A stretch of 64,000 nucleotides of DNA from Microbacterium sp. TNHR37B (GTDB taxonomy: Bacteria > Actinomycetota > Actinomycetes > Actinomycetales > Microbacteriaceae). Of the stretch, positions 1-64,000 are shown in pieces. The notes under the pieces are model-generated. The model was not told where the DNA came from. It did not search any database and was given only the letters and a program-made list of their open reading frames with translations. The position numbers and the translations under genes are program-made. The stretch covers positions 310,001 through 374,000 of the forward strand of contig NZ_LQGV01000001.1 in NCBI RefSeq assembly GCF_001620065.1. Reading direction: 5' to 3'. How positions within the stretch are numbered: the stretch's first letter is position 1; each line of letters starts with the position of its first letter.

Positions 1-1
1 C

Positions 2-1204
2 AACGAGAAGGGCATCCGGCTCTCCCGCACCGACTACAGCTACGGGTACGGGCGGGCGCTCGCCGACGGCGTCGTGCGTCCTGTGCTCTTCCTCGTCTAC
101 GCCGGGAAGATGCGCTGGCGGACGCGGGCCGGCGACGAGCTGGAGGCCCATCTGGGGCAGGACAACACGAAGGACGTGACGTCGCAGGCCTGGCGGACGG
201 CTCTCGATCCCGAAGGCGACTGGATTCCCGCCGTGCTGCAGTCGGCCGACCGGCGGTTGTCGGAGGTGCGCCAGGAGGTTCCCGATGCGGGCGGCCTCGT
301 CATCGCCACGGATCAGACCGCCGCCCGCGCCTACGCCGCGATCCTGCGCGACATCACCGGGGAGGCGCCCACCGTCGTCCTCTCCGACGACAAGGCCGCC
401 TCGGGACGGATCGAGACGTTCTCGCAGTCAACCAGTCGTTGGATGGTCGCCGTGCGGATGGTGTCCGAAGGAGTGGATGTTCCTCGCCTGTCCGTCGGGG
501 TCTACGCCACGAGCGCGTCCACGCCGCTCTTTTTCGCCCAGGCGATCGGCCGGTTCGTGCGGGCCCGCCGGCGCGGCGAGACGGCGTCGGTCTTCCTTCC
601 GCACGTGCCGCCGCTCCTGAACCTCGCGGGGGAGATGGAGCGGGAGCGCGATCACGCGCTGGACCGGGAGAGCGACGGGGAAGACGGGCTCGACGACGAT
701 CTCCTCGAATCGGCCGAGCGGGAGGAGAGCGCCTCCGACGCCCTGACCGAGGAGTTCACGTACCAGGCGCTCGGATCCGTCGCGCACTTCGACCGGGTGC
801 TCTACGACGGCAAGGAGTTCGGTCAGCTGGCGGTACCGGGGACGCCCGAGGAGGAGGAGTTCCTGGGTTTGCCGGGGCTCCTGGAGCCCGAGCACGTCCA
901 CGAGCTGCTGATGCAGCGGCAAGCGCGCCAGTCGCGCCACCGGCGTGCACGGGAACGGGCGGCCGGCGCAGCCGAGACCACCGAGGGCGAGGAGTCTCTC
1001 CCCGCACCCCTGCACCGCACCCTCCGCGAGCAGCGGCAGCTCCTGAACAGCCTCGTCGGGCTGTACGCGCGTCAAAGCGGAGAGCCTCACGGCGCCGTTC
1101 ACGCCGAACTGCGTCGGATCTGCGGCGGACCCGAGGTGGCCCGAGCGACCGTGGCGCAGTTGCAGGCGCGCATCGACGTGCTCCGTTCGCGCGTGCGCTC
1201 CTGA
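2..1204 (+). CDS. DEAD/DEAH-box helicase, C-terminal part (5' truncated by window edge)
   Basis: The reading frame is open from base 2, so the gene begins outside the window; 400 residues are visible. The visible part starts with the end of the first RecA-like domain and contains the second: a segment VIATDQTAAR, then motif V (SEGVDVPR) and motif VI (QAIGRFVR), which place it in helicase superfamily 2. The tail after about residue 230 is acidic, then rich in Arg and Glu, and has no domain I recognise. Actinobacterial relatives are single proteins of roughly 550 residues annotated only as DEAD/DEAH-box helicases; substrate unknown. An internal GTG at 74 is not a real start because coding signal continues upstream. 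No neighbour relation can be judged. Confidence 0.85.
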   Translation, partial: NEKGIRLSRTDYSYGYGRALADGVVRPVLFLVYAGKMRWRTRAGDELEAHLGQDNTKDVTSQAWRTALDPEGDWIPAVLQSADRRLSEVRQEVPDAGGLVIATDQTAARAYAAILRDITGEAPTVVLSDDKAASGRIETFSQSTSRWMVAVRMVSEGVDVPRLSVGVYATSASTPLFFAQAIGRFVRARRRGETASVFLPHVPPLLNLAGEMERERDHALDRESDGEDGLDDDLLESAEREESASDALTEEFTYQALGSVAHFDRVLYDGKEFGQLAVPGTPEEEEFLGLPGLLEPEHVHELLMQRQARQSRHRRARERAAGAAETTEGEESLPAPLHRTLREQRQLLNSLVGLYARQSGEPHGAVHAELRRICGGPEVARATVAQLQARIDVLRSRVRS

Positions 1205-1301
1205 CCGGTCGGTCCCGGAACGACGGGAGGAGCGGGTTCCTGCGGTCGCCCGAAATGCTGGCAGTTCCGCCGAACGCGACGTCCCGCGCCTCGCGCCTGG
1301 A

Positions 1302-1307
1302 TACCGT
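1302..1307 (+). promoter_or_regulatory. -10 element for the ferritin-like/VIT1 gene
   Basis: TACCGT lies 32 nt before the GTG start. The space after it allows a short leader with a GAGAG ribosome binding site, so this one is a leadered transcript. The rest of 1205-1339 shows nothing else. Confidence 0.4.
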
Positions 1308-1339
1308 GGATCGTCCCCCTCACCCATCTGGAGAGAGCC

Positions 1340-2434
1340 GTGAACGCCGCCCCCCTCACCGAGCCGTCCGCTCGAGACCGTCGCCGCTGGGCGCAGTACC
1401 TCGCCGACGAGCGGGCCGAGGCACAGGTCTACCGGGAGCTCGCCGGAAGGCGGACGGGAGAGGAGCGCGAGATCCTGCTCGCCCTCGCCGAGGCGGAGGG
1501 CCGTCACGAGGAGCACTGGCAGGAACTGCTGGGAGGCGAGCCCGAGCGGCTGCCGCGGGCCAGCACTCGATCCCGGGCGCTGGGATGGATGGCCGGGAAG
1601 TTCGGCTCCATCTTCGTCCTCGCGCTCGCGCAGAACGCCGAAGCGCGCTCGCCCTATGACACCGAGCCGTTCGCCACACCGCGCATGGTGGCCGACGAGA
1701 AGATCCACGGGGAGGTCGTCCGCGGCCTCGCAGCCCGCGGGCGACGCCGCTTGTCCGGCACCTTCCGCGCGGCGGTGTTCGGGGCCAACGACGGCCTCGT
1801 CTCCAACCTCGCCCTGGTCATGGGGATCGGCGCGACCGGCGTGGCTCCGCAGTTCGTCCTCTTCAGCGGCATCGCGGGCCTTCTCGCGGGCGCGCTGTCG
1901 ATGGGCGCGGGGGAGTATGTCTCGGTCCGTTCGCAGCGTGAGCTGCTCGATGCGACCGAGCCCAACACGTACGGCCACGATGTGCTCGCCGATCTCGACC
2001 TCGACGCGAACGAGCTCGCCCTCGTCTATCGCACTCGCGGCATGGACGCGGAGGAGGCTCTCGAACACGCCCGTTCGATCGTCGGCGCGGCCCAGCGCTC
2101 GGACGGCTCGGCCCCCTTCATCCGGCCGCGCGAAGCCGCCGGCGAGCACGAAGTGGTCGGCAGCGCCCTCGGGGCCGCGGGATCGAGCTTCCTCTTCTTC
2201 GCGTCTGGTGCGATCATCCCCGTCGTCCCGTGGCTGTTCGGCCTGTCGGGTCTGTCCGCGGTGCTCCTGGCTCTGGCGCTGGTCGGACTCGCCCTCGTCG
2301 CCACGGGCGCGACCGTCGGCCTGCTCTCGGGCGCACCGCCGCTGCGACGCGGGCTGCGCCAGCTCGCGATCGGTTTCGGAGCTGCGGCGATCACGTATCT
2401 GCTCGGCCTCCTCTTCGGGGTGTCGGCCGCGTAG
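1340..2434 (+). CDS. Ferritin-like domain fused to VIT1/CCC1 iron/manganese transporter
   Basis: A 364-residue protein in two parts. Residues about 12-130 form a rubrerythrin/ferritin-like four-helix domain that keeps di-iron ligands: an early Glu (24 or 27), ExxH at 53-56 and ExxH at 120-123. Residues about 140-364 are a VIT1/CCC1 family membrane domain with the GANDGLVSN signature at 148-156 and several transmembrane helices. The family moves Fe2+ or Mn2+ out of the cytosol, and the same fusion is known from membrane-bound ferritins (MbfA type), so iron export or storage control is the likely role. The GTG start follows GGAGAG at good distance. It stands alone, upstream of a tRNA gene. Confidence 0.88.
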   Translation: MNAAPLTEPSARDRRRWAQYLADERAEAQVYRELAGRRTGEEREILLALAEAEGRHEEHWQELLGGEPERLPRASTRSRALGWMAGKFGSIFVLALAQNAEARSPYDTEPFATPRMVADEKIHGEVVRGLAARGRRRLSGTFRAAVFGANDGLVSNLALVMGIGATGVAPQFVLFSGIAGLLAGALSMGAGEYVSVRSQRELLDATEPNTYGHDVLADLDLDANELALVYRTRGMDAEEALEHARSIVGAAQRSDGSAPFIRPREAAGEHEVVGSALGAAGSSFLFFASGAIIPVVPWLFGLSGLSAVLLALALVGLALVATGATVGLLSGAPPLRRGLRQLAIGFGAAAITYLLGLLFGVSAA

Positions 2435-2462
2435 CCGGTTCGTCGGGCCGCGCCGGACGTGC

Positions 2463-2468
2463 TAGGCT
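2463..2468 (+). promoter_or_regulatory. -10 element for tRNA-Leu(GAG)
   Basis: TAGGCT sits 32 nt before the mature tRNA 5' end and matches the hexamer that recurs before protein genes in this window. Confidence 0.45.
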
Positions 2469-2500
2469 CGGTCCTCGGTTGGTGACAACCACACACCCAT

Positions 2501-2586
2501 GCGCGGGTGGCGGAATAGGTAGACGCGCTAGCTTGAGGTGCTAGTGCCCTTTAACGGGCGTGGGGGTTCAAGTCCCCCCTCGCGCA
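2501..2586 (+). tRNA. tRNA-Leu, anticodon GAG
   Basis: The acceptor stem GCGCGGG pairs with CTCGCGC (one G-T), the T arm is GGGGG-TTCAAGT-CCCCC, and the anticodon arm CTAGC-TTGAGGT-GCTAG places GAG at positions 34-36. The variable arm is long (class II), as expected for leucine. The discriminator is A at 2586; the CCA end is not encoded. It reads CUC and CUU codons. Confidence 0.95.
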
Positions 2587-2594
2587 CAGAGAGA

Positions 2595-2639
2595 AAACAA
2601 CCCCCGACCGGGGATTATCCGGCCGGGGGTTGTTTCTTT
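2595..2639 (+). terminator. Rho-independent terminator after tRNA-Leu(GAG)
   Basis: An inverted repeat with a 16-bp stem (one mismatch) is followed by TTTCTTT. The 5' arm starts AACAACCCCC at 2596 and the 3' arm ends GGGGGTTGTT at 2634. Confidence 0.85.
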
Positions 2640-2678
2640 GCCGCCCCGCCAGCCTCGCCCCAGCCCCACCCCACCCCG

Positions 2679-2737
2679 CTCAGGTGGCGCGTTCTGTCGT
2701 CTCATTCGCAGCGAGGCAGCACGTTGCGCCACCTGAG
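2679..2737. repeat. Long-loop perfect inverted repeat
   Basis: CTCAGGTGGCGC at 2679-2690 is repeated in inverted form at 2726-2737 with a 35-nt loop. It lies in the 157-bp gap between the tRNA terminator and the peptidase gene. The loop itself can form a weaker inner stem. No U-tract follows on either strand, so it does not look like an ordinary terminator. The function is unknown. Confidence 0.6.
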
Positions 2738-2783
2738 GGTTCCTGGCCGTCGCGTCGAACGGGGCGTGGTCGCGCCGACCCGG

Positions 2784-2789
2784 TACCGT
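2784..2789 (+). promoter_or_regulatory. -10 element for leaderless M20 peptidase mRNA
   Basis: TACCGT ends 7 nt before the ATG at 2797. No Shine-Dalgarno is present, so this choice of ATG over the GTG at 2788 rests on the leaderless pattern. Confidence 0.6.
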
Positions 2790-2796
2790 GGAGCGC

Positions 2797-4095
2797 ATGC
2801 CCGAGATTGACGATCTTCCCGAGGTCGCGCGCGTCGCCCGAGATCTGATCCGTTTCGACACCACCAACTGGGGGGAAGGGCGCGCACGCGGCGAGCGCGA
2901 GGCGGCGGAGTATGTCGGGGCGTTCCTCGAGTCGCTCGGGCTGCAACCCGAGTACTACGAGCCGATCGACCGTCGGACGAACCTGAGCGCGCGTGTTCCG
3001 GGACGAGACCCGTCGCTTCCGGCTCTCGTACTCCATGGACACCTGGACGTGGTCCCTGCGGTCGCCGAGGACTGGAGCGTCGACCCGTTCGCGGGCGTGA
3101 TTCGCGACGGCATGCTCTGGGGCCGTGGGGCCGTGGACATGAAGGACATGGACGCCATGATCCTCACCTCGGTCGCCGACCTCTTGCGCGCCGGCGAGCA
3201 ACCCGCCCGCGACCTCATCGTCACCTTCTTCGCCGATGAGGAGAACGGCGGCGTCGAAGGCTCCGAACTGGTCGTCCGGGACCGGCCGGAGTGGTTCCGG
3301 GGCGCCACGGAGGCGATCAGCGAGGTGGGCGGGTACTCGATCCCGGTGGCGGGACAGCGCGCCTACCTCCTCCAGGTGGGGGAGAAGGCGCTCGTGTGGC
3401 TTCGGCTGCGGGCGCGGGGCACGGCCGGCCACGGCAGCAGGTTCCACCCCGACAACGCCGTGACCCGCCTCGCCGAGGCCGTCGCCGCTCTCGGGCGCAC
3501 CTCCTGGCCGATCGCGCTGACGGACACGACCCGTCAGACGATCGACGGGCTCGCCGCCCTGTGCGGCGGTGACCCCGCCGATCCCGATGCCGTCGCCGAC
3601 GCAACGGGCGCCGCGTCGGGTTTCCTGAAGTCCACGTTGCGCACCACGACCAACCCCACGGGGCTCACCGCCGGGTACAAGCACAACGTGATCCCCGATG
3701 CCGCCGTCGCCACGATCGACGTTCGCACGCTGCCGGGGCGTGAGGACGAAGTACTGGCCGAGATCCAGCGGATCGTGGGAGATGACATCGTCGTGGACGT
3801 CTCGCACCGTGACATCGGGCTCGAGGTGCCGTTCTCCGGTCCCCTCGCCGAGGCGATGGTCGCGGCCCTCGGCCGCCACGACCCCGGCGTCCCCGTGATC
3901 CCGTACCTCATGGGCGGCGGCACCGACAACAAGGCGCTCGCGCAACTGGGCATCGCCGGCTATGGTTTCGCGCCGCTGCGCCTGCCCGCCGACCTCGACT
4001 TCACGGGCATGTTCCACGGCGTCGACGAGCGCGTTCCCCTCGACGCCCTCGTCTTCGGCCAGCAGGTTCTGACCGATCTCATCCGCGACTACTGA
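2797..4095 (+). CDS. M20/M28 family zinc peptidase (dipeptidase-like)
   Basis: The 432-residue protein matches the M20 metallopeptidase family. Metal and catalytic motifs are in order: HGHLD, then the bridging Asp in GRGAVDMKD, the EE pair in ADEENGG, and a final His in GMFHGVDE near the C-terminus. A dimerisation domain with the GTAGHGS motif sits in the middle. Family members hydrolyse small peptides or acylated amino acids in the cytoplasm; the exact substrate cannot be told. The next gene, uppP, starts 9 bp after the stop and has its own GAGAGG site, so the two are probably co-transcribed. Confidence 0.9.
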   Translation: MPEIDDLPEVARVARDLIRFDTTNWGEGRARGEREAAEYVGAFLESLGLQPEYYEPIDRRTNLSARVPGRDPSLPALVLHGHLDVVPAVAEDWSVDPFAGVIRDGMLWGRGAVDMKDMDAMILTSVADLLRAGEQPARDLIVTFFADEENGGVEGSELVVRDRPEWFRGATEAISEVGGYSIPVAGQRAYLLQVGEKALVWLRLRARGTAGHGSRFHPDNAVTRLAEAVAALGRTSWPIALTDTTRQTIDGLAALCGGDPADPDAVADATGAASGFLKSTLRTTTNPTGLTAGYKHNVIPDAAVATIDVRTLPGREDEVLAEIQRIVGDDIVVDVSHRDIGLEVPFSGPLAEAMVAALGRHDPGVPVIPYLMGGGTDNKALAQLGIAGYGFAPLRLPADLDFTGMFHGVDERVPLDALVFGQQVLTDLIRDY

Positions 4096-4104
4096 GAGGC
4101 CACC

Positions 4105-4941
4105 ATGGGCTCGTTCTTCGACGCGATCATCCTGGGCATCGTCCAAGGCTTGACCGAGTTCCTCCCGATCTCCTCCAGCGCGCATCTGCGGATCGTGGGG
4201 GAGTTCCTCCCCGCCGCACAGGACCCCGGAGCCACCTTCACCGCCATCACGCAGATCGGCACCGAGCTGGCCGTCCTGGTCTACTTCTGGAGCCGCATCA
4301 CCCACATCATCGCGCAGTGGTTCCGGTCGCTGTCCGGGCGCGTGCCGCGCAACGACCCGGACGCCCGGATGGGCTGGATCGTCATCATCGGCACGTTGCC
4401 CATCGGAGTTCTCGGATTCCTGTTCCAGGACGTCATCCGCGACACGTTCCGAAACCTGTGGCTCGTGGCGATCGTCCTGATCGTCTTCGGCCTCATCCTC
4501 GGTATCGCCGATGCCCTCGGCGCACGTAATCGCACCGAGAAGGACCTCACCTACCCGCACGGTCTCGCCCTCGGTTTCGCGCAGGCGCTCGCCCTCATCC
4601 CGGGCGTCTCTCGATCCGGCGCAACCACCACGATGGGGCTGGCGCTCGGGTACACGCGTCCCGCCGCCGCGGAGGTCGCCTTCCTTCTCGCCGTCCCTGC
4701 GGTGTTCGGCAGCGGCCTGTACGAGCTCTTCCACGCGTTGCGGGAGCCGGGGACGCAGGCCTTCACGATGCTGCAGACCGGGGTGGCGACGGTGGTCGCG
4801 TTCGCCGTGGGGCTGGCGGTCATCGCCTTCCTCATGCAGTACCTCAAGCGCGGCAGCTTCCTGCCGTTCGTGCTCTACCGGCTGGTCCTGGGCGTCGTGC
4901 TCCTGATCCTGCTGGCGACGGGCGTCCTGCAGGCGTACTGA
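4105..4941 (+). CDS. uppP: Undecaprenyl-diphosphatase
   Basis: UppP (BacA) removes a phosphate from undecaprenyl diphosphate at the membrane, recycling the lipid carrier for peptidoglycan and giving bacitracin tolerance. The 278-residue protein has the two diagnostic active-site motifs, [10 protein letters not shown] near residue 20 and PGVSRSG near residue 170, among about eight transmembrane helices. The length is normal for the family. It follows the peptidase by 9 bp and is convergent with the PAC2 gene. Confidence 0.97.
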
Positions 4942-4980
4942 GCCTGACGCACCCGGTTCGTCCGTCGGGCGGGAGGGCCC

Positions 4981-5847
4981 TCAGCGGCGGGGGTCGTCGC
5001 GCCCGGGCTTCGACGGCCCCTCGCCGCCGCGACGCAGGTAGCGTTCGAACTCCTGCGCGATCGCATCACCGGAGGCCTCGGGGGAGTCCCAGGTGTCTCG
5101 CGTCGCCTCGAGTTGCCGGATGTACTCGGTCATCTCTTCGTCGTCCGCCGCGGCCGCATCGATCGAGGCTTCCCACGCGAGCGCTTCGGCCGGGAGCTCG
5201 CCACGGGGAATCTCCGCGCCGGTGATGTCGCCGAGGCGGTCCAGGAGCGCGAGGGTCGCCTTGGGGGAGGGGGAGTGCCCGGCCACGTACGCGGGGACGC
5301 TCGCCCAGAGGGCGACGCTCGGGATGCCCGCGTCCTCGGCGACGGCGGCGACGACGCTCAGGATGCCGACCGGCCCCTCATAGGTGGGGCGTTCCAGACC
5401 GAGCGAGGTGCGCAGGTTCTCGTTGTCGCTTCCGGCGAAGACGGAGATGGGGCGGGTGTGAGGGACATCCGACATCATCGACCCGAGCGCCACGATCCCG
5501 GTCACGTCCTCACTCAGGGCGGCGTCGACGATCTCCGAGGCGAAGGCCTGCCAAGCCCGTGCGGGCTCCACACCGCTCAAGAGCCAGAGCCGGGGTGCCG
5601 TGGCGGCCGAGGCGGGTGGGCGCCACAGCGTGGCGTCGGGCCAGACGATCTCGCGCGCGCCCTCAGAGGTGAGGCGGACCTGGGGTCGGGTGTACTGATA
5701 GTCGAAGTACAGCTCGGGGTCGACGCTGTACGACTCCTCATACGTTCCGGAGGCGCGCAGATGCGCGACCGCGGCCGATGCGGCCTCACCGGCATCGTTC
5801 CAGCCGTCGAAGGCGATCACCAGCACGCGCTGACCGAGACCGTCCAC
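4981..5847 (-). CDS. PAC2 family protein (proteasome assembly chaperone-like)
   Basis: A 288-residue protein with a PAC2 domain (residues about 5-220), recognised by the start RVLVIAFDGWNDAGE and the later GALGSM-type turn (IVALGSMMSDVPHTRP). The fold is related to eukaryotic proteasome assembly chaperones; the bacterial function is not established. The GTG at 5847 is chosen because GGAAGGAG lies just before it; a longer frame exists to 5880 but overlaps the likely -10. Orthologues sit near the proteasome locus in mycobacteria (Rv2125), and here too it neighbours trmI and pafBC. It is divergent from the HAD gene. Confidence 0.85.
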   Translation of the reverse strand: MDGLGQRVLVIAFDGWNDAGEAASAAVAHLRASGTYEESYSVDPELYFDYQYTRPQVRLTSEGAREIVWPDATLWRPPASAATAPRLWLLSGVEPARAWQAFASEIVDAALSEDVTGIVALGSMMSDVPHTRPISVFAGSDNENLRTSLGLERPTYEGPVGILSVVAAVAEDAGIPSVALWASVPAYVAGHSPSPKATLALLDRLGDITGAEIPRGELPAEALAWEASIDAAAADDEEMTEYIRQLEATRDTWDSPEASGDAIAQEFERYLRRGGEGPSKPGRDDPRR

Positions 5848-5878
5848 TCCGCTCCTTCCGTCCGGGAGATGTTCACCC

Positions 5879-5884
5879 ACGATA
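5879..5884 (-). promoter_or_regulatory. -10 element for the PAC2 gene
   Basis: Read on the minus strand this is TATCGT, 31 nt before the GTG start, leaving a short leader that carries the AAGGAG site. Confidence 0.45.
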
Positions 5885-5933
5885 CGCCGCGCGCTGGTCG
5901 CGGGGGCGCGTCGGCACCGCGCCGGCGCCTGGA

Positions 5934-5939
5934 TACGAT
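5934..5939 (+). promoter_or_regulatory. -10 element for leaderless HAD phosphatase mRNA
   Basis: TACGAT ends 6 nt before the ATG at 5946; no separate ribosome binding site is visible. Confidence 0.6.
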
Positions 5940-5945
5940 GGAACG

Positions 5946-6626
5946 ATGAGTTCCGCCCTCCCCGCCGCCGTTCTCTGGGACATGGACGGGACCCTCGTCG
6001 ACACCGAACCGTACTGGATGGCCGCAGAGGGCCCCCTCGTGGAGAGCTTCGGGGGCGAGTGGACGCACGAGAAGTCGCTCGAACTCGTCGGTCTCGGCTT
6101 GGACGACGCCGCCCGCGTCCTACAGCGGGCCGGTGTGCGCCTGGCGGTGCCCGAGATCGTCGATCGCCTTACCGACGAGGTTCGCGCCTCGCTCCGCCGC
6201 GAGGGCGTTCCCTTCCGCCCCGGCGCGCGCCAGCTCCTCAGCGACCTGCGCGACGCGGGCGTCCGGACCGCCCTCGTGACGATGTCGCTGCGGCGCATGG
6301 CGACCGAGATCGTCGAACTCATCGACTTCGAGGCCTTCGACCTCGTCATCGGCGGCGACGACGTCCCCCGCCCCAAGCCGTTTCCCGATCCGTATCTCCA
6401 AGCCTGCGAGATCCTCGGTGTGGCTCCCGGGGAGTGCGTCGCGATCGAGGACTCGCCCAACGGTGCCCGGTCCGCCGTCGCGGCGGGAGTGACGACCATC
6501 GGGGTTCCCAACGTGGTCTCGCTGGCCGGTTCCGGCGTGACCGAGATCTGGCCGACCCTGGAGGGCTGCACGCCGCAGGACCTCGCCGATGCCCTCGCCC
6601 GACACCACCGGAAGGCCCGCGCGTGA
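5946..6626 (+). CDS. HAD superfamily phosphatase (beta-phosphoglucomutase-like subgroup)
   Basis: A 226-residue haloacid dehalogenase fold hydrolase. The nucleophile motif DMDGT has Asp12 and Asp14, motif II is the SLRR-type Ser/Thr in ALVTMS, motif III is the Lys in RPKPFPDPY, and motif IV is the acidic IEDSPNG. The small cap domain between motifs I and II is the subclass I type seen in phosphoglycolate and sugar phosphatases. The substrate cannot be told from sequence. The stop codon overlaps the GTG start of trmI (GTGA), so translation is coupled. Confidence 0.9.
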   Translation: MSSALPAAVLWDMDGTLVDTEPYWMAAEGPLVESFGGEWTHEKSLELVGLGLDDAARVLQRAGVRLAVPEIVDRLTDEVRASLRREGVPFRPGARQLLSDLRDAGVRTALVTMSLRRMATEIVELIDFEAFDLVIGGDDVPRPKPFPDPYLQACEILGVAPGECVAIEDSPNGARSAVAAGVTTIGVPNVVSLAGSGVTEIWPTLEGCTPQDLADALARHHRKARA

Positions 6627-7636
6627 ACACCGACCTCCGTCCCCGTGGGCCGTTCCGCTACGGCGATCGTGTCCAGCTAACCGGCCCGAAGGGCCGTATG
6701 CACACCGTGACCCTGCGCGAAGGCGGAGAACTGCACACGCATCATGGTGTCCTTCCGCACGCGAAGATCGTCGACCTCCCCGACGGTTCCGTCGTCAGCA
6801 ACAGCGCCGGCCACGATTACCTGGCCCTGCGGCCGCTCCTGCGCGACTTCGTGATGTCGATGCCGCGAGGGGCAGCGATCGTCTACCCCAAGGATGCAGC
6901 CCAGATCCTCGCCGCTGCCGACATCTTCCCGGGGGCGCGCGTCGTGGAAGCCGGCGTCGGCTCGGGGGCGTTGTCCTTGTGGCTGCTCCGGGCGATCGGT
7001 GCCGAGGGCACGCTCACCTCCTTCGAAAGGAGAGAGGAGTTTGCCGACGTTGCGAAGGCGAACGTCGAGACCTTCCTCGGGCACGTGCCGGAGAACTGGG
7101 ACGTCGTGGTCGGCGATCTGGTCGAACAACTGCCCTCCACCGCTCAGCCCGGGTCGGTGGATCGGGTCGTCCTGGACATGCTCGCTCCGTGGGAGTGCAT
7201 CGACGTGGCGGCCGATGCCCTGGCTCCCGGCGGGGTCGTCCTCTGCTATATCGCGACGGCGACGCAGCTGAGCCGTGTCGCGGAGTACCTCCGCGGCACG
7301 GGACTGTTCACGGAGCCCGAGGCCACCGAGACGATGGTGCGGGGATGGCACGTGGAAGGGCTGGCCGTCCGACCCGATCACCGGATGGTCGCCCACACCG
7401 GGTTCCTCATCACGGCACGTCGTCTGGCGCCGGGCGCGATTCCGCCCGACGTGCGCAAGCGGGCGTTGAAGAAGCCGTCCTACTCCGACGAGGACGTCGA
7501 AGTCTGGACTCCGGGGGCCGTCGGCGATCGCGAGATCACCGACAAGAACCTCCGCAAGCGCGTGCGGGAAGCCCAGCGCGCGGCAGGTGGCGGGCGGGCG
7601 TTGACCGAGAACTCCACGGGTGACGACGTAGACTGA
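6623..7636 (+). CDS. trmI: tRNA (adenine-58-N1)-methyltransferase
   Basis: TrmI methylates N1 of A58 in the T loop of tRNA using S-adenosylmethionine, as a homotetramer. The 337-residue protein has the family's small N-terminal beta domain (GPFRYGDRVQL), then the Rossmann methyltransferase domain with SAM motif I VVEAGVGSGALS, and DMLAPWE as the catalytic-loop Asp region. The GTG at 6623 overlaps the HAD stop by 4 bp. In mycobacteria the next genes are the proteasome activator and pupylation genes; here the next gene is the FKBP lipoprotein. Confidence 0.93.
   Translation: MNTDLRPRGPFRYGDRVQLTGPKGRMHTVTLREGGELHTHHGVLPHAKIVDLPDGSVVSNSAGHDYLALRPLLRDFVMSMPRGAAIVYPKDAAQILAAADIFPGARVVEAGVGSGALSLWLLRAIGAEGTLTSFERREEFADVAKANVETFLGHVPENWDVVVGDLVEQLPSTAQPGSVDRVVLDMLAPWECIDVAADALAPGGVVLCYIATATQLSRVAEYLRGTGLFTEPEATETMVRGWHVEGLAVRPDHRMVAHTGFLITARRLAPGAIPPDVRKRALKKPSYSDEDVEVWTPGAVGDREITDKNLRKRVREAQRAAGGGRALTENSTGDDVD
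7629..7634 (+). promoter_or_regulatory. -10 element for leaderless FKBP lipoprotein mRNA
   Basis: TAGACT ends 6 nt before the GTG at 7641 and overlaps the end of trmI. Confidence 0.6.
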
Positions 7637-7640
7637 TCCG

Positions 7641-8597
7641 GTGCTGCGTCGGATCTCTGCTGTTGTCGCCGTCATCGGGCTCTCCGCCTTCGCCTTGGTG
7701 GGCTGTTCGTCGTCCGCTCCGAACGCGTCCTGCGAGCGTCCGCACGCCGAGTCGAGCGCCCTGGGGCTCATCGACGCGTCCGGCGAGGTCGGGAAGCCGA
7801 CCCTCTCGGTCAAAGACCCCGTGCACGTCTCCCGCACCTCGTTCGTGGACGAGACGGTGGGCACCGGCACCCGGGTGACCGCTGAGACGCAGGACGTGGC
7901 GTTCTCCATCACGCTGGCCAACGGCGCGACGGGAGAGACGCTCGTGGCTACACCCACCGACGCCCGTCCTCTGTCGGGCTGGCGTGAGCACTACGCCGGG
8001 CTGGCGGACATGATGATGTGCGCCACCGAAGGCTCGCGCATCGTCGGCGCCATGCCCGTTGATGCGGTCTCACCTGAGGCGGCATCGAGCATGGGCCTGA
8101 GCAAGGGCGACTCCATCGCCGTGGTGCTCGACCTCCAGCGCGTGTACCTCGCCGCTGCCGACGGAGCCCCGCAGTACAACGATCGTCCCGGGATGCCGTC
8201 GGTGGTTCTCGCTCCCTCTGGTGCCCCCGGCATCATCGTCCCGGATGCCGCGCCGCCGGCAGATCTCGCGGTCGAGGTGCTCAAGCGCGGCGACGGACCC
8301 ACAGTGACGGACGCCGACTCGATCCGCGTGCAGTACACCGGCGTCACGTGGGCCGATCGGAAGGTGTTCGACTCCACGTGGGAGTCCGGAGCCTCGGCCG
8401 TCGTCACCCTGGATGGCGTCGTCCCGGGCTTCGCGAAGGCGCTGGAAGGTGCGACGGTCGGATCGCAGATCCTCATGGTCATCCCGCCGGAGCTCGGTTA
8501 TGGCGAGAAGGGCAGTGGGGCCATTCCCGGCGGCGCGACGCTCGTGTTCGTCGTGGACGTGCTCGGCGTCGACCAGAAGCCTGCTGCTTCTCAGTAG
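7641..8597 (+). CDS. FKBP-type peptidyl-prolyl isomerase lipoprotein
   Basis: A 318-residue secreted lipoprotein. It has a short signal peptide and a lipobox ALVGC with Cys22 as the lipidation site. The C-terminal third (about 210-310) is an FKBP domain, with VQYTGVTWADRKVFDSTW and the closing GYGEKGSGAIPGGATLVFVVDVL pattern split here by loops. The middle region resembles a degenerate second FKBP-like module. It should catalyse proline isomerisation outside the membrane during protein folding. The start is the leaderless GTG. It occupies the place between trmI and pafB where other actinobacteria carry the pupylation genes. Confidence 0.9.
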   Translation: MLRRISAVVAVIGLSAFALVGCSSSAPNASCERPHAESSALGLIDASGEVGKPTLSVKDPVHVSRTSFVDETVGTGTRVTAETQDVAFSITLANGATGETLVATPTDARPLSGWREHYAGLADMMMCATEGSRIVGAMPVDAVSPEAASSMGLSKGDSIAVVLDLQRVYLAAADGAPQYNDRPGMPSVVLAPSGAPGIIVPDAAPPADLAVEVLKRGDGPTVTDADSIRVQYTGVTWADRKVFDSTWESGASAVVTLDGVVPGFAKALEGATVGSQILMVIPPELGYGEKGSGAIPGGATLVFVVDVLGVDQKPAASQ

Positions 8598-8677
8598 TCC
8601 CCACGCTCGCCACGACCACCGGTCCCCGCCGACGGGTCCGCGCGGCGGGCCGCCGACCCGCGTTGCCGGGATCGACC

Positions 8678-8683
8678 TAGGAT
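8678..8683 (+). promoter_or_regulatory. -10 element for leaderless pafB mRNA
   Basis: TAGGAT ends 7 nt before the GTG at 8691. An in-frame ATG at 8682 overlaps this hexamer and would lie upstream of the predicted transcript start. Confidence 0.6.
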
Positions 8684-8690
8684 GAATCGC

Positions 8691-9686
8691 GTGGCCACCG
8701 AATCGACGCGCATCGCTCCCGAGGAGCGGTTGGTCAACCTCGTCGTCGCGCTCTTGGCCACCGAGCAGGGGCTGACCAAGGACACGATCCTTTCCTCCGT
8801 GTCGGGCTACCGCGAGCAGGTCGAGGCGGGGGCGAGCAAGGACGCTCTCGAGAAGATGTTCGAGCGGGACAAGGAGAATCTCCGCGGGCTCGGCGTCCCG
8901 ATCGAAACGATCGGGGACTACTCCGATCCGGATGATCTCCGAGAAGCGCGCTATCGCGTTCCCACGAGCGAGTACGAGCTCCCCGTGGACATCGACTTCA
9001 CTCCGGCCGAGCTGGCCGTCCTCAATCTGGCCGGTGGGGTGTGGAGTGAGAGCTCCATGTCGGCGCAGGCGCGCAGCGGGCTGCGCAAGATCCGCGCTCT
9101 CGGCAACGATGTCGATGCGCCGATCATCGGCTACTCGCCGCGGATCAACCTCCGAGAGCCCGCCTTCGTTCCGCTGCAGCGTGCGATCGAGCAGGCGCGG
9201 GTCGTCGAGTTCGACTATGTCAAGGCGGGGGAGGACGCGGCGCGGCGACGTCGACTTCGCCCCCTGGCCCTGGTCGAGTACGAGGGACGGTGGCACGTCT
9301 TCGGATTCGATCTCGACCAGCAGGCCGAGCGCACCTTCCTCCTGTCGCGGGTGTCCTCGGACGTGCGGATCACCAAACGCGAGTTCGATCCCGCGCTGCG
9401 AGACGGCGCCGGAGACCGTGCGCTGCGGGGGCTGCGCGAGGTGGCCGATCGGCAGCAGGCGCTGCTGGAGGTCGACCCCGGCACCGAGGCGGCGCTTCGT
9501 CTGACGCGTCGAGGTGCGACCGCGGAGCAGGGGATCCGGGTGCCCTACGTCGATGCCGAGGTGTTCGCCGACGAACTCGCCTCGTACGGTCCCGAGGTGC
9601 GCGTGGTCGAGCCGGCCGATCTGCGCGCCAAAGTCATCCGTCGCCTCCAGCGCACTCTCGAGCTCCATGAGGGGAGTCCCGCGTGA
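8691..9686 (+). CDS. pafB: PafB, WYL-domain transcriptional activator subunit
   Basis: PafB and PafC form the PafBC activator of the LexA/RecA-independent DNA damage response, originally named for linkage to proteasome genes. The 331-residue protein has an N-terminal winged helix (about 8-70), then a WYL domain (about 145-230) where the signature reads RWHVFGFD rather than a strict WYL, and a C-terminal WCX extension. The GTG at 8691 is preferred over the ATG at 8682 because of the TAGGAT spacing. The stop overlaps the pafC GTG by 4 bp. Confidence 0.92.
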   Translation: MATESTRIAPEERLVNLVVALLATEQGLTKDTILSSVSGYREQVEAGASKDALEKMFERDKENLRGLGVPIETIGDYSDPDDLREARYRVPTSEYELPVDIDFTPAELAVLNLAGGVWSESSMSAQARSGLRKIRALGNDVDAPIIGYSPRINLREPAFVPLQRAIEQARVVEFDYVKAGEDAARRRRLRPLALVEYEGRWHVFGFDLDQQAERTFLLSRVSSDVRITKREFDPALRDGAGDRALRGLREVADRQQALLEVDPGTEAALRLTRRGATAEQGIRVPYVDAEVFADELASYGPEVRVVEPADLRAKVIRRLQRTLELHEGSPA

Positions 9687-10642
9687 ACACGAAGCCGCTC
9701 TTGGCGACCGATCGCGCCGCACTCATCCTCCAGCTGGTCCCGTATCTGATCGGCAAGGGGGAGGTCTCGCTCGCTGAGGCGGCTGCCGAGTTCGAGGTGT
9801 CCGAGGCGCAGATGCGCGCCATGGTCGAGAAGCTCACCGTCATCGGGCTGCCGGGTGACAGCGGTTTCTGGCAGATGGCGAACGACCTGTTCGACATCGA
9901 TTGGGATCTGCTGGACCAGCACGGCGTCATCTCCATCACCAACACGGTGGGCCTGGAGCGCACGCCGCGACTGACGGCGAGAGAAGCGGCAGCCCTGCTG
10001 GCCGGTCTCCAGCTGGCGGCCAGTCTTCCCGGCGTGGGGGATAGCGGCGTCGTCCAAGGTCTCCTCGCCAAGCTCGCGCGGGGTGCCTCCGGGGTGCCGG
10101 CCGAGGTGATCGTCGCGCCCGAAGCGGTCGACGACGTGCGTGTGACCGTCGCCGACGCCGTTCGAGCGGGGGTCGCCGTCACGTTCACCTACAAGGCTCC
10201 CGATTCGCCGGTCACGACCCGCACGGTGGACCCGGTCAAGGTTCACATCGCGTCCGGGCAGTGGTACCTGCAGGGCTGGTGTCATCTCCGTGAGGCGATG
10301 CGGACATTCCACCTGGACCGGGTGTCCGACGTGCGGCTGAGCGACATCCCCATCACTCACGGGGGCGAGCGCGTGCCGGAGCTGTTCGAACCGAGCGACA
10401 CCGATGCCGTCGTCGACCTGCGCGTGCGCGCCGCGACATTGCCCCTGCTCGCCGAGTACCTCGACGCCTCTTCGGTGACGGGGGAGGGCGACATGCGCAG
10501 CGCCCAGATCCGGGTGGCGGACGAGCGCTCCCTCAAACGGGTGGCGACCCGTCACGGCGGTGACGTCGAGGTGCGCTCGCCCGACGAGGCGCGACGAGCG
10601 GTCGCCGCGTGGGCCGAGGCGGGGCTCGCGCAGTATCACTGA
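9683..10642 (+). CDS. pafC: PafC, WYL-domain transcriptional activator subunit
   Basis: The partner of PafB. The 319-residue protein has an N-terminal winged-helix segment (residues about 8-65), and a WYL domain with an intact GQWYLQGW motif at about 195-202, followed by a C-terminal WCX region. WYL domains sense single-stranded DNA or other ligands and control the attached DNA-binding domain. Coupled to pafB by a GTGA overlap. The tat genes follow from a separate promoter. Confidence 0.92.
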   Translation: MNTKPLLATDRAALILQLVPYLIGKGEVSLAEAAAEFEVSEAQMRAMVEKLTVIGLPGDSGFWQMANDLFDIDWDLLDQHGVISITNTVGLERTPRLTAREAAALLAGLQLAASLPGVGDSGVVQGLLAKLARGASGVPAEVIVAPEAVDDVRVTVADAVRAGVAVTFTYKAPDSPVTTRTVDPVKVHIASGQWYLQGWCHLREAMRTFHLDRVSDVRLSDIPITHGGERVPELFEPSDTDAVVDLRVRAATLPLLAEYLDASSVTGEGDMRSAQIRVADERSLKRVATRHGGDVEVRSPDEARRAVAAWAEAGLAQYH

Positions 10643-10664
10643 GGCCGCGCGGGCGCGGGTCGGT

Positions 10665-10670
10665 TACACT
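10665..10670 (+). promoter_or_regulatory. -10 element for tatA-tatC-helY
   Basis: TACACT, 35 nt before the tatA ATG; the leader carries a GGGAAGAG binding site. Confidence 0.45.
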
Positions 10671-10705
10671 GGCCGTACCTCCATTCCGAACGGGAAGAGA
10701 TCATC

Positions 10706-10960
10706 ATGGGACCTCATGGGTGGCAGTGGCTGCTGATCCTCGCCGTCGTTCTGCTGTTGTTCGGCGCGGCCAAGCTGCCCGCCCTGGCAAAGAGCCTCGG
10801 TCAGTCCGCCCGCGTCTTCAAGGGTGAGATGAAGGCCATGAAGGACGACGACAAGCCGGCCGACACCGCGTCGACAGCGGCTCCGACGGTCGCGACGCCG
10901 CTCTCCGAGCCGGCCGCCTCCCGCGCCGATACGGGCGATTCGCCGCGCACGTCCTCCTGA
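10706..10960 (+). CDS. tatA: Sec-independent translocase subunit TatA
   Basis: An 84-residue protein with one N-terminal transmembrane helix (about 7-23), the hinge FGAAKLP, an amphipathic helix (LAKSLGQSARVFK) and a long Ala/Thr/Ser-rich, poorly structured tail. TatA subunits gather around TatC to form the pore for folded twin-arginine substrates. The ATG follows GGGAAGAG. tatC starts 9 bp after the stop. No tatB is seen here; actinobacteria often have it elsewhere. Confidence 0.95.
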   Translation: MGPHGWQWLLILAVVLLLFGAAKLPALAKSLGQSARVFKGEMKAMKDDDKPADTASTAAPTVATPLSEPAASRADTGDSPRTSS

Positions 10961-10969
10961 CGACGGAGC

Positions 10970-11791
10970 GTGGTGACCGAGCGGACGACCCGCCCCCGCG
11001 TCAAGAAGCCGCGTCCTGACCGACGCGAGAAGCGGATGTCCCTCGCGGGGCATCTCGTTGAGTTGCGCAACCGCCTGTTGATTGCGGCTGCGGCCATCGT
11101 CGTGGCGATGGTGATCGCGTACTTCCTCACCGACCCCTTCATGGAGTTCATCACGCGCCCCGTGCGCGAGATCGCGATCGCGCGCGGTGAGGAGGCGAAG
11201 ATCGAGGTCATGTACACGACCGTGACCGGTGCCTTCGACCTGAAGCTGCGGATGTCGTTCGCCATCGGCATCCTGCTCGCGGCACCGGTGTGGTTGTGGC
11301 AGATCTGGGCCTACATCATGCCCGGGCTCAGCCGAAAAGAGATCCGCTACACCGTCGGATTCCTCCTCGCCGCGATCCCGCTGTTCTTCGCCGGGGCGCT
11401 CACGGGCCTCCTCGTGATGCCCAACATCGTGAAGCTCATGGCGGAGTTTCTCCCCGAGGGCACGTCGGCCTTCTACGAAGCACGCACCTACTACGATTTC
11501 GTGCTGAAGCTCATGCTCATCGTCGGGGTCGCCTACGTGCTCCCCGTCTTCCTCGTCGCGCTGAACTTCGCCGGGATCATCTCCGGCAAGGCGATTCTCA
11601 AGGCGTGGCGGGTGGCGGTCGTGATCGCCGTCGTCGTCGCCGCCATCGCGACCCCACCCGCTGACGTCGTCTCCACCTTCCTCTTGGCCGGGATCCTCGT
11701 GGTGCTCTTCTTCGCCGCGGCCGGCTTGTCGATGCTCTTCGATCGACGTCGCGCGAAGCGCACGGCCGCGGAGTTGGGTACGGCTGCGTGA
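10970..11791 (+). CDS. tatC: Sec-independent translocase subunit TatC
   Basis: TatC is the receptor for twin-arginine signal peptides. The 273-residue protein has a basic N-terminal extension of about 23 residues, then the conserved MSLAGHLVELRNRL entry motif, six transmembrane helices, and the PGLSRKE and YYDFVLKLML loop regions typical of the family. The start is GTG at 10970, with a second in-frame GTG at 10973; the sequence does not decide between them. Its stop overlaps the helicase GTG by 4 bp. Confidence 0.96.
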   Translation: MVTERTTRPRVKKPRPDRREKRMSLAGHLVELRNRLLIAAAAIVVAMVIAYFLTDPFMEFITRPVREIAIARGEEAKIEVMYTTVTGAFDLKLRMSFAIGILLAAPVWLWQIWAYIMPGLSRKEIRYTVGFLLAAIPLFFAGALTGLLVMPNIVKLMAEFLPEGTSAFYEARTYYDFVLKLMLIVGVAYVLPVFLVALNFAGIISGKAILKAWRVAVVIAVVVAAIATPPADVVSTFLLAGILVVLFFAAAGLSMLFDRRRAKRTAAELGTAA

Positions 11792-14256
11792 CCGACCCGG
11801 CCGAGAGGTTCGCGCGGGCGGAGGCCGCGCGCGCGCACCCGGTGACGACGTGGTTCGCCGATGCGCAACGGTTCGACCTCGATCCGTTCCAGATCGCCGG
11901 ATGCCATGCGCTCGAAGAGGGGCGAAGCGTCCTGGTGGCGGCACCGACCGGGGCGGGCAAGACGATCGTCGGGGAGTTCGCGATTCACCTGGCGATGCGC
12001 GCGCCCGGCGACAAGGCCTTCTATACGACACCTATGAAGGCGCTGTCCAACCAGAAGTTCCGCGAGCTCCAAGAGGTGTACGGCGAGAGCGAAGTGGGAC
12101 TGCTCACCGGTGACACCAACATCAACGGCAACGCCCGCATCGTCGTGATGACGACCGAGGTGCTCCGCAACATGCTCTATGCGGACTCCTCTGCGCTCCG
12201 GGGCTTGCGCTACGTCGTGATGGACGAGGTGCACTACCTCGCCGACCGCTTCCGCGGTGCGGTGTGGGAAGAGGTGATCATCCACCTTCCTCCCGAGGTG
12301 CGTCTGGTCTCCCTCTCGGCCACGGTCTCCAACGCCGAGGAGTTCGGAGACTGGCTCGACACCGTCCGTGGTGACACGGCGGTCATCGTCTCCGAGACCC
12401 GCCCGGTGCCGCTCGAGCAGCATGTGCTCGTCCGCGGCGACCTCCTGCCCCTGTTCGACGACCGCGCCGGAGTGGCCACGGCTCAGGTCAATCAGGAGCT
12501 CATGCGGATCCGCTCGTTCACCGGATCGCGCTTCGACAACAACCGGCGCGCGCAGCAGATGCGGTCGCAGCCGTCGTACGAGGCGACGCGCCGTCGACCG
12601 CAGCGCGGAGGGACCCGCCCGGTGCGTCCGTCGAACGTCCACCGCATCGAACGCCTGGACCGGCCGGACGTGGTCCAGTTGCTCGGGCGTGCCAACCTCC
12701 TCCCGGCGATCTTCTTCATCTTCAGCCGCGTTGGTTGCGACTCCGCCGTGCAGCAGGTGCGACGGTCGGGCGTGCGGCTCACCTCGCGGGAGGAACGTGA
12801 CGAGATCCGGCAGATCGTCGACGAGCGCACCCGCACCCTCCACGACGAAGACCTGGCGGTCCTCGGGTTCTGGGAGTGGCGGGACAATCTGGAGCGCGGT
12901 GTCGCGGCCCACCACGCCGGCCTCCTCCCGGCGTTCAAGGAGATCGTCGAAGAGCTCTTCCAACGCAAGCTCGTCAAGGCCGTCTTCGCGACGGAGACGC
13001 TGGCGCTCGGCATCAACATGCCGGCCCGGACCGTCGTGCTGGAGAAGCTCGAGAAGTTCAACGGGGAAGCGCGGGTCGCCATCACAGCGGGCGAGTACAC
13101 CCAGCTGACCGGTCGCGCCGGCCGCCGCGGGATCGACGTCGAAGGGCACGCGGTCATCCAGTGGACGGAGGGGCTCGACCCGCAGTCGGTCGCAGCCCTG
13201 GCTTCGAGGCGGACATATCCGCTCAACTCGAGCTTCCGCCCCACGTACAACATGGCCGTGAACCTCATCGATCAGTTCGGCAGGTCTCGCGCGCGCGAGA
13301 TTCTGGAGTCGTCGTTCGCCCAGTTCCAGGCCGACCGGGCTGTGGTCGGACTCGCCCGGCAGGTCAAAGAGGCGGAGCAGTCCCTCGCGGGCTACGAGAA
13401 GGCGATGGCCTGCGACCGCGGCGACTTCGTGGAGTATGCGGATCTGCGCCGGCGTCTGAGTGAGGCAGAGAAGCTGAACCGCGCCGACCGCACGGCCTCC
13501 GCCAAGACGCGTCAGCACCGCCAGAATGAGATCCAGTCGCTGCGGCGGGCGCTCCAGCGTCATCCCTGCCACTCCTGCCCGGATCGTGAGAACCACGCGC
13601 GCTGGGGGGAACGCCATGCGAAGCTCTCGCGCCAGGTGGCGAAGCTGCGTCATCAGATCCAGACGCGGACGGGCACGGTGGCGAGGATCTTCGATCGCGT
13701 CGTCGACGTTCTGACGGCTCTCGATTATGTCGAGCGCGACCGCGCGGGCACCACGCGGCTGACCGCTGCGGGCGCGACCATGCGGCGGATCTACGGAGAG
13801 CGCGACCTCCTGGTGGCCGAGTCGCTGCGCCGGGGACTGTGGGACGAATTGGACGCCCCTTCGCTGGCGGCGCTGGCGTGTTGTCTGGTCTACGAACCAC
13901 GACGTGACGATGCGAGCGATCCGAGGCTTCCCCGCGGCGCTTTCCGCACGGCGCTTCACCGCACTCAGGAGCTGTGGGCCGTACTCGACGACATCGAGCG
14001 CGAACACCATCTCCCCGGCTCGGAGGCTTTCTCGCCGGGGCTCGCGCAGGCCATGCACTCGTGGGCGCGGGGCATGGCGCTGGAACGGGTCCTGGAGGAG
14101 GCCGATCTCGCGGCGGGCGATTTCGTGCGCTGGGCCAAGCAGACGATCGATCTGCTCGATCAGCTTTCCCTCGTGGCGCAGCCGCCCGTGGCCACGACCG
14201 CGCGAGCCGCGCTGGACGGCGTGAGGCGGGGGATCGTCGCGTACTCGACGGTCTGA
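11788..14256 (+). CDS. helY: HelY/Mtr4-like DEAD/DEAH-box RNA helicase
   Basis: An 822-residue Ski2/Mtr4-like superfamily 2 helicase. Walker A is APTGAGKT at 52-59, motif II is DEVH at 146-149, motif III is SLSATVSN, and motif VI is QLTGRAGRRGID. A C-terminal half of winged-helix and ratchet type follows, and a CxxC pair (HPCHSCPDREN) is found near residue 595. Its role is probably RNA unwinding or turnover; it is named after M. tuberculosis HelY, which also sits after tatC. GTG start, overlapping tatC by 4 bp. Confidence 0.92.
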   Translation: MTDPAERFARAEAARAHPVTTWFADAQRFDLDPFQIAGCHALEEGRSVLVAAPTGAGKTIVGEFAIHLAMRAPGDKAFYTTPMKALSNQKFRELQEVYGESEVGLLTGDTNINGNARIVVMTTEVLRNMLYADSSALRGLRYVVMDEVHYLADRFRGAVWEEVIIHLPPEVRLVSLSATVSNAEEFGDWLDTVRGDTAVIVSETRPVPLEQHVLVRGDLLPLFDDRAGVATAQVNQELMRIRSFTGSRFDNNRRAQQMRSQPSYEATRRRPQRGGTRPVRPSNVHRIERLDRPDVVQLLGRANLLPAIFFIFSRVGCDSAVQQVRRSGVRLTSREERDEIRQIVDERTRTLHDEDLAVLGFWEWRDNLERGVAAHHAGLLPAFKEIVEELFQRKLVKAVFATETLALGINMPARTVVLEKLEKFNGEARVAITAGEYTQLTGRAGRRGIDVEGHAVIQWTEGLDPQSVAALASRRTYPLNSSFRPTYNMAVNLIDQFGRSRAREILESSFAQFQADRAVVGLARQVKEAEQSLAGYEKAMACDRGDFVEYADLRRRLSEAEKLNRADRTASAKTRQHRQNEIQSLRRALQRHPCHSCPDRENHARWGERHAKLSRQVAKLRHQIQTRTGTVARIFDRVVDVLTALDYVERDRAGTTRLTAAGATMRRIYGERDLLVAESLRRGLWDELDAPSLAALACCLVYEPRRDDASDPRLPRGAFRTALHRTQELWAVLDDIEREHHLPGSEAFSPGLAQAMHSWARGMALERVLEEADLAAGDFVRWAKQTIDLLDQLSLVAQPPVATTARAALDGVRRGIVAYSTV

Positions 14257-14282
14257 GCGCCGCCGGCTTCCATCCGCTCGCA

Positions 14283-14288
14283 TAGGCT
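14283..14288 (+). promoter_or_regulatory. -10 element for leaderless lnt mRNA
   Basis: TAGGCT ends 6 nt before the GTG at 14295. Confidence 0.6.
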
Positions 14289-14294
14289 CGTCAC

Positions 14295-15833
14295 GTGCGT
14301 TCCGATCCCCGACCCCTGCTGCCGTTATGGGCCGCGATCCTCGTCGCGATCGCGGGCGGAGCCATCCTCGACCTTGCTTTCCCCGACGTGGGCTGGTGGC
14401 CGCTGGCCTTCGTGGGAGTGGGAGCATCGCTTCTGACGCTGATCGGCCGCTCGGCGGGTGGAGCCTTCGTCGTCGGGTTCGCTTTCGCAGCGTCGTTCTA
14501 CCTGATTCACATCGTATGGATCACCCGCTACCTGGGTGTCGTCCCTTGGTTCGCCCTGGCGGGGATCGAGACCTTGCTGAGCGCGATCGGAGCCATCGCG
14601 ATCGCGTTGGCCTACCGTTGGCTGCCGCGCCTCCGTGGGGGTACCTGGGCCCGTCTGGTGCTGCTTCCCGCGTTGGTGGCGGGGCTGTGGACGGCCCGGG
14701 AACTATGGCTCGGTGCGTGGCCCTACACGGGATTCCCGTGGGGCAGGATCGGGATGAGTCAGGCGGAGAGTCCGCTGGCTCATGTCGCCTCCTGGACCGG
14801 CGTGACCGGGCTCACGTTCCTGATGGTCTTCGTCGTCGCGGCCGTCGGCGAGATCGTCCGGCTGCGTGCGTGGCGCGCGCCGGTCAGGATGACTCCCGCC
14901 GCACTCGTGCTCGCGGCGCTCGTGCTGGTTCCTCAGTTCCCCACCTTCGACGCGGGAACGATCCGCGTGGGTGCCGTGCAGGGGAACGGCCCGGCCGGCT
15001 ACTTCGACACGCGTGAGCCCTACGCGGTGCTGCAATCACAGCTCGACGCGACGGCGCAGCTCTCGGGGCAGGATCTCGATGTCCTGTTGTGGCCGGAAGG
15101 GGGGATCGATGCTGACCCCACTCGGAATGCCTCGGTCGCACGAGTCCTGGATCGACTGTCCGGCGAGTTCGATGCGCCTCTCATCGTCAATGCAGCGACC
15201 GAGCGCGGCGATCAGACGTTCAACACGTCCATGCTGTGGCACGTCGGCGAGCACAACCCCGTCGCCATTCACGACAAGAGCCATCCGGTGCCGATGGGGG
15301 AGTACGTCCCCGACCGGTGGTTCTTCGAGATGCTCGCCCCCGACCTCATCGGCCTCATCCAGCGGGAGTACACTCCCGGCACCAACCCGCCGTTCTTCGA
15401 TGTGGACGGCGTCGGGGTGGGCCTCGCAATCTGTTTCGATGTCATCTACGACGACGTCATCTGGAGCGGGGCGCGCGACGGCGCGGAGGTCTACATGTTC
15501 CAGACGAACAACGCCGACTTCCGCGACACCGACGAGAACCTGCAACAGCTGGCGTTCGCGCGGATGCGGGCGATCGAGACGGGGCGGGCCGTGGTCAATC
15601 TCTCGACCGTCGGCACGAGTCAGGTCATCGCCCCCGACGGGTCGACGGTCGAGTCGCTCGCCGCAGGCGTGCCGGGTGCCATGATCACCGACGTCCCGCT
15701 CCGGACCGGTCTGACTCCGGCGGTGATCATCGGACCCGCTGTCCAGGCGCTGCTGGGGTGGGGCATCGTGCTCGCGTTCGGCGTCACGGGCGTCTTCGCG
15801 ATCCGCCGAGCCCGGTCCTCCGCACAAGGATGA
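14295..15833 (+). CDS. lnt: Apolipoprotein N-acyltransferase
   Basis: Lnt adds the third acyl chain to the N-terminal cysteine of lipoproteins. The 512-residue protein has about six N-terminal transmembrane helices, then a nitrilase-fold extracellular domain (about 220-470) with the Glu in LLWPEGG, the Lys in HDKSHPVPMGEY and the Cys in AICFDVIY as catalytic triad, and a final transmembrane helix. It is not fused to a Ppm1 mannosyltransferase, as it is in some mycobacteria. The lipoprotein pathway gene lgt also lies in this window. Start is the leaderless GTG. Confidence 0.95.
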   Translation: MRSDPRPLLPLWAAILVAIAGGAILDLAFPDVGWWPLAFVGVGASLLTLIGRSAGGAFVVGFAFAASFYLIHIVWITRYLGVVPWFALAGIETLLSAIGAIAIALAYRWLPRLRGGTWARLVLLPALVAGLWTARELWLGAWPYTGFPWGRIGMSQAESPLAHVASWTGVTGLTFLMVFVVAAVGEIVRLRAWRAPVRMTPAALVLAALVLVPQFPTFDAGTIRVGAVQGNGPAGYFDTREPYAVLQSQLDATAQLSGQDLDVLLWPEGGIDADPTRNASVARVLDRLSGEFDAPLIVNAATERGDQTFNTSMLWHVGEHNPVAIHDKSHPVPMGEYVPDRWFFEMLAPDLIGLIQREYTPGTNPPFFDVDGVGVGLAICFDVIYDDVIWSGARDGAEVYMFQTNNADFRDTDENLQQLAFARMRAIETGRAVVNLSTVGTSQVIAPDGSTVESLAAGVPGAMITDVPLRTGLTPAVIIGPAVQALLGWGIVLAFGVTGVFAIRRARSSAQG

Positions 15834-15861
15834 CGCCGGCTCCCAGGGAACCGGCGTCATC
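15829..15861. terminator. Hairpin between convergent lnt and rbpA
   Basis: GATGACGCCGG at 15829-15839 pairs perfectly with CCGGCGTCATC at 15851-15861, with an 11-nt loop. There is no strong U-tract on either strand. Its place between two converging stops suggests bidirectional termination. Confidence 0.6.
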
Positions 15862-15874
15862 GATGGCGTGTGCG

Positions 15875-16249
15875 TTATGCGGAGAGGCGCGCCTTCTCTT
15901 CGCCACCGCGACGGGCGCGCAGCAGAGCGAGGCGCTCTTCGAGCAGTTCCTCGAGCTCTGGAATGGTCCGGCGCTCCATCAGCATGTCCCAGTGGGTCCG
16001 CGGCGTCTTGTCGCCGGAATGGTCCACCTCGACGACCGTGTCTCCCACACGGAGCACGGCCTCGGCGCCGCACGTGCGGCACTCCCAGACCTCCGGGGCT
16101 TCCGCGTCGGCGGCGAAGGTCATGACGGTCTCTCGTGCGCACTGCGTGCACACGTAGGTGAAGTTCGCGCGCTCATGGAAAACGACGCCATCCTCGCTCT
16201 GTAGGCTGGATGCGCCGATCCGCATGCCGCGCAGGCTGCGATCTGCCAT
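15875..16249 (-). CDS. rbpA: RNA polymerase-binding protein RbpA
   Basis: RbpA binds the principal sigma factor and RNA polymerase and stabilises the open complex; it is confined to Actinobacteria. The 124-residue protein has a flexible N-terminus, a core with two CxxC pairs (Cys34, Cys37, Cys57, Cys60) where zinc may bind, and the C-terminal sigma-interacting helix containing HWDMLMERRTIPELEELL. ATG start with a GAGGACGAG purine stretch. Promoter discussed separately. Confidence 0.97.
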   Translation of the reverse strand: MADRSLRGMRIGASSLQSEDGVVFHERANFTYVCTQCARETVMTFAADAEAPEVWECRTCGAEAVLRVGDTVVEVDHSGDKTPRTHWDMLMERRTIPELEELLEERLALLRARRGGEEKARLSA

Positions 16250-16278
16250 TGTGTGGTCCTCTCGTCCTCGTCAGGTAT

Positions 16279-16304
16279 AACGCCCTGACCTGTGCGCGTC
16301 ATCC
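16279..16304 (-). promoter_or_regulatory. ECF sigma-like promoter before rbpA
   Basis: On the minus strand GGAT (16304-16301) is followed 19 nt later by GTT (16281-16279), about 30 nt before the ATG. This resembles the SigR/SigH class (GGAAT, 18-19 nt, GTT). A TATACC in the same place could instead serve a housekeeping sigma. Confidence 0.4.
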
Positions 16305-16398
16305 GAACGGGCGGCCTGGGCGGCGCTTTCACAGCCGATGCCCAGAATGCCCAGACGCCCTGGCGCGTCGGCCTTCCGAGCTGCCGCCGTGTGACGAC

Positions 16399-17169
16399 TC
16401 AGGACCGCGAGCGGAGGACGGCCAACGCCCGATCCGCGCGGTCGGTGACGACACCGTCGACGCCGAGCTCGAGGAGCTCCGCCATGAGATCTTCGTCGTT
16501 GATCGTCCACACGTGGACCTCGACTCCGGCAGCGTGCACCGCATCGATGAAGCGTCGACGGACGATGGGCACGGGGCCTTGCCGGAGCGGCACTTGCACG
16601 GCGTCGACCCCGTCCAGGACTCGCCGGACGGCCCGGGACGAGCGCGTGGCGACGGCGGCGAGAGTCCGAGCAATGACGCTGCTTCCCGCGGAGGTCGCCG
16701 GCCGGCCGCCGAGGGCGCGCGCCGCATCGAGGGCCAGGCGTCGACGGCGGTCGGAGAAACTCGTCAGCAGCACTCTGTCGGAGTGACGTGCTACGTCGCG
16801 ACCGACCTGCTCTGCAGCATCGGCGGCCTTGACGTCGAGGTTGAATCGGAGGGTCGGGAAGCCGTCGAGCGCCTGCGCGAGGGTCACGAGCCCACCCCGC
16901 GTGGACATCAGCTCTTCGAGCTCCCGCACCGTCACATCTCGCACGCTTCGCGGGTCGCCGGCGACCCGTTGGAGGTCGGCGTCGTGGAGGAGAACGACGA
17001 CGTCGTCCGCCGTCAGGTGGCAGTCGGACTCGACGTACTCCGCGCCGACGGCGTGCGCCCCGGCCAGCGCGGCCAAGGAGTTCTCGACGACTCCTTCCGC
17101 GTCATCGGGAACGAATCCGCGGTGGGCCAGGATGCGCGGGCGGTCAGGAAGGAACCAGGGATGCGTCAC
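16399..17169 (-). CDS. Glycerophosphodiester phosphodiesterase family protein
   Basis: A 256-residue TIM-barrel enzyme of the GDPD family, which splits glycerophosphodiesters to glycerol-3-phosphate and an alcohol. The active-site pattern is present: LAHRG near residue 14, the metal-binding Glu and Asp in EYVESDCH, the HDADLQR turn, and near the end VHVWTIND and GVDGVVTDRAD. No signal peptide, so it is cytoplasmic. The GTG at 17169 begins 10 nt after the SPFH stop, making it the last gene of the NfeD-SPFH operon; a longer frame upstream is not needed. Confidence 0.92.
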   Translation of the reverse strand: MTHPWFLPDRPRILAHRGFVPDDAEGVVENSLAALAGAHAVGAEYVESDCHLTADDVVVLLHDADLQRVAGDPRSVRDVTVRELEELMSTRGGLVTLAQALDGFPTLRFNLDVKAADAAEQVGRDVARHSDRVLLTSFSDRRRRLALDAARALGGRPATSAGSSVIARTLAAVATRSSRAVRRVLDGVDAVQVPLRQGPVPIVRRRFIDAVHAAGVEVHVWTINDEDLMAELLELGVDGVVTDRADRALAVLRSRS

Positions 17170-17179
17170 GCGGCGGAGA

Positions 17180-18163
17180 TCAGGCGGTGGGGGGAGTGCT
17201 GGATGCGGGCGGCGCCGGCGGTGTGCTCGATCCGCCGTCTGCACCGGCCGGCGCGGCGGGAGGGATCTTCGCGGCGAAGCCGGAACTGAGCCCCTTGAGC
17301 GCCTCGGTGAACTCGCTCGGGATGATCCAGAGCTTGCTCGATGCGCTGTCGCTGATCTTCGGGAGCGTCTGCAGATACTGGTAAGCCAGGAGCTTGTCGT
17401 CGGGCTGGCCGGCGTGGATCGCGTGGAAGACGGAGGTGATCGCGGCCGCTTCGCCTTCCGCGCGGAGGATGGCGGCCTGCTTGTCGCCTTCCGCGCGGAG
17501 GATCTCGGCCTGTCGGCGACCCTCAGCCTCGAGGATCTGCGATTGCTTCGAGCCTTCGGCCGTCAGGATTGCAGCGCGGCGGTCACGCTCCGCGCGCATC
17601 TGCTTCTCCATCGAATCCTGGATCGAGTGGGGCGGATCGATCGCCTTGAGCTCCACCCGCGAGACGCGGATACCCCACTTGCCGGTGGCTTCGTCGAGCA
17701 CGACGCGCAACTGGCCGTTGATCTCATCACGACTCGTGAGCGCCTCTTCCAGGTTCAGCCCGCCGACGACGTTTCGGAGGGTCGTCGTGGTCAGCTGCTC
17801 CACCGCTCCCAAATAGTTGGCGATCTCGTAGGTGGCGGCGCGCGCGTCGGTGACCTGGAAGTAGACCACCGTATCGATGGAGACCACGAGGTTGTCCTCG
17901 GTGATCACGGGCTGCGGCGGGAACGAGACGACCTGCTCCCGCATGTCGACGAGGGGTCGAAGCCGGTCGATGAACGGCACGAGCAGGTTCAGACCGGGGG
18001 AGAGGGTTCGCTGGTAGCGGCCCAGGCGCTCGACGACGCCGGCGTAGGCCTGCGGGATGATTCGGATCGACCGGAAGACGACGACGATCACGAAGATCGC
18101 GACGACGACCAGGAGGACGATGATGAAGATCTGTCCGATGAATGCGCCGAGGTCGATGGGCAT
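17180..18163 (-). CDS. SPFH/band-7 membrane protein (QmcA/stomatin-like)
   Basis: A 327-residue protein: one N-terminal transmembrane helix (about 9-29), a band-7 domain (about 30-190) with IPQAYAGVVERLGRY, then a coiled-coil built of a near-perfect repeat in which ILxAEGxxQ recurs four times (about 205-250), and a C-terminal Pro/Ala-rich tail. SPFH proteins form large membrane rings or microdomains and affect membrane protein stability. The ATG overlaps the NfeD stop (TGATG), the usual pairing of SPFH and NfeD genes. Confidence 0.93.
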   Translation of the reverse strand: MPIDLGAFIGQIFIIVLLVVVAIFVIVVVFRSIRIIPQAYAGVVERLGRYQRTLSPGLNLLVPFIDRLRPLVDMREQVVSFPPQPVITEDNLVVSIDTVVYFQVTDARAATYEIANYLGAVEQLTTTTLRNVVGGLNLEEALTSRDEINGQLRVVLDEATGKWGIRVSRVELKAIDPPHSIQDSMEKQMRAERDRRAAILTAEGSKQSQILEAEGRRQAEILRAEGDKQAAILRAEGEAAAITSVFHAIHAGQPDDKLLAYQYLQTLPKISDSASSKLWIIPSEFTEALKGLSSGFAAKIPPAAPAGADGGSSTPPAPPASSTPPTA

Positions 18164-18669
18164 CAGTCCGCGCTCCTCTCTCCGGGGGTGGGGTCTGGGG
18201 GCAGGGATGGGGTCTCTGTGGGAGCGACCTCGACCGTGGCGCCGCGCACCGCAGTGACGACGACGCGGGAGCCAACGTCCAGTCCGGGGTCGGGTCCGAC
18301 CAGCCGTGCGGTCCAGGTCTCGCCGTTGTCGAGCTTGACCGATCCGGCGGAGTCGGTGAAGGGGGCAAGGACACGTGCGCCGAGACCGTAGAGGGCATCG
18401 ACGTTGGTGGGTTGCGGCTGACTGCTCCGATGGAGGGCGCGCAAGAGCAGGGGGCGGATCGTGAAGAGGAGGAGCGCGGCGATGGCGGCCGCGGCCAGCA
18501 CCTGTGCCCACCACGCGCCGCCGAGGAGGTTGACGCCGAGTCCGCCGATGAGCGTGCCTCCGGCCAGCATCAGGAACGTGAACTCCAACGTCAGCAGTTC
18601 GATGATGACGAAGAGCAACGCGAGCACCAGCCAGACGATCCAGAGATACTGGGTGAGGTCAGGCAACAC
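18163..18669 (-). CDS. NfeD family membrane protein
   Basis: A 168-residue NfeD short form. Residues about 8-80 hold several transmembrane helices, and residues about 88-155 form the OB-fold (VDALYGLGARVLAPF, then a GETWTARLVG strand). The family partners SPFH proteins in membrane microdomains. The GTG start has GGAAGGAGG in front. Coupled to the SPFH gene by a 1-bp overlap of stop and start. Confidence 0.92.
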   Translation of the reverse strand: MLPDLTQYLWIVWLVLALLFVIIELLTLEFTFLMLAGGTLIGGLGVNLLGGAWWAQVLAAAAIAALLLFTIRPLLLRALHRSSQPQPTNVDALYGLGARVLAPFTDSAGSVKLDNGETWTARLVGPDPGLDVGSRVVVTAVRGATVEVAPTETPSLPPDPTPGERSAD

Positions 18670-18699
18670 CGTTGCCTCCTTCCGCGAGTGCTCTCTCGA

Positions 18700-18705
18700 A
18701 CCCTA
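18700..18705 (-). promoter_or_regulatory. -10 element for the NfeD-SPFH-GDPD operon
   Basis: TAGGGT on the minus strand, 30 nt before the NfeD GTG. The divergent SDR promoter lies 40 bp away. Confidence 0.45.
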
Positions 18706-18745
18706 ACACCCCGGTGCGACGCGGGGAGGGGGAAGGGGCGGTTGA

Positions 18746-18751
18746 TAGGCT
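18746..18751 (+). promoter_or_regulatory. -10 element for leaderless SDR mRNA
   Basis: TAGGCT ends 7 nt before the ATG at 18759. Confidence 0.6.
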
Positions 18752-18758
18752 GAACGCC

Positions 18759-19523
18759 ATGTCTCAGCCCATTCCTGCCGGCGCCCTCGCCGGTCGCACC
18801 GCGCTCGTGACCGGCTCCTCTCGGGGAATCGGGGCCGACACGGTGCGGTACTTCGCCCAGGCCGGCGCAAACGTCGTGATCAACTTCCGCAACAAAGCGC
18901 CTCGCGCGGAGAAGCTGGCGGCGGAGTTGCGCGAACTCGGCGTCGAGGTGCTCGTCGTCGGTGCAGATCTTACCGACTCCGCCTCCGTTGCCGAGATGTT
19001 CGCCGCCGTCAAGGATCGGTTCGGCTCGCTCGACATCCTGGTGCTCAACGCCTCGGGTGGTATGGAAGGCGGCATGGCCGAGGACTATGCCATGACCCTC
19101 AACCGGGATGCGCAGCTCGGTGTCCTGGACGCCGCCCTTCCCCTGCTCGACGACGGCTCCCGCGTGGTTTTCGTGACCAGTCACCAGGCCCACTTCATCC
19201 GCACCACCCCGACCATGCCGGAGTATGAGGTCGTCGCACTGTCCAAGCGCGCCGGTGAAGACGCCCTCCGTGAGCGCATCCCCGGTCTTGCGGAACGGGG
19301 CATCGGGTTCGTCGTCGTCTCCGGCGACATGATCGAGGGAACGATCACCGCGACGCTCCTCGAGCGCGCCAATCCGGGAGCGATCGAATCGCGCCGGGAA
19401 TCGGCAGGCAAGCTCTACAACGTCTCGGAGTTCGCCGAGCAGGTCGCTCTGGCAGCCGTCGAACCCATTCCTGCCGACAACACCCGCCTGATCGGCGATG
19501 TGAGCTCGTTCGGGGGTCAGTGA
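18759..19523 (+). CDS. Short-chain dehydrogenase/reductase
   Basis: A 254-residue SDR with NAD(P)-binding TGSSRGIG near residue 20 and NASGG in place of the NAG motif. The usual YxxxK catalytic pair is replaced by YEVVALSK, where the Tyr and Lys are further apart than in classical members, and the Ser comes from VTSHQAH. Catalysis may therefore be altered. The substrate is unknown. The ATG at 18759 is set by the leaderless pattern rather than by an upstream in-frame codon. Confidence 0.85.
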   Translation: MSQPIPAGALAGRTALVTGSSRGIGADTVRYFAQAGANVVINFRNKAPRAEKLAAELRELGVEVLVVGADLTDSASVAEMFAAVKDRFGSLDILVLNASGGMEGGMAEDYAMTLNRDAQLGVLDAALPLLDDGSRVVFVTSHQAHFIRTTPTMPEYEVVALSKRAGEDALRERIPGLAERGIGFVVVSGDMIEGTITATLLERANPGAIESRRESAGKLYNVSEFAEQVALAAVEPIPADNTRLIGDVSSFGGQ

Positions 19524-19539
19524 CCCTATCCGCACATGC

Positions 19540-19583
19540 GATGCGGCGGCCCGTTGGGAGATGTTCCTCCGGGCCGCCGCATC
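19540..19583. terminator. Bidirectional terminator between SDR and HdeD genes
   Basis: GATGCGGCGGCCCG at 19540-19553 pairs over 14 bp without mismatch with 19570-19583. It lies between two convergent genes. Confidence 0.75.
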
Positions 19584-19592
19584 GTAGGAGGA

Positions 19593-20144
19593 CTACTTTC
19601 CGAACGTGAAGGCGCGTACGAGGTTGAGCACGCCCATCGCGATGAGCATGATCCCCAGAAGCCACCAGAGCACGACGGCTGCCCAGAGGGGCGACAGCAG
19701 GAGGTAGGCGCCGGCGATCACGCTGACGATGGCGAAGAGGATCGTCCAGGCCTTGGACTTCGCGTCGCCCAACGTCGAGAGCGAGACGACGCCCTCCACG
19801 ATCCAGGCGATCCCGATGAACACCGAGACGAAGACGGCAAGCCACACGGTCGTGGCGGCGAGGTTCGCGAAGGCGATGATGCCCGACGCGACGAAGAGCA
19901 GGCCCAGGACGATGTGTCCGACGCGCACCCACCCGCCCTTGGTCTTGCTGAAGATCCCGAGGCCGGCGTACACCAGCCCGGTCGCGATGACGTAGATGGC
20001 GAGGATCCCGGTGACCACGGCGGCAGTCTGACCCGGCCAGACCAGGATCAGGATCCCGGCGATCAGGGTGAGGATGCCGGCAAGGCCCAGCGTGACGCGG
20101 ATGCCGGTCACGGCGTCCTTCTCGAAAGAGGTTGCGGTAGACAT
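19593..20144 (-). CDS. HdeD-like (DUF308) membrane protein
   Basis: A 183-residue protein with about six closely spaced transmembrane helices and the DUF308 repeat pattern, in which GI.TLIAGILILVWPG and GLLFVASGIIAF recur as two halves. E. coli HdeD is linked to acid resistance, but the actinobacterial role is not known. ATG at 20144 with AAAGGC before it. A TACGCT on the minus strand at 20191-20186 could be its -10. Confidence 0.88.
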   Translation of the reverse strand: MSTATSFEKDAVTGIRVTLGLAGILTLIAGILILVWPGQTAAVVTGILAIYVIATGLVYAGLGIFSKTKGGWVRVGHIVLGLLFVASGIIAFANLAATTVWLAVFVSVFIGIAWIVEGVVSLSTLGDAKSKAWTILFAIVSVIAGAYLLLSPLWAAVVLWWLLGIMLIAMGVLNLVRAFTFGK

Positions 20145-20245
20145 GACGGTGCCTTTCTGGGAAATCCCTGTGAGGGAACGCTCCCAGCGTAGTCCTCGGG
20201 CCGTGCCGGGGGGAGTGGGTGCGTCAGAACGTGACGACTGATCGC

Positions 20246-21163
20246 CTACAGCAGCCAGGTGATCAGCAGCAGCACGGGAACGCATCCGAGGGTCGTCACG
20301 AAGACGGTGTCGCGGGCGATCGGCTCGCCGATATCGAAGCGTTGCGCGTAGTTGAAGACGTTCTGCGCGGTGGGAAGCGCGGCCAAGACGGTCACGATGA
20401 GCACGTCGGCGGGGGAGAGGTGGAGCAGATGCGCGGCGACCGCCCAGGCGACGATCGGCATCACCGCGAGCTTGAGGACGCTCGCGACGAGTACGTCGCG
20501 ACGGCGACCGGGCACGCCGAGGACCCGCTGCCCGTGCAGCGAGATGCCGTAGGAGATCAACAGCACGGGCACGCATGCGTTCGCGATCAGCAGCAACGGC
20601 TCGATCGCGACCGGAGGAAGTGCGATCCCCGACACCGACACGAGCATGCCGAGCACGGACCCGACCACGATCGGGTTCGTGGCGGTTCGGCGAAGGATCG
20701 CTCCCGGCCGTCGCTGCCCCGTGGAGACGGCTTCGAAGATCGCCATGCTGATCGGAGTGAAGATCACGAGCTGCATGAGGATGACGGGCGCGGGGTACGC
20801 CGCGCTGCCCAGCAGATAGAGCGAGAGCGGGATGCCGATGTTGTTCGAGTTCACCTGACCCGACGACAGGGCGCCGATGAGCGTCTCACCGACGCTGCGC
20901 CGCCACCAGAGGCGTGCGACGAGCACATAGATCGCGAACACCGACACCGCCGCGATCGCCGATACCGGCAGGAGCGCGGAGAAGAGGGTGTGCACGTCGG
21001 CGCGTGCGAGGACGACGAACAAGAGGAAGGGCGACAGGACGAAGAAGGTGAGTCTTCCCAGCACGTGACGCGCGTGGGGCCCGAGGAGATCGATCCGTCC
21101 GAGCAGCCAGCCGAGAGCGATGGCGAGACCCACGACGACGAAGCCGGTCAGTGCGTCCCACAT
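20246..21163 (-). CDS. AEC family transporter
   Basis: A 305-residue membrane protein with about ten transmembrane helices split by a loop near residue 150, typical of the auxin efflux carrier family in bacteria. Features include the conserved NSNNIGIPLSLYLLG segment in helix four and NACVPVLLISYGISL in the second half. Bacterial members move small carboxylates or similar compounds; the substrate here is not predictable. Divergent from the GNAT gene with only 62 bp between them. Confidence 0.88.
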   Translation of the reverse strand: MWDALTGFVVVGLAIALGWLLGRIDLLGPHARHVLGRLTFFVLSPFLLFVVLARADVHTLFSALLPVSAIAAVSVFAIYVLVARLWWRRSVGETLIGALSSGQVNSNNIGIPLSLYLLGSAAYPAPVILMQLVIFTPISMAIFEAVSTGQRRPGAILRRTATNPIVVGSVLGMLVSVSGIALPPVAIEPLLLIANACVPVLLISYGISLHGQRVLGVPGRRRDVLVASVLKLAVMPIVAWAVAAHLLHLSPADVLIVTVLAALPTAQNVFNYAQRFDIGEPIARDTVFVTTLGCVPVLLLITWLL

Positions 21164-21169
21164 GGTTCG

Positions 21170-21175
21170 AGCCTA
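21170..21175 (-). promoter_or_regulatory. -10 element for leaderless AEC transporter mRNA
   Basis: TAGGCT on the minus strand ends 6 nt before the ATG at 21163. Confidence 0.6.
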
Positions 21176-21213
21176 GGGCCAGCGGCGAGTCGCTTCGCGC
21201 GCGGCCGAAGGAG

Positions 21214-21219
21214 CAGACT
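21214..21219 (+). promoter_or_regulatory. Possible -10 for leaderless GNAT mRNA
   Basis: CAGACT ends 6 nt before the ATG at 21226. The first base departs from the TAnnnT pattern, so this is a weaker case. An AAGGAGC lies 12 nt before the ATG as an alternative ribosome site. Confidence 0.4.
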
Positions 21220-21225
21220 GTGCTT

Positions 21226-21900
21226 ATGGACCTGACCGCCGTCTTCCCGCCGTTCGGGCTACGCGTAGAGGCGGGGCCGGTGATCCTCAGGCCCATCACC
21301 GACGATGTGCTTCCCGCGCTCATCGACCTCGCCGTCCGTGGAATCCACGATCCCGACGTCATGCCCTTTCACTATCCCTGGACCGATGCCCCCGTCGACG
21401 AGCTTCCTCACCAACTCGCGCAGTATCACTGGGGTACGCGAGCCCGGTGGTCGCCCTCGGCGTGGTCGCTCGAGTTCGCCGTGGAGTACGAGGGCACTGT
21501 GGTCGGGACACAGGGATTCTCCACGCAGCAGTACCTCACGACCCGGACGGGCGAGACGGGATCGTGGCTCGGACGTGAACACCACGGGCGCGGCGTGGGA
21601 ACCAGGATGCGTCAGGCGATCTGCGCCTTCGTCTTCGACCATCTCGATGCGGTCGAGGTGACATCCGGAGCGTTCGTCGACAACGCCGCGTCGCTCGCGG
21701 TGAGCCGCAAGGTCGGTTACCGCGACGATGGACGTCAGCGTCTCGCGCGACGTGGTGAGGCCGCGGTGTCGCGACGTCTCGTGCTGACCCCAGGCGATTT
21801 CGTCCGCGGCGAGCCGATCCGGGTGAGCGGCGCCAAGGAGTTCCGTCGCTTCATCGGTCTCGACGCTGCGCGTGATGACAACGAGCCTAATAGCCGATAA
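21226..21900 (+). CDS. GNAT family N-acetyltransferase (RimJ/RimL-like)
   Basis: A 224-residue acetyltransferase of the GNAT fold. The N-terminal strand reads VILRPITDDVLPAL, and the acetyl-CoA loop is represented by WLGREHHGRGVGTRMRQA, with the R/Q-x-x-G-x-G/A core as GRGVGT. Members of this branch acetylate N-termini or small molecules; the target is unknown. The ATG at 21226 is preferred because the frame upstream overlaps the AEC start. Confidence 0.88.
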   Translation: MDLTAVFPPFGLRVEAGPVILRPITDDVLPALIDLAVRGIHDPDVMPFHYPWTDAPVDELPHQLAQYHWGTRARWSPSAWSLEFAVEYEGTVVGTQGFSTQQYLTTRTGETGSWLGREHHGRGVGTRMRQAICAFVFDHLDAVEVTSGAFVDNAASLAVSRKVGYRDDGRQRLARRGEAAVSRRLVLTPGDFVRGEPIRVSGAKEFRRFIGLDAARDDNEPNSR

Positions 21901-21910
21901 TGCACATTAT
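21897..21910. promoter_or_regulatory. AT-rich inverted repeat, possible operator
   Basis: ATAATG-CA-CATTAT overlaps the GNAT stop codon and lies 62 nt before the SRPBCC promoter hexamer. It stands out in DNA of about 70% GC and looks like a site for a dimeric regulator such as a MarR or GntR type. No regulator gene is adjacent. Confidence 0.35.
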
Positions 21911-21922
21911 GTCAGTTTGTTG

Positions 21923-21946
21923 GGCTGACCGGCTGACGGGCTGACC
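21923..21946 (+). repeat. Three tandem 8-bp repeats upstream of the SRPBCC promoter
   Basis: GGCTGACC, GGCTGACG and GGCTGACC follow one another without gaps. They end 25 nt before the -10 hexamer, just upstream of where a -35 would fall. They may be protein-binding direct repeats or a slippage tract. Confidence 0.6.
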
Positions 21947-21971
21947 GGCGCGCTCCCCGAGACCTGTTCGG

Positions 21972-21977
21972 TAGTGT
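21972..21977 (+). promoter_or_regulatory. -10 element for leaderless SRPBCC mRNA
   Basis: TAGTGT ends 6 nt before the GTG at 21984. Confidence 0.6.
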
Positions 21978-21983
21978 CGAGGA

Positions 21984-22616
21984 GTGACCTCCCGCGCCAT
22001 CTACGTGGAGATCGAGATCTCCGCTCCGGTCGAAGAGGTGTGGAGACGGACGCAGGACGCGGCGCAGCATTCGCGCTGGGACATTCGTTTCTCGCGCATC
22101 ACCCCGGCGGAGCCAGATGCGTCCGGTGTGCAGTCGTTCTCGTATGCGCGACGGGTTCCCTTCCACACGATCGAGGGTGTCGGCGTGAGCATCGGTGAGA
22201 GATCCCGCCCCGACGGCAGTCGGACCTCGGCGCTCAAGTTCTTCACGGGTGACCGGATCTCCCCGATCCGTGCGGGGCGCGGATACTGGCGCTATGTGCC
22301 GTCGGGTGACGACCGCACACGTTTCATCACAGGCTATGACTACACGCCCGGGTGGGGGCGCTGGGCCGATGTCGTGGCTCGACCCGTCTTGGCCTGGGCC
22401 ACGGCGTGGAGCTTCGATCGGCTGAGGATCTGGATCGAGCGCGGAGAGGAACCGGAGGCCTGGCCCCTGCACAGCGCGCTGTGGTTCTGGAACCGGCGGC
22501 GTCCGCGCGCGGCACGGTGCCGCCGTTCCCCCGAAGGCGGCTCCCGGCGCGGCGATCATCTGAGTGACGCGCCGGCGACGCTATCCTCCCTCCACTCCCC
22601 TGAGACGGCGCGATGA
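21984..22616 (+). CDS. SRPBCC-fold protein
   Basis: A 210-residue protein with an N-terminal SRPBCC/polyketide-cyclase-like domain (residues about 3-155), starting IYVEIEISAPVEEVWRRTQD, the usual first strand and helix of this ligand-binding fold. The last 40 residues are rich in Arg and look disordered. SRPBCC proteins bind lipids or other hydrophobic ligands; no ligand or enzyme function is evident here. Its stop overlaps the next ATG (ATGA), so the DUF4166 gene is translationally coupled. Confidence 0.75.
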   Translation: MTSRAIYVEIEISAPVEEVWRRTQDAAQHSRWDIRFSRITPAEPDASGVQSFSYARRVPFHTIEGVGVSIGERSRPDGSRTSALKFFTGDRISPIRAGRGYWRYVPSGDDRTRFITGYDYTPGWGRWADVVARPVLAWATAWSFDRLRIWIERGEEPEAWPLHSALWFWNRRRPRAARCRRSPEGGSRRGDHLSDAPATLSSLHSPETAR

Positions 22617-23281
22617 CGTCGATCTTCGAACGCGTGATGGGCGAGGACTTCACCCGGCTCCACCCCCAGCTCCAGCGACGCTTCGGCGTCGGTCTCGATC
22701 GCGGCGAGGCCTGCATCGGACGTGGCATCATGACGCAGATTCGGCGAGGACCGTGGTGGACGGTGCCGTTCCTCCAGATCGGGCGACTCCGCAACATCCT
22801 GATCCCGGACACGGGCACCGACGTCCCTTTCGTCATCGAGAACTATCCCTATCTCGATCCGTACGGCCGGGAGACCGTGACCTTCGTCCGCGAGTACGCG
22901 ATCGGCGCGCGGCGGCGGCGGTTCGACGCCACGATGGTCCACGACGCGGGCCGCATCGTCGATTATCTGGGAACTCATCAGCACCTCGCCGTGGATCTGG
23001 ATCTCGCGGTCGACGAGGACGGCGCGCTCGTGTTGACCTCGCACGCGCAACGCTTCTACGAAGGGCCGGTCGCCTTCGCCTTCCCGCTCCTCTTCAGCGG
23101 CCGCGCGCGCTTGCGCGAGTGGTTCGATGACACCGAGGAACGATTCCACGTGGACCTGGAGGTGCACAACGAGCGCTTCGGCTTCCTCTTCGGCTACCGC
23201 GGGTCGTTCACCTGCGAGTGGACGCCCGCATCGCACATTCCCGCGCGCCTGCTCCCCCGCCGTCACGAGCGACGCACCTAG
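22613..23281 (+). CDS. DUF4166 domain protein
   Basis: A 222-residue protein that matches DUF4166 over nearly its whole length: SIFERVMGEDFTRLHPQLQ at the N-terminus, GGIMTQIRRG-like strand, and FPLLFSGRARLREWFDD towards the C-terminus. In other bacteria this domain may be fused to a saccharopine-dehydrogenase-like enzyme; its function is unknown. Its start overlaps the SRPBCC gene, so the two probably act together, perhaps on a lipid-like ligand (inference). No signal peptide or membrane helix is clear. Confidence 0.82.
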   Translation: MTSIFERVMGEDFTRLHPQLQRRFGVGLDRGEACIGRGIMTQIRRGPWWTVPFLQIGRLRNILIPDTGTDVPFVIENYPYLDPYGRETVTFVREYAIGARRRRFDATMVHDAGRIVDYLGTHQHLAVDLDLAVDEDGALVLTSHAQRFYEGPVAFAFPLLFSGRARLREWFDDTEERFHVDLEVHNERFGFLFGYRGSFTCEWTPASHIPARLLPRRHERRT

Positions 23282-23314
23282 GGCGTCGCGAACGACCGCT
23301 CGCCGCGGGGTGGG

Positions 23315-23320
23315 TAACGT
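23315..23320 (+). promoter_or_regulatory. -10 element for leaderless MFS transporter mRNA
   Basis: TAACGT ends 6 nt before the GTG at 23327. Confidence 0.6.
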
Positions 23321-23326
23321 GGACTC

Positions 23327-24649
23327 GTGACCGCTTCGCCCGCTCCCCGCGTCGCCGGAGCGCGGGCCTGGCTCATCTGGACCGTCGGCGTGGCGGCGTA
23401 CGTCCTCGCGATCACCAACCGAACCTCGCTCGCGGCGGTCGGTGTGGACGCCGCCGAGCGCTTCCAGGCCGATGCGGCGACGCTGTCGTTGTTCGCCGTG
23501 GTCCAGCTTGCGATGTACGGCGGCATGCAGATCCCCGTCGGGGTTCTGCTGGATCGCTACGGCGCACGTCCGATCATGACGGCGGGGATGATCCTCATGG
23601 CCGCCGGGCAGCTGACGATGGCCCTCTCCCCCAGTGTCGGCGTCGCCATCCTCGCCCGGGTTCTGCTCGGCGCCGGCGATGCCGCGGTGTTCCCGGGCGT
23701 TCTGCGGCTCATCGCCCTCTGGTTCCCGGCACAGCGCGCGCCGCTCATGGTGCAGCTGACCGGCATCGTCGGTCAGGGCGGGCAGCTCCTGGCTCTCGTT
23801 CCCTTGGCGGCCTTCCTCCACGCCACGTCCTGGAGCATCGCGTTCGGCAGCATCGCAGGTCTCGGGGTGCTCTTCGCCGTCCTCGTCTTCGCCCTCATCC
23901 GCAATCGACCTGCGGCCCTCGCCGCCGACGTCAGCGTCAACACCGACACCGGGGCGATCCGCGTGGTGACCTCGTCGGTGGACACCGGCGTGGGAATCCG
24001 CGCCGCGTGGGCGCATCCCGGCACCCGGTTGGCGTTCTGGTCGCACTTCACGACGCCGTTCGCCGGCTCCGCCTTCATCCTCCTCTGGGGGATGCCGTTC
24101 CTCACGGCGGGAGAGGGACTCTCGCGCACGGCCGCCGGAGCGGTGATCTCCACGTATGTGATCGTCGGCATGGCGCTGGGGCCGGTCATGGGTGAGCTCT
24201 CCCGCCGCGTTCCCCACCTGCGCTCGCGTGTCCTCGTGCTGCCCGCCATCGCCGTGCAGCTCATCGCGTGGGTAGCGGTGATCGTGTGGCCGGGTGCTGC
24301 GCCGCACTGGCTTCTGTACGGGCTCGCGATCGCGCTGGCGATGGGCGGTCCGGCCTCGATGATCGCCTTCGATCACGCCCGCACCCACAACCCCGCTCAC
24401 CGCCTCAGCACGGCAACGGGCCTCACGAACGCCGGAGGGTTTCTGGCAGCGCTGATCGCGGTCTTCGCGATCGGGATGGCTCTGGACCTCCAGGGGGCGG
24501 GCACCCCGGCGACCTACTCGATGGATGCGTTCCGTCTCGCCTTCCTGACGCAGATCCCGTTGTGGGTCATCGGAGCGGTCTTCATCGTCATCGAGCGATC
24601 CCGGACCCGCGCGCACATCGGATGGACCAAGCCGCCGCGGAGACGCTGA
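23327..24649 (+). CDS. Major facilitator superfamily transporter
   Basis: A 440-residue membrane protein with about twelve transmembrane helices. The loop 2-3 signature is GVLLDRYGARP, close to the MFS motif A, and RVLLGAGDAAVFPGVLRL in helix four resembles the nitrate/sialate and anion-cation symporter branch. The substrate cannot be told. It stands alone, ends in a strong terminator and converges with the DUF6458 gene. Confidence 0.9.
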   Translation: MTASPAPRVAGARAWLIWTVGVAAYVLAITNRTSLAAVGVDAAERFQADAATLSLFAVVQLAMYGGMQIPVGVLLDRYGARPIMTAGMILMAAGQLTMALSPSVGVAILARVLLGAGDAAVFPGVLRLIALWFPAQRAPLMVQLTGIVGQGGQLLALVPLAAFLHATSWSIAFGSIAGLGVLFAVLVFALIRNRPAALAADVSVNTDTGAIRVVTSSVDTGVGIRAAWAHPGTRLAFWSHFTTPFAGSAFILLWGMPFLTAGEGLSRTAAGAVISTYVIVGMALGPVMGELSRRVPHLRSRVLVLPAIAVQLIAWVAVIVWPGAAPHWLLYGLAIALAMGGPASMIAFDHARTHNPAHRLSTATGLTNAGGFLAALIAVFAIGMALDLQGAGTPATYSMDAFRLAFLTQIPLWVIGAVFIVIERSRTRAHIGWTKPPRRR

Positions 24650-24654
24650 CGAAG

Positions 24655-24688
24655 GAGAGGGCGACCGCGCCGTGGCGGTCGCCCTCTC
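24655..24688. terminator. Bidirectional terminator between MFS and DUF6458 genes
   Basis: GAGAGGGCGACCGC at 24655-24668 pairs perfectly over 14 bp with 24675-24688, with a 6-nt loop, followed by a C/T-rich run. Confidence 0.8.
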
Positions 24689-24701
24689 CTCTCCCCCACC
24701 G

Positions 24702-24962
24702 TCAGACGGCGGTGGAGTCTCCTGACGTGCTGGTCTCGGTGCGAGTCACGCGTTCCCCGACCGCCGGATCGACGGTACGGGTTACGGACTCGGTGGAACG
24801 ACGGCGCGCCAGCAGGATGATGCCGATCACGAAGATGACCGCTCCCGCGCCCATCAGGATGTAGCCGATCATGTCGAGGTCGACGTACTGCACGTCCACG
24901 TCGACGGCGAACACGAGGATCGCTCCGATCACGAACAGGGCGATTCCGGCACCGATGCTCAT
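24702..24962 (-). CDS. Small two-helix membrane protein (DUF6458-like)
   Basis: An 86-residue protein: MSIGAGIALFVIGAILVFAV forms the first transmembrane helix, a second runs from about residue 31 to 53, and the polar C-terminal tail is rich in Thr and Ser (TRTVDPAVGERVTRTET). This layout fits the actinobacterial DUF6458 family of unknown function. ATG at 24962 with TGGAG in front. It stands alone between the MFS terminator and the SGNH hydrolase; 24963-25052 shows nothing clear. Confidence 0.75.
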   Translation of the reverse strand: MSIGAGIALFVIGAILVFAVDVDVQYVDLDMIGYILMGAGAVIFVIGIILLARRRSTESVTRTVDPAVGERVTRTETSTSGDSTAV

Positions 24963-25052
24963 AACGCACTCCAATCACGAAGGTGGTGGGACCATCGTGA
25001 GGGCGTCAAATGCGTGATGTCTGCTCCCTTGACAGCGCCGCGACGCCTGTGG

Positions 25053-25829
25053 TTAGCCCGGGGGGATCTCGATCCACTCCGGGTACTTCGGTTCGCGGCC
25101 GTCTCCCGACGACGTGCCCGTCAGGCGTCGCCGCATCCAGGGTCCGAGGTGCTCACGGAAGTACTCGCTACGCCGCAGCCGTGCCGCCTCGGGCGACTCT
25201 GGCAGAGCCCACCAGTTCTCCGGCGGCCGCTCGCCGACCGCCTCCAGCACACGTGCCGCGACGCGGTGGTGACCGCGGGCGTTCATGTGCAGGCGGTCCT
25301 CCGACCAGTACGACGGACGCGACAGCTCGCTGTCGGGCCAGTTGAGGGCGCGGATCACGTCGTCACGGCGGGCGACGCGATCGAGCACCGCCATCGACAT
25401 CAGGTCGCCCCGACGCTGGATCACCCGTCCGAGGGGCAGTCCGGCGGCGGGGTTCGCACCCGAGAGCAGGATAAGGGTGACCCCCTCTTCATCGCAGCGT
25501 CGCAGGACGTGGCTGAAGGCATCGGCGATGTGCGCGATCGAGGTGCGGGGCCGCAGCATGTCATTGCCGCCGCCGTTGAACGAGAGGTGCGTGGGTCCCA
25601 GTGCCAGAGCCCGCTCCAACTGCTCGCGGACGATCGGCCACACGAGCTTCCCGCGAATCGCGAGATTGGCGTACGCGATCGACTCCCCGCGTGAGGCCGC
25701 CCAGCCCTGCGCGGCGAGGTCCGCCCATCCACGGACGTAGCCTTCGGGATGGTCCGCGTCGCCGGGGAGCTCGTCTCCGACGCCCTCGGTGAAAGAGTCG
25801 CCGATGGCGACGAACCGAACCGAGGACAT
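25053..25829 (-). CDS. SGNH/GDSL hydrolase
   Basis: A 258-residue esterase-type enzyme. Block I is AIGDSFTEG with the nucleophile Ser12, block III is FNGGGNDML (GxND), and block V holds the Asp and His in SEDRLHMNARGH. A Gly-containing oxyanion block II is present near NLAIRGKLV. No signal peptide, so it is probably cytoplasmic, acting on a small ester or acyl substrate that cannot be named. Leaderless ATG. Confidence 0.9.
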   Translation of the reverse strand: MSSVRFVAIGDSFTEGVGDELPGDADHPEGYVRGWADLAAQGWAASRGESIAYANLAIRGKLVWPIVREQLERALALGPTHLSFNGGGNDMLRPRTSIAHIADAFSHVLRRCDEEGVTLILLSGANPAAGLPLGRVIQRRGDLMSMAVLDRVARRDDVIRALNWPDSELSRPSYWSEDRLHMNARGHHRVAARVLEAVGERPPENWWALPESPEAARLRRSEYFREHLGPWMRRRLTGTSSGDGREPKYPEWIEIPPG

Positions 25830-25836
25830 GACGGCC

Positions 25837-25842
25837 AGCCTA
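25837..25842 (-). promoter_or_regulatory. -10 element for leaderless SGNH hydrolase mRNA
   Basis: TAGGCT on the minus strand ends 7 nt before the ATG at 25829. Confidence 0.6.
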
Positions 25843-25893
25843 CGCGCTGCGTCTCCCCTCGGTGGTCGCGGGCAGCTCGGTGTGGCGAGCGGC

Positions 25894-26934
25894 TCAGGCC
25901 TCGCCGGCGGCCAGGATCTCTCGCACTCGCGGCACCACGCGTGTGCCGTAGAGCTCGATCGAACGCATCAGTCGGTCGTGCGAGAGGGTGCCGTTGGAGA
26001 ACTTGAGGTCGAAGCGATCTGCACCGAGCGTCTGCAGGGTCGCGGCGATCTTCTGGGCCACCCGATCCGGGGAGCCTGCGTATACGGCGCCTTCCGGTCC
26101 CACATCGTGCTGGAACTGGAGGCGGCTGTACGGTGGCCACCCGCGCTCCGCGCCGATGGCGTTACGGTTGGCTTCCATCGCGGGGTACAGCTCCTCCCAC
26201 GCTTGCTCGTCGGTGTCGGCCACGTGCCCGGGCGAGTGAACGCCGACGGGGCGCCGGTCGTGACCGAACTCGTTCAGCGAGTGGTGGAAGAGATCGACGA
26301 AGGGCCGGAAACGCGCCGCCGAACCGCCGATGATCGCCAGCATGAGCCCGTACCCGTACTTCGCCGTACGGACGACCGATTCGGGAGAGCCTCCGACCCC
26401 CACCCACGCGGTCAGGCCGTTCTCCGTCTTCGGGAAGACGTCGGCGCCGGTCAGGGGCGCCCGCGTCGTTCCCTGCCAGGTCACCGGCTTCTCACCGAGC
26501 AGGTGGGCGAACAGGTCGAGCTTCTCTTCGAAGAGCACTTCGTAGTCGCGGAGGTCGTACCCGAACAGCGGGAAGGACTCGATGAACGAGCCGCGGCCGA
26601 GGATGACCTCGGCCCGGCCGCGAGAGACAGCGTCGAGAGTCGAGAACCGTTCGAATACCCGGACCGGGTCGTCGCTGGAGAGCACGGTGACGGCCGTCCC
26701 CAGGTGGATCCGCTCGGTGCGGGCCGCAGCGGCCGCCAAGACGATCTCGGGGCTGGAGATGGCGAACTCCTGCCGGTGGTGCTCCCCCACGCCGAAGAAG
26801 TCGAGCCCTACCCCGTCGGCGAGCACGGCTTGATCGACGGTGTCGCGGATCGCCTGAGCGTCGCTCACGCGCTGCCCCGTCGCATCGATCGTGACGTCTC
26901 CGAACGTGTCGAGCCCGAACTGCGGATGTGACAT
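25894..26934 (-). CDS. LLM class flavin-dependent oxidoreductase
   Basis: A 346-residue bacterial luciferase-like monooxygenase fold protein that would use FMNH2 or F420H2. It opens with PQFGLDTFGDVT, followed by GLDFFGVGEHHRQEFAISSPEIVLAAAAART cut by loops, and VILGRGSFIESFPLFG, all typical of this family. The substrate is unknown. The ATG at 26934 follows a perfect AGGAGG by 5 nt, so this gene has a normal leader, unlike its neighbours. A palindrome in the upstream region may be an operator. Confidence 0.9.
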   Translation of the reverse strand: MSHPQFGLDTFGDVTIDATGQRVSDAQAIRDTVDQAVLADGVGLDFFGVGEHHRQEFAISSPEIVLAAAAARTERIHLGTAVTVLSSDDPVRVFERFSTLDAVSRGRAEVILGRGSFIESFPLFGYDLRDYEVLFEEKLDLFAHLLGEKPVTWQGTTRAPLTGADVFPKTENGLTAWVGVGGSPESVVRTAKYGYGLMLAIIGGSAARFRPFVDLFHHSLNEFGHDRRPVGVHSPGHVADTDEQAWEELYPAMEANRNAIGAERGWPPYSRLQFQHDVGPEGAVYAGSPDRVAQKIAATLQTLGADRFDLKFSNGTLSHDRLMRSIELYGTRVVPRVREILAAGEA

Positions 26935-26990
26935 CACGACCTCCTGTGAGGAGCCCCGACCGGCCCGAGGACTCCGAACGAACAGTTTCT

Positions 26991-27002
26991 ATTCGAGCGA
27001 AT
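26991..27002. promoter_or_regulatory. Small inverted repeat upstream of the LLM gene
   Basis: ATTCG-AG-CGAAT lies 57 nt before the LLM start in a locally AT-rich stretch, next to GAACGAAC. It could bind a regulator of the oxidoreductase gene. No clear -10 can be picked nearby. Confidence 0.3.
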
Positions 27003-27012
27003 GTAACCGACG

Positions 27013-27042
27013 GGAGGGGCGCGGTATTCCCCGCGCCCCTCC
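27013..27042 (-). terminator. Terminator after the DUF885 gene
   Basis: GGAGGGGCGCGG at 27013-27024 pairs over 12 bp with 27031-27042, with a 6-nt loop, 19 nt beyond the DUF885 stop. Confidence 0.65.
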
Positions 27043-27060
27043 TTTCCATCGGTGGGGACG

Positions 27061-28737
27061 TCAGGCGTCGAGGATGGCCATCCGCAGCGTGTCGAGACCG
27101 ACGCCTCCCAGGCGCAGCGCACGCATGTGGAAGCGCTTGATGTCGAAGCCCGCACCCTCGCGTTCGGCCACGTCGTCGCGGATCTGCTCCCAGATGCGCT
27201 GACCGACCTTGTATGACGGGGCCTGGCCCGGCCAGCCGAGGTAGCGGTTGACCTCGAACTGGATGAACTCGTCGGACATGTTGACGTTGCGACGCATGAA
27301 GTCGAGCGCGTAGCCGGCGTCCCACGTGCCGGTGCCGTCGAGGCGCGGCTTCTCGAGGTGCACGCCGATGTCCAGCACCACGCGCGCGGCGCGCATCCGC
27401 TGGCCGTCGAGCATCCCGAGCCGGTCGGCCGGGTCGTCCAGGTAGCCGAGCTGCTCCATCAGTCGCTCGGCATACAGGGCCCACCCCTCGGCGTGGCCGC
27501 TGGATCCCGCGAGGAGGCGCCGCCAGGAGTTCAGCTCCGCGCGGTTGTACACCGCCTGGGCGATCTGGAGGTGGTGTCCCGGAACGCCCTCATGGTAGAC
27601 CGTGGTCAGCTCGCGCCACGTGTCGAACGAGTTCACTCCTTCGGGCACCGACCACCACATGCGCCCGGGGCGGGAGAAGTCGTCGGTGGGTCCGGTGTAG
27701 TAGATCCCACCCTCGTTGGTCGGCGCGATCATGCACTCGAGACGCCGAATCGGTTCCGGGATGTCGAAGTGCGTCTTGCCGAGCTCGGCGACCGCGCGGT
27801 CGCTCGTCTCCTGCATCCAGCGCTGCAACGCGTCGGTGCCGTGGAGCTTCCGGCTCTCGTCCGCCTCGAGGAAGGCGACGGCCTCTTCCACCGAGGCTCC
27901 GGCTTTGATCTCCCGGGCGATGGACTCCTGCTCGGCGACCATGCGGGCGAGCTCCTCGATCCCCCACTCGTAGGTCTCGTCGAGGTCGATCACGGCACCC
28001 AGGAAGCGGCGGGAGTGGAGCGCGTACAGATCGCGTCCCACCGCGTCCTTGTCGTTCGCGGCCGGGGCGAGTTCGGTGGAGAAGAAGGCCGCGAGGCCGT
28101 CGTACGAGACGCGCGCGGCGTTCGCGTTGTCGGTGAGGTCGCGGGCCAGGGACGCGGGGAGGTTCCCTTCCTCGGGCGCGGCCTCTCCGGCGAAGGTGGC
28201 GAAGAAGCCGTTGTCGGCGGTGTAGCGCGCGATCTGGGTGATGACCTCGGTCACCTGGCGACGTGCGGGCACCACGCCTTCGGCGATGCCGGAGCGGAGG
28301 GTCTCGATGTAGCCGTCGATCGCCGCCGGAACCGCCTTCAGCCGCGCCGAGATGACCGACCAGTCCTCCACCGTGGCCGTCGGCATCAGATCGAAGGTGC
28401 TGCGGATGTCCTGCGCCGGGGAGGCGATGACATTGAGATCGCGGAGGTGACTGCGGGCCTCGTGAAGATCGATGTCGAGCTGGAGGTCGCCGGCGAGGTC
28501 CGCCTTCGTGACGACGTCGACCTCGTCGGACGGCTCCGCGGCCTGCAGAGCAGCCAGCGTCGCTCGCGCCGCCTGGTAGGCCCGCTCGTGGCCCTCGGGA
28601 GAGAAGTCGTCGAGCCGATCGTTGTATTCGAACCGGCCGATGTAGGTCGCCAGACCCGGTGACAGTTCGGCTGCGGTGTCGACCCAGGCGTCCGCGATCG
28701 CGTCGATCTGGGTGGGAGTGCGCTGTGCGTCAGTCAT
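27061..28737 (-). CDS. DUF885 family metallopeptidase-like protein
   Basis: A 558-residue DUF885 protein. The zinc-site-like motif YHEGVPGHHLQ is present near residue 385, the counterpart of HExxH in this family, and a downstream Glu in HAEGWALYAERLM likely completes it. Family members behave as carboxypeptidase-like enzymes, but few have been tested. No signal peptide is visible, so it is cytoplasmic here. Leaderless ATG; ends in its own terminator. Confidence 0.88.
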   Translation of the reverse strand: MTDAQRTPTQIDAIADAWVDTAAELSPGLATYIGRFEYNDRLDDFSPEGHERAYQAARATLAALQAAEPSDEVDVVTKADLAGDLQLDIDLHEARSHLRDLNVIASPAQDIRSTFDLMPTATVEDWSVISARLKAVPAAIDGYIETLRSGIAEGVVPARRQVTEVITQIARYTADNGFFATFAGEAAPEEGNLPASLARDLTDNANAARVSYDGLAAFFSTELAPAANDKDAVGRDLYALHSRRFLGAVIDLDETYEWGIEELARMVAEQESIAREIKAGASVEEAVAFLEADESRKLHGTDALQRWMQETSDRAVAELGKTHFDIPEPIRRLECMIAPTNEGGIYYTGPTDDFSRPGRMWWSVPEGVNSFDTWRELTTVYHEGVPGHHLQIAQAVYNRAELNSWRRLLAGSSGHAEGWALYAERLMEQLGYLDDPADRLGMLDGQRMRAARVVLDIGVHLEKPRLDGTGTWDAGYALDFMRRNVNMSDEFIQFEVNRYLGWPGQAPSYKVGQRIWEQIRDDVAEREGAGFDIKRFHMRALRLGGVGLDTLRMAILDA

Positions 28738-28743
28738 CCTTCG

Positions 28744-28749
28744 AGCCTA
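28744..28749 (-). promoter_or_regulatory. -10 element for leaderless DUF885 mRNA
   Basis: TAGGCT on the minus strand ends 6 nt before the ATG at 28737. Confidence 0.6.
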
Positions 28750-28807
28750 GTCCCGAGCCCGATCTCGACGGGAGCGCGCGGCCCCCTCCCCGGCCCGTCG
28801 GCGTGTC

Positions 28808-31468
28808 TCAGTGCCCGGCGGCATCCCAGTTGGCGCCGCGGCCGATCTGCACGTCGAGCGGCACCGTGAGCTCTGCCGCATCGCCCATGCGTTCGCGGAC
28901 GATGCGCTCGACCTCGTCGCCCTCGCCCGCCGCGACCTCGATCACGAGCTCGTCGTGGATCTGGAGGAGCACGCGAGACTCCATCTGCGCTTGGCGGAGC
29001 TCTTGATGGATGCGGAACAGCGCGATCTTCATGATGTCGGCGGCGCTCCCCTGGATCGGGGCGTTCAGCGCCGCGCGCTCGGCGTTCTCCCGCAGCACGC
29101 GGTTCGGGCTCCCCAGGTCGGGGAACGGGCGACGGCGGCCGAAGATCGTCTCGGTGTATCCGTCGATCCGGGCTTGGGCCACGGAGGAGCGGAGGTAGTC
29201 GCGCACCGCACCGAACCGCGCGAAGTACTCGGTCATGAGCTGCTTGGCCTCCGCCTGCTCGATGCGCAGCTGCTTGGAGAGCCCGAACGCGCTGAGCCCG
29301 TAGACGAGCCCGTACGACATCGCCTTGACCTTCGTCCGCATGGCGGGAGTGACGTCTGCGGGATCGACCCCGAAAACGCGCGCACCGACGAAGCGGTGCA
29401 GGTCCTCACCGGAGTTGAACGCCTCGATGAGGCCGGGGTCGCCGGACAGGTGCGCCATGATCCGCATCTCGATCTGCGAGTAGTCGGCCGTCAGCAGCGT
29501 TTCGTATGCGGCGCCCACCTCGAAGGCGGCGCGGATTCGGCGCGACTCCTCGGTGCGGATCGGGATGTTCTGGAGGTTCGGATCGGTGCTCGACAGCCGC
29601 CCGGTCTGACTGCCGGTCTGGAGGTAGGTCGTGTGGACACGACCGTCGGCACCGATTGCAGCATCCAGCGATTCGATGATCTGCCGCATCTTGGTGGCTT
29701 CCCGGTGCTGGAGAAGGAGGTCCAGGAAAGGATGCGGGTGCGACTCCTGCAGATCGGCGAGCACGGCGGCATCGGTGGAGTAGCCGGTCTTCGTCTTACG
29801 CGTCTTCGGCAGCTGAAGCTGCTCGAACAGAACCTCTTGCAACTGCTTGGGAGAGCCGAGGTTGACCTCGCGATCGATCTCGGCGAAGGCCCGCTGCGCC
29901 ACGGCATCGGCCCGCACGGCGAGGTCGGATGAGAACGCGGACAGGAGCTCATGCGAGACGGCGACGCCGGCCAGCTCCATGTCGGACAGCGCGTCGAGGG
30001 TGGGCAGCTCGATATCGGTCAGTACCGTGTGCACCGATTCGGGGAGTTCGGGACGCAGCGCCGCGACGACGCGGAGGATGTACCAGGACAGTTGACCGGG
30101 CGTGGCCCCCTCGGTCTCGGGAATCAGTTGCGTCGGATCCGCCTCGGGCAGCTTCTCGTCGAGATAGCGTTCCACGAGATCGGCCAGGGACTTGTCGGGG
30201 AAGCTGGGGCGCAACAGCCACCCCGCGAGGATCGGATCGAACACCAGTCCGCCCATCCGCACGCCGGCCCGACGCAGTGCCTTCACCTGTGGCTTGGCGT
30301 CGGCGAGAATCTTCGGCGCGGCGCTCTCGAGCCACGGTGTGAGGGCTTCGGCGAGCTCGTCCGACCACGATGCTTCGACGACCGCATCGAGCGTCGCCAG
30401 ACCGATCCGGTCGGGAAGGCCGCCGACAGTCGTCAGCGTCACTCCGATGCCCTGCACGGCCCCCTCGTCGACCGCGTCGGCCGTGTGCGCCGCGATCCAC
30501 GCGGCCATACCCAGCGCGTCGGGCTGGCTCGGCGTCGGGGCGCTGACCGAGGGGGTGTCGTGAGTCGGGGTACCCGCCTCCCCCGCCGCCTCGAAGACGC
30601 GGGGCAGCAGGGTGCGGAACTCGAGACGGGCGAAGATGTCGCGTACGGCTTGGGCGTCCAGCGGCTTCACGACCAGGTCGTCGGGCGTGACGCCGAGCTC
30701 GACATCGCGCAGGAGCGTGTTGAGGCGGCGATTGCGCCGGACGTCATCGAGGTGCTCGCGCAGGTTGCCCCCGACGACGCCCTTGATCTCGTCGGCGCGC
30801 GCGAGGAGGTCGTCGAGAGTGCCGAACTGCGTGAGCCACTTGACGGCCGTCTTCTCCCCCACTTTGGGGACGCCGGGAAGGTTGTCGCTGGTCTCGCCGA
30901 CGAGAGCGGCGATGTCGGGATAGTTGGCCGCCGGAAGACCGTACTTCTCGACGACGGCCTCGGGCGTGTAGCGCTTGAGCTGAGAGACGCCTTGCACGCT
31001 GGGGTACAACAGGGTGACGTCATCGGTCACGAGCTGGATCGTGTCGCGGTCGCCCGAACACACCAGCACATCGAAGCCCTCCGCGGCCCCCTGGGTGGCC
31101 AGGGTCGCCAGGATGTCGTCGGCCTCGACTCCCTCTTTGGTCAGCACCGTCACGTTCATCGCGGCGAGGCATTCCTGGAGCAGCGGGATCTGGCCCTTGA
31201 ACTCGGCAGGCGACTCGGAGCGGTTGGCCTTGTACTCGGCGTACTCATCGGTGCGGAACGAGTGGCGAGACGTGTCGAATGCCACGGCCAGATGCGTCGG
31301 CTTCTCGGCCTTCAGGAGGTTCACGAACATGGACAGGAAGCCGTAGATGCCGTTGGTGTGCTGGCCGTCCTTGGTGGAGAAGTTGTCGACCGGCAGTGCG
31401 AAGAACGCCCGGTACGCCAGCGAATGGCCGTCGACGACGAGAAGGGTAGGCTTTGCGGAGTCCGTCAC
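28808..31468 (-). CDS. polA: DNA polymerase I
   Basis: An 886-residue Pol I used in Okazaki-fragment processing and repair. Residues about 8-290 are the 5' nuclease (VVDGHSLAYRAF, then GVEADDILATLA). Residues about 320-490 are the exonuclease-like domain, where the catalytic acidic motif is not recognisable, so proofreading is probably lost as in mycobacteria. The polymerase domain follows with motif A (TADYSQIEMRIMAHLSGD), motif B (RTKVKAMSYGLVYG) and motif C (QIHDELVIEV). Start is the leaderless GTG. Near pdtaR and pyk, as in mycobacteria. Confidence 0.97.
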   Translation of the reverse strand: MTDSAKPTLLVVDGHSLAYRAFFALPVDNFSTKDGQHTNGIYGFLSMFVNLLKAEKPTHLAVAFDTSRHSFRTDEYAEYKANRSESPAEFKGQIPLLQECLAAMNVTVLTKEGVEADDILATLATQGAAEGFDVLVCSGDRDTIQLVTDDVTLLYPSVQGVSQLKRYTPEAVVEKYGLPAANYPDIAALVGETSDNLPGVPKVGEKTAVKWLTQFGTLDDLLARADEIKGVVGGNLREHLDDVRRNRRLNTLLRDVELGVTPDDLVVKPLDAQAVRDIFARLEFRTLLPRVFEAAGEAGTPTHDTPSVSAPTPSQPDALGMAAWIAAHTADAVDEGAVQGIGVTLTTVGGLPDRIGLATLDAVVEASWSDELAEALTPWLESAAPKILADAKPQVKALRRAGVRMGGLVFDPILAGWLLRPSFPDKSLADLVERYLDEKLPEADPTQLIPETEGATPGQLSWYILRVVAALRPELPESVHTVLTDIELPTLDALSDMELAGVAVSHELLSAFSSDLAVRADAVAQRAFAEIDREVNLGSPKQLQEVLFEQLQLPKTRKTKTGYSTDAAVLADLQESHPHPFLDLLLQHREATKMRQIIESLDAAIGADGRVHTTYLQTGSQTGRLSSTDPNLQNIPIRTEESRRIRAAFEVGAAYETLLTADYSQIEMRIMAHLSGDPGLIEAFNSGEDLHRFVGARVFGVDPADVTPAMRTKVKAMSYGLVYGLSAFGLSKQLRIEQAEAKQLMTEYFARFGAVRDYLRSSVAQARIDGYTETIFGRRRPFPDLGSPNRVLRENAERAALNAPIQGSAADIMKIALFRIHQELRQAQMESRVLLQIHDELVIEVAAGEGDEVERIVRERMGDAAELTVPLDVQIGRGANWDAAGH

Positions 31469-31474
31469 CCTGCA

Positions 31475-31480
31475 AGCCTA
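31475..31480 (-). promoter_or_regulatory. -10 element for leaderless polA mRNA
   Basis: TAGGCT on the minus strand ends 6 nt before the GTG at 31468. Confidence 0.6.
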
Positions 31481-31525
31481 GACGGGGGTGCGGACACCAC
31501 GAACGGTCCACTTCGAAGGTGAGCG

Positions 31526-31957
31526 ATGACGTCCGATTCCACTTCCGCCGACCTCTCCGGGCTCGAATGGGCCACGCAGCGAGGGATGGGGGCCCTCGCC
31601 GAGAAGATGGGGATGGAGTTCCTCGAGTTCTCCACCGAGCGGTGCGTGGCCACCCTGCCCGTGGAGGGCAATACCCAACCGGTGGGCCTCATGCACGGCG
31701 GCGCGTACGTCGTGCTGGGCGAATCGCTCGGCTCGATGGCCGCGAATCTCCACGCCGGTCCTGGACGCCTCGCGGTGGGGGTCGACATCAACGCCACGCA
31801 CACGCGCTCGGCGACAACGGGCATCGTCACGGGTGTCTGCACACCCGTCCATCTGGGGCGCAGCATCACGGTGCACGAGATCGTCGTGACCGATGATCAG
31901 GGGCGGCGCTGTTCGACGATCCGGATCACCAACATGATCCGGGACCTCCCCGCCTGA
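31526..31957 (+). CDS. Hotdog-fold thioesterase (PaaI-like)
   Basis: A 143-residue hotdog protein. The catalytic helix region reads VGLMHGGAYVVLGESLGS, where the HGG and the acidic residue at its C-terminal end match the PaaI/YbgC group of acyl-CoA thioesterases. The closing strands include GRSITVHEIVVTD. It should split a short-chain or aromatic acyl-CoA; which one is unknown. ATG start with GAAGGTGAG in front. Divergent from polA, convergent with the response regulator. Confidence 0.88.
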   Translation: MTSDSTSADLSGLEWATQRGMGALAEKMGMEFLEFSTERCVATLPVEGNTQPVGLMHGGAYVVLGESLGSMAANLHAGPGRLAVGVDINATHTRSATTGIVTGVCTPVHLGRSITVHEIVVTDDQGRRCSTIRITNMIRDLPA

Positions 31958-31991
31958 CGCGGCCGTGCGGCCTCGGGCGAGGAGCCGTCAG
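31954..31991. terminator. Possible terminator between thioesterase and pdtaR
   Basis: CTGACGCGGC pairs with GCCGTCAG (one bulge) across the two convergent stop codons. The stem is imperfect and no U-tract is present. Confidence 0.35.
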
Positions 31992-32608
31992 CCCTTCTTC
32001 GGCGAGAGCTGCTCGATGATGGCCTTGGCGACGTCCTGCATCGTCAGGCGGCGGTCCATCGATGCCTTCTGGATCCAGCGGAAGGCCTCCGGCTCGCTCA
32101 GGCCCATCTTCTCGTTGAGCAGCCCCTTGGCGCGGTCGACGAGCTTGCGGGTCTCGAAGCGCTCGACCATGTCGGCGACTTCGGCCTCCAGCGTGATGAT
32201 CTGCTCGTGACGAGCGAGGGCGATCTCGATCGCGGGAAGCAGGTCGTTGGGAGTGAACGGCTTGACCACGTAGGCGAGCGCGCCGGCCTCGCTCGCACGC
32301 TCCACCAGCTCCTTCTGACTGAACGCGGTGAGCAGGACGACGGGGGCGATGTGGGCCTTGCTCAGCTTTTCAGCGGCGCTGATGCCGTCGAGCACGGGCA
32401 TCTTGACGTCCATGATCACGAGGTCCGGGCGAAGCTCGGTCGCCAGCTGCACGGCGGTCTCGCCGTCTCCGGCCTCGCCGACGACATCGAATCCGTTGTC
32501 GCGGAGGATCTCGACGATGTCGAGGCGGATCAGCGACTCATCCTCGGCGACGACGACGCGTCGCGGAGCGGAGGACGAGGCGGCGGTGGTCTGTTCCTGC
32601 TCTGTCAC
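31988..32608 (-). CDS. pdtaR: ANTAR-domain response regulator (PdtaR-like)
   Basis: A 206-residue two-domain regulator. The receiver domain (about 16-135) has the acidic pocket AEDES (Glu22, Asp23), phospho-acceptor Asp67 in IMDVKMP and the Lys in VVKPFTP. The C-terminal ANTAR domain (about 145-200) includes RKLVDRAKGLLNEK and AFRWIQKASMDRRLTM. ANTAR regulators bind paired RNA hairpins and prevent transcription termination. The partner kinase, PdtaS-like, is not in this window. It corresponds to Rv1626 near polA and pyk in M. tuberculosis. Leaderless GTG. Confidence 0.92.
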   Translation of the reverse strand: MTEQEQTTAASSSAPRRVVVAEDESLIRLDIVEILRDNGFDVVGEAGDGETAVQLATELRPDLVIMDVKMPVLDGISAAEKLSKAHIAPVVLLTAFSQKELVERASEAGALAYVVKPFTPNDLLPAIEIALARHEQIITLEAEVADMVERFETRKLVDRAKGLLNEKMGLSEPEAFRWIQKASMDRRLTMQDVAKAIIEQLSPKKG

Positions 32609-32614
32609 TCGTCC

Positions 32615-32620
32615 ATCCTA
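32615..32620 (-). promoter_or_regulatory. -10 element for leaderless pdtaR mRNA
   Basis: TAGGAT on the minus strand ends 6 nt before the GTG at 32608. Confidence 0.6.
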
Positions 32621-32667
32621 GAGCCACGTCGCCGCCCCGGCGGCCAGGAGCACCCGCCAGACTGCGG

Positions 32668-32673
32668 TATCGT
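32668..32673 (+). promoter_or_regulatory. -10 element for tRNA-Leu(CAA)
   Basis: TATCGT lies 12 nt before the mature 5' end of the tRNA, leaving a short 5' leader for RNase P. Confidence 0.5.
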
Positions 32674-32685
32674 CGTGAGTCGTGC

Positions 32686-32768
32686 GCCGGTGTGGCGGAA
32701 TGGCAGACGCGACCGACTCAAACTCGGTTGCCCGAAAGGGCGTGTGGGTTCGACTCCCACCACCGGCA
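32686..32768 (+). tRNA. tRNA-Leu, anticodon CAA
   Basis: The acceptor stem GCCGGTG pairs fully with CACCGGC, the T arm is GTGGG-TTCGACT-CCCAC, and the anticodon arm ACCGA-CTCAAAC-TCGGT gives CAA. The variable arm is long, as in class II tRNAs. The discriminator is A; no CCA is encoded. It reads UUG, a rare codon in this GC-rich genome. Confidence 0.95.
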
Positions 32769-32771
32769 CGA

Positions 32772-32817
32772 GAACGACGGAGGGCGGGAACCGCATGGTT
32801 CCCGCCCTCCGTCGTTC
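32772..32817. terminator. Strong bidirectional terminator between tRNA-Leu(CAA) and pyk
   Basis: A 21-bp perfect stem (arms 32772-32792 and 32797-32817) with a GCAT loop, the strongest hairpin in the window. It serves the tRNA on one strand and pyk on the other. Confidence 0.85.
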
Positions 32818-32830
32818 CGGTCCGACCCGG

Positions 32831-34279
32831 TTACTTCTCCGCCTGGTAGATCGGCGCGTTGCCGTGCACGGCATCGCCGATCTTGTGCACGCGGATGTCG
32901 TTGGTCGACCCGATGATTCCGGGAGGCGATCCGGAGATCACCACGACCTTGTCGCCTTCGGAGGCGAGCTTGTTGCCCAGGAAGAACTCGTCCACCTGGA
33001 GGAACATGAGGTCGGTGTGGGCGACGTGCTCGACGAGAGTCGACTGCACTCCCCAGGTGAGCGCCATGCGGCGTCGGATCGCAGGATCCACGGCGAAGGC
33101 CATCATCGGGATGCCGGGGCGCAGTCGCGACATGCGACGGGCCGTGTCACCCGACTCGGTGAAGATGCAGATGAACTTCGCCTCGACGAACTCTGCGACC
33201 TCGTTGGCCGCGAGGGTGATGATGCCGCCCTGCGTGCGGGGCTTGGCGGAGAACGGGCGGATGCGTTCGAGCCCGTGCTCCTCGGTCGAGGCCACGATGC
33301 GGGCCATCGTCTCCACGACGACGATCGGGTACTTCCCGACGCTCGTCTCGCCCGACAGCATCACGGCGTCGGCACCGTCGAGCACGGCGTTGGCGACGTC
33401 GCTGGTCTCGGCGCGCGTGGGCACCGGGTTCTCGATCATCGACTCGAGCATCTGCGTGGCGACGATGACGGGCTTGGCCATGCGGCGGCAGAGCTCCACC
33501 GCTCGCTTCTGGACGATCGGCACCGCCTCCAGGGGGAGCTCGACGCCCAGGTCGCCGCGGGCGACCATGATGCCGTCGAACGCGTCGATGATCTCCTCGA
33601 GATTGTCGACGGCCTGCGGCTTCTCGATCTTCGCGATGACGGGAACCTTGCGTCCCTCCTCGGCCATGATCTCGTGGACGCGGGTGACGTCGGCGGCGTT
33701 GCGCACGAACGACAGTGCGATGATGTCGGCTCCGGCCTTCAGGCCCCAGCGGAGGTCGGCCTCGTCCTTCTCGGACAGCGCGGGCACACTCACGGCGACA
33801 CCCGGCAGGTTGATCCCCTTGTTGTTGGAGACGGGGCCGGCGACGATCACCTTGGTCGTGACGACGGGACCGTCGACGCTCTCGACCTGGACGCGCACCT
33901 TGCCGTCATCGATCAGCAGGAAGTCGCCCGGCTTGACGTCTCCGGGCAGACCCTTGAAGGTCGTGGAGACCAGTTCCTTGGTCCCGGGGACATCCTCGGC
34001 GGTGATCTTGAAGATGTCTCCGACGGCGAGTTCGTGCGGACCATCCGTGAACTTGCCGAGGCGGATCTTGGGCCCCTGGAGGTCCACGAGGATCGCGACG
34101 GCTCGACCCGAGTCTTCGGCTGCCTTACGGACGTTCGCGAAACGCACTTCGTGCTCCGCGTACGAGCCGTGGCTCAGGTTCATTCGGGTCACGTCGACAC
34201 CGGCGTCGATGATCGCTCGGATCATCTCGTACGACTCGGTGGCGGGTCCCAGGGTTGCGACGATTTTCGCGCGTCTCAC
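32831..34279 (-). CDS. pyk: Pyruvate kinase
   Basis: Converts phosphoenolpyruvate and ADP to pyruvate and ATP in the last step of glycolysis. The 482-residue protein opens with RRAKIVATLGPATES, has the K+/Mg2+ and substrate Lys region IAKIEKPQAVDN and the signature MVARGDLGVE, then a C-terminal regulatory domain. GTG start with GGAGAG 7 nt before it. A TAGGCT at 34328-34323 on the minus strand may be its -10, giving a leader of about 40 nt. Confidence 0.97.
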   Translation of the reverse strand: MRRAKIVATLGPATESYEMIRAIIDAGVDVTRMNLSHGSYAEHEVRFANVRKAAEDSGRAVAILVDLQGPKIRLGKFTDGPHELAVGDIFKITAEDVPGTKELVSTTFKGLPGDVKPGDFLLIDDGKVRVQVESVDGPVVTTKVIVAGPVSNNKGINLPGVAVSVPALSEKDEADLRWGLKAGADIIALSFVRNAADVTRVHEIMAEEGRKVPVIAKIEKPQAVDNLEEIIDAFDGIMVARGDLGVELPLEAVPIVQKRAVELCRRMAKPVIVATQMLESMIENPVPTRAETSDVANAVLDGADAVMLSGETSVGKYPIVVVETMARIVASTEEHGLERIRPFSAKPRTQGGIITLAANEVAEFVEAKFICIFTESGDTARRMSRLRPGIPMMAFAVDPAIRRRMALTWGVQSTLVEHVAHTDLMFLQVDEFFLGNKLASEGDKVVVISGSPPGIIGSTNDIRVHKIGDAVHGNAPIYQAEK

Positions 34280-34325
34280 TGACTGACTCTCCGGTCTGTG
34301 TTCGATTTTCGGGGGTGGTTCCAGC

Positions 34326-35795
34326 CTACGCGGGCTGGAGGCCGATCGCGATGTCGTGAGGACGCACCGGCGACGGCAGGTTCGTCCGCCCCATCAGGTA
34401 CTCGTCCACCGAGGCGGCCGCCGCGCGGCCCTCGGCGATCGCCCACACGATGAGCGATTGACCGCGGCCGGCGTCGCCCGCGACGAAGACGCCCGGGGTG
34501 GTCGACTGGTAGTCGTCGCCGCGCTCGACGTTGCCGCGGCCCGAGAACACGGTACCGAGCTGGTTCTCCAGCGCGCTGCGCTCCGGGCCGGTGAAACCCA
34601 TCGCGATGAGGACGAGATCGGCGGGGATCTCCCGTTCGGTGCCGCTCTTGGGGACGCGACGACCGTCCTGGGTGTACTCGGTCTCCGCGATGCGCAGCGC
34701 GCGCACCTCTCCCGCGGCGTTTCCGAGGAACTCGACGGTCGAGGCCAGGTAGGTGCGCTCTCCGCCTTCCTCGTGAGCCGACTGGACCTCGAAGATCGTC
34801 GGCATCATCGGCCAGGGCTGGTGGTCGGGGCGCTCTGACGGCGGCTGCTTGCCGATCGCGAGGTTCGTGACGCTGAGCGCCCCCTGGCGATGGGCCGTGC
34901 CGATGCAGTCGGCGCCGGTGTCACCGCCGCCGATCACGATCACGTGCTTGCCCTCGGCGTGGATCTGATGGGGTACCTGGTCCCCCGCGACCGCCTTGTT
35001 CGACTCGATCAGGTACTCCATGGCGAAGTGGACGCCGTCGAGGTCCCGCCCGGGGATCGACAGGTCGCGCGGCACGGTGGAGCCGGTGGCCACGACGACC
35101 GCGTCATAGCGGGCCCGAAGCTCGTCCCAGGAGATGTCCTTGCCGATCTCAACCCCCGCGCGGAAACGCGTGCCCTCGTCCTGCATCTGGCGCAGACGCG
35201 ACTCGAGATGACGCTTCTCCATCTTGAAGTCCGGAATTCCGTAACGCAGGAGCCCGCCGATGCGGTCGTCGCGCTCATAGACGGCGACGGTGTGGCCGGC
35301 GCGCGTGAGCTGCTGAGCGGCGGCGAGTCCAGCCGGCCCGGACCCCACGACGGCGACGGTCTTGCCGGTCAGGCGTCCCGGCGGCTCCGGCTCCACCCAT
35401 CCGTTCGCGAACGCGTCGTCGATCGTCGAGACTTCGATCTGCTTGATCGTGACGGCGGGCTGGTTGATGCCGAGCACGCAGGAGCTCTCACACGGCGCGG
35501 GGCAGAGCCGACCCGTGAACTCGGGGAAGTTGTTGGTCGCGTGCAGCCGCTCGATCGCGGCACGCCCCTCCCCCCGCCACATCAGGTCGTTCCACTCCGG
35601 GATGAGGTTGCCCAGCGGACACCCCTTGTGACAGAACGGGATGCCACAGTCCATGCAGCGTCCGGCCTGGCGTCGGAGGACGGCCGAGTCGCCCGGTTCG
35701 TAGACCTCTTTCCAGTCCATGATGCGGACGGGAACCGGACGGCGCGCGGGCAGCTCGCGTTCGGTGGTCTTCAGGAAGCCTTTGGGATCAGCCAC
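34326..35795 (-). CDS. gltD: Glutamate synthase small subunit
   Basis: The NADPH-oxidising beta subunit of glutamate synthase, passing electrons to GltB. The 489-residue protein has N-terminal cysteine clusters for iron-sulphur binding ([13 protein letters not shown] and CPAPCESSC), an FAD-binding [12 protein letters not shown] near residue 150, and an NADPH-binding [11 protein letters not shown] near residue 290. Its GTG start overlaps the end of gltB by 8 bp with GGAGGTG in front, so the two subunits are made together. Confidence 0.97.
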
Positions 35796-38700
35796 CGGTC
35801 ACCTCCAGGATGCGGGTCCAGACGACGTCGCCGTCGGGGTCGAGCCCCTCGGCGGCCGCCTCCTGGCGGGTCTGCAGGACCGCGGCGTAGTCGCGCGGCA
35901 GGACTCGGACGAAGTGGGACAGCTCGTTCTCGAAGTCGTCGAGGAGTGCCGCGGCCAGGGTCGATCCGGTCTCCTCGACGTGTTGCTCGAGCAGGTCGCG
36001 GAGCATCTCCGCGTCGCCCGCGCCCAGTGAGAGCAGCTCGAGCTCTCCGGAAGCGAGCGCTTCCCGGTTCACGAGGCTCTTGTCGAGCTTGTACACGTAG
36101 GCCGATCCCCCCGACATTCCTGCGCCGAGGTTGCGCCCCGTCGTTCCGAGGATCACCGCGAGGCCACCGGTCATGTACTCCAGTGCGTGGTCACCCACGC
36201 CCTCGACGACCGCGGTCGCGCCGGAGTTTCGCACCAGGAAACGCTCACCGACCACGCCGCGAAGGAAGAGGGACCCTTGCGTTGCGCCGTAGCCGATCAC
36301 GTTGCCCGCGATGACGTTCTGGGAGGCGTCGAAGGTCGCCCCCCGCGGCGGGCGCACGACGACTCGGCCCCCGGAGAGGCCCTTTCCGACGTAGTCGTTG
36401 GAGTCGCCCTCCAGGCGCAGCGTGATCCCGGCTGGGAGGAAAGCGCCGAAGGACTGGCCCGCCGAGCCGGTGAGGTTCACTTCGATCGACCCGGTCGGAA
36501 GCCCGTTCGCACCGTGGGCGAGGGTGACCCGGTTGCCGAGCATCGTTCCGACGGCGCGCTCCGTGTTGCGGATGGGGAGGTCGATCGTCACGTGACCGCC
36601 GTGGGCGATGACGTCCTGCGCGCGCTCGATGAGCTGCACATCGAAGTGCTCGTCGAGCTCGTGGTCCTGGGTGCGCATCGCTCGCCGCGGGGCCGTCTCG
36701 GCGAACGCGGGACCGTGCAGGATCGGAGCGAGATCGAGCCCGTTCGCCTTCCAGTGCTCCACCGCGCCGTTCATGTCGAGCAGCTCGTTGTGGCCGACCG
36801 CCTCGTCGAGGCTCCGGAATCCGAGCTCGGCGAGATACTCCCGCACCTCTTGCGCGATGAACTCCATGAAGTTCACGACGAACTCCGGCTTACCGGAGAA
36901 CCGGCTCCGCAGCACGGGGTTCTGCGTCGCGACGCCCACCGGGCAGGTGTCGAGGTGGCAGACGCGCATCATGATGCAGCCCTCGACGACGAGCGCGGTC
37001 GTGGCGAACCCGAACTCCTCGGCGCCCAGCAGCGCCGCCACGATGACGTCGCGGCCGGTCTTGAGCTGGCCGTCCGCCTGCACGACCACACGGTCGCGCA
37101 TGTCGTTGAGCATCAGTGTCTGCTGCGTCTCGGCGAGCCCGAGCTCCCACGGCGTCCCCGCGTGCTTGAGGGAGTTCAGCGGGCTCGCACCTGTTCCGCC
37201 GTCATGGCCGGAGACGAGGATCACGTCGGCGAGGGCCTTGGCGGTGCCGGCCGCCACGGCGCCGATCCCCGATTGGCTCACGAGCTTGACGTGCACGCGC
37301 GCCGCGGGGTTGGCCCGCTTGAGGTCGAAGATGAGCTGCTTGAGGTCTTCGATCGAGTAGATGTCGTGGTGCGGCGGAGGCGAGATGAGTCCCACGCCGG
37401 GCGTGCCGCCGCGGGTCCGCGCGATCCACGGGTACACCTTCGCCGGCGGCAACTGGCCGCCTTCGCCGGGCTTCGCACCCTGAGCGAGCTTGATCTGGAT
37501 GTCGTCGGCGTGCGTGAGGTACATGCTCGTCACGCCGAACCGGCCGGAGGCGACCTGTTTGATGGCGCTGCGACGTTCCGGATCGAGGAGCCGTTCGACG
37601 TCCTCGCCGCCTTCGCCCGTGTTCGACTTCGCGCCGAGGCGGTTCATCGCGATCGCGAGAGTCTCGTGGGCTTCCTTCGAGATCGAGCCGTAGCTCATGG
37701 CGCCCGTCGAGAAGCGTTTCACGATGGCAGAGACGGGCTCCACCTCGTCGATCGGCACCGGCGGGCGCTGGCCGGTCTTGAGACGGAACAGGCCGCGCAA
37801 CGTCTTCAGCTCGGCCGCCTGGTCGTCGACGAGCTTGGTGTACTCACGGAAGATGTCATACCGCCGCGTGCGGGTCGCGTGCTGCAGGCGGAACACGGTG
37901 TCGGGGTTGAAGAGGTGAGGGGCGCCGTCGCGTCGCCACTGGTACTCGCCACCCGTCCACAGTCGCTCATGAGCGCGAGCCGCGCCGTCTTCGGGGTAGG
38001 CGAAGTCGTGACGGGCCTCGTTCTCCGCGGCGATCTCGGCGATCCCGATGCCGCCGAGCTTCGTCTCGGTGCCGGTGAAGTAGCGGTCGATGAACTCCTG
38101 AGAGAGGCCGACAGCTTCGAACACCTGCGACCCGGCGTAGGAGGAGACCGTCGAGATCCCCATCTTGGACATGATCTTCAGAACGCCCTTGCCCAGGGCG
38201 TAGATCAGGTTCTTGACCGCCTTCTCGGGCGTCACCCCGGTGATGAAGCCGGCGCGCACGAGGTACTCGACGGTCTCCATCGCGAGGTAGGGGTTCACCG
38301 CCGAGGCGCCGTAACCGATGAGGGTCGCGACGTGGTGCACCTCGCGCACATCGCCGGCCTCCACCACGAGACCGACCTTCATGCGGTTCTCGCGGCGGAT
38401 CAGATGGTGGTGCACGGCGGACAGCATCAGCAGCGACGGGATCGGGACGAGGTCCTTATTGGAGTCCCGGTCACTCAGGATGATGAACTCCGCACCCTCG
38501 GCGATCGCCTCGTCCACCTCCGCGCACATCGCGTCGAGACGGGCCTCCATCGCTCCCGGACCCTGATCGAAGTGGTACAGGCCGCGAATGGTCACCGAGC
38601 GACGGCCCGGAAGCGCCTTGTCGATGTTCTGGAGCTTTGCGAGCTCGTCGTTGTCGATCACGGGAAAGTCCAGCGTGATGGTCCGCGTGTGCTCAGGACC

Positions 38701-40389
38701 CCACTCCAGGAGGTTGCGCTCGGGCCCGAGACCCAGGGCGAGCGAAGTGACGACCTCTTCGCGGATCGAGTCCAGCGGCGGATTGGTGACCTGCGCGAAC
38801 TGCTGCGTGAAGTAGTCGAACAGCAGACGTGGACGTTCGCTCAGCACCGCGACCGGGGTGTCCGATCCCATGGCGCCCAGAGGCTCGGCACCGGTCTGTC
38901 CCATCGGCGTGAGGAGGATCCGAACCTCCTCCTCCGTGTATCCGAAGGTGCGCTGGCGGCGCGTGATCGAGGCGATCGGATGGACGATGTGCTCGCGCTC
39001 GGGCAGTTCCTTCAGGCGCACCCTGCCCGCGTCGAGCCACTCCTGCCACGGGTGGAGGTCGGCGAGCTGCTGCTTGACCTCGTGGTCTTCGATGATGCGC
39101 CGCTGGGCGGTGTCCACGACGAACATGCGCCCCGGGCGCAGCCGGCCACGACGCTTGATCCGCTCGGGAGCGAAGTCGAGGACGCCGGTCTCGCTTCCGA
39201 TGACGACGAGGCCGTCGGTGGTCTCGGTCCAGCGCCCGGGCCGCAGGCCGTTGCGATCCAGCGTCGCCCCCACGAGGGTGCCGTCGGTGAAGATGAGCGC
39301 GGCGGGGCCGTCCCACGGCTCCATCTGCATCGAATGGTACTCGTAGAACGCCCGGAGCTTCGGGTCGATGTCGGCTTGCTTCTCGTACGCCTCCGGGACC
39401 ATCATCATGATCGCGTGGGGAAGGCTCCGGCCGGTGAGGGTGAGCAGCTCGAGCACCTCGTCGAACGAGGCCGAGTCGCTGGCGCCCTCCGTGCAGATCG
39501 GCAGGAGCGGACGGATGTCGCCGATGAGCTCGGACTCCAGCTGGGACTGCCGGGCCCGCATCCAGTTCCGGTTCGCGCCGACCGTGTTGATCTCGCCGTT
39601 GTGGGCGAGCATCCGCAGGGGCTGCGCCAGCGGCCAGGACGGGAACGTATTGGTGGAATAACGCGAGTGCACGACCGCGAGCTCGGTCGCGAAGCGTTCG
39701 TCCTGGAGGTCGGGGTAGAACGGCTCGAGCTGGAGCGTCGTGACCATCCCCTTGTAACCGATCGTGCGGCTGGACAGGGACACGAAGTAGACGTCGTGCT
39801 CGCGCCGTGCCCGCTTGCGCAGCCGGTACACGCGACGGTCGAGCTCGATGCCCGACAGCGCGGGGGCGTCGCCGACCGCGGGCCGGGAGACGAACACCTG
39901 CTCGAAGGCGGGGCGCGCCTCGAAGGCGAGCTTCCCCAGGTGCTGGTCCTCGACCGGGACCGTACGCCACCCGAGGACCGTCAACCCCTCGGCCGCGGCG
40001 ATACGTTCCACGCCCGCCTTCATCTCGGCCCGAGCGTCCTCATCGCGGGGCAGGAAGGCCATGCCGGCGGCATACTCCCCCACCGGAGGCAGGTCGAAGT
40101 CCACGACCGCGCGCAGGAAGGCATCGGGCATCTGCGTCAGGATCCCCGCGCCGTCGCCGGTGCCGGCGTCGGAACCGATGGCACCGCGGTGCTCGAGGTT
40201 GCGCAGCGCGGTGAGGGCGAGCTCGACGATGTCGTGTCCCGCCTCGCCGCGGAGCGTGGCCACCATGGCCAGCCCACACGCGTCCTTCTCGAACGCGGGG
40301 TTGTACATGCCCTGCTTGGCGGGAAGACCGGCCAGCGCGCGGGCGCCGTTGTCGCCGGGGCTCGAGGGCATACGGGTGCTCGAAGGCAT
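35788..40389 (-). CDS. gltB: Glutamate synthase large subunit
   Basis: Makes two glutamates from glutamine and 2-oxoglutarate. The 1533-residue protein has a class II glutamine amidotransferase domain whose nucleophile is Cys38 (KDACGLAM), so about 37 residues would be removed as propeptide. Central and FMN-binding synthase domains follow (with GEGGED and the [15 protein letters not shown] region), then the C-terminal beta-helix domain rich in Gly (GLSGGRVVV). The ATG at 40389 is chosen with GTGAGGA before it; GTG at 40404 and ATG at 40374 are alternatives. Confidence 0.96.
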
Positions 40390-40464
40390 GTATACCGTCC
40401 TCACTTGATGCTCAACTGGGACGACGTCGGCCCTGCGGACTACTTCACGTTGGGTGCGCGATCG

Positions 40465-41442
40465 CTACTTCGCGCTGACGGTGCTTGTGGCGGCGTCTTC
40501 GACGGACTCGGACTGCGGGGGTGCGCTGATGTCCACGAAGTCGTCGGTGTTCTGCGATTGTACAGCCCCGCCGCCGGTCCATTCGCGCCCCGGGACGTAG
40601 GGCGACGGCTCGAAGCCGAGGTGACGCTTCTTCTGGACGAAGAAGATCACCGCGCCGATGACCACTCCGGCGATGGCCGCCCACACGTTCGTCCGCAATC
40701 CGAAGTACACCTCGCTCGGGTCGATGCGGATCGACTCCCACACGATGCGACCCGCCGAATACCAGATGAGGTACAGCGCGAACAGACGGCCCCACTGCAA
40801 CCGGAATCGCTTGCCGGCCCACAGCAGGACGACGACGCCCATCACGTTCCACACGACCTCGTACAGGAAGGTGGGGTGGAAGAGCGTGTCCTCCGGGAGC
40901 CCCGCGGGCCATGCCGAGTTCGGGTAGTCGATCTTCAGACCCCAGGGCAGGTCGGTCGGCAAACCGTAGAGCTCCTGGTTGAACCAGTTGCCGAAGCGGC
41001 CCATGGCCTGGGCGAGAAGGAGGCCGGGGGCCAGCGCGTCGGCGAAGCTCCAGAAGCGGATGCCCGTCCAGCGACACCCGAGCCAGGCGCCGATCGCGCC
41101 GCCGATGAGCGCGCCGTAGATCGCGATCCCACCCTCCCAGATGCGGAAGACCGCCCAGAAGTCCTTGCCCTCGCCGAAGTAGAAGCCGGGGTGGGTCACG
41201 ACGTGGAAGATTCGCGCGGCGATGATCGCGAGGGGCACCGCGAGCAGAGCGATGTCGATGACGACCCATGGCTCCGCGCCGCGCCGGGTGAGCCGGCGAT
41301 TGGTCATGAGCGTGGCCGCCACGATCCCCGCCAGGATGCAGAGGGCATAGAAGTGGATCGTGAGGGGCCCGATCGCGAACGAGCTGATCCCGGGGCTGGG
41401 GATGCTCAGCGGGACACCGGCCAGGAGAGAGGGTGAAAGCAC
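40465..41442 (-). CDS. lgt: Prolipoprotein diacylglyceryl transferase
   Basis: Lgt transfers diacylglycerol from phosphatidylglycerol to the lipobox cysteine, the first step of lipoprotein maturation. The 325-residue protein has about seven transmembrane helices and the Lgt signature AQAMGRFGNWFNQELYG. A polar C-terminal tail of about 45 residues follows. The leaderless GTG at 41442 gives a start LSPSLLAGVPLSIPSP, as in relatives; the frame is open further upstream but that part is the shadow of trpA. Placed after trpA, as in mycobacteria. Confidence 0.95.
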   Translation of the reverse strand: MLSPSLLAGVPLSIPSPGISSFAIGPLTIHFYALCILAGIVAATLMTNRRLTRRGAEPWVVIDIALLAVPLAIIAARIFHVVTHPGFYFGEGKDFWAVFRIWEGGIAIYGALIGGAIGAWLGCRWTGIRFWSFADALAPGLLLAQAMGRFGNWFNQELYGLPTDLPWGLKIDYPNSAWPAGLPEDTLFHPTFLYEVVWNVMGVVVLLWAGKRFRLQWGRLFALYLIWYSAGRIVWESIRIDPSEVYFGLRTNVWAAIAGVVIGAVIFFVQKKRHLGFEPSPYVPGREWTGGGAVQSQNTDDFVDISAPPQSESVEDAATSTVSAK

Positions 41443-41449
41443 GAAGGGC

Positions 41450-41455
41450 AGTCTA
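41450..41455 (-). promoter_or_regulatory. -10 element for leaderless lgt mRNA
   Basis: TAGACT on the minus strand ends 7 nt before the GTG at 41442. It lies in the 23-bp gap after trpA, so lgt can be transcribed apart from the trp genes. Confidence 0.6.
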
Positions 41456-41465
41456 CTTCGGCTGA

Positions 41466-42251
41466 CTACCGCCGCGTGCCGTGCGACAGGCGTTGCGCTT
41501 CGGCGGCCAGCCCCTCGACTCCCCCGTCGCGGAGGGCGCGCACGAGAGCGGTTCCCACGATCGCGCCGTCCGCGTACTCGAGAACTCCACTGACCTGCTC
41601 GGCGGTGGAGATGCCGATGCCGACGCAGGCGTGGCTCACGCCGCGCGCGCGCAGGCGGTCCACGAGCGTGCGTGCTGCGGCGTCGAGCTGGGCGCGCTCC
41701 CCCGTGATCCCCATGGTCGAGACGGTGTAGACGAACCCGGTCGAGGCGGCCGCGATGAGGTCGAGGCGTTCGTCGGTCGAGGTCGGGGCGGCCAGGAACA
41801 CGCGGTCCAGGCCCGTGCGCTCCGACGCGCGGATCCACTCCGCTGCCGCATCGGGCGTGATGTCCGGCGTGATGAGCCCCGCCCCGCCGGCGGCCAGGAG
41901 ATCGTCGGCGTAGCGGTCGACGCCATACTGCATCACGGGGTTCCAGTAGGTCATGACCAGCACCGGCACGTTCACGCGAGCGGTGATCTCCCGCACCGCG
42001 GTGAAGGTGTCGCGCAGCTTGAAGCCGCGGGCGAGCGCGGTCTGCGTGGCCTCCTGGATCACGGTGCCGTCCATCACCGGATCGGAGTAGGGCGGACCGA
42101 GCTCCAGCACGTCCGCACCGTTGTCCGCGAGGGCGACCGCCGCGTCGATGCTCGTCTGGAGGTCGGGGAAGCCGAGCGGCAGGTAGCCGACGAGGGCTCC
42201 CCGCCCCTGTGCCTGGGCGGCGTCGATGGCCGCCGCGACGCGAGAGGTCAT
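41466..42251 (-). CDS. trpA: Tryptophan synthase alpha subunit
   Basis: Splits indole-3-glycerol phosphate to indole and glyceraldehyde-3-phosphate. The 261-residue TIM barrel has GYLPLGFPD near the start and the catalytic Asp region [16 protein letters not shown]. The ATG at 42251 overlaps the trpB stop by 4 bp, fixing the start and the coupling. Confidence 0.96.
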
Positions 42252-43456
42252 CGCTGTGCTCCGTCGTCGTACAGATCGAACCACCGCGCGGCGGTGTCCA
42301 TGTCCTTGTCACCGCGGCCGGAGAGGCTCACGGCGATGAGGGCGTCGGGGCCGAGCTCGCGGCCGAGCCGCAGTGCGCCGGCGAGGGCGTGGGCGGACTC
42401 GATGGCGGGGATGATGCCCTCGGTGCGGGACAGCAGCCGGAGGGCATCCATCGCCTCGGCGTCGGTGGCCGGAATGTAGTCGGCGCGCCCGATGTCGGCG
42501 AGCCACGCGTGCTCGGGGCCGACCCCCGGGTAGTCCAGCCCGGCCGAGATCGAGTGCGACTCGATCGTCTGGCCGTCCTCGTCCTGGAGGACGAAGGTCT
42601 TGGCCCCGTGGAGGACGCCGGGACGCCCGCGCTCGATCGAGGCGGCGTGGCGCTCGGTGTCCACGCCGTCGCCGGCGGCCTCGACGCCGTAGAGCCTGAC
42701 GCCCTCATCGTCGAGGAAGGCGTCGAACATGCCGATCGCGTTGGACCCGCCGCCGACGCACGCCACCACGGCGTCGGGCAGTCGTCCCGTCTCGTCGAGG
42801 AGCTGCTGTCGGGCCTCTTCGCTGATGATCTTCTGGAAGTCGCGCACCATGGCGGGGAACGGGTGCGGGCCGGCGGCCGTGCCGAAGATGTAGTTGGTCG
42901 TCTCGACGCTGGCGACCCAGTCGCGGTAGGCGTCGTTGATCGCATCCTTCAGCGTCCGGGAGCCCGTCGTGACGGGCACGACCTCGGCGCCGAGGAGTCG
43001 CATCCGGGCGACGTTGAGCGCCTGGCGCTCGGTGTCGACCTCGCCCATGTAGATCGTGCAGTCGAACCCGAACAGGGCCGCAGCCGTGGCCGTGGCCACT
43101 CCGTGCTGTCCGGCGCCGGTCTCGGCGATGACGCGCGTCTTGCCGAGCCGGCGGGTCAGCAGAGCCTGCCCGAGGACGTTGTTGATCTTGTGGGATCCGG
43201 TGTGATTGAGGTCCTCGCGCTTGAGGAAGATGCGCGCTCCCCCGGCGTGCTCGGCGAAGCGAGGCACCTCGGTGAGGGGCGACGGGCGGCCTGCGTACGA
43301 GTGCAGGAGGCTCCGGAACTCGGCGTCGAAGGCGGGGTCGGCCTTCGCGGCCTCGTACTCGGCGGTGAGCTCATCGATGGCCGCGATGAGCGACTCGGGC
43401 ATGAAACGCCCGCCGAAGTCGCCGAAGAACGGACCGTGGGCGTCGCGCAGGCTCAT
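42248..43456 (-). CDS. trpB: Tryptophan synthase beta subunit
   Basis: Joins indole and serine to tryptophan with pyridoxal phosphate. In the 402-residue protein the PLP lysine is Lys90 in HTGSHKINN, and the phosphate loop is GGGSNAIG. Both start and stop overlap neighbours by 4 bp (trpC before, trpA after). Confidence 0.97.
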
Positions 43457-44229
43457 CTGCCGGCCTCCAGGAATGCGTGCAGGGTCGTCACCGGGTCGTT
43501 GGTGACGAGGGCTTCGCCGATCAGCACCACATCGGCGCCGGACGAACGGTAGTGGGTGACGTCCTCGGGTCGCAGGACGGCCGATTCCGCGATCTTCACC
43601 GCATCGGCGGGGAGATCGTCGTGCAGCTTCGCGAACAGGTCGCGGTCGAGCTCGAACGTCGAGAGGTCGCGGGCGTTGACACCGATCAGCCGGGCGCCCA
43701 GGTCCGCCGCGCGATGGACCTCGTCGCGGGAGTGGGTCTCCACCAGCGGCGTCATGCCGAGATCGAGCACGAGATCGTGCAGGCGCTGGAGGACGGGCTG
43801 GTCGAGAGCCGCGACGATGAGGAGCACGAGGTCGGCTCCGGCGGCGCGCGCTTCGAGCACCTGGTACTCGGTCGCGATGAAATCCTTGCGCAGCACCGGC
43901 ACGCCCACGCGGCTCTTGACCGCTTCGAGGTCGGCGAGGGAGCCCTTGAAACGTCGTCCCTCGGTCAGCACGGAGATCGCGGATGCGCCGCCCTCTTCAT
44001 ACCGTGCTGCCTGCAGAGCGGGGTCGGGGATACGGGCCAGGTCGCCACGGGAGGGACTGGCGCGCTTGACCTCGGCGATGATCTTCACTCCGTCGGCCGG
44101 AGCGAGAGCGGCGAGGGCGTCGAGTGCCGCGGGGCGATCCTGGGCGTCGCGTTCCACGGCCGCCAGCGAGCGCGTGATCCGGCGCTCCTCGGCGTCCGCG
44201 ACTGCGCCGGCCGTCAGGTCGGCGAGCAC
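43453..44229 (-). CDS. trpC: Indole-3-glycerol phosphate synthase
   Basis: Closes the indole ring in tryptophan synthesis. The 258-residue barrel has [14 protein letters not shown] (catalytic Lys), VLRKDFI, and late IAESAVL and GEALV segments. The stop overlaps trpB by 4 bp. It starts 1 bp after the small membrane gene ends, so it belongs to the same transcript. Confidence 0.97.
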
Positions 44230-44230
44230 G

Positions 44231-44461
44231 TCAGTGCTGCTTCGGCAGGTACTTGGGACCGTTGACGCCGTAGCCGGCCTTCGCCAGGACCCAGCCCGAG
44301 AGAGCGCCGACGACGAGCAGGACCACCGAGGCCCAGACCAGCGCGGGCATTTCGAGGAAGAAGAACAGCGTGCCCAGCGAGATCGCGACGAGCATGATCA
44401 CCACGGCCGTCCACGCAGCCGGGGAGTGTCCGTGGCCGGGTTCGTCGGTGGCGTTGCTCAT
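44231..44461 (-). CDS. Small HGxxPAAW-family membrane protein
   Basis: A 76-residue protein with the GHGHSPAAWTAV motif near the N-terminus, then two transmembrane helices (about 18-36 and 41-60) and a polar C-terminal tail (GYGVNGPKYLP). This is the actinobacterial HGxxPAAW (DUF6704) family, commonly found just before trpC; its function is unknown. ATG with GAAGGAGA in front. First gene of the transcript that includes trpC, trpB and trpA. Confidence 0.85.
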   Translation of the reverse strand: MSNATDEPGHGHSPAAWTAVVIMLVAISLGTLFFFLEMPALVWASVVLLVVGALSGWVLAKAGYGVNGPKYLPKQH

Positions 44462-44493
44462 GGTTCTCCTTCGCAGGCGGGCGGGATACGGCC

Positions 44494-44499
44494 AGTCTA
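44494..44499 (-). promoter_or_regulatory. -10 element for the HGxxPAAW-trpCBA transcript
   Basis: TAGACT on the minus strand, 32 nt before the ATG at 44461; the leader carries a good Shine-Dalgarno. Confidence 0.5.
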
Positions 44500-44505
44500 G
44501 CGGGA

Positions 44506-44523
44506 GCCGGCTTGCTCGCCGGC
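44506..44523. repeat. Short hairpin at the his/trp transcript boundary
   Basis: GCCGGC-TTGCTC-GCCGGC forms a 6-bp stem, 2 bp after the end of the upstream membrane gene and just before the trp promoter hexamer. It could stop the his transcript, though no U-tract follows. Confidence 0.4.
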
Positions 44524-44525
44524 CC

Positions 44526-45119
44526 TCAGGCGGTCGGGTCGTCGCCGCGGGAGAGGTCGTCCCACGAGTCGATCGCATCGTGCGGACGGCTGCCGGAGAC
44601 GTCGGCACGACGCGCCTCCTCCGTCCGGTAGCGGCGTCCCGCGCCGGGCCACCGGCGCGCGGTGAGGAGCGTGAACACGCTTCCCGCGATGACGGCCAGA
44701 GCGGCCACCGCGGTGACAGCGGGCCAGGGCGTCGCCGTCACGGTGTGGACGAGGCCCGCGATCGTGTCGGTTCCGCTGAGGCCGGTCGACTCGGTGACCG
44801 TCGAGGCGACGGTGTCGAGGGGCGCGGCGATCGCGATGCGCAGCGCCGAGACGACGAGGGAGAGACCGATCGCCGCGCCGACCACGGCGAACACGTACCG
44901 AAGCACGGGGCCGACGATCGTGAGGGCGAGCCCCAGGGCGAGGGCAGCCAGGCTCAGCGGCGCGAGGAGAGGCACAGCCACCGCGCCTGCCACGGCGAGG
45001 GGCGTGACGGCAGCGTCTCGCAGGACCACGTCGAGCCAGGTCTGCGTCGACGCGATCAGCGCCAGCGCTCCGCCGACGAGGATCGTGACCACGGCGAGCG
45101 ACCGCGAGCGCCGGTTCAC
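44526..45119 (-). CDS. Trp biosynthesis-associated membrane protein
   Basis: A 197-residue protein with four transmembrane helices (about 8-24, 48-66, 74-92 and 125-148) and a polar C-terminal tail. It fits the actinobacterial family found next to tryptophan genes (Rv1610 in M. tuberculosis), whose role is unknown. The GTG at 45119 overlaps the hisI stop by 4 bp. In many relatives trpE lies between hisI and this gene; here it does not. Confidence 0.85.
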
Positions 45120-45478
45120 GCAGGCCTCGGCATCGTCACGGGGTGGAGGTCGCCGGCGTCGAAACACGTGCGGTCGCCCGTGTGACAGGCCGCTCCCACC
45201 TGGTCGACCGAGATGAGGAGGGCGTCGCCATCGCAGTCCAGCCGGGCACCCTGGACGTACTGCGCGTGTCCGGACGTATCGCCCTTGCGCCAGTACTCCT
45301 GTCGGGAACGCGACCAGAAGGTCACACGACCCGTGCTCAGCGTGCGCCGGAGGGCTTCGGCGTCCATCCACCCGAGCATGAGCACCTCACCGGTGTCGTG
45401 CTGCTGGATGATCGCCGGCACCAGTCCGTCGGGTCCGAACGAGACCCGCGCCAGGAGGTCGGAGATGTCCTCGGTCAT
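45116..45478 (-). CDS. hisI: Phosphoribosyl-AMP cyclohydrolase
   Basis: Opens the adenine ring of PR-AMP in histidine synthesis. The 120-residue monofunctional protein carries the metal ligands in DCDGDALL and the zinc cysteines in CHTGDRTCF. It overlaps hisF and the following membrane gene by 4 bp each. The partner activity, HisE, is encoded separately at 47182. Confidence 0.96.
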
Positions 45479-46239
45479 GACCTCACCTCGATGCCGCGAT
45501 CCGACAGCGCCGCCTTGACGTCGCCGATCGTGAGTGCGCCCGCGTGGAACACCGAGGCGGCAAGGACAGCGTCGGCGCCGGACTCGACCGCGGGCGCGAA
45601 GTGCTCGGCCGCGCCCGCTCCCCCCGACGCGATCACCGGCACCGAAGAGGCCTCGCGCATGAGGCGGACCAGTTCCAGGTCGAACCCGTCCTTGGTCCCA
45701 TCGGCATCGATCGAGTTGACCAGGAGCTCCCCCGCGCCGCGCTCGATCGCCTCACGGGCCCACGCGATCGCATCGAGCGTCGTGAGGGTTCGGCCGCCAT
45801 GGGTCGTCACGACGAAACCGGAGGCGGTGCCGGGGGCCCGCTTGACGTCGAGGGACAGGACGAGCACCTGCGCTCCGAAGCGGTCGGCGATCTCGTCGAT
45901 CAGGGCGGGACGAGCGATGGCGGCGGAGTTGACCCCGACTTTGTCGGCGCCCACGCCGAGCAGCCGCGCGACGTCGTCGGCCGAGCGCACCCCGCCTCCG
46001 ACCGTGAGCGGGATGAAGACCTCTTCGGCCGTCCGGCGGACGACGTCGTACGTGGTCGAGCGATCGTCCACCGTCGCCGTCACGTCGAGGAAGGTGAGCT
46101 CGTCGGCGCCCTGCGCGTAATAGCGCTGGGCGAGCTCGACGGGGTCACCCATCTCCCGGAGATTCTCGAAGTTGACGCCCTTGACGACCCGGCCGTCCTT
46201 GACGTCCAGGCACGGGATCACTCGGCAGGCCAGACTCAT
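45475..46239 (-). CDS. hisF: Imidazole glycerol phosphate synthase subunit HisF
   Basis: The cyclase half of imidazole glycerol phosphate synthase. The 254-residue TIM barrel has the catalytic Asp in [15 protein letters not shown] and a second Asp in [11 protein letters not shown]. The glutaminase HisH is not in the window. ATG at 46239 with TGAGGACG before it; hisI follows with a 4-bp overlap. Confidence 0.97.
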
Positions 46240-46269
46240 GACCGCACGTCCTCAGAAGCGTGCATGGTC

Positions 46270-47112
46270 TCAGAGCCTCGCGTTGTGGATCGGCGTCACC
46301 AGGATCGCGCGCGCCCCGATCGCGTAGAGCGCGTCCATCACCTGGTTCACCGTCCGTCTCGGGCTCATGACCCGCACCGCCACCCACGCCGGGTCGCGCA
46401 GCGGTGAGATCGTCGGCGACTCGATGCCGGGGGCCAGGGCCACCGCCGCATCGACGAGGTCGGCGGGGAGGTCATAGTCGATGAGCACGTACTGCCGGGC
46501 GACCATGACGCCCCGGAGACGGCGCAGCAGGATCTCCGTCCCCTCCGCCTCCTCCGGCGCACCGATCAGCACGGCTTCGGACTCCAGCAGCACCGGCCCG
46601 AAGATCTCGAGCCCTGCCTGCTTGAGGGTCGTCCCGGTCGAGACGACGTCGGCCACCGCGTCGGCCACGCCCAGCTCCACGGCCGATTCCACGGCACCGT
46701 CGAGCGGCACCAGGTCGACCGCGACGCCGTGCTCGTCGAGATAGGCGTCGACGAGTCCGGGATAGGCCGTCGCCACCCGGACGCCGTCGAGGTCGGTGAG
46801 CTCGTGGAACCGCCCGGGAGGGCCGGCGAAGCGGAAGGTGGAGGCGCCGAAGCCGAGCTTCTCGATCTCGCGGGCGCCCGGCATGCGGGCGTCCAGGAGC
46901 AGATCGCGTCCCGTGATGCCGACGTGCAGGGCACCGGATCCGACGTAGGTGGCGATGTCCTTCGGCCGGAGGTAGAAGAACTCGACCTCGTTCACGGGGT
47001 CGATGACGTGGAGGTCTTTGGGGTCGCGACGGCCGGTGTATCCGGCCTCGGCGAGCATCTCGGTCGCGGTCTCGGCGAGCGATCCCTTGTTCGGCACGGC
47101 GATTCGCAGCAT
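46270..47112 (-). CDS. hisG: ATP phosphoribosyltransferase (long form)
   Basis: First step of histidine synthesis. The 280-residue length shows the long form with a C-terminal ACT-like domain (about 205-280), which gives feedback inhibition by histidine and needs no HisZ. Features include the start RIAVPNKGSLAE and the PRPP site DVVSTGTTLKQ. hisF follows after 30 bp. Confidence 0.96.
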   Translation of the reverse strand: MLRIAVPNKGSLAETATEMLAEAGYTGRRDPKDLHVIDPVNEVEFFYLRPKDIATYVGSGALHVGITGRDLLLDARMPGAREIEKLGFGASTFRFAGPPGRFHELTDLDGVRVATAYPGLVDAYLDEHGVAVDLVPLDGAVESAVELGVADAVADVVSTGTTLKQAGLEIFGPVLLESEAVLIGAPEEAEGTEILLRRLRGVMVARQYVLIDYDLPADLVDAAVALAPGIESPTISPLRDPAWVAVRVMSPRRTVNQVMDALYAIGARAILVTPIHNARL

Positions 47113-47181
47113 GGTGCGGGCTTTCGATGTCGGAGTCGGAGGAGGAATCGGGAGTGCGGGGCGTGGAGGCGCCGGCCGCCC

Positions 47182-47445
47182 TCAGAGATGTCGGTAGACG
47201 TCCTGCAGGGACAGGCCCTTCGCGAGCATCAGCACCTGCAGGTGATAGAGCAGCTGGGAGATCTCCTCCGCCGTCTCGGCGTCGGACTGGTACTCGGCGG
47301 CCATCCAGACCTCGGCTGCTTCCTCGACGATCTTCTTGCCGATCGCGTGGACACCGCGGTCGAGCTGCGCAACCGTGCCGGAGCCGTCGGGACGCGTCCT
47401 GGCCGTCTCGGTGAGCTCGGCGAACAGGGCGTCGAAGGTCTTCAC
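47182..47445 (-). CDS. hisE: Phosphoribosyl-ATP pyrophosphatase
   Basis: Removes pyrophosphate from PR-ATP. The 87-residue all-alpha protein has the MazG-like metal-binding pattern [14 protein letters not shown] and the later [14 protein letters not shown]. The GTG start follows a spacer that is itself GGGAGG, so both leaderless and Shine-Dalgarno readings are possible. It leads hisG by 69 bp. Confidence 0.95.
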
Positions 47446-47451
47446 CCTCCC

Positions 47452-47457
47452 AGGCTA
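47452..47457 (-). promoter_or_regulatory. -10 element for hisE-hisG
   Basis: TAGCCT on the minus strand ends 6 nt before the GTG at 47445. Confidence 0.55.
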
Positions 47458-47518
47458 CCGTCCCGCGCGTCGCGTCTGGCGCCGTCCGGGACAGCGTCGC
47501 CCCGACGCTCCGGCGGGA

Positions 47519-48190
47519 TCAGTGCCGATGGGCGCCGGCCGCGCTGCGGAGAGACTCGATCGCGCGGGAAGGATCGTCCGCACCGAAGACGGCGGAACCG
47601 GCAACGAAGGTGTCCGCGCCGTTCTCGGCGGCCTGGGCGATCGTGTCCTCCCCGATCCCACCGTCGACCTGAAGCCAGACGTGGGAGCCCCGGCGCCGCG
47701 CCTCCTGGCTCAGACGAGCGAGCTTGGGCATCTGGTCGGCGAGGAAAGACTGCCCGCCGAACCCGGGCTCCACCGTCATGACGAGGATCTGGTCGAACTC
47801 GTCCAGCACGTCGAAGAGCCCTTCGACCGGGGTGGCCGGCTTTACGGCGACTCCCGCCCGCGCGCCGATCTGCCGCAGGCGCCGTGCCAGTGCCACGGGC
47901 TCGGTGGCGGCCTCGAGGTGGAAGGTGACCGACGCGGCGCCGAGCTCTGCGTAGCCCGGTGCCCAGCGGTCGGGGTCGGTGATCATGAGGTGCACGTCCA
48001 GCGGCACGGGACTCGTTGCCTGGATGCGTTCCACCATCTGCGGACCGAAGGTGAGATTGGGGACGAAGTGGTTGTCCATCACGTCGACATGCACGAAGTC
48101 CGCATTCGCGATCCGGCCGAGCTCCGCCTGCATGTTGACGAAATCGGCGGCGAGGATGCTGGGATTGATTCGGAGGTCGTCGCCGGTCAC
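47519..48190 (-). CDS. rpe: Ribulose-phosphate 3-epimerase
   Basis: Interconverts ribulose-5-phosphate and xylulose-5-phosphate in the pentose phosphate pathway. The 223-residue barrel has INPSILAADF at the start, HVDVMDNHFVPN with metal His and Asp, MTVEPGFGGQ, and QVDGGI. The leaderless GTG at 48190 is chosen; a longer frame upstream runs into rsmB territory. Confidence 0.96.
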   Translation of the reverse strand: MTGDDLRINPSILAADFVNMQAELGRIANADFVHVDVMDNHFVPNLTFGPQMVERIQATSPVPLDVHLMITDPDRWAPGYAELGAASVTFHLEAATEPVALARRLRQIGARAGVAVKPATPVEGLFDVLDEFDQILVMTVEPGFGGQSFLADQMPKLARLSQEARRRGSHVWLQVDGGIGEDTIAQAAENGADTFVAGSAVFGADDPSRAIESLRSAAGAHRH

Positions 48191-48197
48191 GCCGACC

Positions 48198-48203
48198 ACC
48201 CTA
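48198..48203 (-). promoter_or_regulatory. -10 element for leaderless rpe mRNA
   Basis: TAGGGT on the minus strand ends 7 nt before the GTG at 48190. Confidence 0.6.
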
Positions 48204-48255
48204 TCGGGCGTGTGTGCGCCGCGCGGATCCCGCGATGCCCGCTCTTCTCGGCGCG

Positions 48256-49611
48256 TCACCGGCGACGCAGGAGGCTGATCGACATGGCGTCTGTGCCGTG
48301 GCGGTGAGGCCACAGCTGCGCCCGTCCGGAGCCGTCGGCAGAGGGCGCCAGGTCGATGGGCGACGCGGACAGGGAAGCGATGACCTCGCGGGCGTTCAGC
48401 TCCTCGAGCTCGATGTCACTCGCGCGGCGGACCTCCGCGACGATCGCGGCGGTCTCCGCCAGATGCGGCGAGCACGTGACGTAGGCGACGACGCCCCCGG
48501 GGACGAGGGCCCTCGCCGCGGCACCGAGGAGCTCGGTCTGCAGCGTCGCGAGTTCCGGAACGTCCGCAGGCGACTTGCGCCAGCGCGCCTCGGGGCGGCG
48601 CCGGAGGGCACCCAGCCCCGTGCAGGGGGCGTCGACGAGGATGCGGTGATAGCGGCCGTGCGCGGCGCGGGTGCGTCCGTCCTCCTCGGAGACCGGGACA
48701 TCGACGGGGACACCGGACACCGAGTCTCGGACGAGGCCGGCGCGCGCGGCCGAGACTTCGTTCGCCTCCAGCCGCGCGCCGGACGCGAGCGCCTCGGCGG
48801 CGAGAACGGCCGTCTTGCCTCCGGGGCCGGCGCACAGGTCCAGCCAGCGTTCGCCGTCGGCGACGGGGAACGCCCGGGCGAGCGCGAGGGCAGCCAGCTG
48901 CGACCCCTCGTCCTGGACGCGGATCCTCCCGCCCGATCCTGCGACGAGGCGGGTGGGGTCTCCCCCGCCGTGGCGGAAGCCGATCGGCGAGTAGGCCGTG
49001 TGCTCGGCTCCCTCGGGCGCTTCGGCGAGGCCCGGGAGCGCCGCCATGGTCACCGCGGGGGCGACGTTGTCGGCGGCGAGGAGGGCGAGGAGCTCGTCGG
49101 CGCGGCCCTCGGCCGCCAGCGCGCGCCGGAAGGCGCGGATGATCCAGACCGGATGTGCGTAGCGGAGTGCCAGACGCTCGTCGTCGGAGCGGGCGCCGGC
49201 CTCGATACGCGTGATCCACTCGTCGGAGGAGCGCTCCGAGACCCTCCGCAGCACCGCATTGGCGAAGCGGGCGGGGCCGGGACCGGCGGCCGCACGCACT
49301 TGGCGTACGGTCTCGTTCACGGCGGCGTGGGCCGGGATCCGCATCGACAGCAGCTGGTGCACCCCGAGGCGCAGGGCGTCCAGGATCACGGGGTCGATCT
49401 CCCCCACGGGCCGGCCGGCGGCGTCGGCGATGATCGCGTCGTAGGTGCCCTCGCGGCGGAGAGTGCCGTAGGTCAGTTCGGTCGCGAGGCCGGCGTCGGC
49501 GGCGGAGAGTCCCGCGCGGGCGATCTCGGTCGGAAGCAGGAGGTTGGCGTAGGCGTCGGAGTCGTGAACGGCTCGCACGGTGTCGAACGCGACCCACCGC
49601 GCAGACGTCAC
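48256..49611 (-). CDS. rsmB: 16S rRNA (cytosine-967-C5)-methyltransferase family protein
   Basis: A 451-residue RsmB/Sun protein that methylates C967 of 16S rRNA. The N-terminal NusB-like domain (about 5-130) is followed by the methyltransferase domain with SAM site LDLCAGPGGKT and the two catalytic cysteines in VDAPCTG and VTCSPH. The GTG at 49611 overlaps the fmt stop by 4 bp, the common fmt-rsmB arrangement. Confidence 0.95.
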   Translation of the reverse strand: MTSARWVAFDTVRAVHDSDAYANLLLPTEIARAGLSAADAGLATELTYGTLRREGTYDAIIADAAGRPVGEIDPVILDALRLGVHQLLSMRIPAHAAVNETVRQVRAAAGPGPARFANAVLRRVSERSSDEWITRIEAGARSDDERLALRYAHPVWIIRAFRRALAAEGRADELLALLAADNVAPAVTMAALPGLAEAPEGAEHTAYSPIGFRHGGGDPTRLVAGSGGRIRVQDEGSQLAALALARAFPVADGERWLDLCAGPGGKTAVLAAEALASGARLEANEVSAARAGLVRDSVSGVPVDVPVSEEDGRTRAAHGRYHRILVDAPCTGLGALRRRPEARWRKSPADVPELATLQTELLGAAARALVPGGVVAYVTCSPHLAETAAIVAEVRRASDIELEELNAREVIASLSASPIDLAPSADGSGRAQLWPHRHGTDAMSISLLRRR

Positions 49612-50546
49612 GACGCGCCCCCGTGGTCCACGTCGAGGTGATCCCGGCGCACGCCGCGCCACCAGTCCGTCGCCGCCATGGCGGACTTTCCGGCCGGCTG
49701 CACCCGGGTGAGCACGACGGTTCCGTCGGTCGTGCCCAGGAGGATGTCGCGCTCGCGGGCGACGATCCGTCCCGGCGTTCGCTCGGCCGGCGAGAGGTCT
49801 GGACCCCGGTGCGCACCCAGCACTTTGAGTCGCTCGCCCCCCACGGACAGGTGTGCCCCCGGCTCCGGCGTCGTGCCGCGGAATCGGTCGATCAGCGCGT
49901 CCGCTCCGGTGCTGACATCGAGCGCGCCGTCGGCCAGCGAGAGCTTCGGAGCGAAGCTCGGCTCTCCCTGCTGCGGTCGGGCGACGGCGGTCCCGGCGGC
50001 GATGCCGTCGACGACGTCGGCGAGCAGGGCGGCGCCGCGCTCGGCGAGGGCGTCGAGGACGTCCCCGGCTGTCTGGCCGCGGGGGATGTCATAGACCACC
50101 TCGCCGTAGACGTCGCCGGCGTCGAGCTCGGGGACGAGCTGGAACACGGAGGCACCGGTCCGGCGATCCCCCGTGATGAGGGCGTGCTGGACCGGCGCCG
50201 CGCCCCGCCATCGCGGCAGGAGGGAGAAGTGCAGATTGATCCAGCCATGACGGGGCGTCGACAGGAGCGGCTCTCGGACGAGGCCTCCGTAGGCGACGAT
50301 GACGCCGAGATCCGCGTGCAGCTCCGTGATCGCGGCGGTCGCCTCATCGTCGAGGCGATCGGTCTTGATGACCGGGACGTCGAGCCCCTCCGCTGCTGCC
50401 GCCACCGGTGAGGGCGTCAGCACACGCTTGCGCCCGAGCGGCGCGTCGCGACGGGTCACGACGCCGACCAGCTCATGGGCCGACGAGGCGAGGGCGAGCA
50501 GGGAGGGAACAGCCGGCTGCGGCGTTCCGGCGAAGACGATGCGCAT
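49608..50546 (-). CDS. fmt: Methionyl-tRNA formyltransferase
   Basis: Formylates initiator Met-tRNA. The 312-residue protein starts RIVFAGTPQPAVPSL, has the formyl-folate site with NLHFSLLPRWRGAAPVQ, and a C-terminal OB-like domain. ATG at 50546 is the family-typical start; the priA stop lies 26 bp upstream. Confidence 0.96.
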   Translation of the reverse strand: MRIVFAGTPQPAVPSLLALASSAHELVGVVTRRDAPLGRKRVLTPSPVAAAAEGLDVPVIKTDRLDDEATAAITELHADLGVIVAYGGLVREPLLSTPRHGWINLHFSLLPRWRGAAPVQHALITGDRRTGASVFQLVPELDAGDVYGEVVYDIPRGQTAGDVLDALAERGAALLADVVDGIAAGTAVARPQQGEPSFAPKLSLADGALDVSTGADALIDRFRGTTPEPGAHLSVGGERLKVLGAHRGPDLSPAERTPGRIVARERDILLGTTDGTVVLTRVQPAGKSAMAATDWWRGVRRDHLDVDHGGAS

Positions 50547-50572
50547 GGATACCTTCGGGCGTCTCGGACCGG

Positions 50573-52552
50573 TCACAGATCGAGCTCGGGGACGTCGAGC
50601 CGCACCCTGAGTGTAGTCCGCGCCGATCGCTCTCCCCCGTTGCGGGCCGCTCGCGCGGCACGGCTGCGGCTGGCAAGCGCCTCCTCCACGACGGAGGCCC
50701 GCAGCGACTCGGCGACGGCCTTTCCCGCGGCGTAGTCGAATCGGACGAGTGCGCGCACGATTCCGTCCTGCTGGGGCACCGGGCCGAGGACGGCGTCGGC
50801 GGGAAGGCCCGGCAGGCGGTCTCGCACGTGGCCGATCGCAGTGTGCACGGCGCCGGCCGTTCCCTCGATCGTGGCGACCCGCACGGTGGGCGGCATGTGC
50901 AACGGGGCTCGTTCAGCCAGTTCAGCGCGCGCATACGCCGACTGGGTCCAGGTGGCCAGCGCCCGCGCCACGGGTCCGGCCACCCCCACGAGGTGTACGG
51001 GGGCGCCGGGCGCTGCCAGTGCTGCGGCATTGGACCACCACCGCAGGCACGACTCTCCGATCCGCAGCTGCTCGGCCAGCAACATCTTGTCCGCATCGAG
51101 CAGGAGGATGGCGCGGTACCCGCCGCGCGCGATGGGCTCGGCGCCCCGCGTGGCGATCACGAGCGCGGGTCGCTCGTCGACCTCGGTGACCGGGTGGGCG
51201 CCGTCGGAGACGATCACTCGGGTGAGGGGAAAGGCACGGCCGAGCTCGTCCGCCGTGCGCTCACTGCCGGAGGATGCCATCCGCAGGCGTGTCGATGTGC
51301 AGTGCGGGCAGGTCCATCGCGGATACGTGCGCCCGCACCAAGTGCAGTCGGGGGCCCGCCCCGGCCTCGTCGCGCGCAACGGTCCGCCGCAGTGCGTGCA
51401 ACGAGCGGGAGCGCGGCAGTCGGCGCACACGAGCACGGGTGCATACCCGGGGCGGGAGACCTGGACGAGCACGGGACCGTGCGTGAGGGCCTCGCGCGCG
51501 GCGGCGAATGCCGCCGAGGGCACCCGCTGACCGGGAGCCGCGCCCTCGTGCGTTCCGGAGAGCACGACGCGGGGGCTCTCTCGCCGCGCCGCGGGGATCT
51601 CTCTCACCCACCCGCGCTGGACGAGACGCTCCACGTCGGTCGTGCGGGTGTGTCCGACGAAGGCGAGAGCGGATCCCTCGAGCTCTTGACGGATGAGTGC
51701 GGCGTCCCGCGCGTGGACTCCGGGGCTCAAGGGCTCCGAGAGAAGAGGATCGCCGTCGTCCCACACCACCACGAGCCCGGTGTCGTGCGCGGGCGCATAC
51801 ACGGTGGAACGGTTACCGACCACGATCACCGGCACCGGGTGGCGCAGGCGCAGGTAGGACGCGTAGCGCTCTGGACCGGAGCGATCGGCGTCGTCGCGCA
51901 CGACTGCCTCATCGGGGAGCCAGCGCTGCAGGGAGGCGATCACCTGGGCGCGATCGCGATGATCGGGAAGCGCCAGGACGACGCTTCGCTCTCGCGACAG
52001 GACGAGAAGGCTCTGCGCGGCCAGCAGGTCGGCCCATGCCCCCCAGGGCCCCGAGGGGCTCGGGCGGGGTGGCGCGTCGACCGCGACGCGCTCGCCGTCG
52101 CCGAGGGCTTCGGCCAGGCCCGGGAATCCGGACAGCTCCGCCTCGGCCCAGGCGAGGGCGTCACCCGGCACCGTCGGCGCTTCGGGGACGGGGGCTGCCA
52201 GCCAGGCCTTCTCCGCGCGCACCATCCGTTTGGGGACGACGAGTCGCAAGACGTCGATCGCCGATCCTGCGGCGCGGTCGGCGGCGCGACGGGCCAGGCT
52301 GTAGAGCTCCCGCGGGAGCACGACGACGCTCGAGACCACGCTGTCGATCTCCGACAGTCGACGTTCGGGCTGTGCGATGTCGACGACCTCGATCACCCAC
52401 GCCTCGATCATGCGGCCAGCGCTGCGCAGCGGCACCTTGACCCGGACGCCGGGGACGATCTCGGGGCTCAGCGGATCGGGAACCGCATAGTCGAACAGGC
52501 GGTCCAGCTGCGGCAGCGGCGAGTCGACGAGGACGCGCGCGACGGTCACCAC
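50573..52552 (-). CDS. priA: Primosomal protein N' (PriA), helicase-inactive actinobacterial type
   Basis: A 659-residue PriA relative for replication restart. The N-terminal DNA-binding domain (about 1-110) is recognisable, and the zinc-binding cysteines are kept: VCADC, CTHCGG, CTWCG and CPHC near residues 380-425. The Walker A is absent and the DEEH motif is replaced by VVWDDGDPLL, so helicase activity is unlikely; this is usual for actinobacteria. GTG at 52552 or 52549, 3-6 bp after metK. Confidence 0.93.
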   Translation of the reverse strand: MVTVARVLVDSPLPQLDRLFDYAVPDPLSPEIVPGVRVKVPLRSAGRMIEAWVIEVVDIAQPERRLSEIDSVVSSVVVLPRELYSLARRAADRAAGSAIDVLRLVVPKRMVRAEKAWLAAPVPEAPTVPGDALAWAEAELSGFPGLAEALGDGERVAVDAPPRPSPSGPWGAWADLLAAQSLLVLSRERSVVLALPDHRDRAQVIASLQRWLPDEAVVRDDADRSGPERYASYLRLRHPVPVIVVGNRSTVYAPAHDTGLVVVWDDGDPLLSEPLSPGVHARDAALIRQELEGSALAFVGHTRTTDVERLVQRGWVREIPAARRESPRVVLSGTHEGAAPGQRVPSAAFAAAREALTHGPVLVQVSRPGYAPVLVCADCRAPARCTHCGGPLRATRPGRAPDCTWCGRTYPRWTCPHCTSTRLRMASSGSERTADELGRAFPLTRVIVSDGAHPVTEVDERPALVIATRGAEPIARGGYRAILLLDADKMLLAEQLRIGESCLRWWSNAAALAAPGAPVHLVGVAGPVARALATWTQSAYARAELAERAPLHMPPTVRVATIEGTAGAVHTAIGHVRDRLPGLPADAVLGPVPQQDGIVRALVRFDYAAGKAVAESLRASVVEEALASRSRAARAARNGGERSARTTLRVRLDVPELDL

Positions 52553-52555
52553 GGG

Positions 52556-53749
52556 TCAGAGGCCGGCGGCCGCGCGCAGCTCCTCGACGCGGTCGGTGCG
52601 CTCCCAGGTGAAGTCGGGAAGCTCGCGACCGAAGTGTCCGTAGGCAGCCGTCTGCGCGTAGATCGGGCGCAACAGGTCGAGGCGATCGATGATCGCCTGC
52701 GGTCGCAGGTCGAAGACCTCGCGGATCGCCGAGGAGATCGCCTCGTCGGAGACGTGACCGGTTCCGAAGGTCTCGACGTAGAGTCCCACCGGCGCGGCGC
52801 GGCCGATCGCGTAGGCAACCTGGACTTCGAGGCGGTCGGCGAGGCCTGCCGCGACGGCGTTCTTGGCCACCCAGCGCATCGCGTACGCGGCGGACCGATC
52901 GACCTTCGAGGGGTCCTTGCCGCTGAAGGCTCCCCCGCCGTGCCGTGCCGCGCCACCGTAGGTGTCGATGATGATCTTCCGCCCGGTGAGACCCGCGTCC
53001 CCCTTGGGTCCTCCGATGACGAACGGTCCGGCGGGGTTGATGACGTACTCCACGTCGCCGATGTCCAGACCCGTGCGCGCGAGGACGGGGTCGATGACCT
53101 CCGCACGGACGGCCGCGCGCAGCGCCGTCAGCGAGATGTCAGGCTGGTGCTGGGTGGAGACCACGACCGTCTCGACCGTCCGCGGAACGTGGCCGTCGTA
53201 GCCCAAGGTGACCTGGGTCTTCCCGTCGGGACGGAGGAACGGCAGCGCACCCGAACGCCGGGCCTCGGTGAGGCTCTCGGCCAAACGGTGCGCCGTCCAG
53301 ATCGCCATCGGCATGAGCTGCGGGGTCTCGTTGGTGGCGTACCCGAACATGATTCCCTGGTCACCGGCTCCCAGCGCATCGGTCGGATCGACCGAGCCCT
53401 CTTCGCGGTGCTCGAGGGCATTGTCGACACCCGCCGCGATGTCGCCCGACTGCTCTCCGATGGACACGGTCACCCCGCACGAGTCGCCGTCGAACCCGGT
53501 CTCGCTCGAGGTGTATCCGATCCGGTTGACCACACCGCGGACGATTCCCGGGATGTCGACGTAGCCGTCGGTGCGGACCTCGCCGGCGACGTGGACGAGG
53601 CCCGTGGTCACGAGCGTCTCGACGGCGACGCGGCTTCCGGGATCGACCGTCAGGAGCGCATCCAGCACGCTGTCGGAGATCTGGTCGCAGATCTTGTCGG
53701 GGTGCCCCTCGGTGACGGATTCGGACGTGAACAGACGCAGCTGTGTCAT
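52556..53749 (-). CDS. metK: S-adenosylmethionine synthetase
   Basis: Makes S-adenosylmethionine from methionine and ATP. The 397-residue protein has [19 protein letters not shown] at the start and the [19 protein letters not shown] loop region. The ATG has CTGGAG before it. In mycobacteria coaBC sits between rpoZ and metK; here only 103 bp with hairpins is found. Confidence 0.97.
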
Positions 53750-53792
53750 CGGTGCTCCAGGAGACGGGCGCGAACAGGGGTGAAAACCATCA

Positions 53793-53828
53793 TGCCCGCG
53801 ATCCCCGACACGTCGGGTCTCGCGGGCA
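53793..53828 (-). terminator. Terminator-like hairpin between rpoZ and metK
   Basis: TGCCCGCGA at 53793-53801 pairs with 53820-53828, with an inner CCCGA/TCGGG stem after a 2-nt internal loop. On the minus strand a TGATGGTTTT follows. A second small hairpin (GACGCC-GTGT-GGCGTC on the minus strand) lies just upstream, near 53830-53850. Confidence 0.55.
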
Positions 53829-53852
53829 CGGCGACGCCACACGGCGTCATGG

Positions 53853-54107
53853 TCAGTCCAGCGACCGCAGGCGGAGCTTGTCCTCGTGGATCTCGTGCAG
53901 CGCGATCGTGAGGGGCTTGTCCTCGACGGTGGAGTCGACGAGAGGGCCCACGTTGTCGAAGAGGTTTCCCTCGTGCAGGTCGGAGTAGTAGTCGTTGATC
54001 TGGCGAGCACGCTTGGACGCGTAGATCACCAGCTGGTACTTGGAGTCGACCTTGTCGAGCAGCGCGTCGATCGGCGGATCGATGATGCCCTTGTCGCGAG
54101 TGGCCAT
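53853..54107 (-). CDS. rpoZ: RNA polymerase omega subunit
   Basis: An 84-residue omega subunit that helps assemble and stabilise RNA polymerase. It has [29 protein letters not shown] split over the first half, the conserved core of this family, and a C-terminal part ending LRLRSLD. ATG at 54107 with a perfect AGGAGG before it. Read after gmk. Confidence 0.95.
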
Positions 54108-54157
54108 GAGGGACCTCCTGAATCGGATGGCGGCGGAAGTTCGAGGGCGCACGCTCG

Positions 54158-54178
54158 TCATCGACGAAACGGCGGCAT
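54158..54178 (-). CDS. Possible leaderless upstream peptide of rpoZ
   Basis: ATG-CCG-CCG-TTT-CGT-CGA-TGA (MPPFRR) begins exactly 6 nt after a TAGAAT hexamer, the same geometry as the leaderless genes here. It ends 50 nt before the rpoZ ATG. It may be a leader peptide or simply mark the transcript start. Nothing else supports translation. Confidence 0.3.
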
Positions 54179-54184
54179 CGAACC

Positions 54185-54190
54185 ATTCTA
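54185..54190 (-). promoter_or_regulatory. -10 element for rpoZ
   Basis: TAGAAT on the minus strand in the 98-bp gmk-rpoZ gap, giving rpoZ a promoter of its own with a leader of about 70 nt. Confidence 0.5.
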
Positions 54191-54205
54191 CAGGTGGACG
54201 GCCCC

Positions 54206-55102
54206 TCAGCGCGCGAGGGCGGCCACCTCTTCGGCGGCACGGGCCACGTCGTCGTTGACGACGTGATGGTCGAACTCGCCTTGTGAGGCCAGCTCGACCC
54301 GCGCCGTCCGCAGGCGCCGGGCGCGTTCCTCGGCGTCCTCGGTGCCGCGTCCGACGAGCCGGTCGACGAGCTCGTCCCAGCTGGGCGGCAGGAGGAAGAC
54401 GAGGTTGGCGTCCGGAGCGGCCGCTCGGACCTGCCGTGCGCCTTGGAGGTCGATTTCGAGCAGCACCGTGCGTCCGTGCTCCAGCGCCGCCGTGATGGGG
54501 GCCTTCGGGGTTCCGTAGCGGTACTTGTTGTGGACGGTCGCGTGCTCGAGGAGCTCGCCGTCCCGGATCAGGCGGTCGAACTCCGCGTCGTCGACGAAGT
54601 AGTAGTGCTCGCCGTCCACCTCGCCGGGGCGGGGAGAGCGGGTGGTCGCCGAGACGGAGAGGAGGATGTCCGGGTGATGGTCCTTGATGTGCGCGGCGAC
54701 AGTCCCCTTCCCCACTGCGGTCGGCCCGGCCAGCACGAGCAGTCGGCTGCGACCGGATCGGGGCTGCGGCTCGGGCCACCGCGAATCGAGGAACGTGCGG
54801 AGGGCGTCGCGCTGGCGGCTGCCGAGCCCGCCCAGGCGCTTGACCGGAGAGATCCCGAGATCGGCGAGGATCCGGTCCCGCTTGCTCTCACCGACGGCCG
54901 GTATGGCGGTGAGGAACTCGGTGACGCGCATGGCTCCCGCCGCCGACGAAGGGTCGGCGAGGGCGCGACGCAGCAGCTCCTGCGGACTGATGACCCGCGT
55001 GGTGACGTCGCGCTTGAGGGCGGCCCGCTCTCGTCGGGCCGCCACGGCGCGGCGGGAGGCGGCCGCGCGGTCGACCTCCGGGGGGCGGCGGGCGTCAGAC
55101 AT
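54206..55102 (-). CDS. gmk: Actinobacterial IHF-guanylate kinase fusion
   Basis: A 298-residue protein in two parts. Residues about 15-108 match the actinobacterial integration host factor (mIHF, helix-two-turn-helix type): [10 protein letters not shown], then [20 protein letters not shown] and [16 protein letters not shown]. Residues about 118-298 are a complete guanylate kinase with P-loop GPTAVGKGT (126-134), the GMP-binding [14 protein letters not shown] and HYYFV, and [12 protein letters not shown]. In mycobacteria these are adjacent separate genes. The ATG at 55102 overlaps the pyrF stop by 8 bp, and there is no stop or good restart between the parts. Confidence 0.92.
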
Positions 55103-55952
55103 CGAGTGCTCCCTCGAGCTCGCGGACGTGGTCGTCGATGGCCTCTTCGATCCCCGCCGGGCCGGCACGCAGGACACTGCGGCTGACGCTGGCGAGAACG
55201 TAGGGCGAACGGGGGCCGAAGAGGGCGGCGATGTCGGCGAGGCGCGCGCCCTGTGCCCCGAAGCCGGGCGCGAGGACGGGGCTGGCAACGGACCGCGGTG
55301 CCTCATCGGGGGTGACGAGACCGTACTCCTCCGCGGCGACGGTCGCGCCGATGACGAGCCCGACCGTTCCGAGCCGACCACCGAAGGAGCCGTTCATCGC
55401 GTCGACCTCCGCAGCGACCTGCGCGGCGACGGAGCGCCCGCCCGCCTCGGGGGTGACCGCTCGCTGGAGCGAGGCGCCCTCCGGGTTGCTCGTCGCCGCC
55501 AGCACGAACACGCCCTTGCCGGCCTCGCGCGCCCGCTCGAACGTCGAGGTCAGGGCGCCGACGCCGAGGTACGGGCTCACGGTGAGGGCGTCAGCCTCCA
55601 GGGGGGCGCCGGGCGTGAGCCAGGCGGCGGCGTACGCGTCCATCGTCGTCCCGATGTCGCCGCGCTTGGCGTCCGCGATGACGAGCAGTCCCGCGGAGCG
55701 AGCCCGTCCCATCACCTCTTCCAGGGCAGCGATGCCTGCCGATCCGTAGCGCTCGAAGAACGCGACCTGGGGCTTGACGATCCCGACGCGACCCACGGCG
55801 GCCTCGACGACCCGAAGGCCGAACGTGCGCACGCCCGACGCGTCCGCGTCCAGGCCCCACGATCGCAGGAGCTCCTCATGCGGGTCGATGCCCACACACA
55901 GTCGCCCCCGCGTGTCGATCGCCCGCTGCAGGGCCTCGCCGAATCCCGTCAT
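55095..55952 (-). CDS. pyrF: Orotidine 5'-phosphate decarboxylase (type 2)
   Basis: Makes UMP from OMP, the last pyrimidine step. The 285-residue length and the [12 protein letters not shown] opening show the longer type 2 form used by actinobacteria; the catalytic motif is [10 protein letters not shown]. The ATG overlaps the carB stop by 4 bp, and the gmk start lies within its last codons. Confidence 0.96.
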
Positions 55953-58900
55953 GCCGTCGTCTTCCGGTCCTCCGCGAACTCCTGCAGGCTCCGCACGGCA
56001 AAGCCCTCCCGGAGGACGGGCAACGCACTCACGGCCGCGCCGAGGACGGCCATCGTCGTGAAGAGCGCCTTGTCGGCGGCCACTGCGGCTGCGCGGATCT
56101 CGTAGCCGTCGGCCCGGGCGATTCCTCCCGAGGGGGTGTTGACGACGATGTCGATCTCTCCGGCGTTGATGAGGTCGACGACGTTGCGTTCGCCGGACTC
56201 CTGGGTCGCCGAATACTTCGCGACGACGTCGACACGGATGCCGTTGCGGGCGAGGATCTCCGCCGTGCCCTCCGTGGCGGTCAGTCGGAATCCGAGCTCC
56301 TGCAGGCGGTGGGCGGGCAGGATCACCGCACGCTTGTCGTCGTCGGCCACCGAGAGGAAGACGGTGCCGGACGTCGGCATCCCGCCGTAGGCGGCCGCCT
56401 GGCTCTTGGCGAAGGCGGTCGGGAAGTCGCGGTCGATGCCCATGACCTCCCCGGTGGAGCGCATCTCGGGGCCGAGCACCGAGTCGACGGTGTGCCCGTC
56501 GGCGGTGCGGAACCGCTTGAACGGCAGGACCGCCTCCTTCACCGCGACGGGAGCATCCAGCGGCACGCGCGAGCCGTCCTCGATCGGGAGGAGACCCTCC
56601 TCCTTCAGCTCCGCGATGCGGGCGCCGGCCATGATGCGACTGGCCGCCTTCGCGAGCGGGATCCCCAAGGCTTTCGAGACGAACGGCACCGTCCGCGAGG
56701 CCCGGGGGTTGGCCTCGATGACGTAGAGCACGCCCGCCGAGACGGCGAACTGCACATTGAGGAGACCGCGCACCCCGACACCCTCCGCGATCGCGAGGGT
56801 CGCGGTGCGGACCCGGTCGATCTCGGTCCGGCCGAGCGAGATCGGCGGGAGCGTGCAGCTGGAGTCGCCGGAGTGGATACCGGCCTCCTCGAGGTGCTCC
56901 ATGACGCCGCCGATGTAGAGCTCCTCCCCGTCGAACAGGGCGTCGACGTCGATCTCCACGGCGTCGTCGAGGAACCGGTCCACGAGAAGCGGGGCACCCT
57001 CGCCGATGATCGCCTGGTCCGCGATGCGCGCGAAGTAGTCGTGGAGGCTCGGGGTGTCGTAAACGATCTCCATGCCCCGGCCTCCGAGCACGAAGCTCGG
57101 CCGCACGAGGACGGGGTACCCGATCTCCTCTGCGATCCGCACCGCACCGGCCTCGTCGATGGCCGTCCCGTTGCGCGGGGCGACGAGTCCCGCGCGGTCG
57201 AGCAGCCGCGAGAACAGCTCGCGTTCCTCAGCGAGGTCGATCGCCTCGGGCTGCGTCCCGAGGATGCGGTAGCCGGCCTCTGCGATGCCCTTGGCCAGGC
57301 CCAGCGGCGTCTGCCCGCCGAGCTGGCAGATGACCCCGAGGATCTCGCCGGAGGCGGCTTCTGCGTGGAGCACCTCCAGCACGTCCTCGAGGGTCAGCGG
57401 CTCGAAGTAGAGACGATCGCTCGTGTCGTAGTCGGTGGAGACCGTCTCGGGGTTGCAGTTGACCATGACCGTCTCGAACCCGGCGTCGGCGAGGGCGAAC
57501 GAGGCGTGGACGCACGAGTAGTCGAACTCGACGCCCTGTCCGATCCGGTTGGGCCCTGAGCCGATGATGACGACTTTCTGCCGATCGCTCGGAGTGACCT
57601 CGGTCTCGACGTCGTACGAGGAGTAGTGATACGGCGTCAGGGCAGGGAACTCCCCCGCGCAGGTGTCGACCGTCTTGTAGACCGGGCGGATGCCCCACGC
57701 GTGGCGGATGCCGCGGATCTCCCGCTCGTCGTCACCGCGCAGCTGGGCGATCTGCGCGTCGCTGAAGCCGTGCTCCTTGGCGACACGGAGCGTCGCGGAG
57801 TCCAGTTCGGCGGCGTCGCGCACATACTCGGCGACCTCGTTGATGAGCACGATCTGGTCGATGAACCACGGGTCGATCTTGGTGGCGTCGAACGCCTGCT
57901 CGGCGGTCGCGCCCTTGCGCAGCGCCTGCTGCAGCACGACGATGCGGCCATCGGTCGGCGTCTTCGCGATCTCCAGCAGCTCGTCGACGGATCGGGGCTC
58001 CTCACCCCAGTGGAAGCTGGACCCGCGCTTCTCGAGGGAGCGCAGCGCCTTCTGCAAGGCGGTGGCGTAGTTGCGGCCAATCGCCATGGCCTCCCCCACC
58101 GACTTCATCGTGGTCGTGAGCGTGGTGTCCGCGTTCGGGAACTTCTCGAAGTTGAATCGCGGCACCTTCACGACGATGTAGTCGAGCGTGGGCTCGAAGC
58201 TGGCCGGCGTGACCTTCGTGATGTCGTTGGGGATCTCGTCGAGGCGGTAGCCGATGGCGAGCTTCGCGGCGATCTTCGCGATCGGGAAGCCCGTGGCCTT
58301 GGAGGCCAGCGCCGAGGAGCGGGACACGCGCGGGTTCATCTCGATGACGATGATGCGGCCGGTCTCGGGGTCGACCGCGAACTGGATGTTGCAGCCGCCG
58401 GTGTCCACGCCCACCGCGCGGATGATGTCGATGCCGATGTCGCGGAGCTTCTGGTATTCGCGGTCGGTGAGCGTGAGGGCGGGGGCGACGGTGATCGAGT
58501 CCCCCGTGTGCACGCCGACGGGGTCGACGTTCTCGATCGAGCAGACGACCACGGTGTTGTCAGCGGAGTCGCGCATGAGCTCGAGCTCGTACTCCTTCCA
58601 GCCGAGGATCGACTCCTCCAGCAGGACCTCGGTGGTCGGAGAGTCCCGCAGGCCCGCCCCGGCGATGCGCCGGAGGTCGGCCTCGTCGTAGGCGAAGCCC
58701 GATCCGAGGCCCCCCATCGTGAAGGACGGACGGACCACGAGCGGGTAACCCAGCTCGTCGGCGGCGGCGAGCACGTCGTCCATCGTGTGCGCGATGCGCG
58801 ACGCAGCGACGTCGGCCCCGGCGTCCAGCACCAGCTGCTTGAAGATCTGGCGGTCCTCGCCCTTCTGGATCGCGTCGACCTTCGCGCCGATGAGCTCGAC

Positions 58901-59236
58901 CCCGTACTTGTCGAGGATCCCCTGCTCGTGGAGCGCCATCGCCGCGTTGAGGGCGGTCTGCCCGCCGAGGGTCGGCAGGATGGCGTCCGGCTTCTCCTTC
59001 GCGATGATCGTCTCGATCACCGCCGGGGTGATCGGCTCGATGTAGGTGGCGTCGGCGAAATCAGGGTCGGTCATGATCGTCGCCGGGTTGGAGTTGACGA
59101 GGATCACTCGCACGCCCTCTTCGCGCAGCACGCGACAGGCCTGGGTGCCGGAGTAGTCGAACTCGCACGCCTGACCGATGACGATCGGGCCGGAGCCGAT
59201 GACGAGGACGCTCGTGATGTCTGCGCGCTTAGGCAT
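55949..59236 (-). CDS. carB: Carbamoyl-phosphate synthase large subunit
   Basis: Makes carbamoyl phosphate for arginine and pyrimidines. The 1095-residue protein has two homologous ATP-grasp halves, each opening with a VIGSGP.IGQ-type motif (at about residue 12 and again near 560), then the C-terminal allosteric domain (about 950-1085). Coupled on both sides: 8-bp overlap with carA, 4-bp with pyrF. Confidence 0.98.
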
Positions 59237-60401
59237 TCTTCGTGGTCTCCAAAGTGGTGCGCACCAGGTCGGCGAACCGGTCGAAAAGGTAGTTGGCGTC
59301 GTGGGGTCCGGCAGCGGCCTCGGGGTGGTACTGCACGGAGAAGGCGGGGATGTCGAGGGCTCGCAGGCCCTCCACGACGTTGTCGTTGAGGCCTACGTGG
59401 CTCACCTCGACGCGGCCGTAGCCGTGGGGGCTGTCGACGGTGCCGTCGATGGGCGCATCAACGGCAAAACCGTGGTTGTGTGCCGTGATCTCCACGCGTC
59501 CGGTCTGCTTGTCCAGCACCGGTTGGTTGATGCCGCGATGGCCGAACGGCAGCTTGTAGGTGCCGAATCCGAGGGCGCGGCCCAGGAGCTGGTTGCCGAA
59601 GCAGATGCCGAAGAAGGGCAGGTGGTCATCGAGTACCGCGCGGAGGAGGCTCACGTGGTCGTCCGATGCCGCGGGGTCTCCCGGACCGTTCGAGTAGAAG
59701 ACCGCGACCGGCTCGATCGCGCGGATGTCGTCGATCGTCACGTCCTGCGGCAGCACGTGCACGTCGAAGCCTCGGGCGGCGAGGTTGTCGACCGTCGCCT
59801 GCTTGACGCCGAGATCGAGGACCGCGAGAGCGCCGATCCGCTCGGATCCCTCGTGCGCGGGGGTCACCTCCGCGGCGGACACGGAAACGGCGGCCGAGAG
59901 GTTCTGGCCCGCCATCTGCGGCGCCTCGCGCACGATGCGTAGCTGTTCGTCCTCGGGAAGTCGGGTTGCCTCGCCGGAGAAGATCGCCCCGCGCATGCTT
60001 CCGACCGAGCGCAGCCGGCGGGTGATGGCTCGGGTGTCGATCCCGCTGATGCCGACGACGCCGTCCTGAGCGAGCGCCTCATCGAGCGACGAGTCGGCGC
60101 GCCAGTTGGACACCACACGCGAGGGGTCGCGCACGATGTAGCCGGCGACCCAGATTCGGCGCGACTCGGGGTCCTCGTCGTTCATGCCGGTGTTGCCGAT
60201 GTGCGGCGCCGTCTGGAGCACGATCTGTCCGGCGTAGGAGGGATCGGTGAGGGTCTCCTGGTAGCCGGTCATGCCGGTCGCGAAGACGACCTCACCGATC
60301 GTCGTCCCGCGCGCGCCGTACGCGCGTCCGGCATGGCGGGTGCCGTCCTCAAGGACGAGGACTGCGGGGTCGAGCGTCTGTGCGAAAGTCGGGGTGGTCA
60401 T
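59229..60401 (-). CDS. carA: Carbamoyl-phosphate synthase small subunit
   Basis: The glutaminase subunit that supplies ammonia to CarB. The 390-residue protein has the N-terminal small domain ([16 protein letters not shown]) and a class I amidotransferase domain with nucleophile Cys in [11 protein letters not shown] and His-Glu in QYHPEA. ATG at 60401 overlaps the preceding gene by 4 bp. Confidence 0.97.
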
Positions 60402-60931
60402 TCGTCGGATCCCGTCGGAGTGGTCGAGGCTGGGGTCGGAAGGAGTGTCGCGATCGCGTCGGCCAGCGCACGCGCCGTGCTGTCCTGCGGTCGGAAGTAC
60501 AGGTCCACGAGCGCGTCGGCGTCGGTCGCGGCGAGGGGGCGCCAGGTCACCCGGGCGAGGCCACCCTTCTCGACCACGCGGTCGATCGCGACGGTGGCCA
60601 CATCGGCCCCGGCGATCTGCGCGGTCGGGAGGAAGAAGCGTTCCGCCCCCGGAAGGTCCACCGCCACGCCGTGGTCGGTGACGATCACATCGGCGCGCGA
60701 GCGGAAGGCGAGACCGCGGATCGCCAGACGCTCCAGCGGTTGGTTGTGGCGCGTGGCCGCGACGTAGAAGCCGTGAGCTGTCGTGATCACCTCCGCGCCG
60801 GCGGGCACCTCACCATGCGGCGGCACGATGCCGTCGTCTCGGCGCGCGCGTCGGCGCCATGCCCAGACGCCGAGGCCGAGGAGTACGAGCGTGACGGCGA
60901 CGACCACGAGGAGGGCGAGCTCGCGGGTCAT
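60398..60931 (-). CDS. PH-like membrane protein of the pyrimidine operon (Rv1382-like)
   Basis: A 177-residue protein with one N-terminal transmembrane helix (about 5-22), a short basic linker (WRRRARRD) and a C-terminal domain of mostly beta strands ([27 protein letters not shown]) that resembles bacterial PH-like folds. The equivalent M. tuberculosis gene, Rv1382, sits in the same place between pyrC and carA. Its function is unknown; it overlaps both neighbours by 4 bp, so it is made with the pyrimidine enzymes. Confidence 0.8.
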
Positions 60932-62235
60932 GCGATGCCCGCCGGATCGTCGGTCACGACGCCGGACGCGAGCGTCGTGCGTCCGCGGTAGAAGGTCCAC
61001 TGCACGGCGCCGGGGAGCTCGCGCCCGAGGTACGGGGAGTTGCGGCTCCGGCCGCGCAGGTCGGTGGGGCCGAAGGACGACGATGCGGCCGGGTCGTAGA
61101 GCGTCAGCGACGCGGGGGCGCCGGGCTCCAGGGGCGTTCCCGCCGCAGCGAGACGCCCGATCCGGGCCGGCGCGAACGACATCACGCGGGCGACATCGGC
61201 CCACTCCAGCAGTCCCGTCTCCACCATCGCGCGATGGACCACGCGGAGCGCCGACTCCAGGCCCACCATCCCGTGTGCGGCCGCTTGCCACTCACAGGAT
61301 TTGCTCTCGTCGGGGTGCGGAGCGTGATCGGTGGCGACGATGTCGATCGTGCCGTCGGCGAGGCCTTCGCGCACCGCCAGGACATCCTCTTCGCGTCGCA
61401 GCGGGGGATTCACTTTGTAGCGCGGGTCGTATCCACGCACCGACTCCTCGGTCAGGAGCAGGTGGTGCGGGGTCACCTCCGCGGTCACCGCGATCCCGCG
61501 CTTCTTCGCCCACCGGATGATGTCGACCGACCCCGCCGTGGAGAGGTGGCAGACGTGGAGCCGGGATCCCACGTGCTCGGCCAGCAGCACGTCGCGCGCG
61601 ATGATCGACTCTTCGGCGACGGCGGGCCAGCCGGCCAGCCCCAGCTCGGCCGAGACCGTGCCCTCGTTCATCTGCGCGCCCTCGGTGAGTCGCGGGTCCT
61701 GCGCGTGCTGGGCGACGACTCCATCGAACGCCTTCACGTATTCCAGCGCGCGTCGCATGATGAGCGGATCGAAGACGCAGGAGCCGTCGTCGCTGAACAC
61801 GCGGACCCGGGCGCGGGAATCGGCCATCGCCCCCAGCTCCGCCAGACGCTCGCCCTTCTGGCCGATGGTGACGGCGCCGATCGGCTGCACGTGGACATAC
61901 CCGGCGGCCTCGCCCAGGGCCAGCTCCTGTTCCACGACGCCGGCGGTGTCGGCGACGGGCGAGGTGTTGGGCATCGCGAAGACGGTCGTGTAGCCGCCGG
62001 CGGCGGCGGCGCGGGAGCCGGTGAGGATCGTCTCGGACGCCTCGAATCCGGGCTCGCGCAGGTGGGTGTGCAGGTCGACGAGGCCGGGCAGGGTCAGGAG
62101 CCCGTCGGCGTCGACGACCGTCGCGCCGGCGCGGCTCAATCCGGACCCGACCTCCTCGATCACTCCCCCGGAGAACACGATGTCGGTGACCGTGCCCTCG
62201 ACCGTGCGGGCACCGCGGATCAGTGTCGAGGTCAT
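60928..62235 (-). CDS. pyrC: Dihydroorotase
   Basis: Closes carbamoyl aspartate to dihydroorotate. The 435-residue type I enzyme has the metal-site motif [10 protein letters not shown] near residue 55 and the later ATDHAPH motif. The start overlaps the pyrB stop by 4 bp. Confidence 0.97.
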
Positions 62236-63203
62236 CGGGCGTCTTCCTCTGCGTTGGTGTCGGTGCGTTCCCCGGCCAGGAGGAGATAGAGCGCCGCCAT
62301 CCTCACGGACACTCCGTTGGCGACCTGCTCGAGAACCGTTGACCGGGGTGAATCGGCGGCGTCGGCGGAGATCTCCAGGCCACGGTTCATCGGGCCCGGG
62401 TGCATGACAATGCTACCGTCCGGCAGAGCGGCCAGGCGCTCCGCGTCCAGACCCCAGCGCCGGGAATACTCCCGTTCAGTCGGGAAATACGCCGCGTTCA
62501 TCCGTTCCAGCTGGATCCGCAGCATCATGACGGCGTCCGGAGCCGCGGCGATCGCCTCGTCGAGGTCGTAGACCACGCGAGCCGGCCACGCCGAGACATC
62601 CTGTGGCACGAGGGTGGGCGGGGCCACCAGCGTGACGCGGGCCCCGAGGAGGGTGAGGAGCCACACGTTGGACCGCGCCACCCGGGAGTGCAGGATGTCG
62701 CCGACGATGGCGACGTGCATCCCCGCGAGATCCCGACCGCGGCTGTCGTCACCGAAGGCACGCTTGCGGATCGTGAAGGCATCGAGCAGCGCCTGGGTGG
62801 GGTGCTCGTGGGTGCCGTCTCCCGCATTGATCACGCCCGCGGTGATCCAGCCGCTCGTGGCGAGCGTGTGCGGCGCGCCGGACGCGCCATGGCGGATGAC
62901 GACGGCGTCTGCCCCCATCGCCTGGAGCGTCTGCGCCGTGTCCTGCAGCGACTCGCCCTTGGAGACCGACGACCCTTTCGCCGAGAAGTTGATGACGTCC
63001 GCCGAGAGCCGCTTGGCGGCCGCCTCGAAGGAGATTCGTGTGCGCGTGGAGTCCTCGAAGAAGAGGTTCACGACCGTCTTGCCCCGAAGCGTCGGAAGCT
63101 TACGCACCTCGCGCGACTGCGTGTCGCGCATGTCCTCGGCCACATCCAGGATCCGAAGGGCCTCGGCGCGGTCCAGCGAGGCGGTGTCCAGCAGGTGCCT
63201 CAT
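62232..63203 (-). CDS. pyrB: Aspartate carbamoyltransferase catalytic subunit
   Basis: Forms carbamoyl aspartate. The 323-residue protein has the carbamoyl-phosphate site [10 protein letters not shown] and the aspartate-side HPTQALLD motif. No pyrI regulatory subunit is present. It overlaps pyrR and pyrC by 4 bp each. Confidence 0.97.
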
Positions 63204-63757
63204 GATTCGATCGTCACCTCCTCGACACCGTCGGTGTCGGCGAGATGGACGTTGACGCGTTCGTCTCGAGAGCTCGGCAGGTTCTTGCCCACGAAGTCGG
63301 GGCGGATCGGCAGCTCCCGGTGCCCGCGGTCGACGAGGATCGCCAGACGCACCGCCGCCGGTCGGCCGATGTCGTTGAGGGCGTCAAGGGCAGCCCGGAT
63401 GGACCGGCCCGAGAACAGCACGTCGTCGACCAGGACGACGGTGCGACCGTCGACACCGCCGGCGGGGATGCGGGTGCGTTGCGGTGTCCGGGTGGGGTTT
63501 CGGTGTAGATCGTCCCGGTACATGGTGACGTCGAGAGACCCGACCGGCACCGTCTGGCCGGAGACATCGCCGACGAGGGCTCCGATGCGCTCGGCGAGGG
63601 TGACTCCGCGTGTCGGGATTCCGAGGATGACGAGCCCCTCGGGGCCCTTGTTCGACTCGAGGATCTCGTGCGAGATCCGAGTCAGAGCACGGGCGATATC
63701 TGCGCCGTGCAGGACGGTTCGTGATGCCCCGGTGCGCACAGGCTCCTGGGTACTCAT
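63200..63757 (-). CDS. pyrR: PyrR bifunctional regulator/uracil phosphoribosyltransferase
   Basis: PyrR binds a hairpin in pyr mRNA in response to UMP/UTP and lowers operon expression; it also has some uracil phosphoribosyltransferase activity. The 185-residue protein has the PRPP motif [14 protein letters not shown] and [14 protein letters not shown]. The ATG at 63757 has AAGGGAG before it. It is the first gene of the operon and is preceded by a likely PyrR target hairpin. Confidence 0.96.
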
Positions 63758-63762
63758 CCGCC

Positions 63763-63788
63763 GCTCCCTTCTCCGCCTCACAGGACGG
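63763..63788 (-). promoter_or_regulatory. PyrR-binding RNA hairpin and adjoining ribosome binding site
   Basis: On the minus strand CCGUC-CUGUGA-GGCGG forms a 5-bp stem with a hexaloop (63788-63773). It matches the PyrR-binding loop consensus ARUCCNGNGAGGYU, with the outer A-U pair replaced by C-G. The AAGGGAG ribosome site (63769-63763) begins 3 nt after the stem, and the ATG is 15 nt after it. Such placement suggests repression of translation rather than termination control. Confidence 0.7.
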
Positions 63789-63816
63789 TGTTAAAGGTTG
63801 CTGTGGTTCGCCCGCC

Positions 63817-63822
63817 AGCCTA
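63817..63822 (-). promoter_or_regulatory. -10 element for the pyr operon
   Basis: TAGGCT on the minus strand, 59 nt before the pyrR ATG, giving a leader of about 50 nt that contains the PyrR hairpin. Confidence 0.5.
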
Positions 63823-63854
63823 TCGGATCCGGCCGCGAGGCGAGATCATCCGGA

Positions 63855-64000
63855 TCACACGGTGGGGACGCCGGGAGCCAGCAGTCGCCGCACCAGAGTG
63901 CGAGAGGCCGTGAGTCCGAGCACGAGGAACGTCACCGACCAGAATCCCCCCAGCGAGACCGCCTCGCCGAACAACCAGTCTTCCAGCCACAGCACGACGA
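63855..64000 (-). CDS. C-terminal end of an unknown membrane protein (5' end outside window)
   Basis: Reading the minus strand from the window edge, 48 codons are open to a TGA at 63857-63855. The visible tail includes WLFGEAVSLGGFWSVTF and then LVLGLTASRTL, a likely transmembrane helix, and ends RRLLAPGVPTV. It is too short to identify. It lies upstream of the pyr operon in the same orientation, with the pyr promoter following it. Confidence 0.5.
   Translation of the reverse strand, partial: VVLWLEDWLFGEAVSLGGFWSVTFLVLGLTASRTLVRRLLAPGVPTV

Follow-up and report, generated by a model that had tools for sequence, protein, structure and literature searches.

A conserved START-DUF4166 gene pair of Microbacterium and its relatives, a candidate two-protein module for a lipophilic ligand

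Two overlapping genes of Microbacterium sp. TNHR37B (genome of 3.5 Mb), one for an SRPBCC protein and one for a DUF4166 protein, raise the question whether a protein of known fold and a member of an uncharacterised family act together and, if so, on what kind of molecule. They lie in the window, that is, the whole stretch of 64,000 nucleotides that was analysed, and both reading frames were confirmed at the positions that a sequence-only reading of this DNA had given them (Table 1). The 4-bp overlap that the same reading had described was borne out, as the ATGA can be read directly in the sequence, and we infer that translation of the two genes is coupled through it. The codon usage of the SRPBCC frame scores weakly in a simple gene caller, which dropped the frame at a stricter threshold and called it at a looser one; its conservation nevertheless shows that it is real. 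A Pfam scan of the neighbours returned an acetyltransferase of the GNAT type and two transporters, one MFS and one Mem_trans, with no obvious partner enzyme among the genes scanned. The earlier statement that the pair has no enzyme partner nearby holds at this locus, but some DUF4166 genes of other subfamilies adjoin TIGR01777-type oxidoreductases.

Table 1. Features of the gene pair and its surroundings, in window coordinates
Feature	Position	Strand	Details
-10-like box TAGTGT	21972..21977	+	6 nt 5' of GTG 21984; putative leaderless promoter of the pair
SRPBCC/START-family gene	21984..22616	+	210 aa, GTG start; PF10604 Polyketide_cyc2 match
Helix-grip (START-like) domain, aa 1-153	21984..22442	+	secondary structure of the predicted model; long helix 126-153
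Basic RPRAxRC-type tail motif	22500..22541	+	3' of START domain; from alignments of homologues
ATGA stop/start overlap	22613..22616	+	4 bp common to the SRPBCC and DUF4166 genes
DUF4166 gene, class A	22613..23281	+	222 aa, ATG start; PF13761 match
TAACGT box of downstream MFS gene	23315..23320	+	6 nt 5' of GTG 23327

We asked how often the two genes adjoin in other genomes. Scanning 84,980 species genomes yielded at least 584 confirmed relatives, of which the best 80 were kept as named loci. They come from Microbacterium, which supplies the top matches, and from Curtobacterium, Frigoribacterium, Cellulomonas, Isoptericola, Georgenia, Nocardioides, Microlunatus and other genera. An SRPBCC homologue was found directly upstream of a class A DUF4166 gene in 79 of these best 80 loci; it was matched only partially in L075, L084 and L135, and L122 had no SRPBCC match. 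In L032, L034 and L037 the SRPBCC gene is detected by tblastn although it is absent from the gene maps. Because the named loci are the best matches, this evidence bears on the class A subfamily and not on DUF4166 at large. An overlap of exactly 4 bp was present in 70 of 77 orthologous pairs, the count covering those of the 79 loci with an SRPBCC match in which both gene ends were clear. The recurrence of both the pair and the overlap across loci argues against a chance arrangement.

The same question was put to samples drawn at the level of the family, the order and the phylum. DUF4166 is present in 77 of 199 family genomes, where we call the high-scoring genes (at least 183 bits) class A and the lower group class B. 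Class A accounts for 22 copies in 21 genomes (the second copy, in G089, is split), and an SRPBCC gene whose product is 48-65% identical to that of the window lies directly upstream of all but one of them, the exception being G045. The reverse search gave the reciprocal result: SRPBCC occurs in 20 of the 199 genomes, a patchy distribution, and all 21 copies adjoin a class A DUF4166 gene. The order sample showed SRPBCC in 25 of 198 genomes and next to DUF4166 in 24; both genes are at contig ends in G725, and SRPBCC is reduced to a 30-residue match in G684 and G698. Class A (at least 187 bits in this sample) was found in 26 genomes, of which only G601, whose DUF4166 gene lies at the end of a contig, was without SRPBCC. 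DUF4166 genes of 142-173 bits had no SRPBCC gene alongside in the stretches examined in the order sample. Rathayibacter (G045, L038, L122) carries DUF4166 without SRPBCC. For the phylum sample, the SRPBCC profile matched 5 of 396 genomes (2 strongly, 3 weakly) and the class A DUF4166 profile matched 6 of 396, including G473 without SRPBCC beside its DUF4166 gene; this sample is too sparse for a count.

The surroundings of the pair vary by genus, with some arrangements common to relatives (L037, L041 and L042; L040 and L043), and no third gene accompanies the pair in common among the mapped loci. Individual loci showed further arrangements. In L031, L036, L039, L040 and L043 the pair is immediately followed by another DUF4166 gene, a divergent one, which makes a three-gene unit. 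L041 (G192) has a stop codon within the DUF4166 frame and an open SRPBCC frame, possibly a decaying copy. G089 holds two copies of the pair (L069 and L046) with nearly identical SRPBCC proteins, and one of its DUF4166 matches is split into two frames. Across the 58 pairs present in both protein alignments, mean identity was 63% and 72% for the two proteins, and the pairwise distances of SRPBCC and DUF4166, compared without a species-tree control, were correlated with an r of 0.78, versus at most 0.15 in 500 shuffles. What this correlation shows is co-inheritance and not contact between the proteins.

The pair was also found on plasmids and in a second phylum. Seven plasmid records carry DUF4166; six of the seven genes are paired with SRPBCC, and all six SRPBCC homologues found in plasmid records lie within such pairs. 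Three plasmids of Streptomycetaceae have SRPBCC upstream of DUF4166. A Niallia plasmid has the order SRPBCC with a C-terminal DoxX_3 domain, full-length DUF4166 and YndJ (PF14158), and over 166 aa the Niallia START domain and the window protein share 45% identity. A homologue of the Niallia START protein is followed by DUF4166 and YndJ in two Bacillus plasmid records, and a Haloarcula plasmid has DUF4166 and YndJ without SRPBCC. Family searches of the control genome of B. subtilis returned both DUF4166 (PF13761) and YndJ (PF14158); the first two genes of the SRPBCC-DUF4166-YndJ order are presumably yndG and yndH of this species. DoxX_3 and YndJ are membrane families. The window thus shares its two genes, in the same order, with the Bacillota, but in the Bacillota YndJ comes third and, in Niallia, DoxX_3 is fused to the START domain: YndJ has no match in the TNHR37B genome, and DoxX_3 has none in the window START protein or in that genome.

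Two further connections were rejected. By eye, the C-terminal half of YndJ could be taken for a degenerate DUF4166, but profile comparison gave probabilities of 0.2% and 1.3%, and only shuffled controls came up when the kinship was sought with hmmsearch. DoxX_3 as a general partner was dropped, being found in only 3 of 199 family genomes, one of them above the cut-off. One paper names SRPBCC and DoxX on separate proteins (PMC8638967), and in a paper on biocontrol yndJ is taken for a gene of a lipopeptide synthetase (PMC8147159). A Bacillus protein annotated as YndJ matches PF14158, which contrasts with the latter reading.

Taken together, adjacency (79 of the best 80 loci), reciprocity (21 of 21 copies), the recurring overlap (70 of 77 pairs) and the occurrence in Bacillota support the joint function that had been proposed from the overlap, and the two proteins very probably work together. 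The adjacency is not confined to one species, as the pair recurs across genera and in a second phylum.

How the pair is expressed was analyzed from the upstream regions. Of the 87 upstream regions of orthologues, 50 have a TANNNT sequence at -12 or -13 and 70 have [TC]ANNNT there, both being rare at other positions; in the comparison set, 550 further genes predicted at the named loci, the corresponding counts were 92 and 112. The 87 regions, which include copies from one strain, comprise 72 of the 77 overlap-counted named loci (owing to length limits), 14 of 20 other SRPBCC loci, in rows that we selected, and the window itself. A generic scan for sigma-70 promoters and terminators over 21100-24750 found neither type of site, and for this reason the leaderless promoter is argued from spacing and comparison. 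A published study (PMC3160421) describes TANNNT about 12 bp 5' of the start as a mark of leaderless genes, and puts such genes at about one fifth of genes in Actinobacteria. Because the position of the box is conserved and the mark is a known one, the leaderless promoter that the sequence-only reading had assigned to the pair is likely, with TAGTGT 6 nt from the GTG and the box kept at -12 or -13 in many orthologues, and such an arrangement would be ordinary. The MFS gene at 23327-24649 is probably leaderless too, with a separate promoter. The transcription unit is probably a bicistron of SRPBCC and DUF4166, and since the MFS gene has a box of its own, the unit may be bounded there.

Next, we considered the folds of the two proteins. 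The SRPBCC protein matches PF10604 at E 3e-8 (34.4 bits, cut-off 27.4), and its AlphaFold model (pLDDT 92.4) has the helix-grip START fold; most structural matches cover about residues 1-156. The closest solved structure is the TcmN aromatase/cyclase (ARO/CYC), with Z 15.9 and an rmsd of 2.6 over 146 residues at about 16% identity, and Foldseek gave E 5e-7. A sequence search against the PDB returned no convincing relative for this protein (best E 0.27). From 169 SRPBCC sequences, 111 distinct ones with a conserved helix motif were retained; 18 of these carry a hydrophobic stretch C-terminal to the START domain, including sequences from Streptomyces, order-level relatives and Bacillota. In several actinobacterial homologues a basic motif similar to that of the window protein comes after this stretch; in the window protein the motif immediately follows the domain, without a hydrophobic stretch or membrane segment. 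A loose pattern for the basic motif with a cysteine was matched by 10 of the 18 sequences with the stretch and by 53 of the 93 without it. By analogy, the window START protein may be bound peripherally to the membrane, as a relative of proteins that are anchored in it.

The DUF4166 protein matches PF13761 over its full length (positions 1-184 of 184) at 202 bits against a cut-off of 23 (E 9e-60). Its AlphaFold model (pLDDT 89.3, pTM 0.85) combines helices at the N-terminus with about ten long strands of antiparallel type. The best structural match was a DUF3598 protein (2o62; Z 10.0, rmsd 3.9, 134 aligned residues), and Rv0813, nitrobindin, THAP4, BFA1, the CpeS lyase and the spirocyclases OssO and OlmO were matched at Z 8.9-9.8. 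Rv2717c was also among the best matches and falls, with nitrobindin, THAP4 and Rv0813, at Z 9.3-9.8. Fatty-acid and retinol-binding proteins gave Z 7-8. Foldseek ranked nitrobindin best at E 4e-4, whereas no convincing relative was found by sequence among PDB chains (best E 0.15). According to the guidance for the comparison tool, a best Z of 7-8 is typical where there is no clear match; with Z up to 10.0, the model falls among the calycin-type barrels at the fold level, above the usual background. We read DUF4166 as a probable calycin-type beta-barrel on the basis of the model. The fold match by itself is weak because a transmembrane barrel made by design is among the matches, at Z 8.7, and it does not establish the function of DUF4166; enzymes are present among the fold relatives of both proteins. 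Many polar residues are invariant in the 19 aligned class A sequences, but only N77, R93, D117, S143 and Y195 are polar and kept at 85% or more in 74 DUF4166 sequences from all subfamilies.

Class B DUF4166 proteins, about 25-34% identical to that of the window, have other neighbours. A class B gene is directly followed by an intact TIGR01777-type oxidoreductase gene in 5 of 19 loci (L054, L056, L059, L060 and L064; L061 was unmapped). The two genes overlap by 4 bp in L060, L064 and also L062, where the oxidoreductase is shortened; shortened or partial copies lie 3' of the DUF4166 gene in L062 and L070. The oxidoreductases of L060 and L064 match TIGR01777 above the cut-off, and that of L056 has Epimerase and DUF1731 domains. 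These units share with the window the PF13761 family and, in some cases, tight coupling, but their partner is a downstream oxidoreductase, whereas that of the window gene is an upstream SRPBCC protein. A different SRPBCC gene (PF03364; 6343-6783 on the minus strand) lies 54 bp downstream of DUF4166 in L221, from a more distant actinobacterium (G493), which suggests that these two folds were paired separately there. With oxidoreductase or PF03364 neighbours in these other loci, some DUF4166 genes therefore have other close partners.

The reading that we prefer is that the pair is a fixed two-protein module acting on a single lipophilic ligand close to the membrane, likely as a binding or transfer pair; we hold it to be a little short of evenly balanced. 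The START-fold protein would bind a small lipophilic molecule, at the membrane or close to it, the DUF4166 barrel would receive or hold the same molecule, the two would be made together by translational coupling on a leaderless bicistronic mRNA, and they may be in direct contact. Because of both predicted folds the ligand is probably hydrophobic, membrane association of the START protein is suggested by the hydrophobic, membrane-like segments that some of its relatives carry after the domain, and the activity would be binding or transfer, not catalysis. The lipid or polyketide handling that the sequence-only reading had proposed is no more than compatible with both modelled folds. A more specific form, in which DUF4166 is an unrecognised calycin-type barrel family with a close partner (the START protein at this locus, YndJ or an oxidoreductase in other settings) and the pair is an undescribed two-carrier relay passing a membrane lipophile directly from the START pocket to the barrel in Gram-positives, is put forward as a doubtful but possible extension.

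The same structural matches could instead indicate a small enzyme for a metabolite made elsewhere, in which the START protein would be a TcmN-like aromatase/cyclase and the barrel would serve as its second subunit, for cyclisation or for binding. TcmN being the closest solved START structure (Z 15.9), the matches of the barrel to OssO and OlmO (Z 9.5 and 8.9) and the many invariant polar residues of class A fit this possibility, but identity to TcmN is only about 16%, just the five polar residues named above are widely kept, no polyketide synthase was seen among the Pfam-scanned neighbours and the neighbourhoods vary between genera; we consider it unlikely. It is quite improbable that, within a redox system, the pair presents the ligand to a TIGR01777-type NAD(P)-dependent oxidoreductase with its gene at another site of this genome: the class B gene order, with its 4-bp overlaps and the two matches above the cut-off, would agree with this, but an intact oxidoreductase directly follows in just the 5 of 19 class B loci, and no TIGR01777-type gene is among those mapped around class A pairs. 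The patchy occurrence (20 of 199 genomes), the differing neighbourhoods and the plasmid homologues could be explained if the genes travelled together as a mobile unit without a joint biochemical function. The order kept in two phyla, the frequent overlap and the identity of both proteins over the 58 pairs, however, indicate selection on both genes, and make the mobile unit a very unlikely account.

A role in haem or tetrapyrrole binding, with DUF4166 as a nitrobindin-like protein loaded or unloaded by the START protein, would fit the matches to nitrobindin, THAP4, Rv0813 and Rv2717c, the Foldseek result for nitrobindin and the structural closeness of a phycobiliprotein lyase. An rmsd of about 4, however, speaks for a shared fold only, and the GFLFGYxGxF stretch of the last strand, near which we take the haem-binding histidine of nitrobindin to be located, has no histidine in any of the 19 aligned class A sequences; the chance of this role is slight. 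As for a toxin-antitoxin pair of the Rv0909/Rv0910 kind with the SRPBCC protein as the toxin, TA_Rv0910_toxin was the sole NCBIfam match of that protein up to E 1, but at E 0.35 and 10.9 bits against a cut-off of 100, and the partner is a 222-aa DUF4166 protein, so that we regard the idea as next to negligible. Toxin-antitoxin or anti-phage defence was likewise unsupported in a PADLOC search, which gave no match up to E 1.

Returning to the preferred module for a lipophilic ligand, we compared it with known systems. TcmN-type aromatase/cyclases have the helix-grip (START/Bet v 1) fold in common with the window START protein, but the latter has a conserved tail after the domain and a fixed DUF4166 partner, and no polyketide genes were recognised among its Pfam-scanned neighbours. 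Nitrobindin, THAP4, Rv0813, FABP, CRBP, DUF3598 and CpeS appear to share the beta-barrel architecture with the modelled DUF4166, which differs from them in that no PDB chain resembles it convincingly by sequence and that the GFLFGYxGxF stretch of its last strand is free of histidine in the 19 aligned sequences. The terms DUF4166 and PF13761 were not mentioned in the literature searched, a scope that leaves most subscription papers and preprints outside, and this agrees with the earlier view of the pair as undescribed.

The pair is conserved and, as a combination, undescribed: it joins a known fold to an uncharacterised family. Two families without a known function become a single testable unit in Actinomycetota and Bacillota, and B. 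subtilis, a model organism, has DUF4166 and YndJ. If a lipophile were indeed transferred from a START pocket to a beta-barrel, the pair would be an unusually simple bacterial system for handling lipids or quinones, and such a relay would give DUF4166 its first function.
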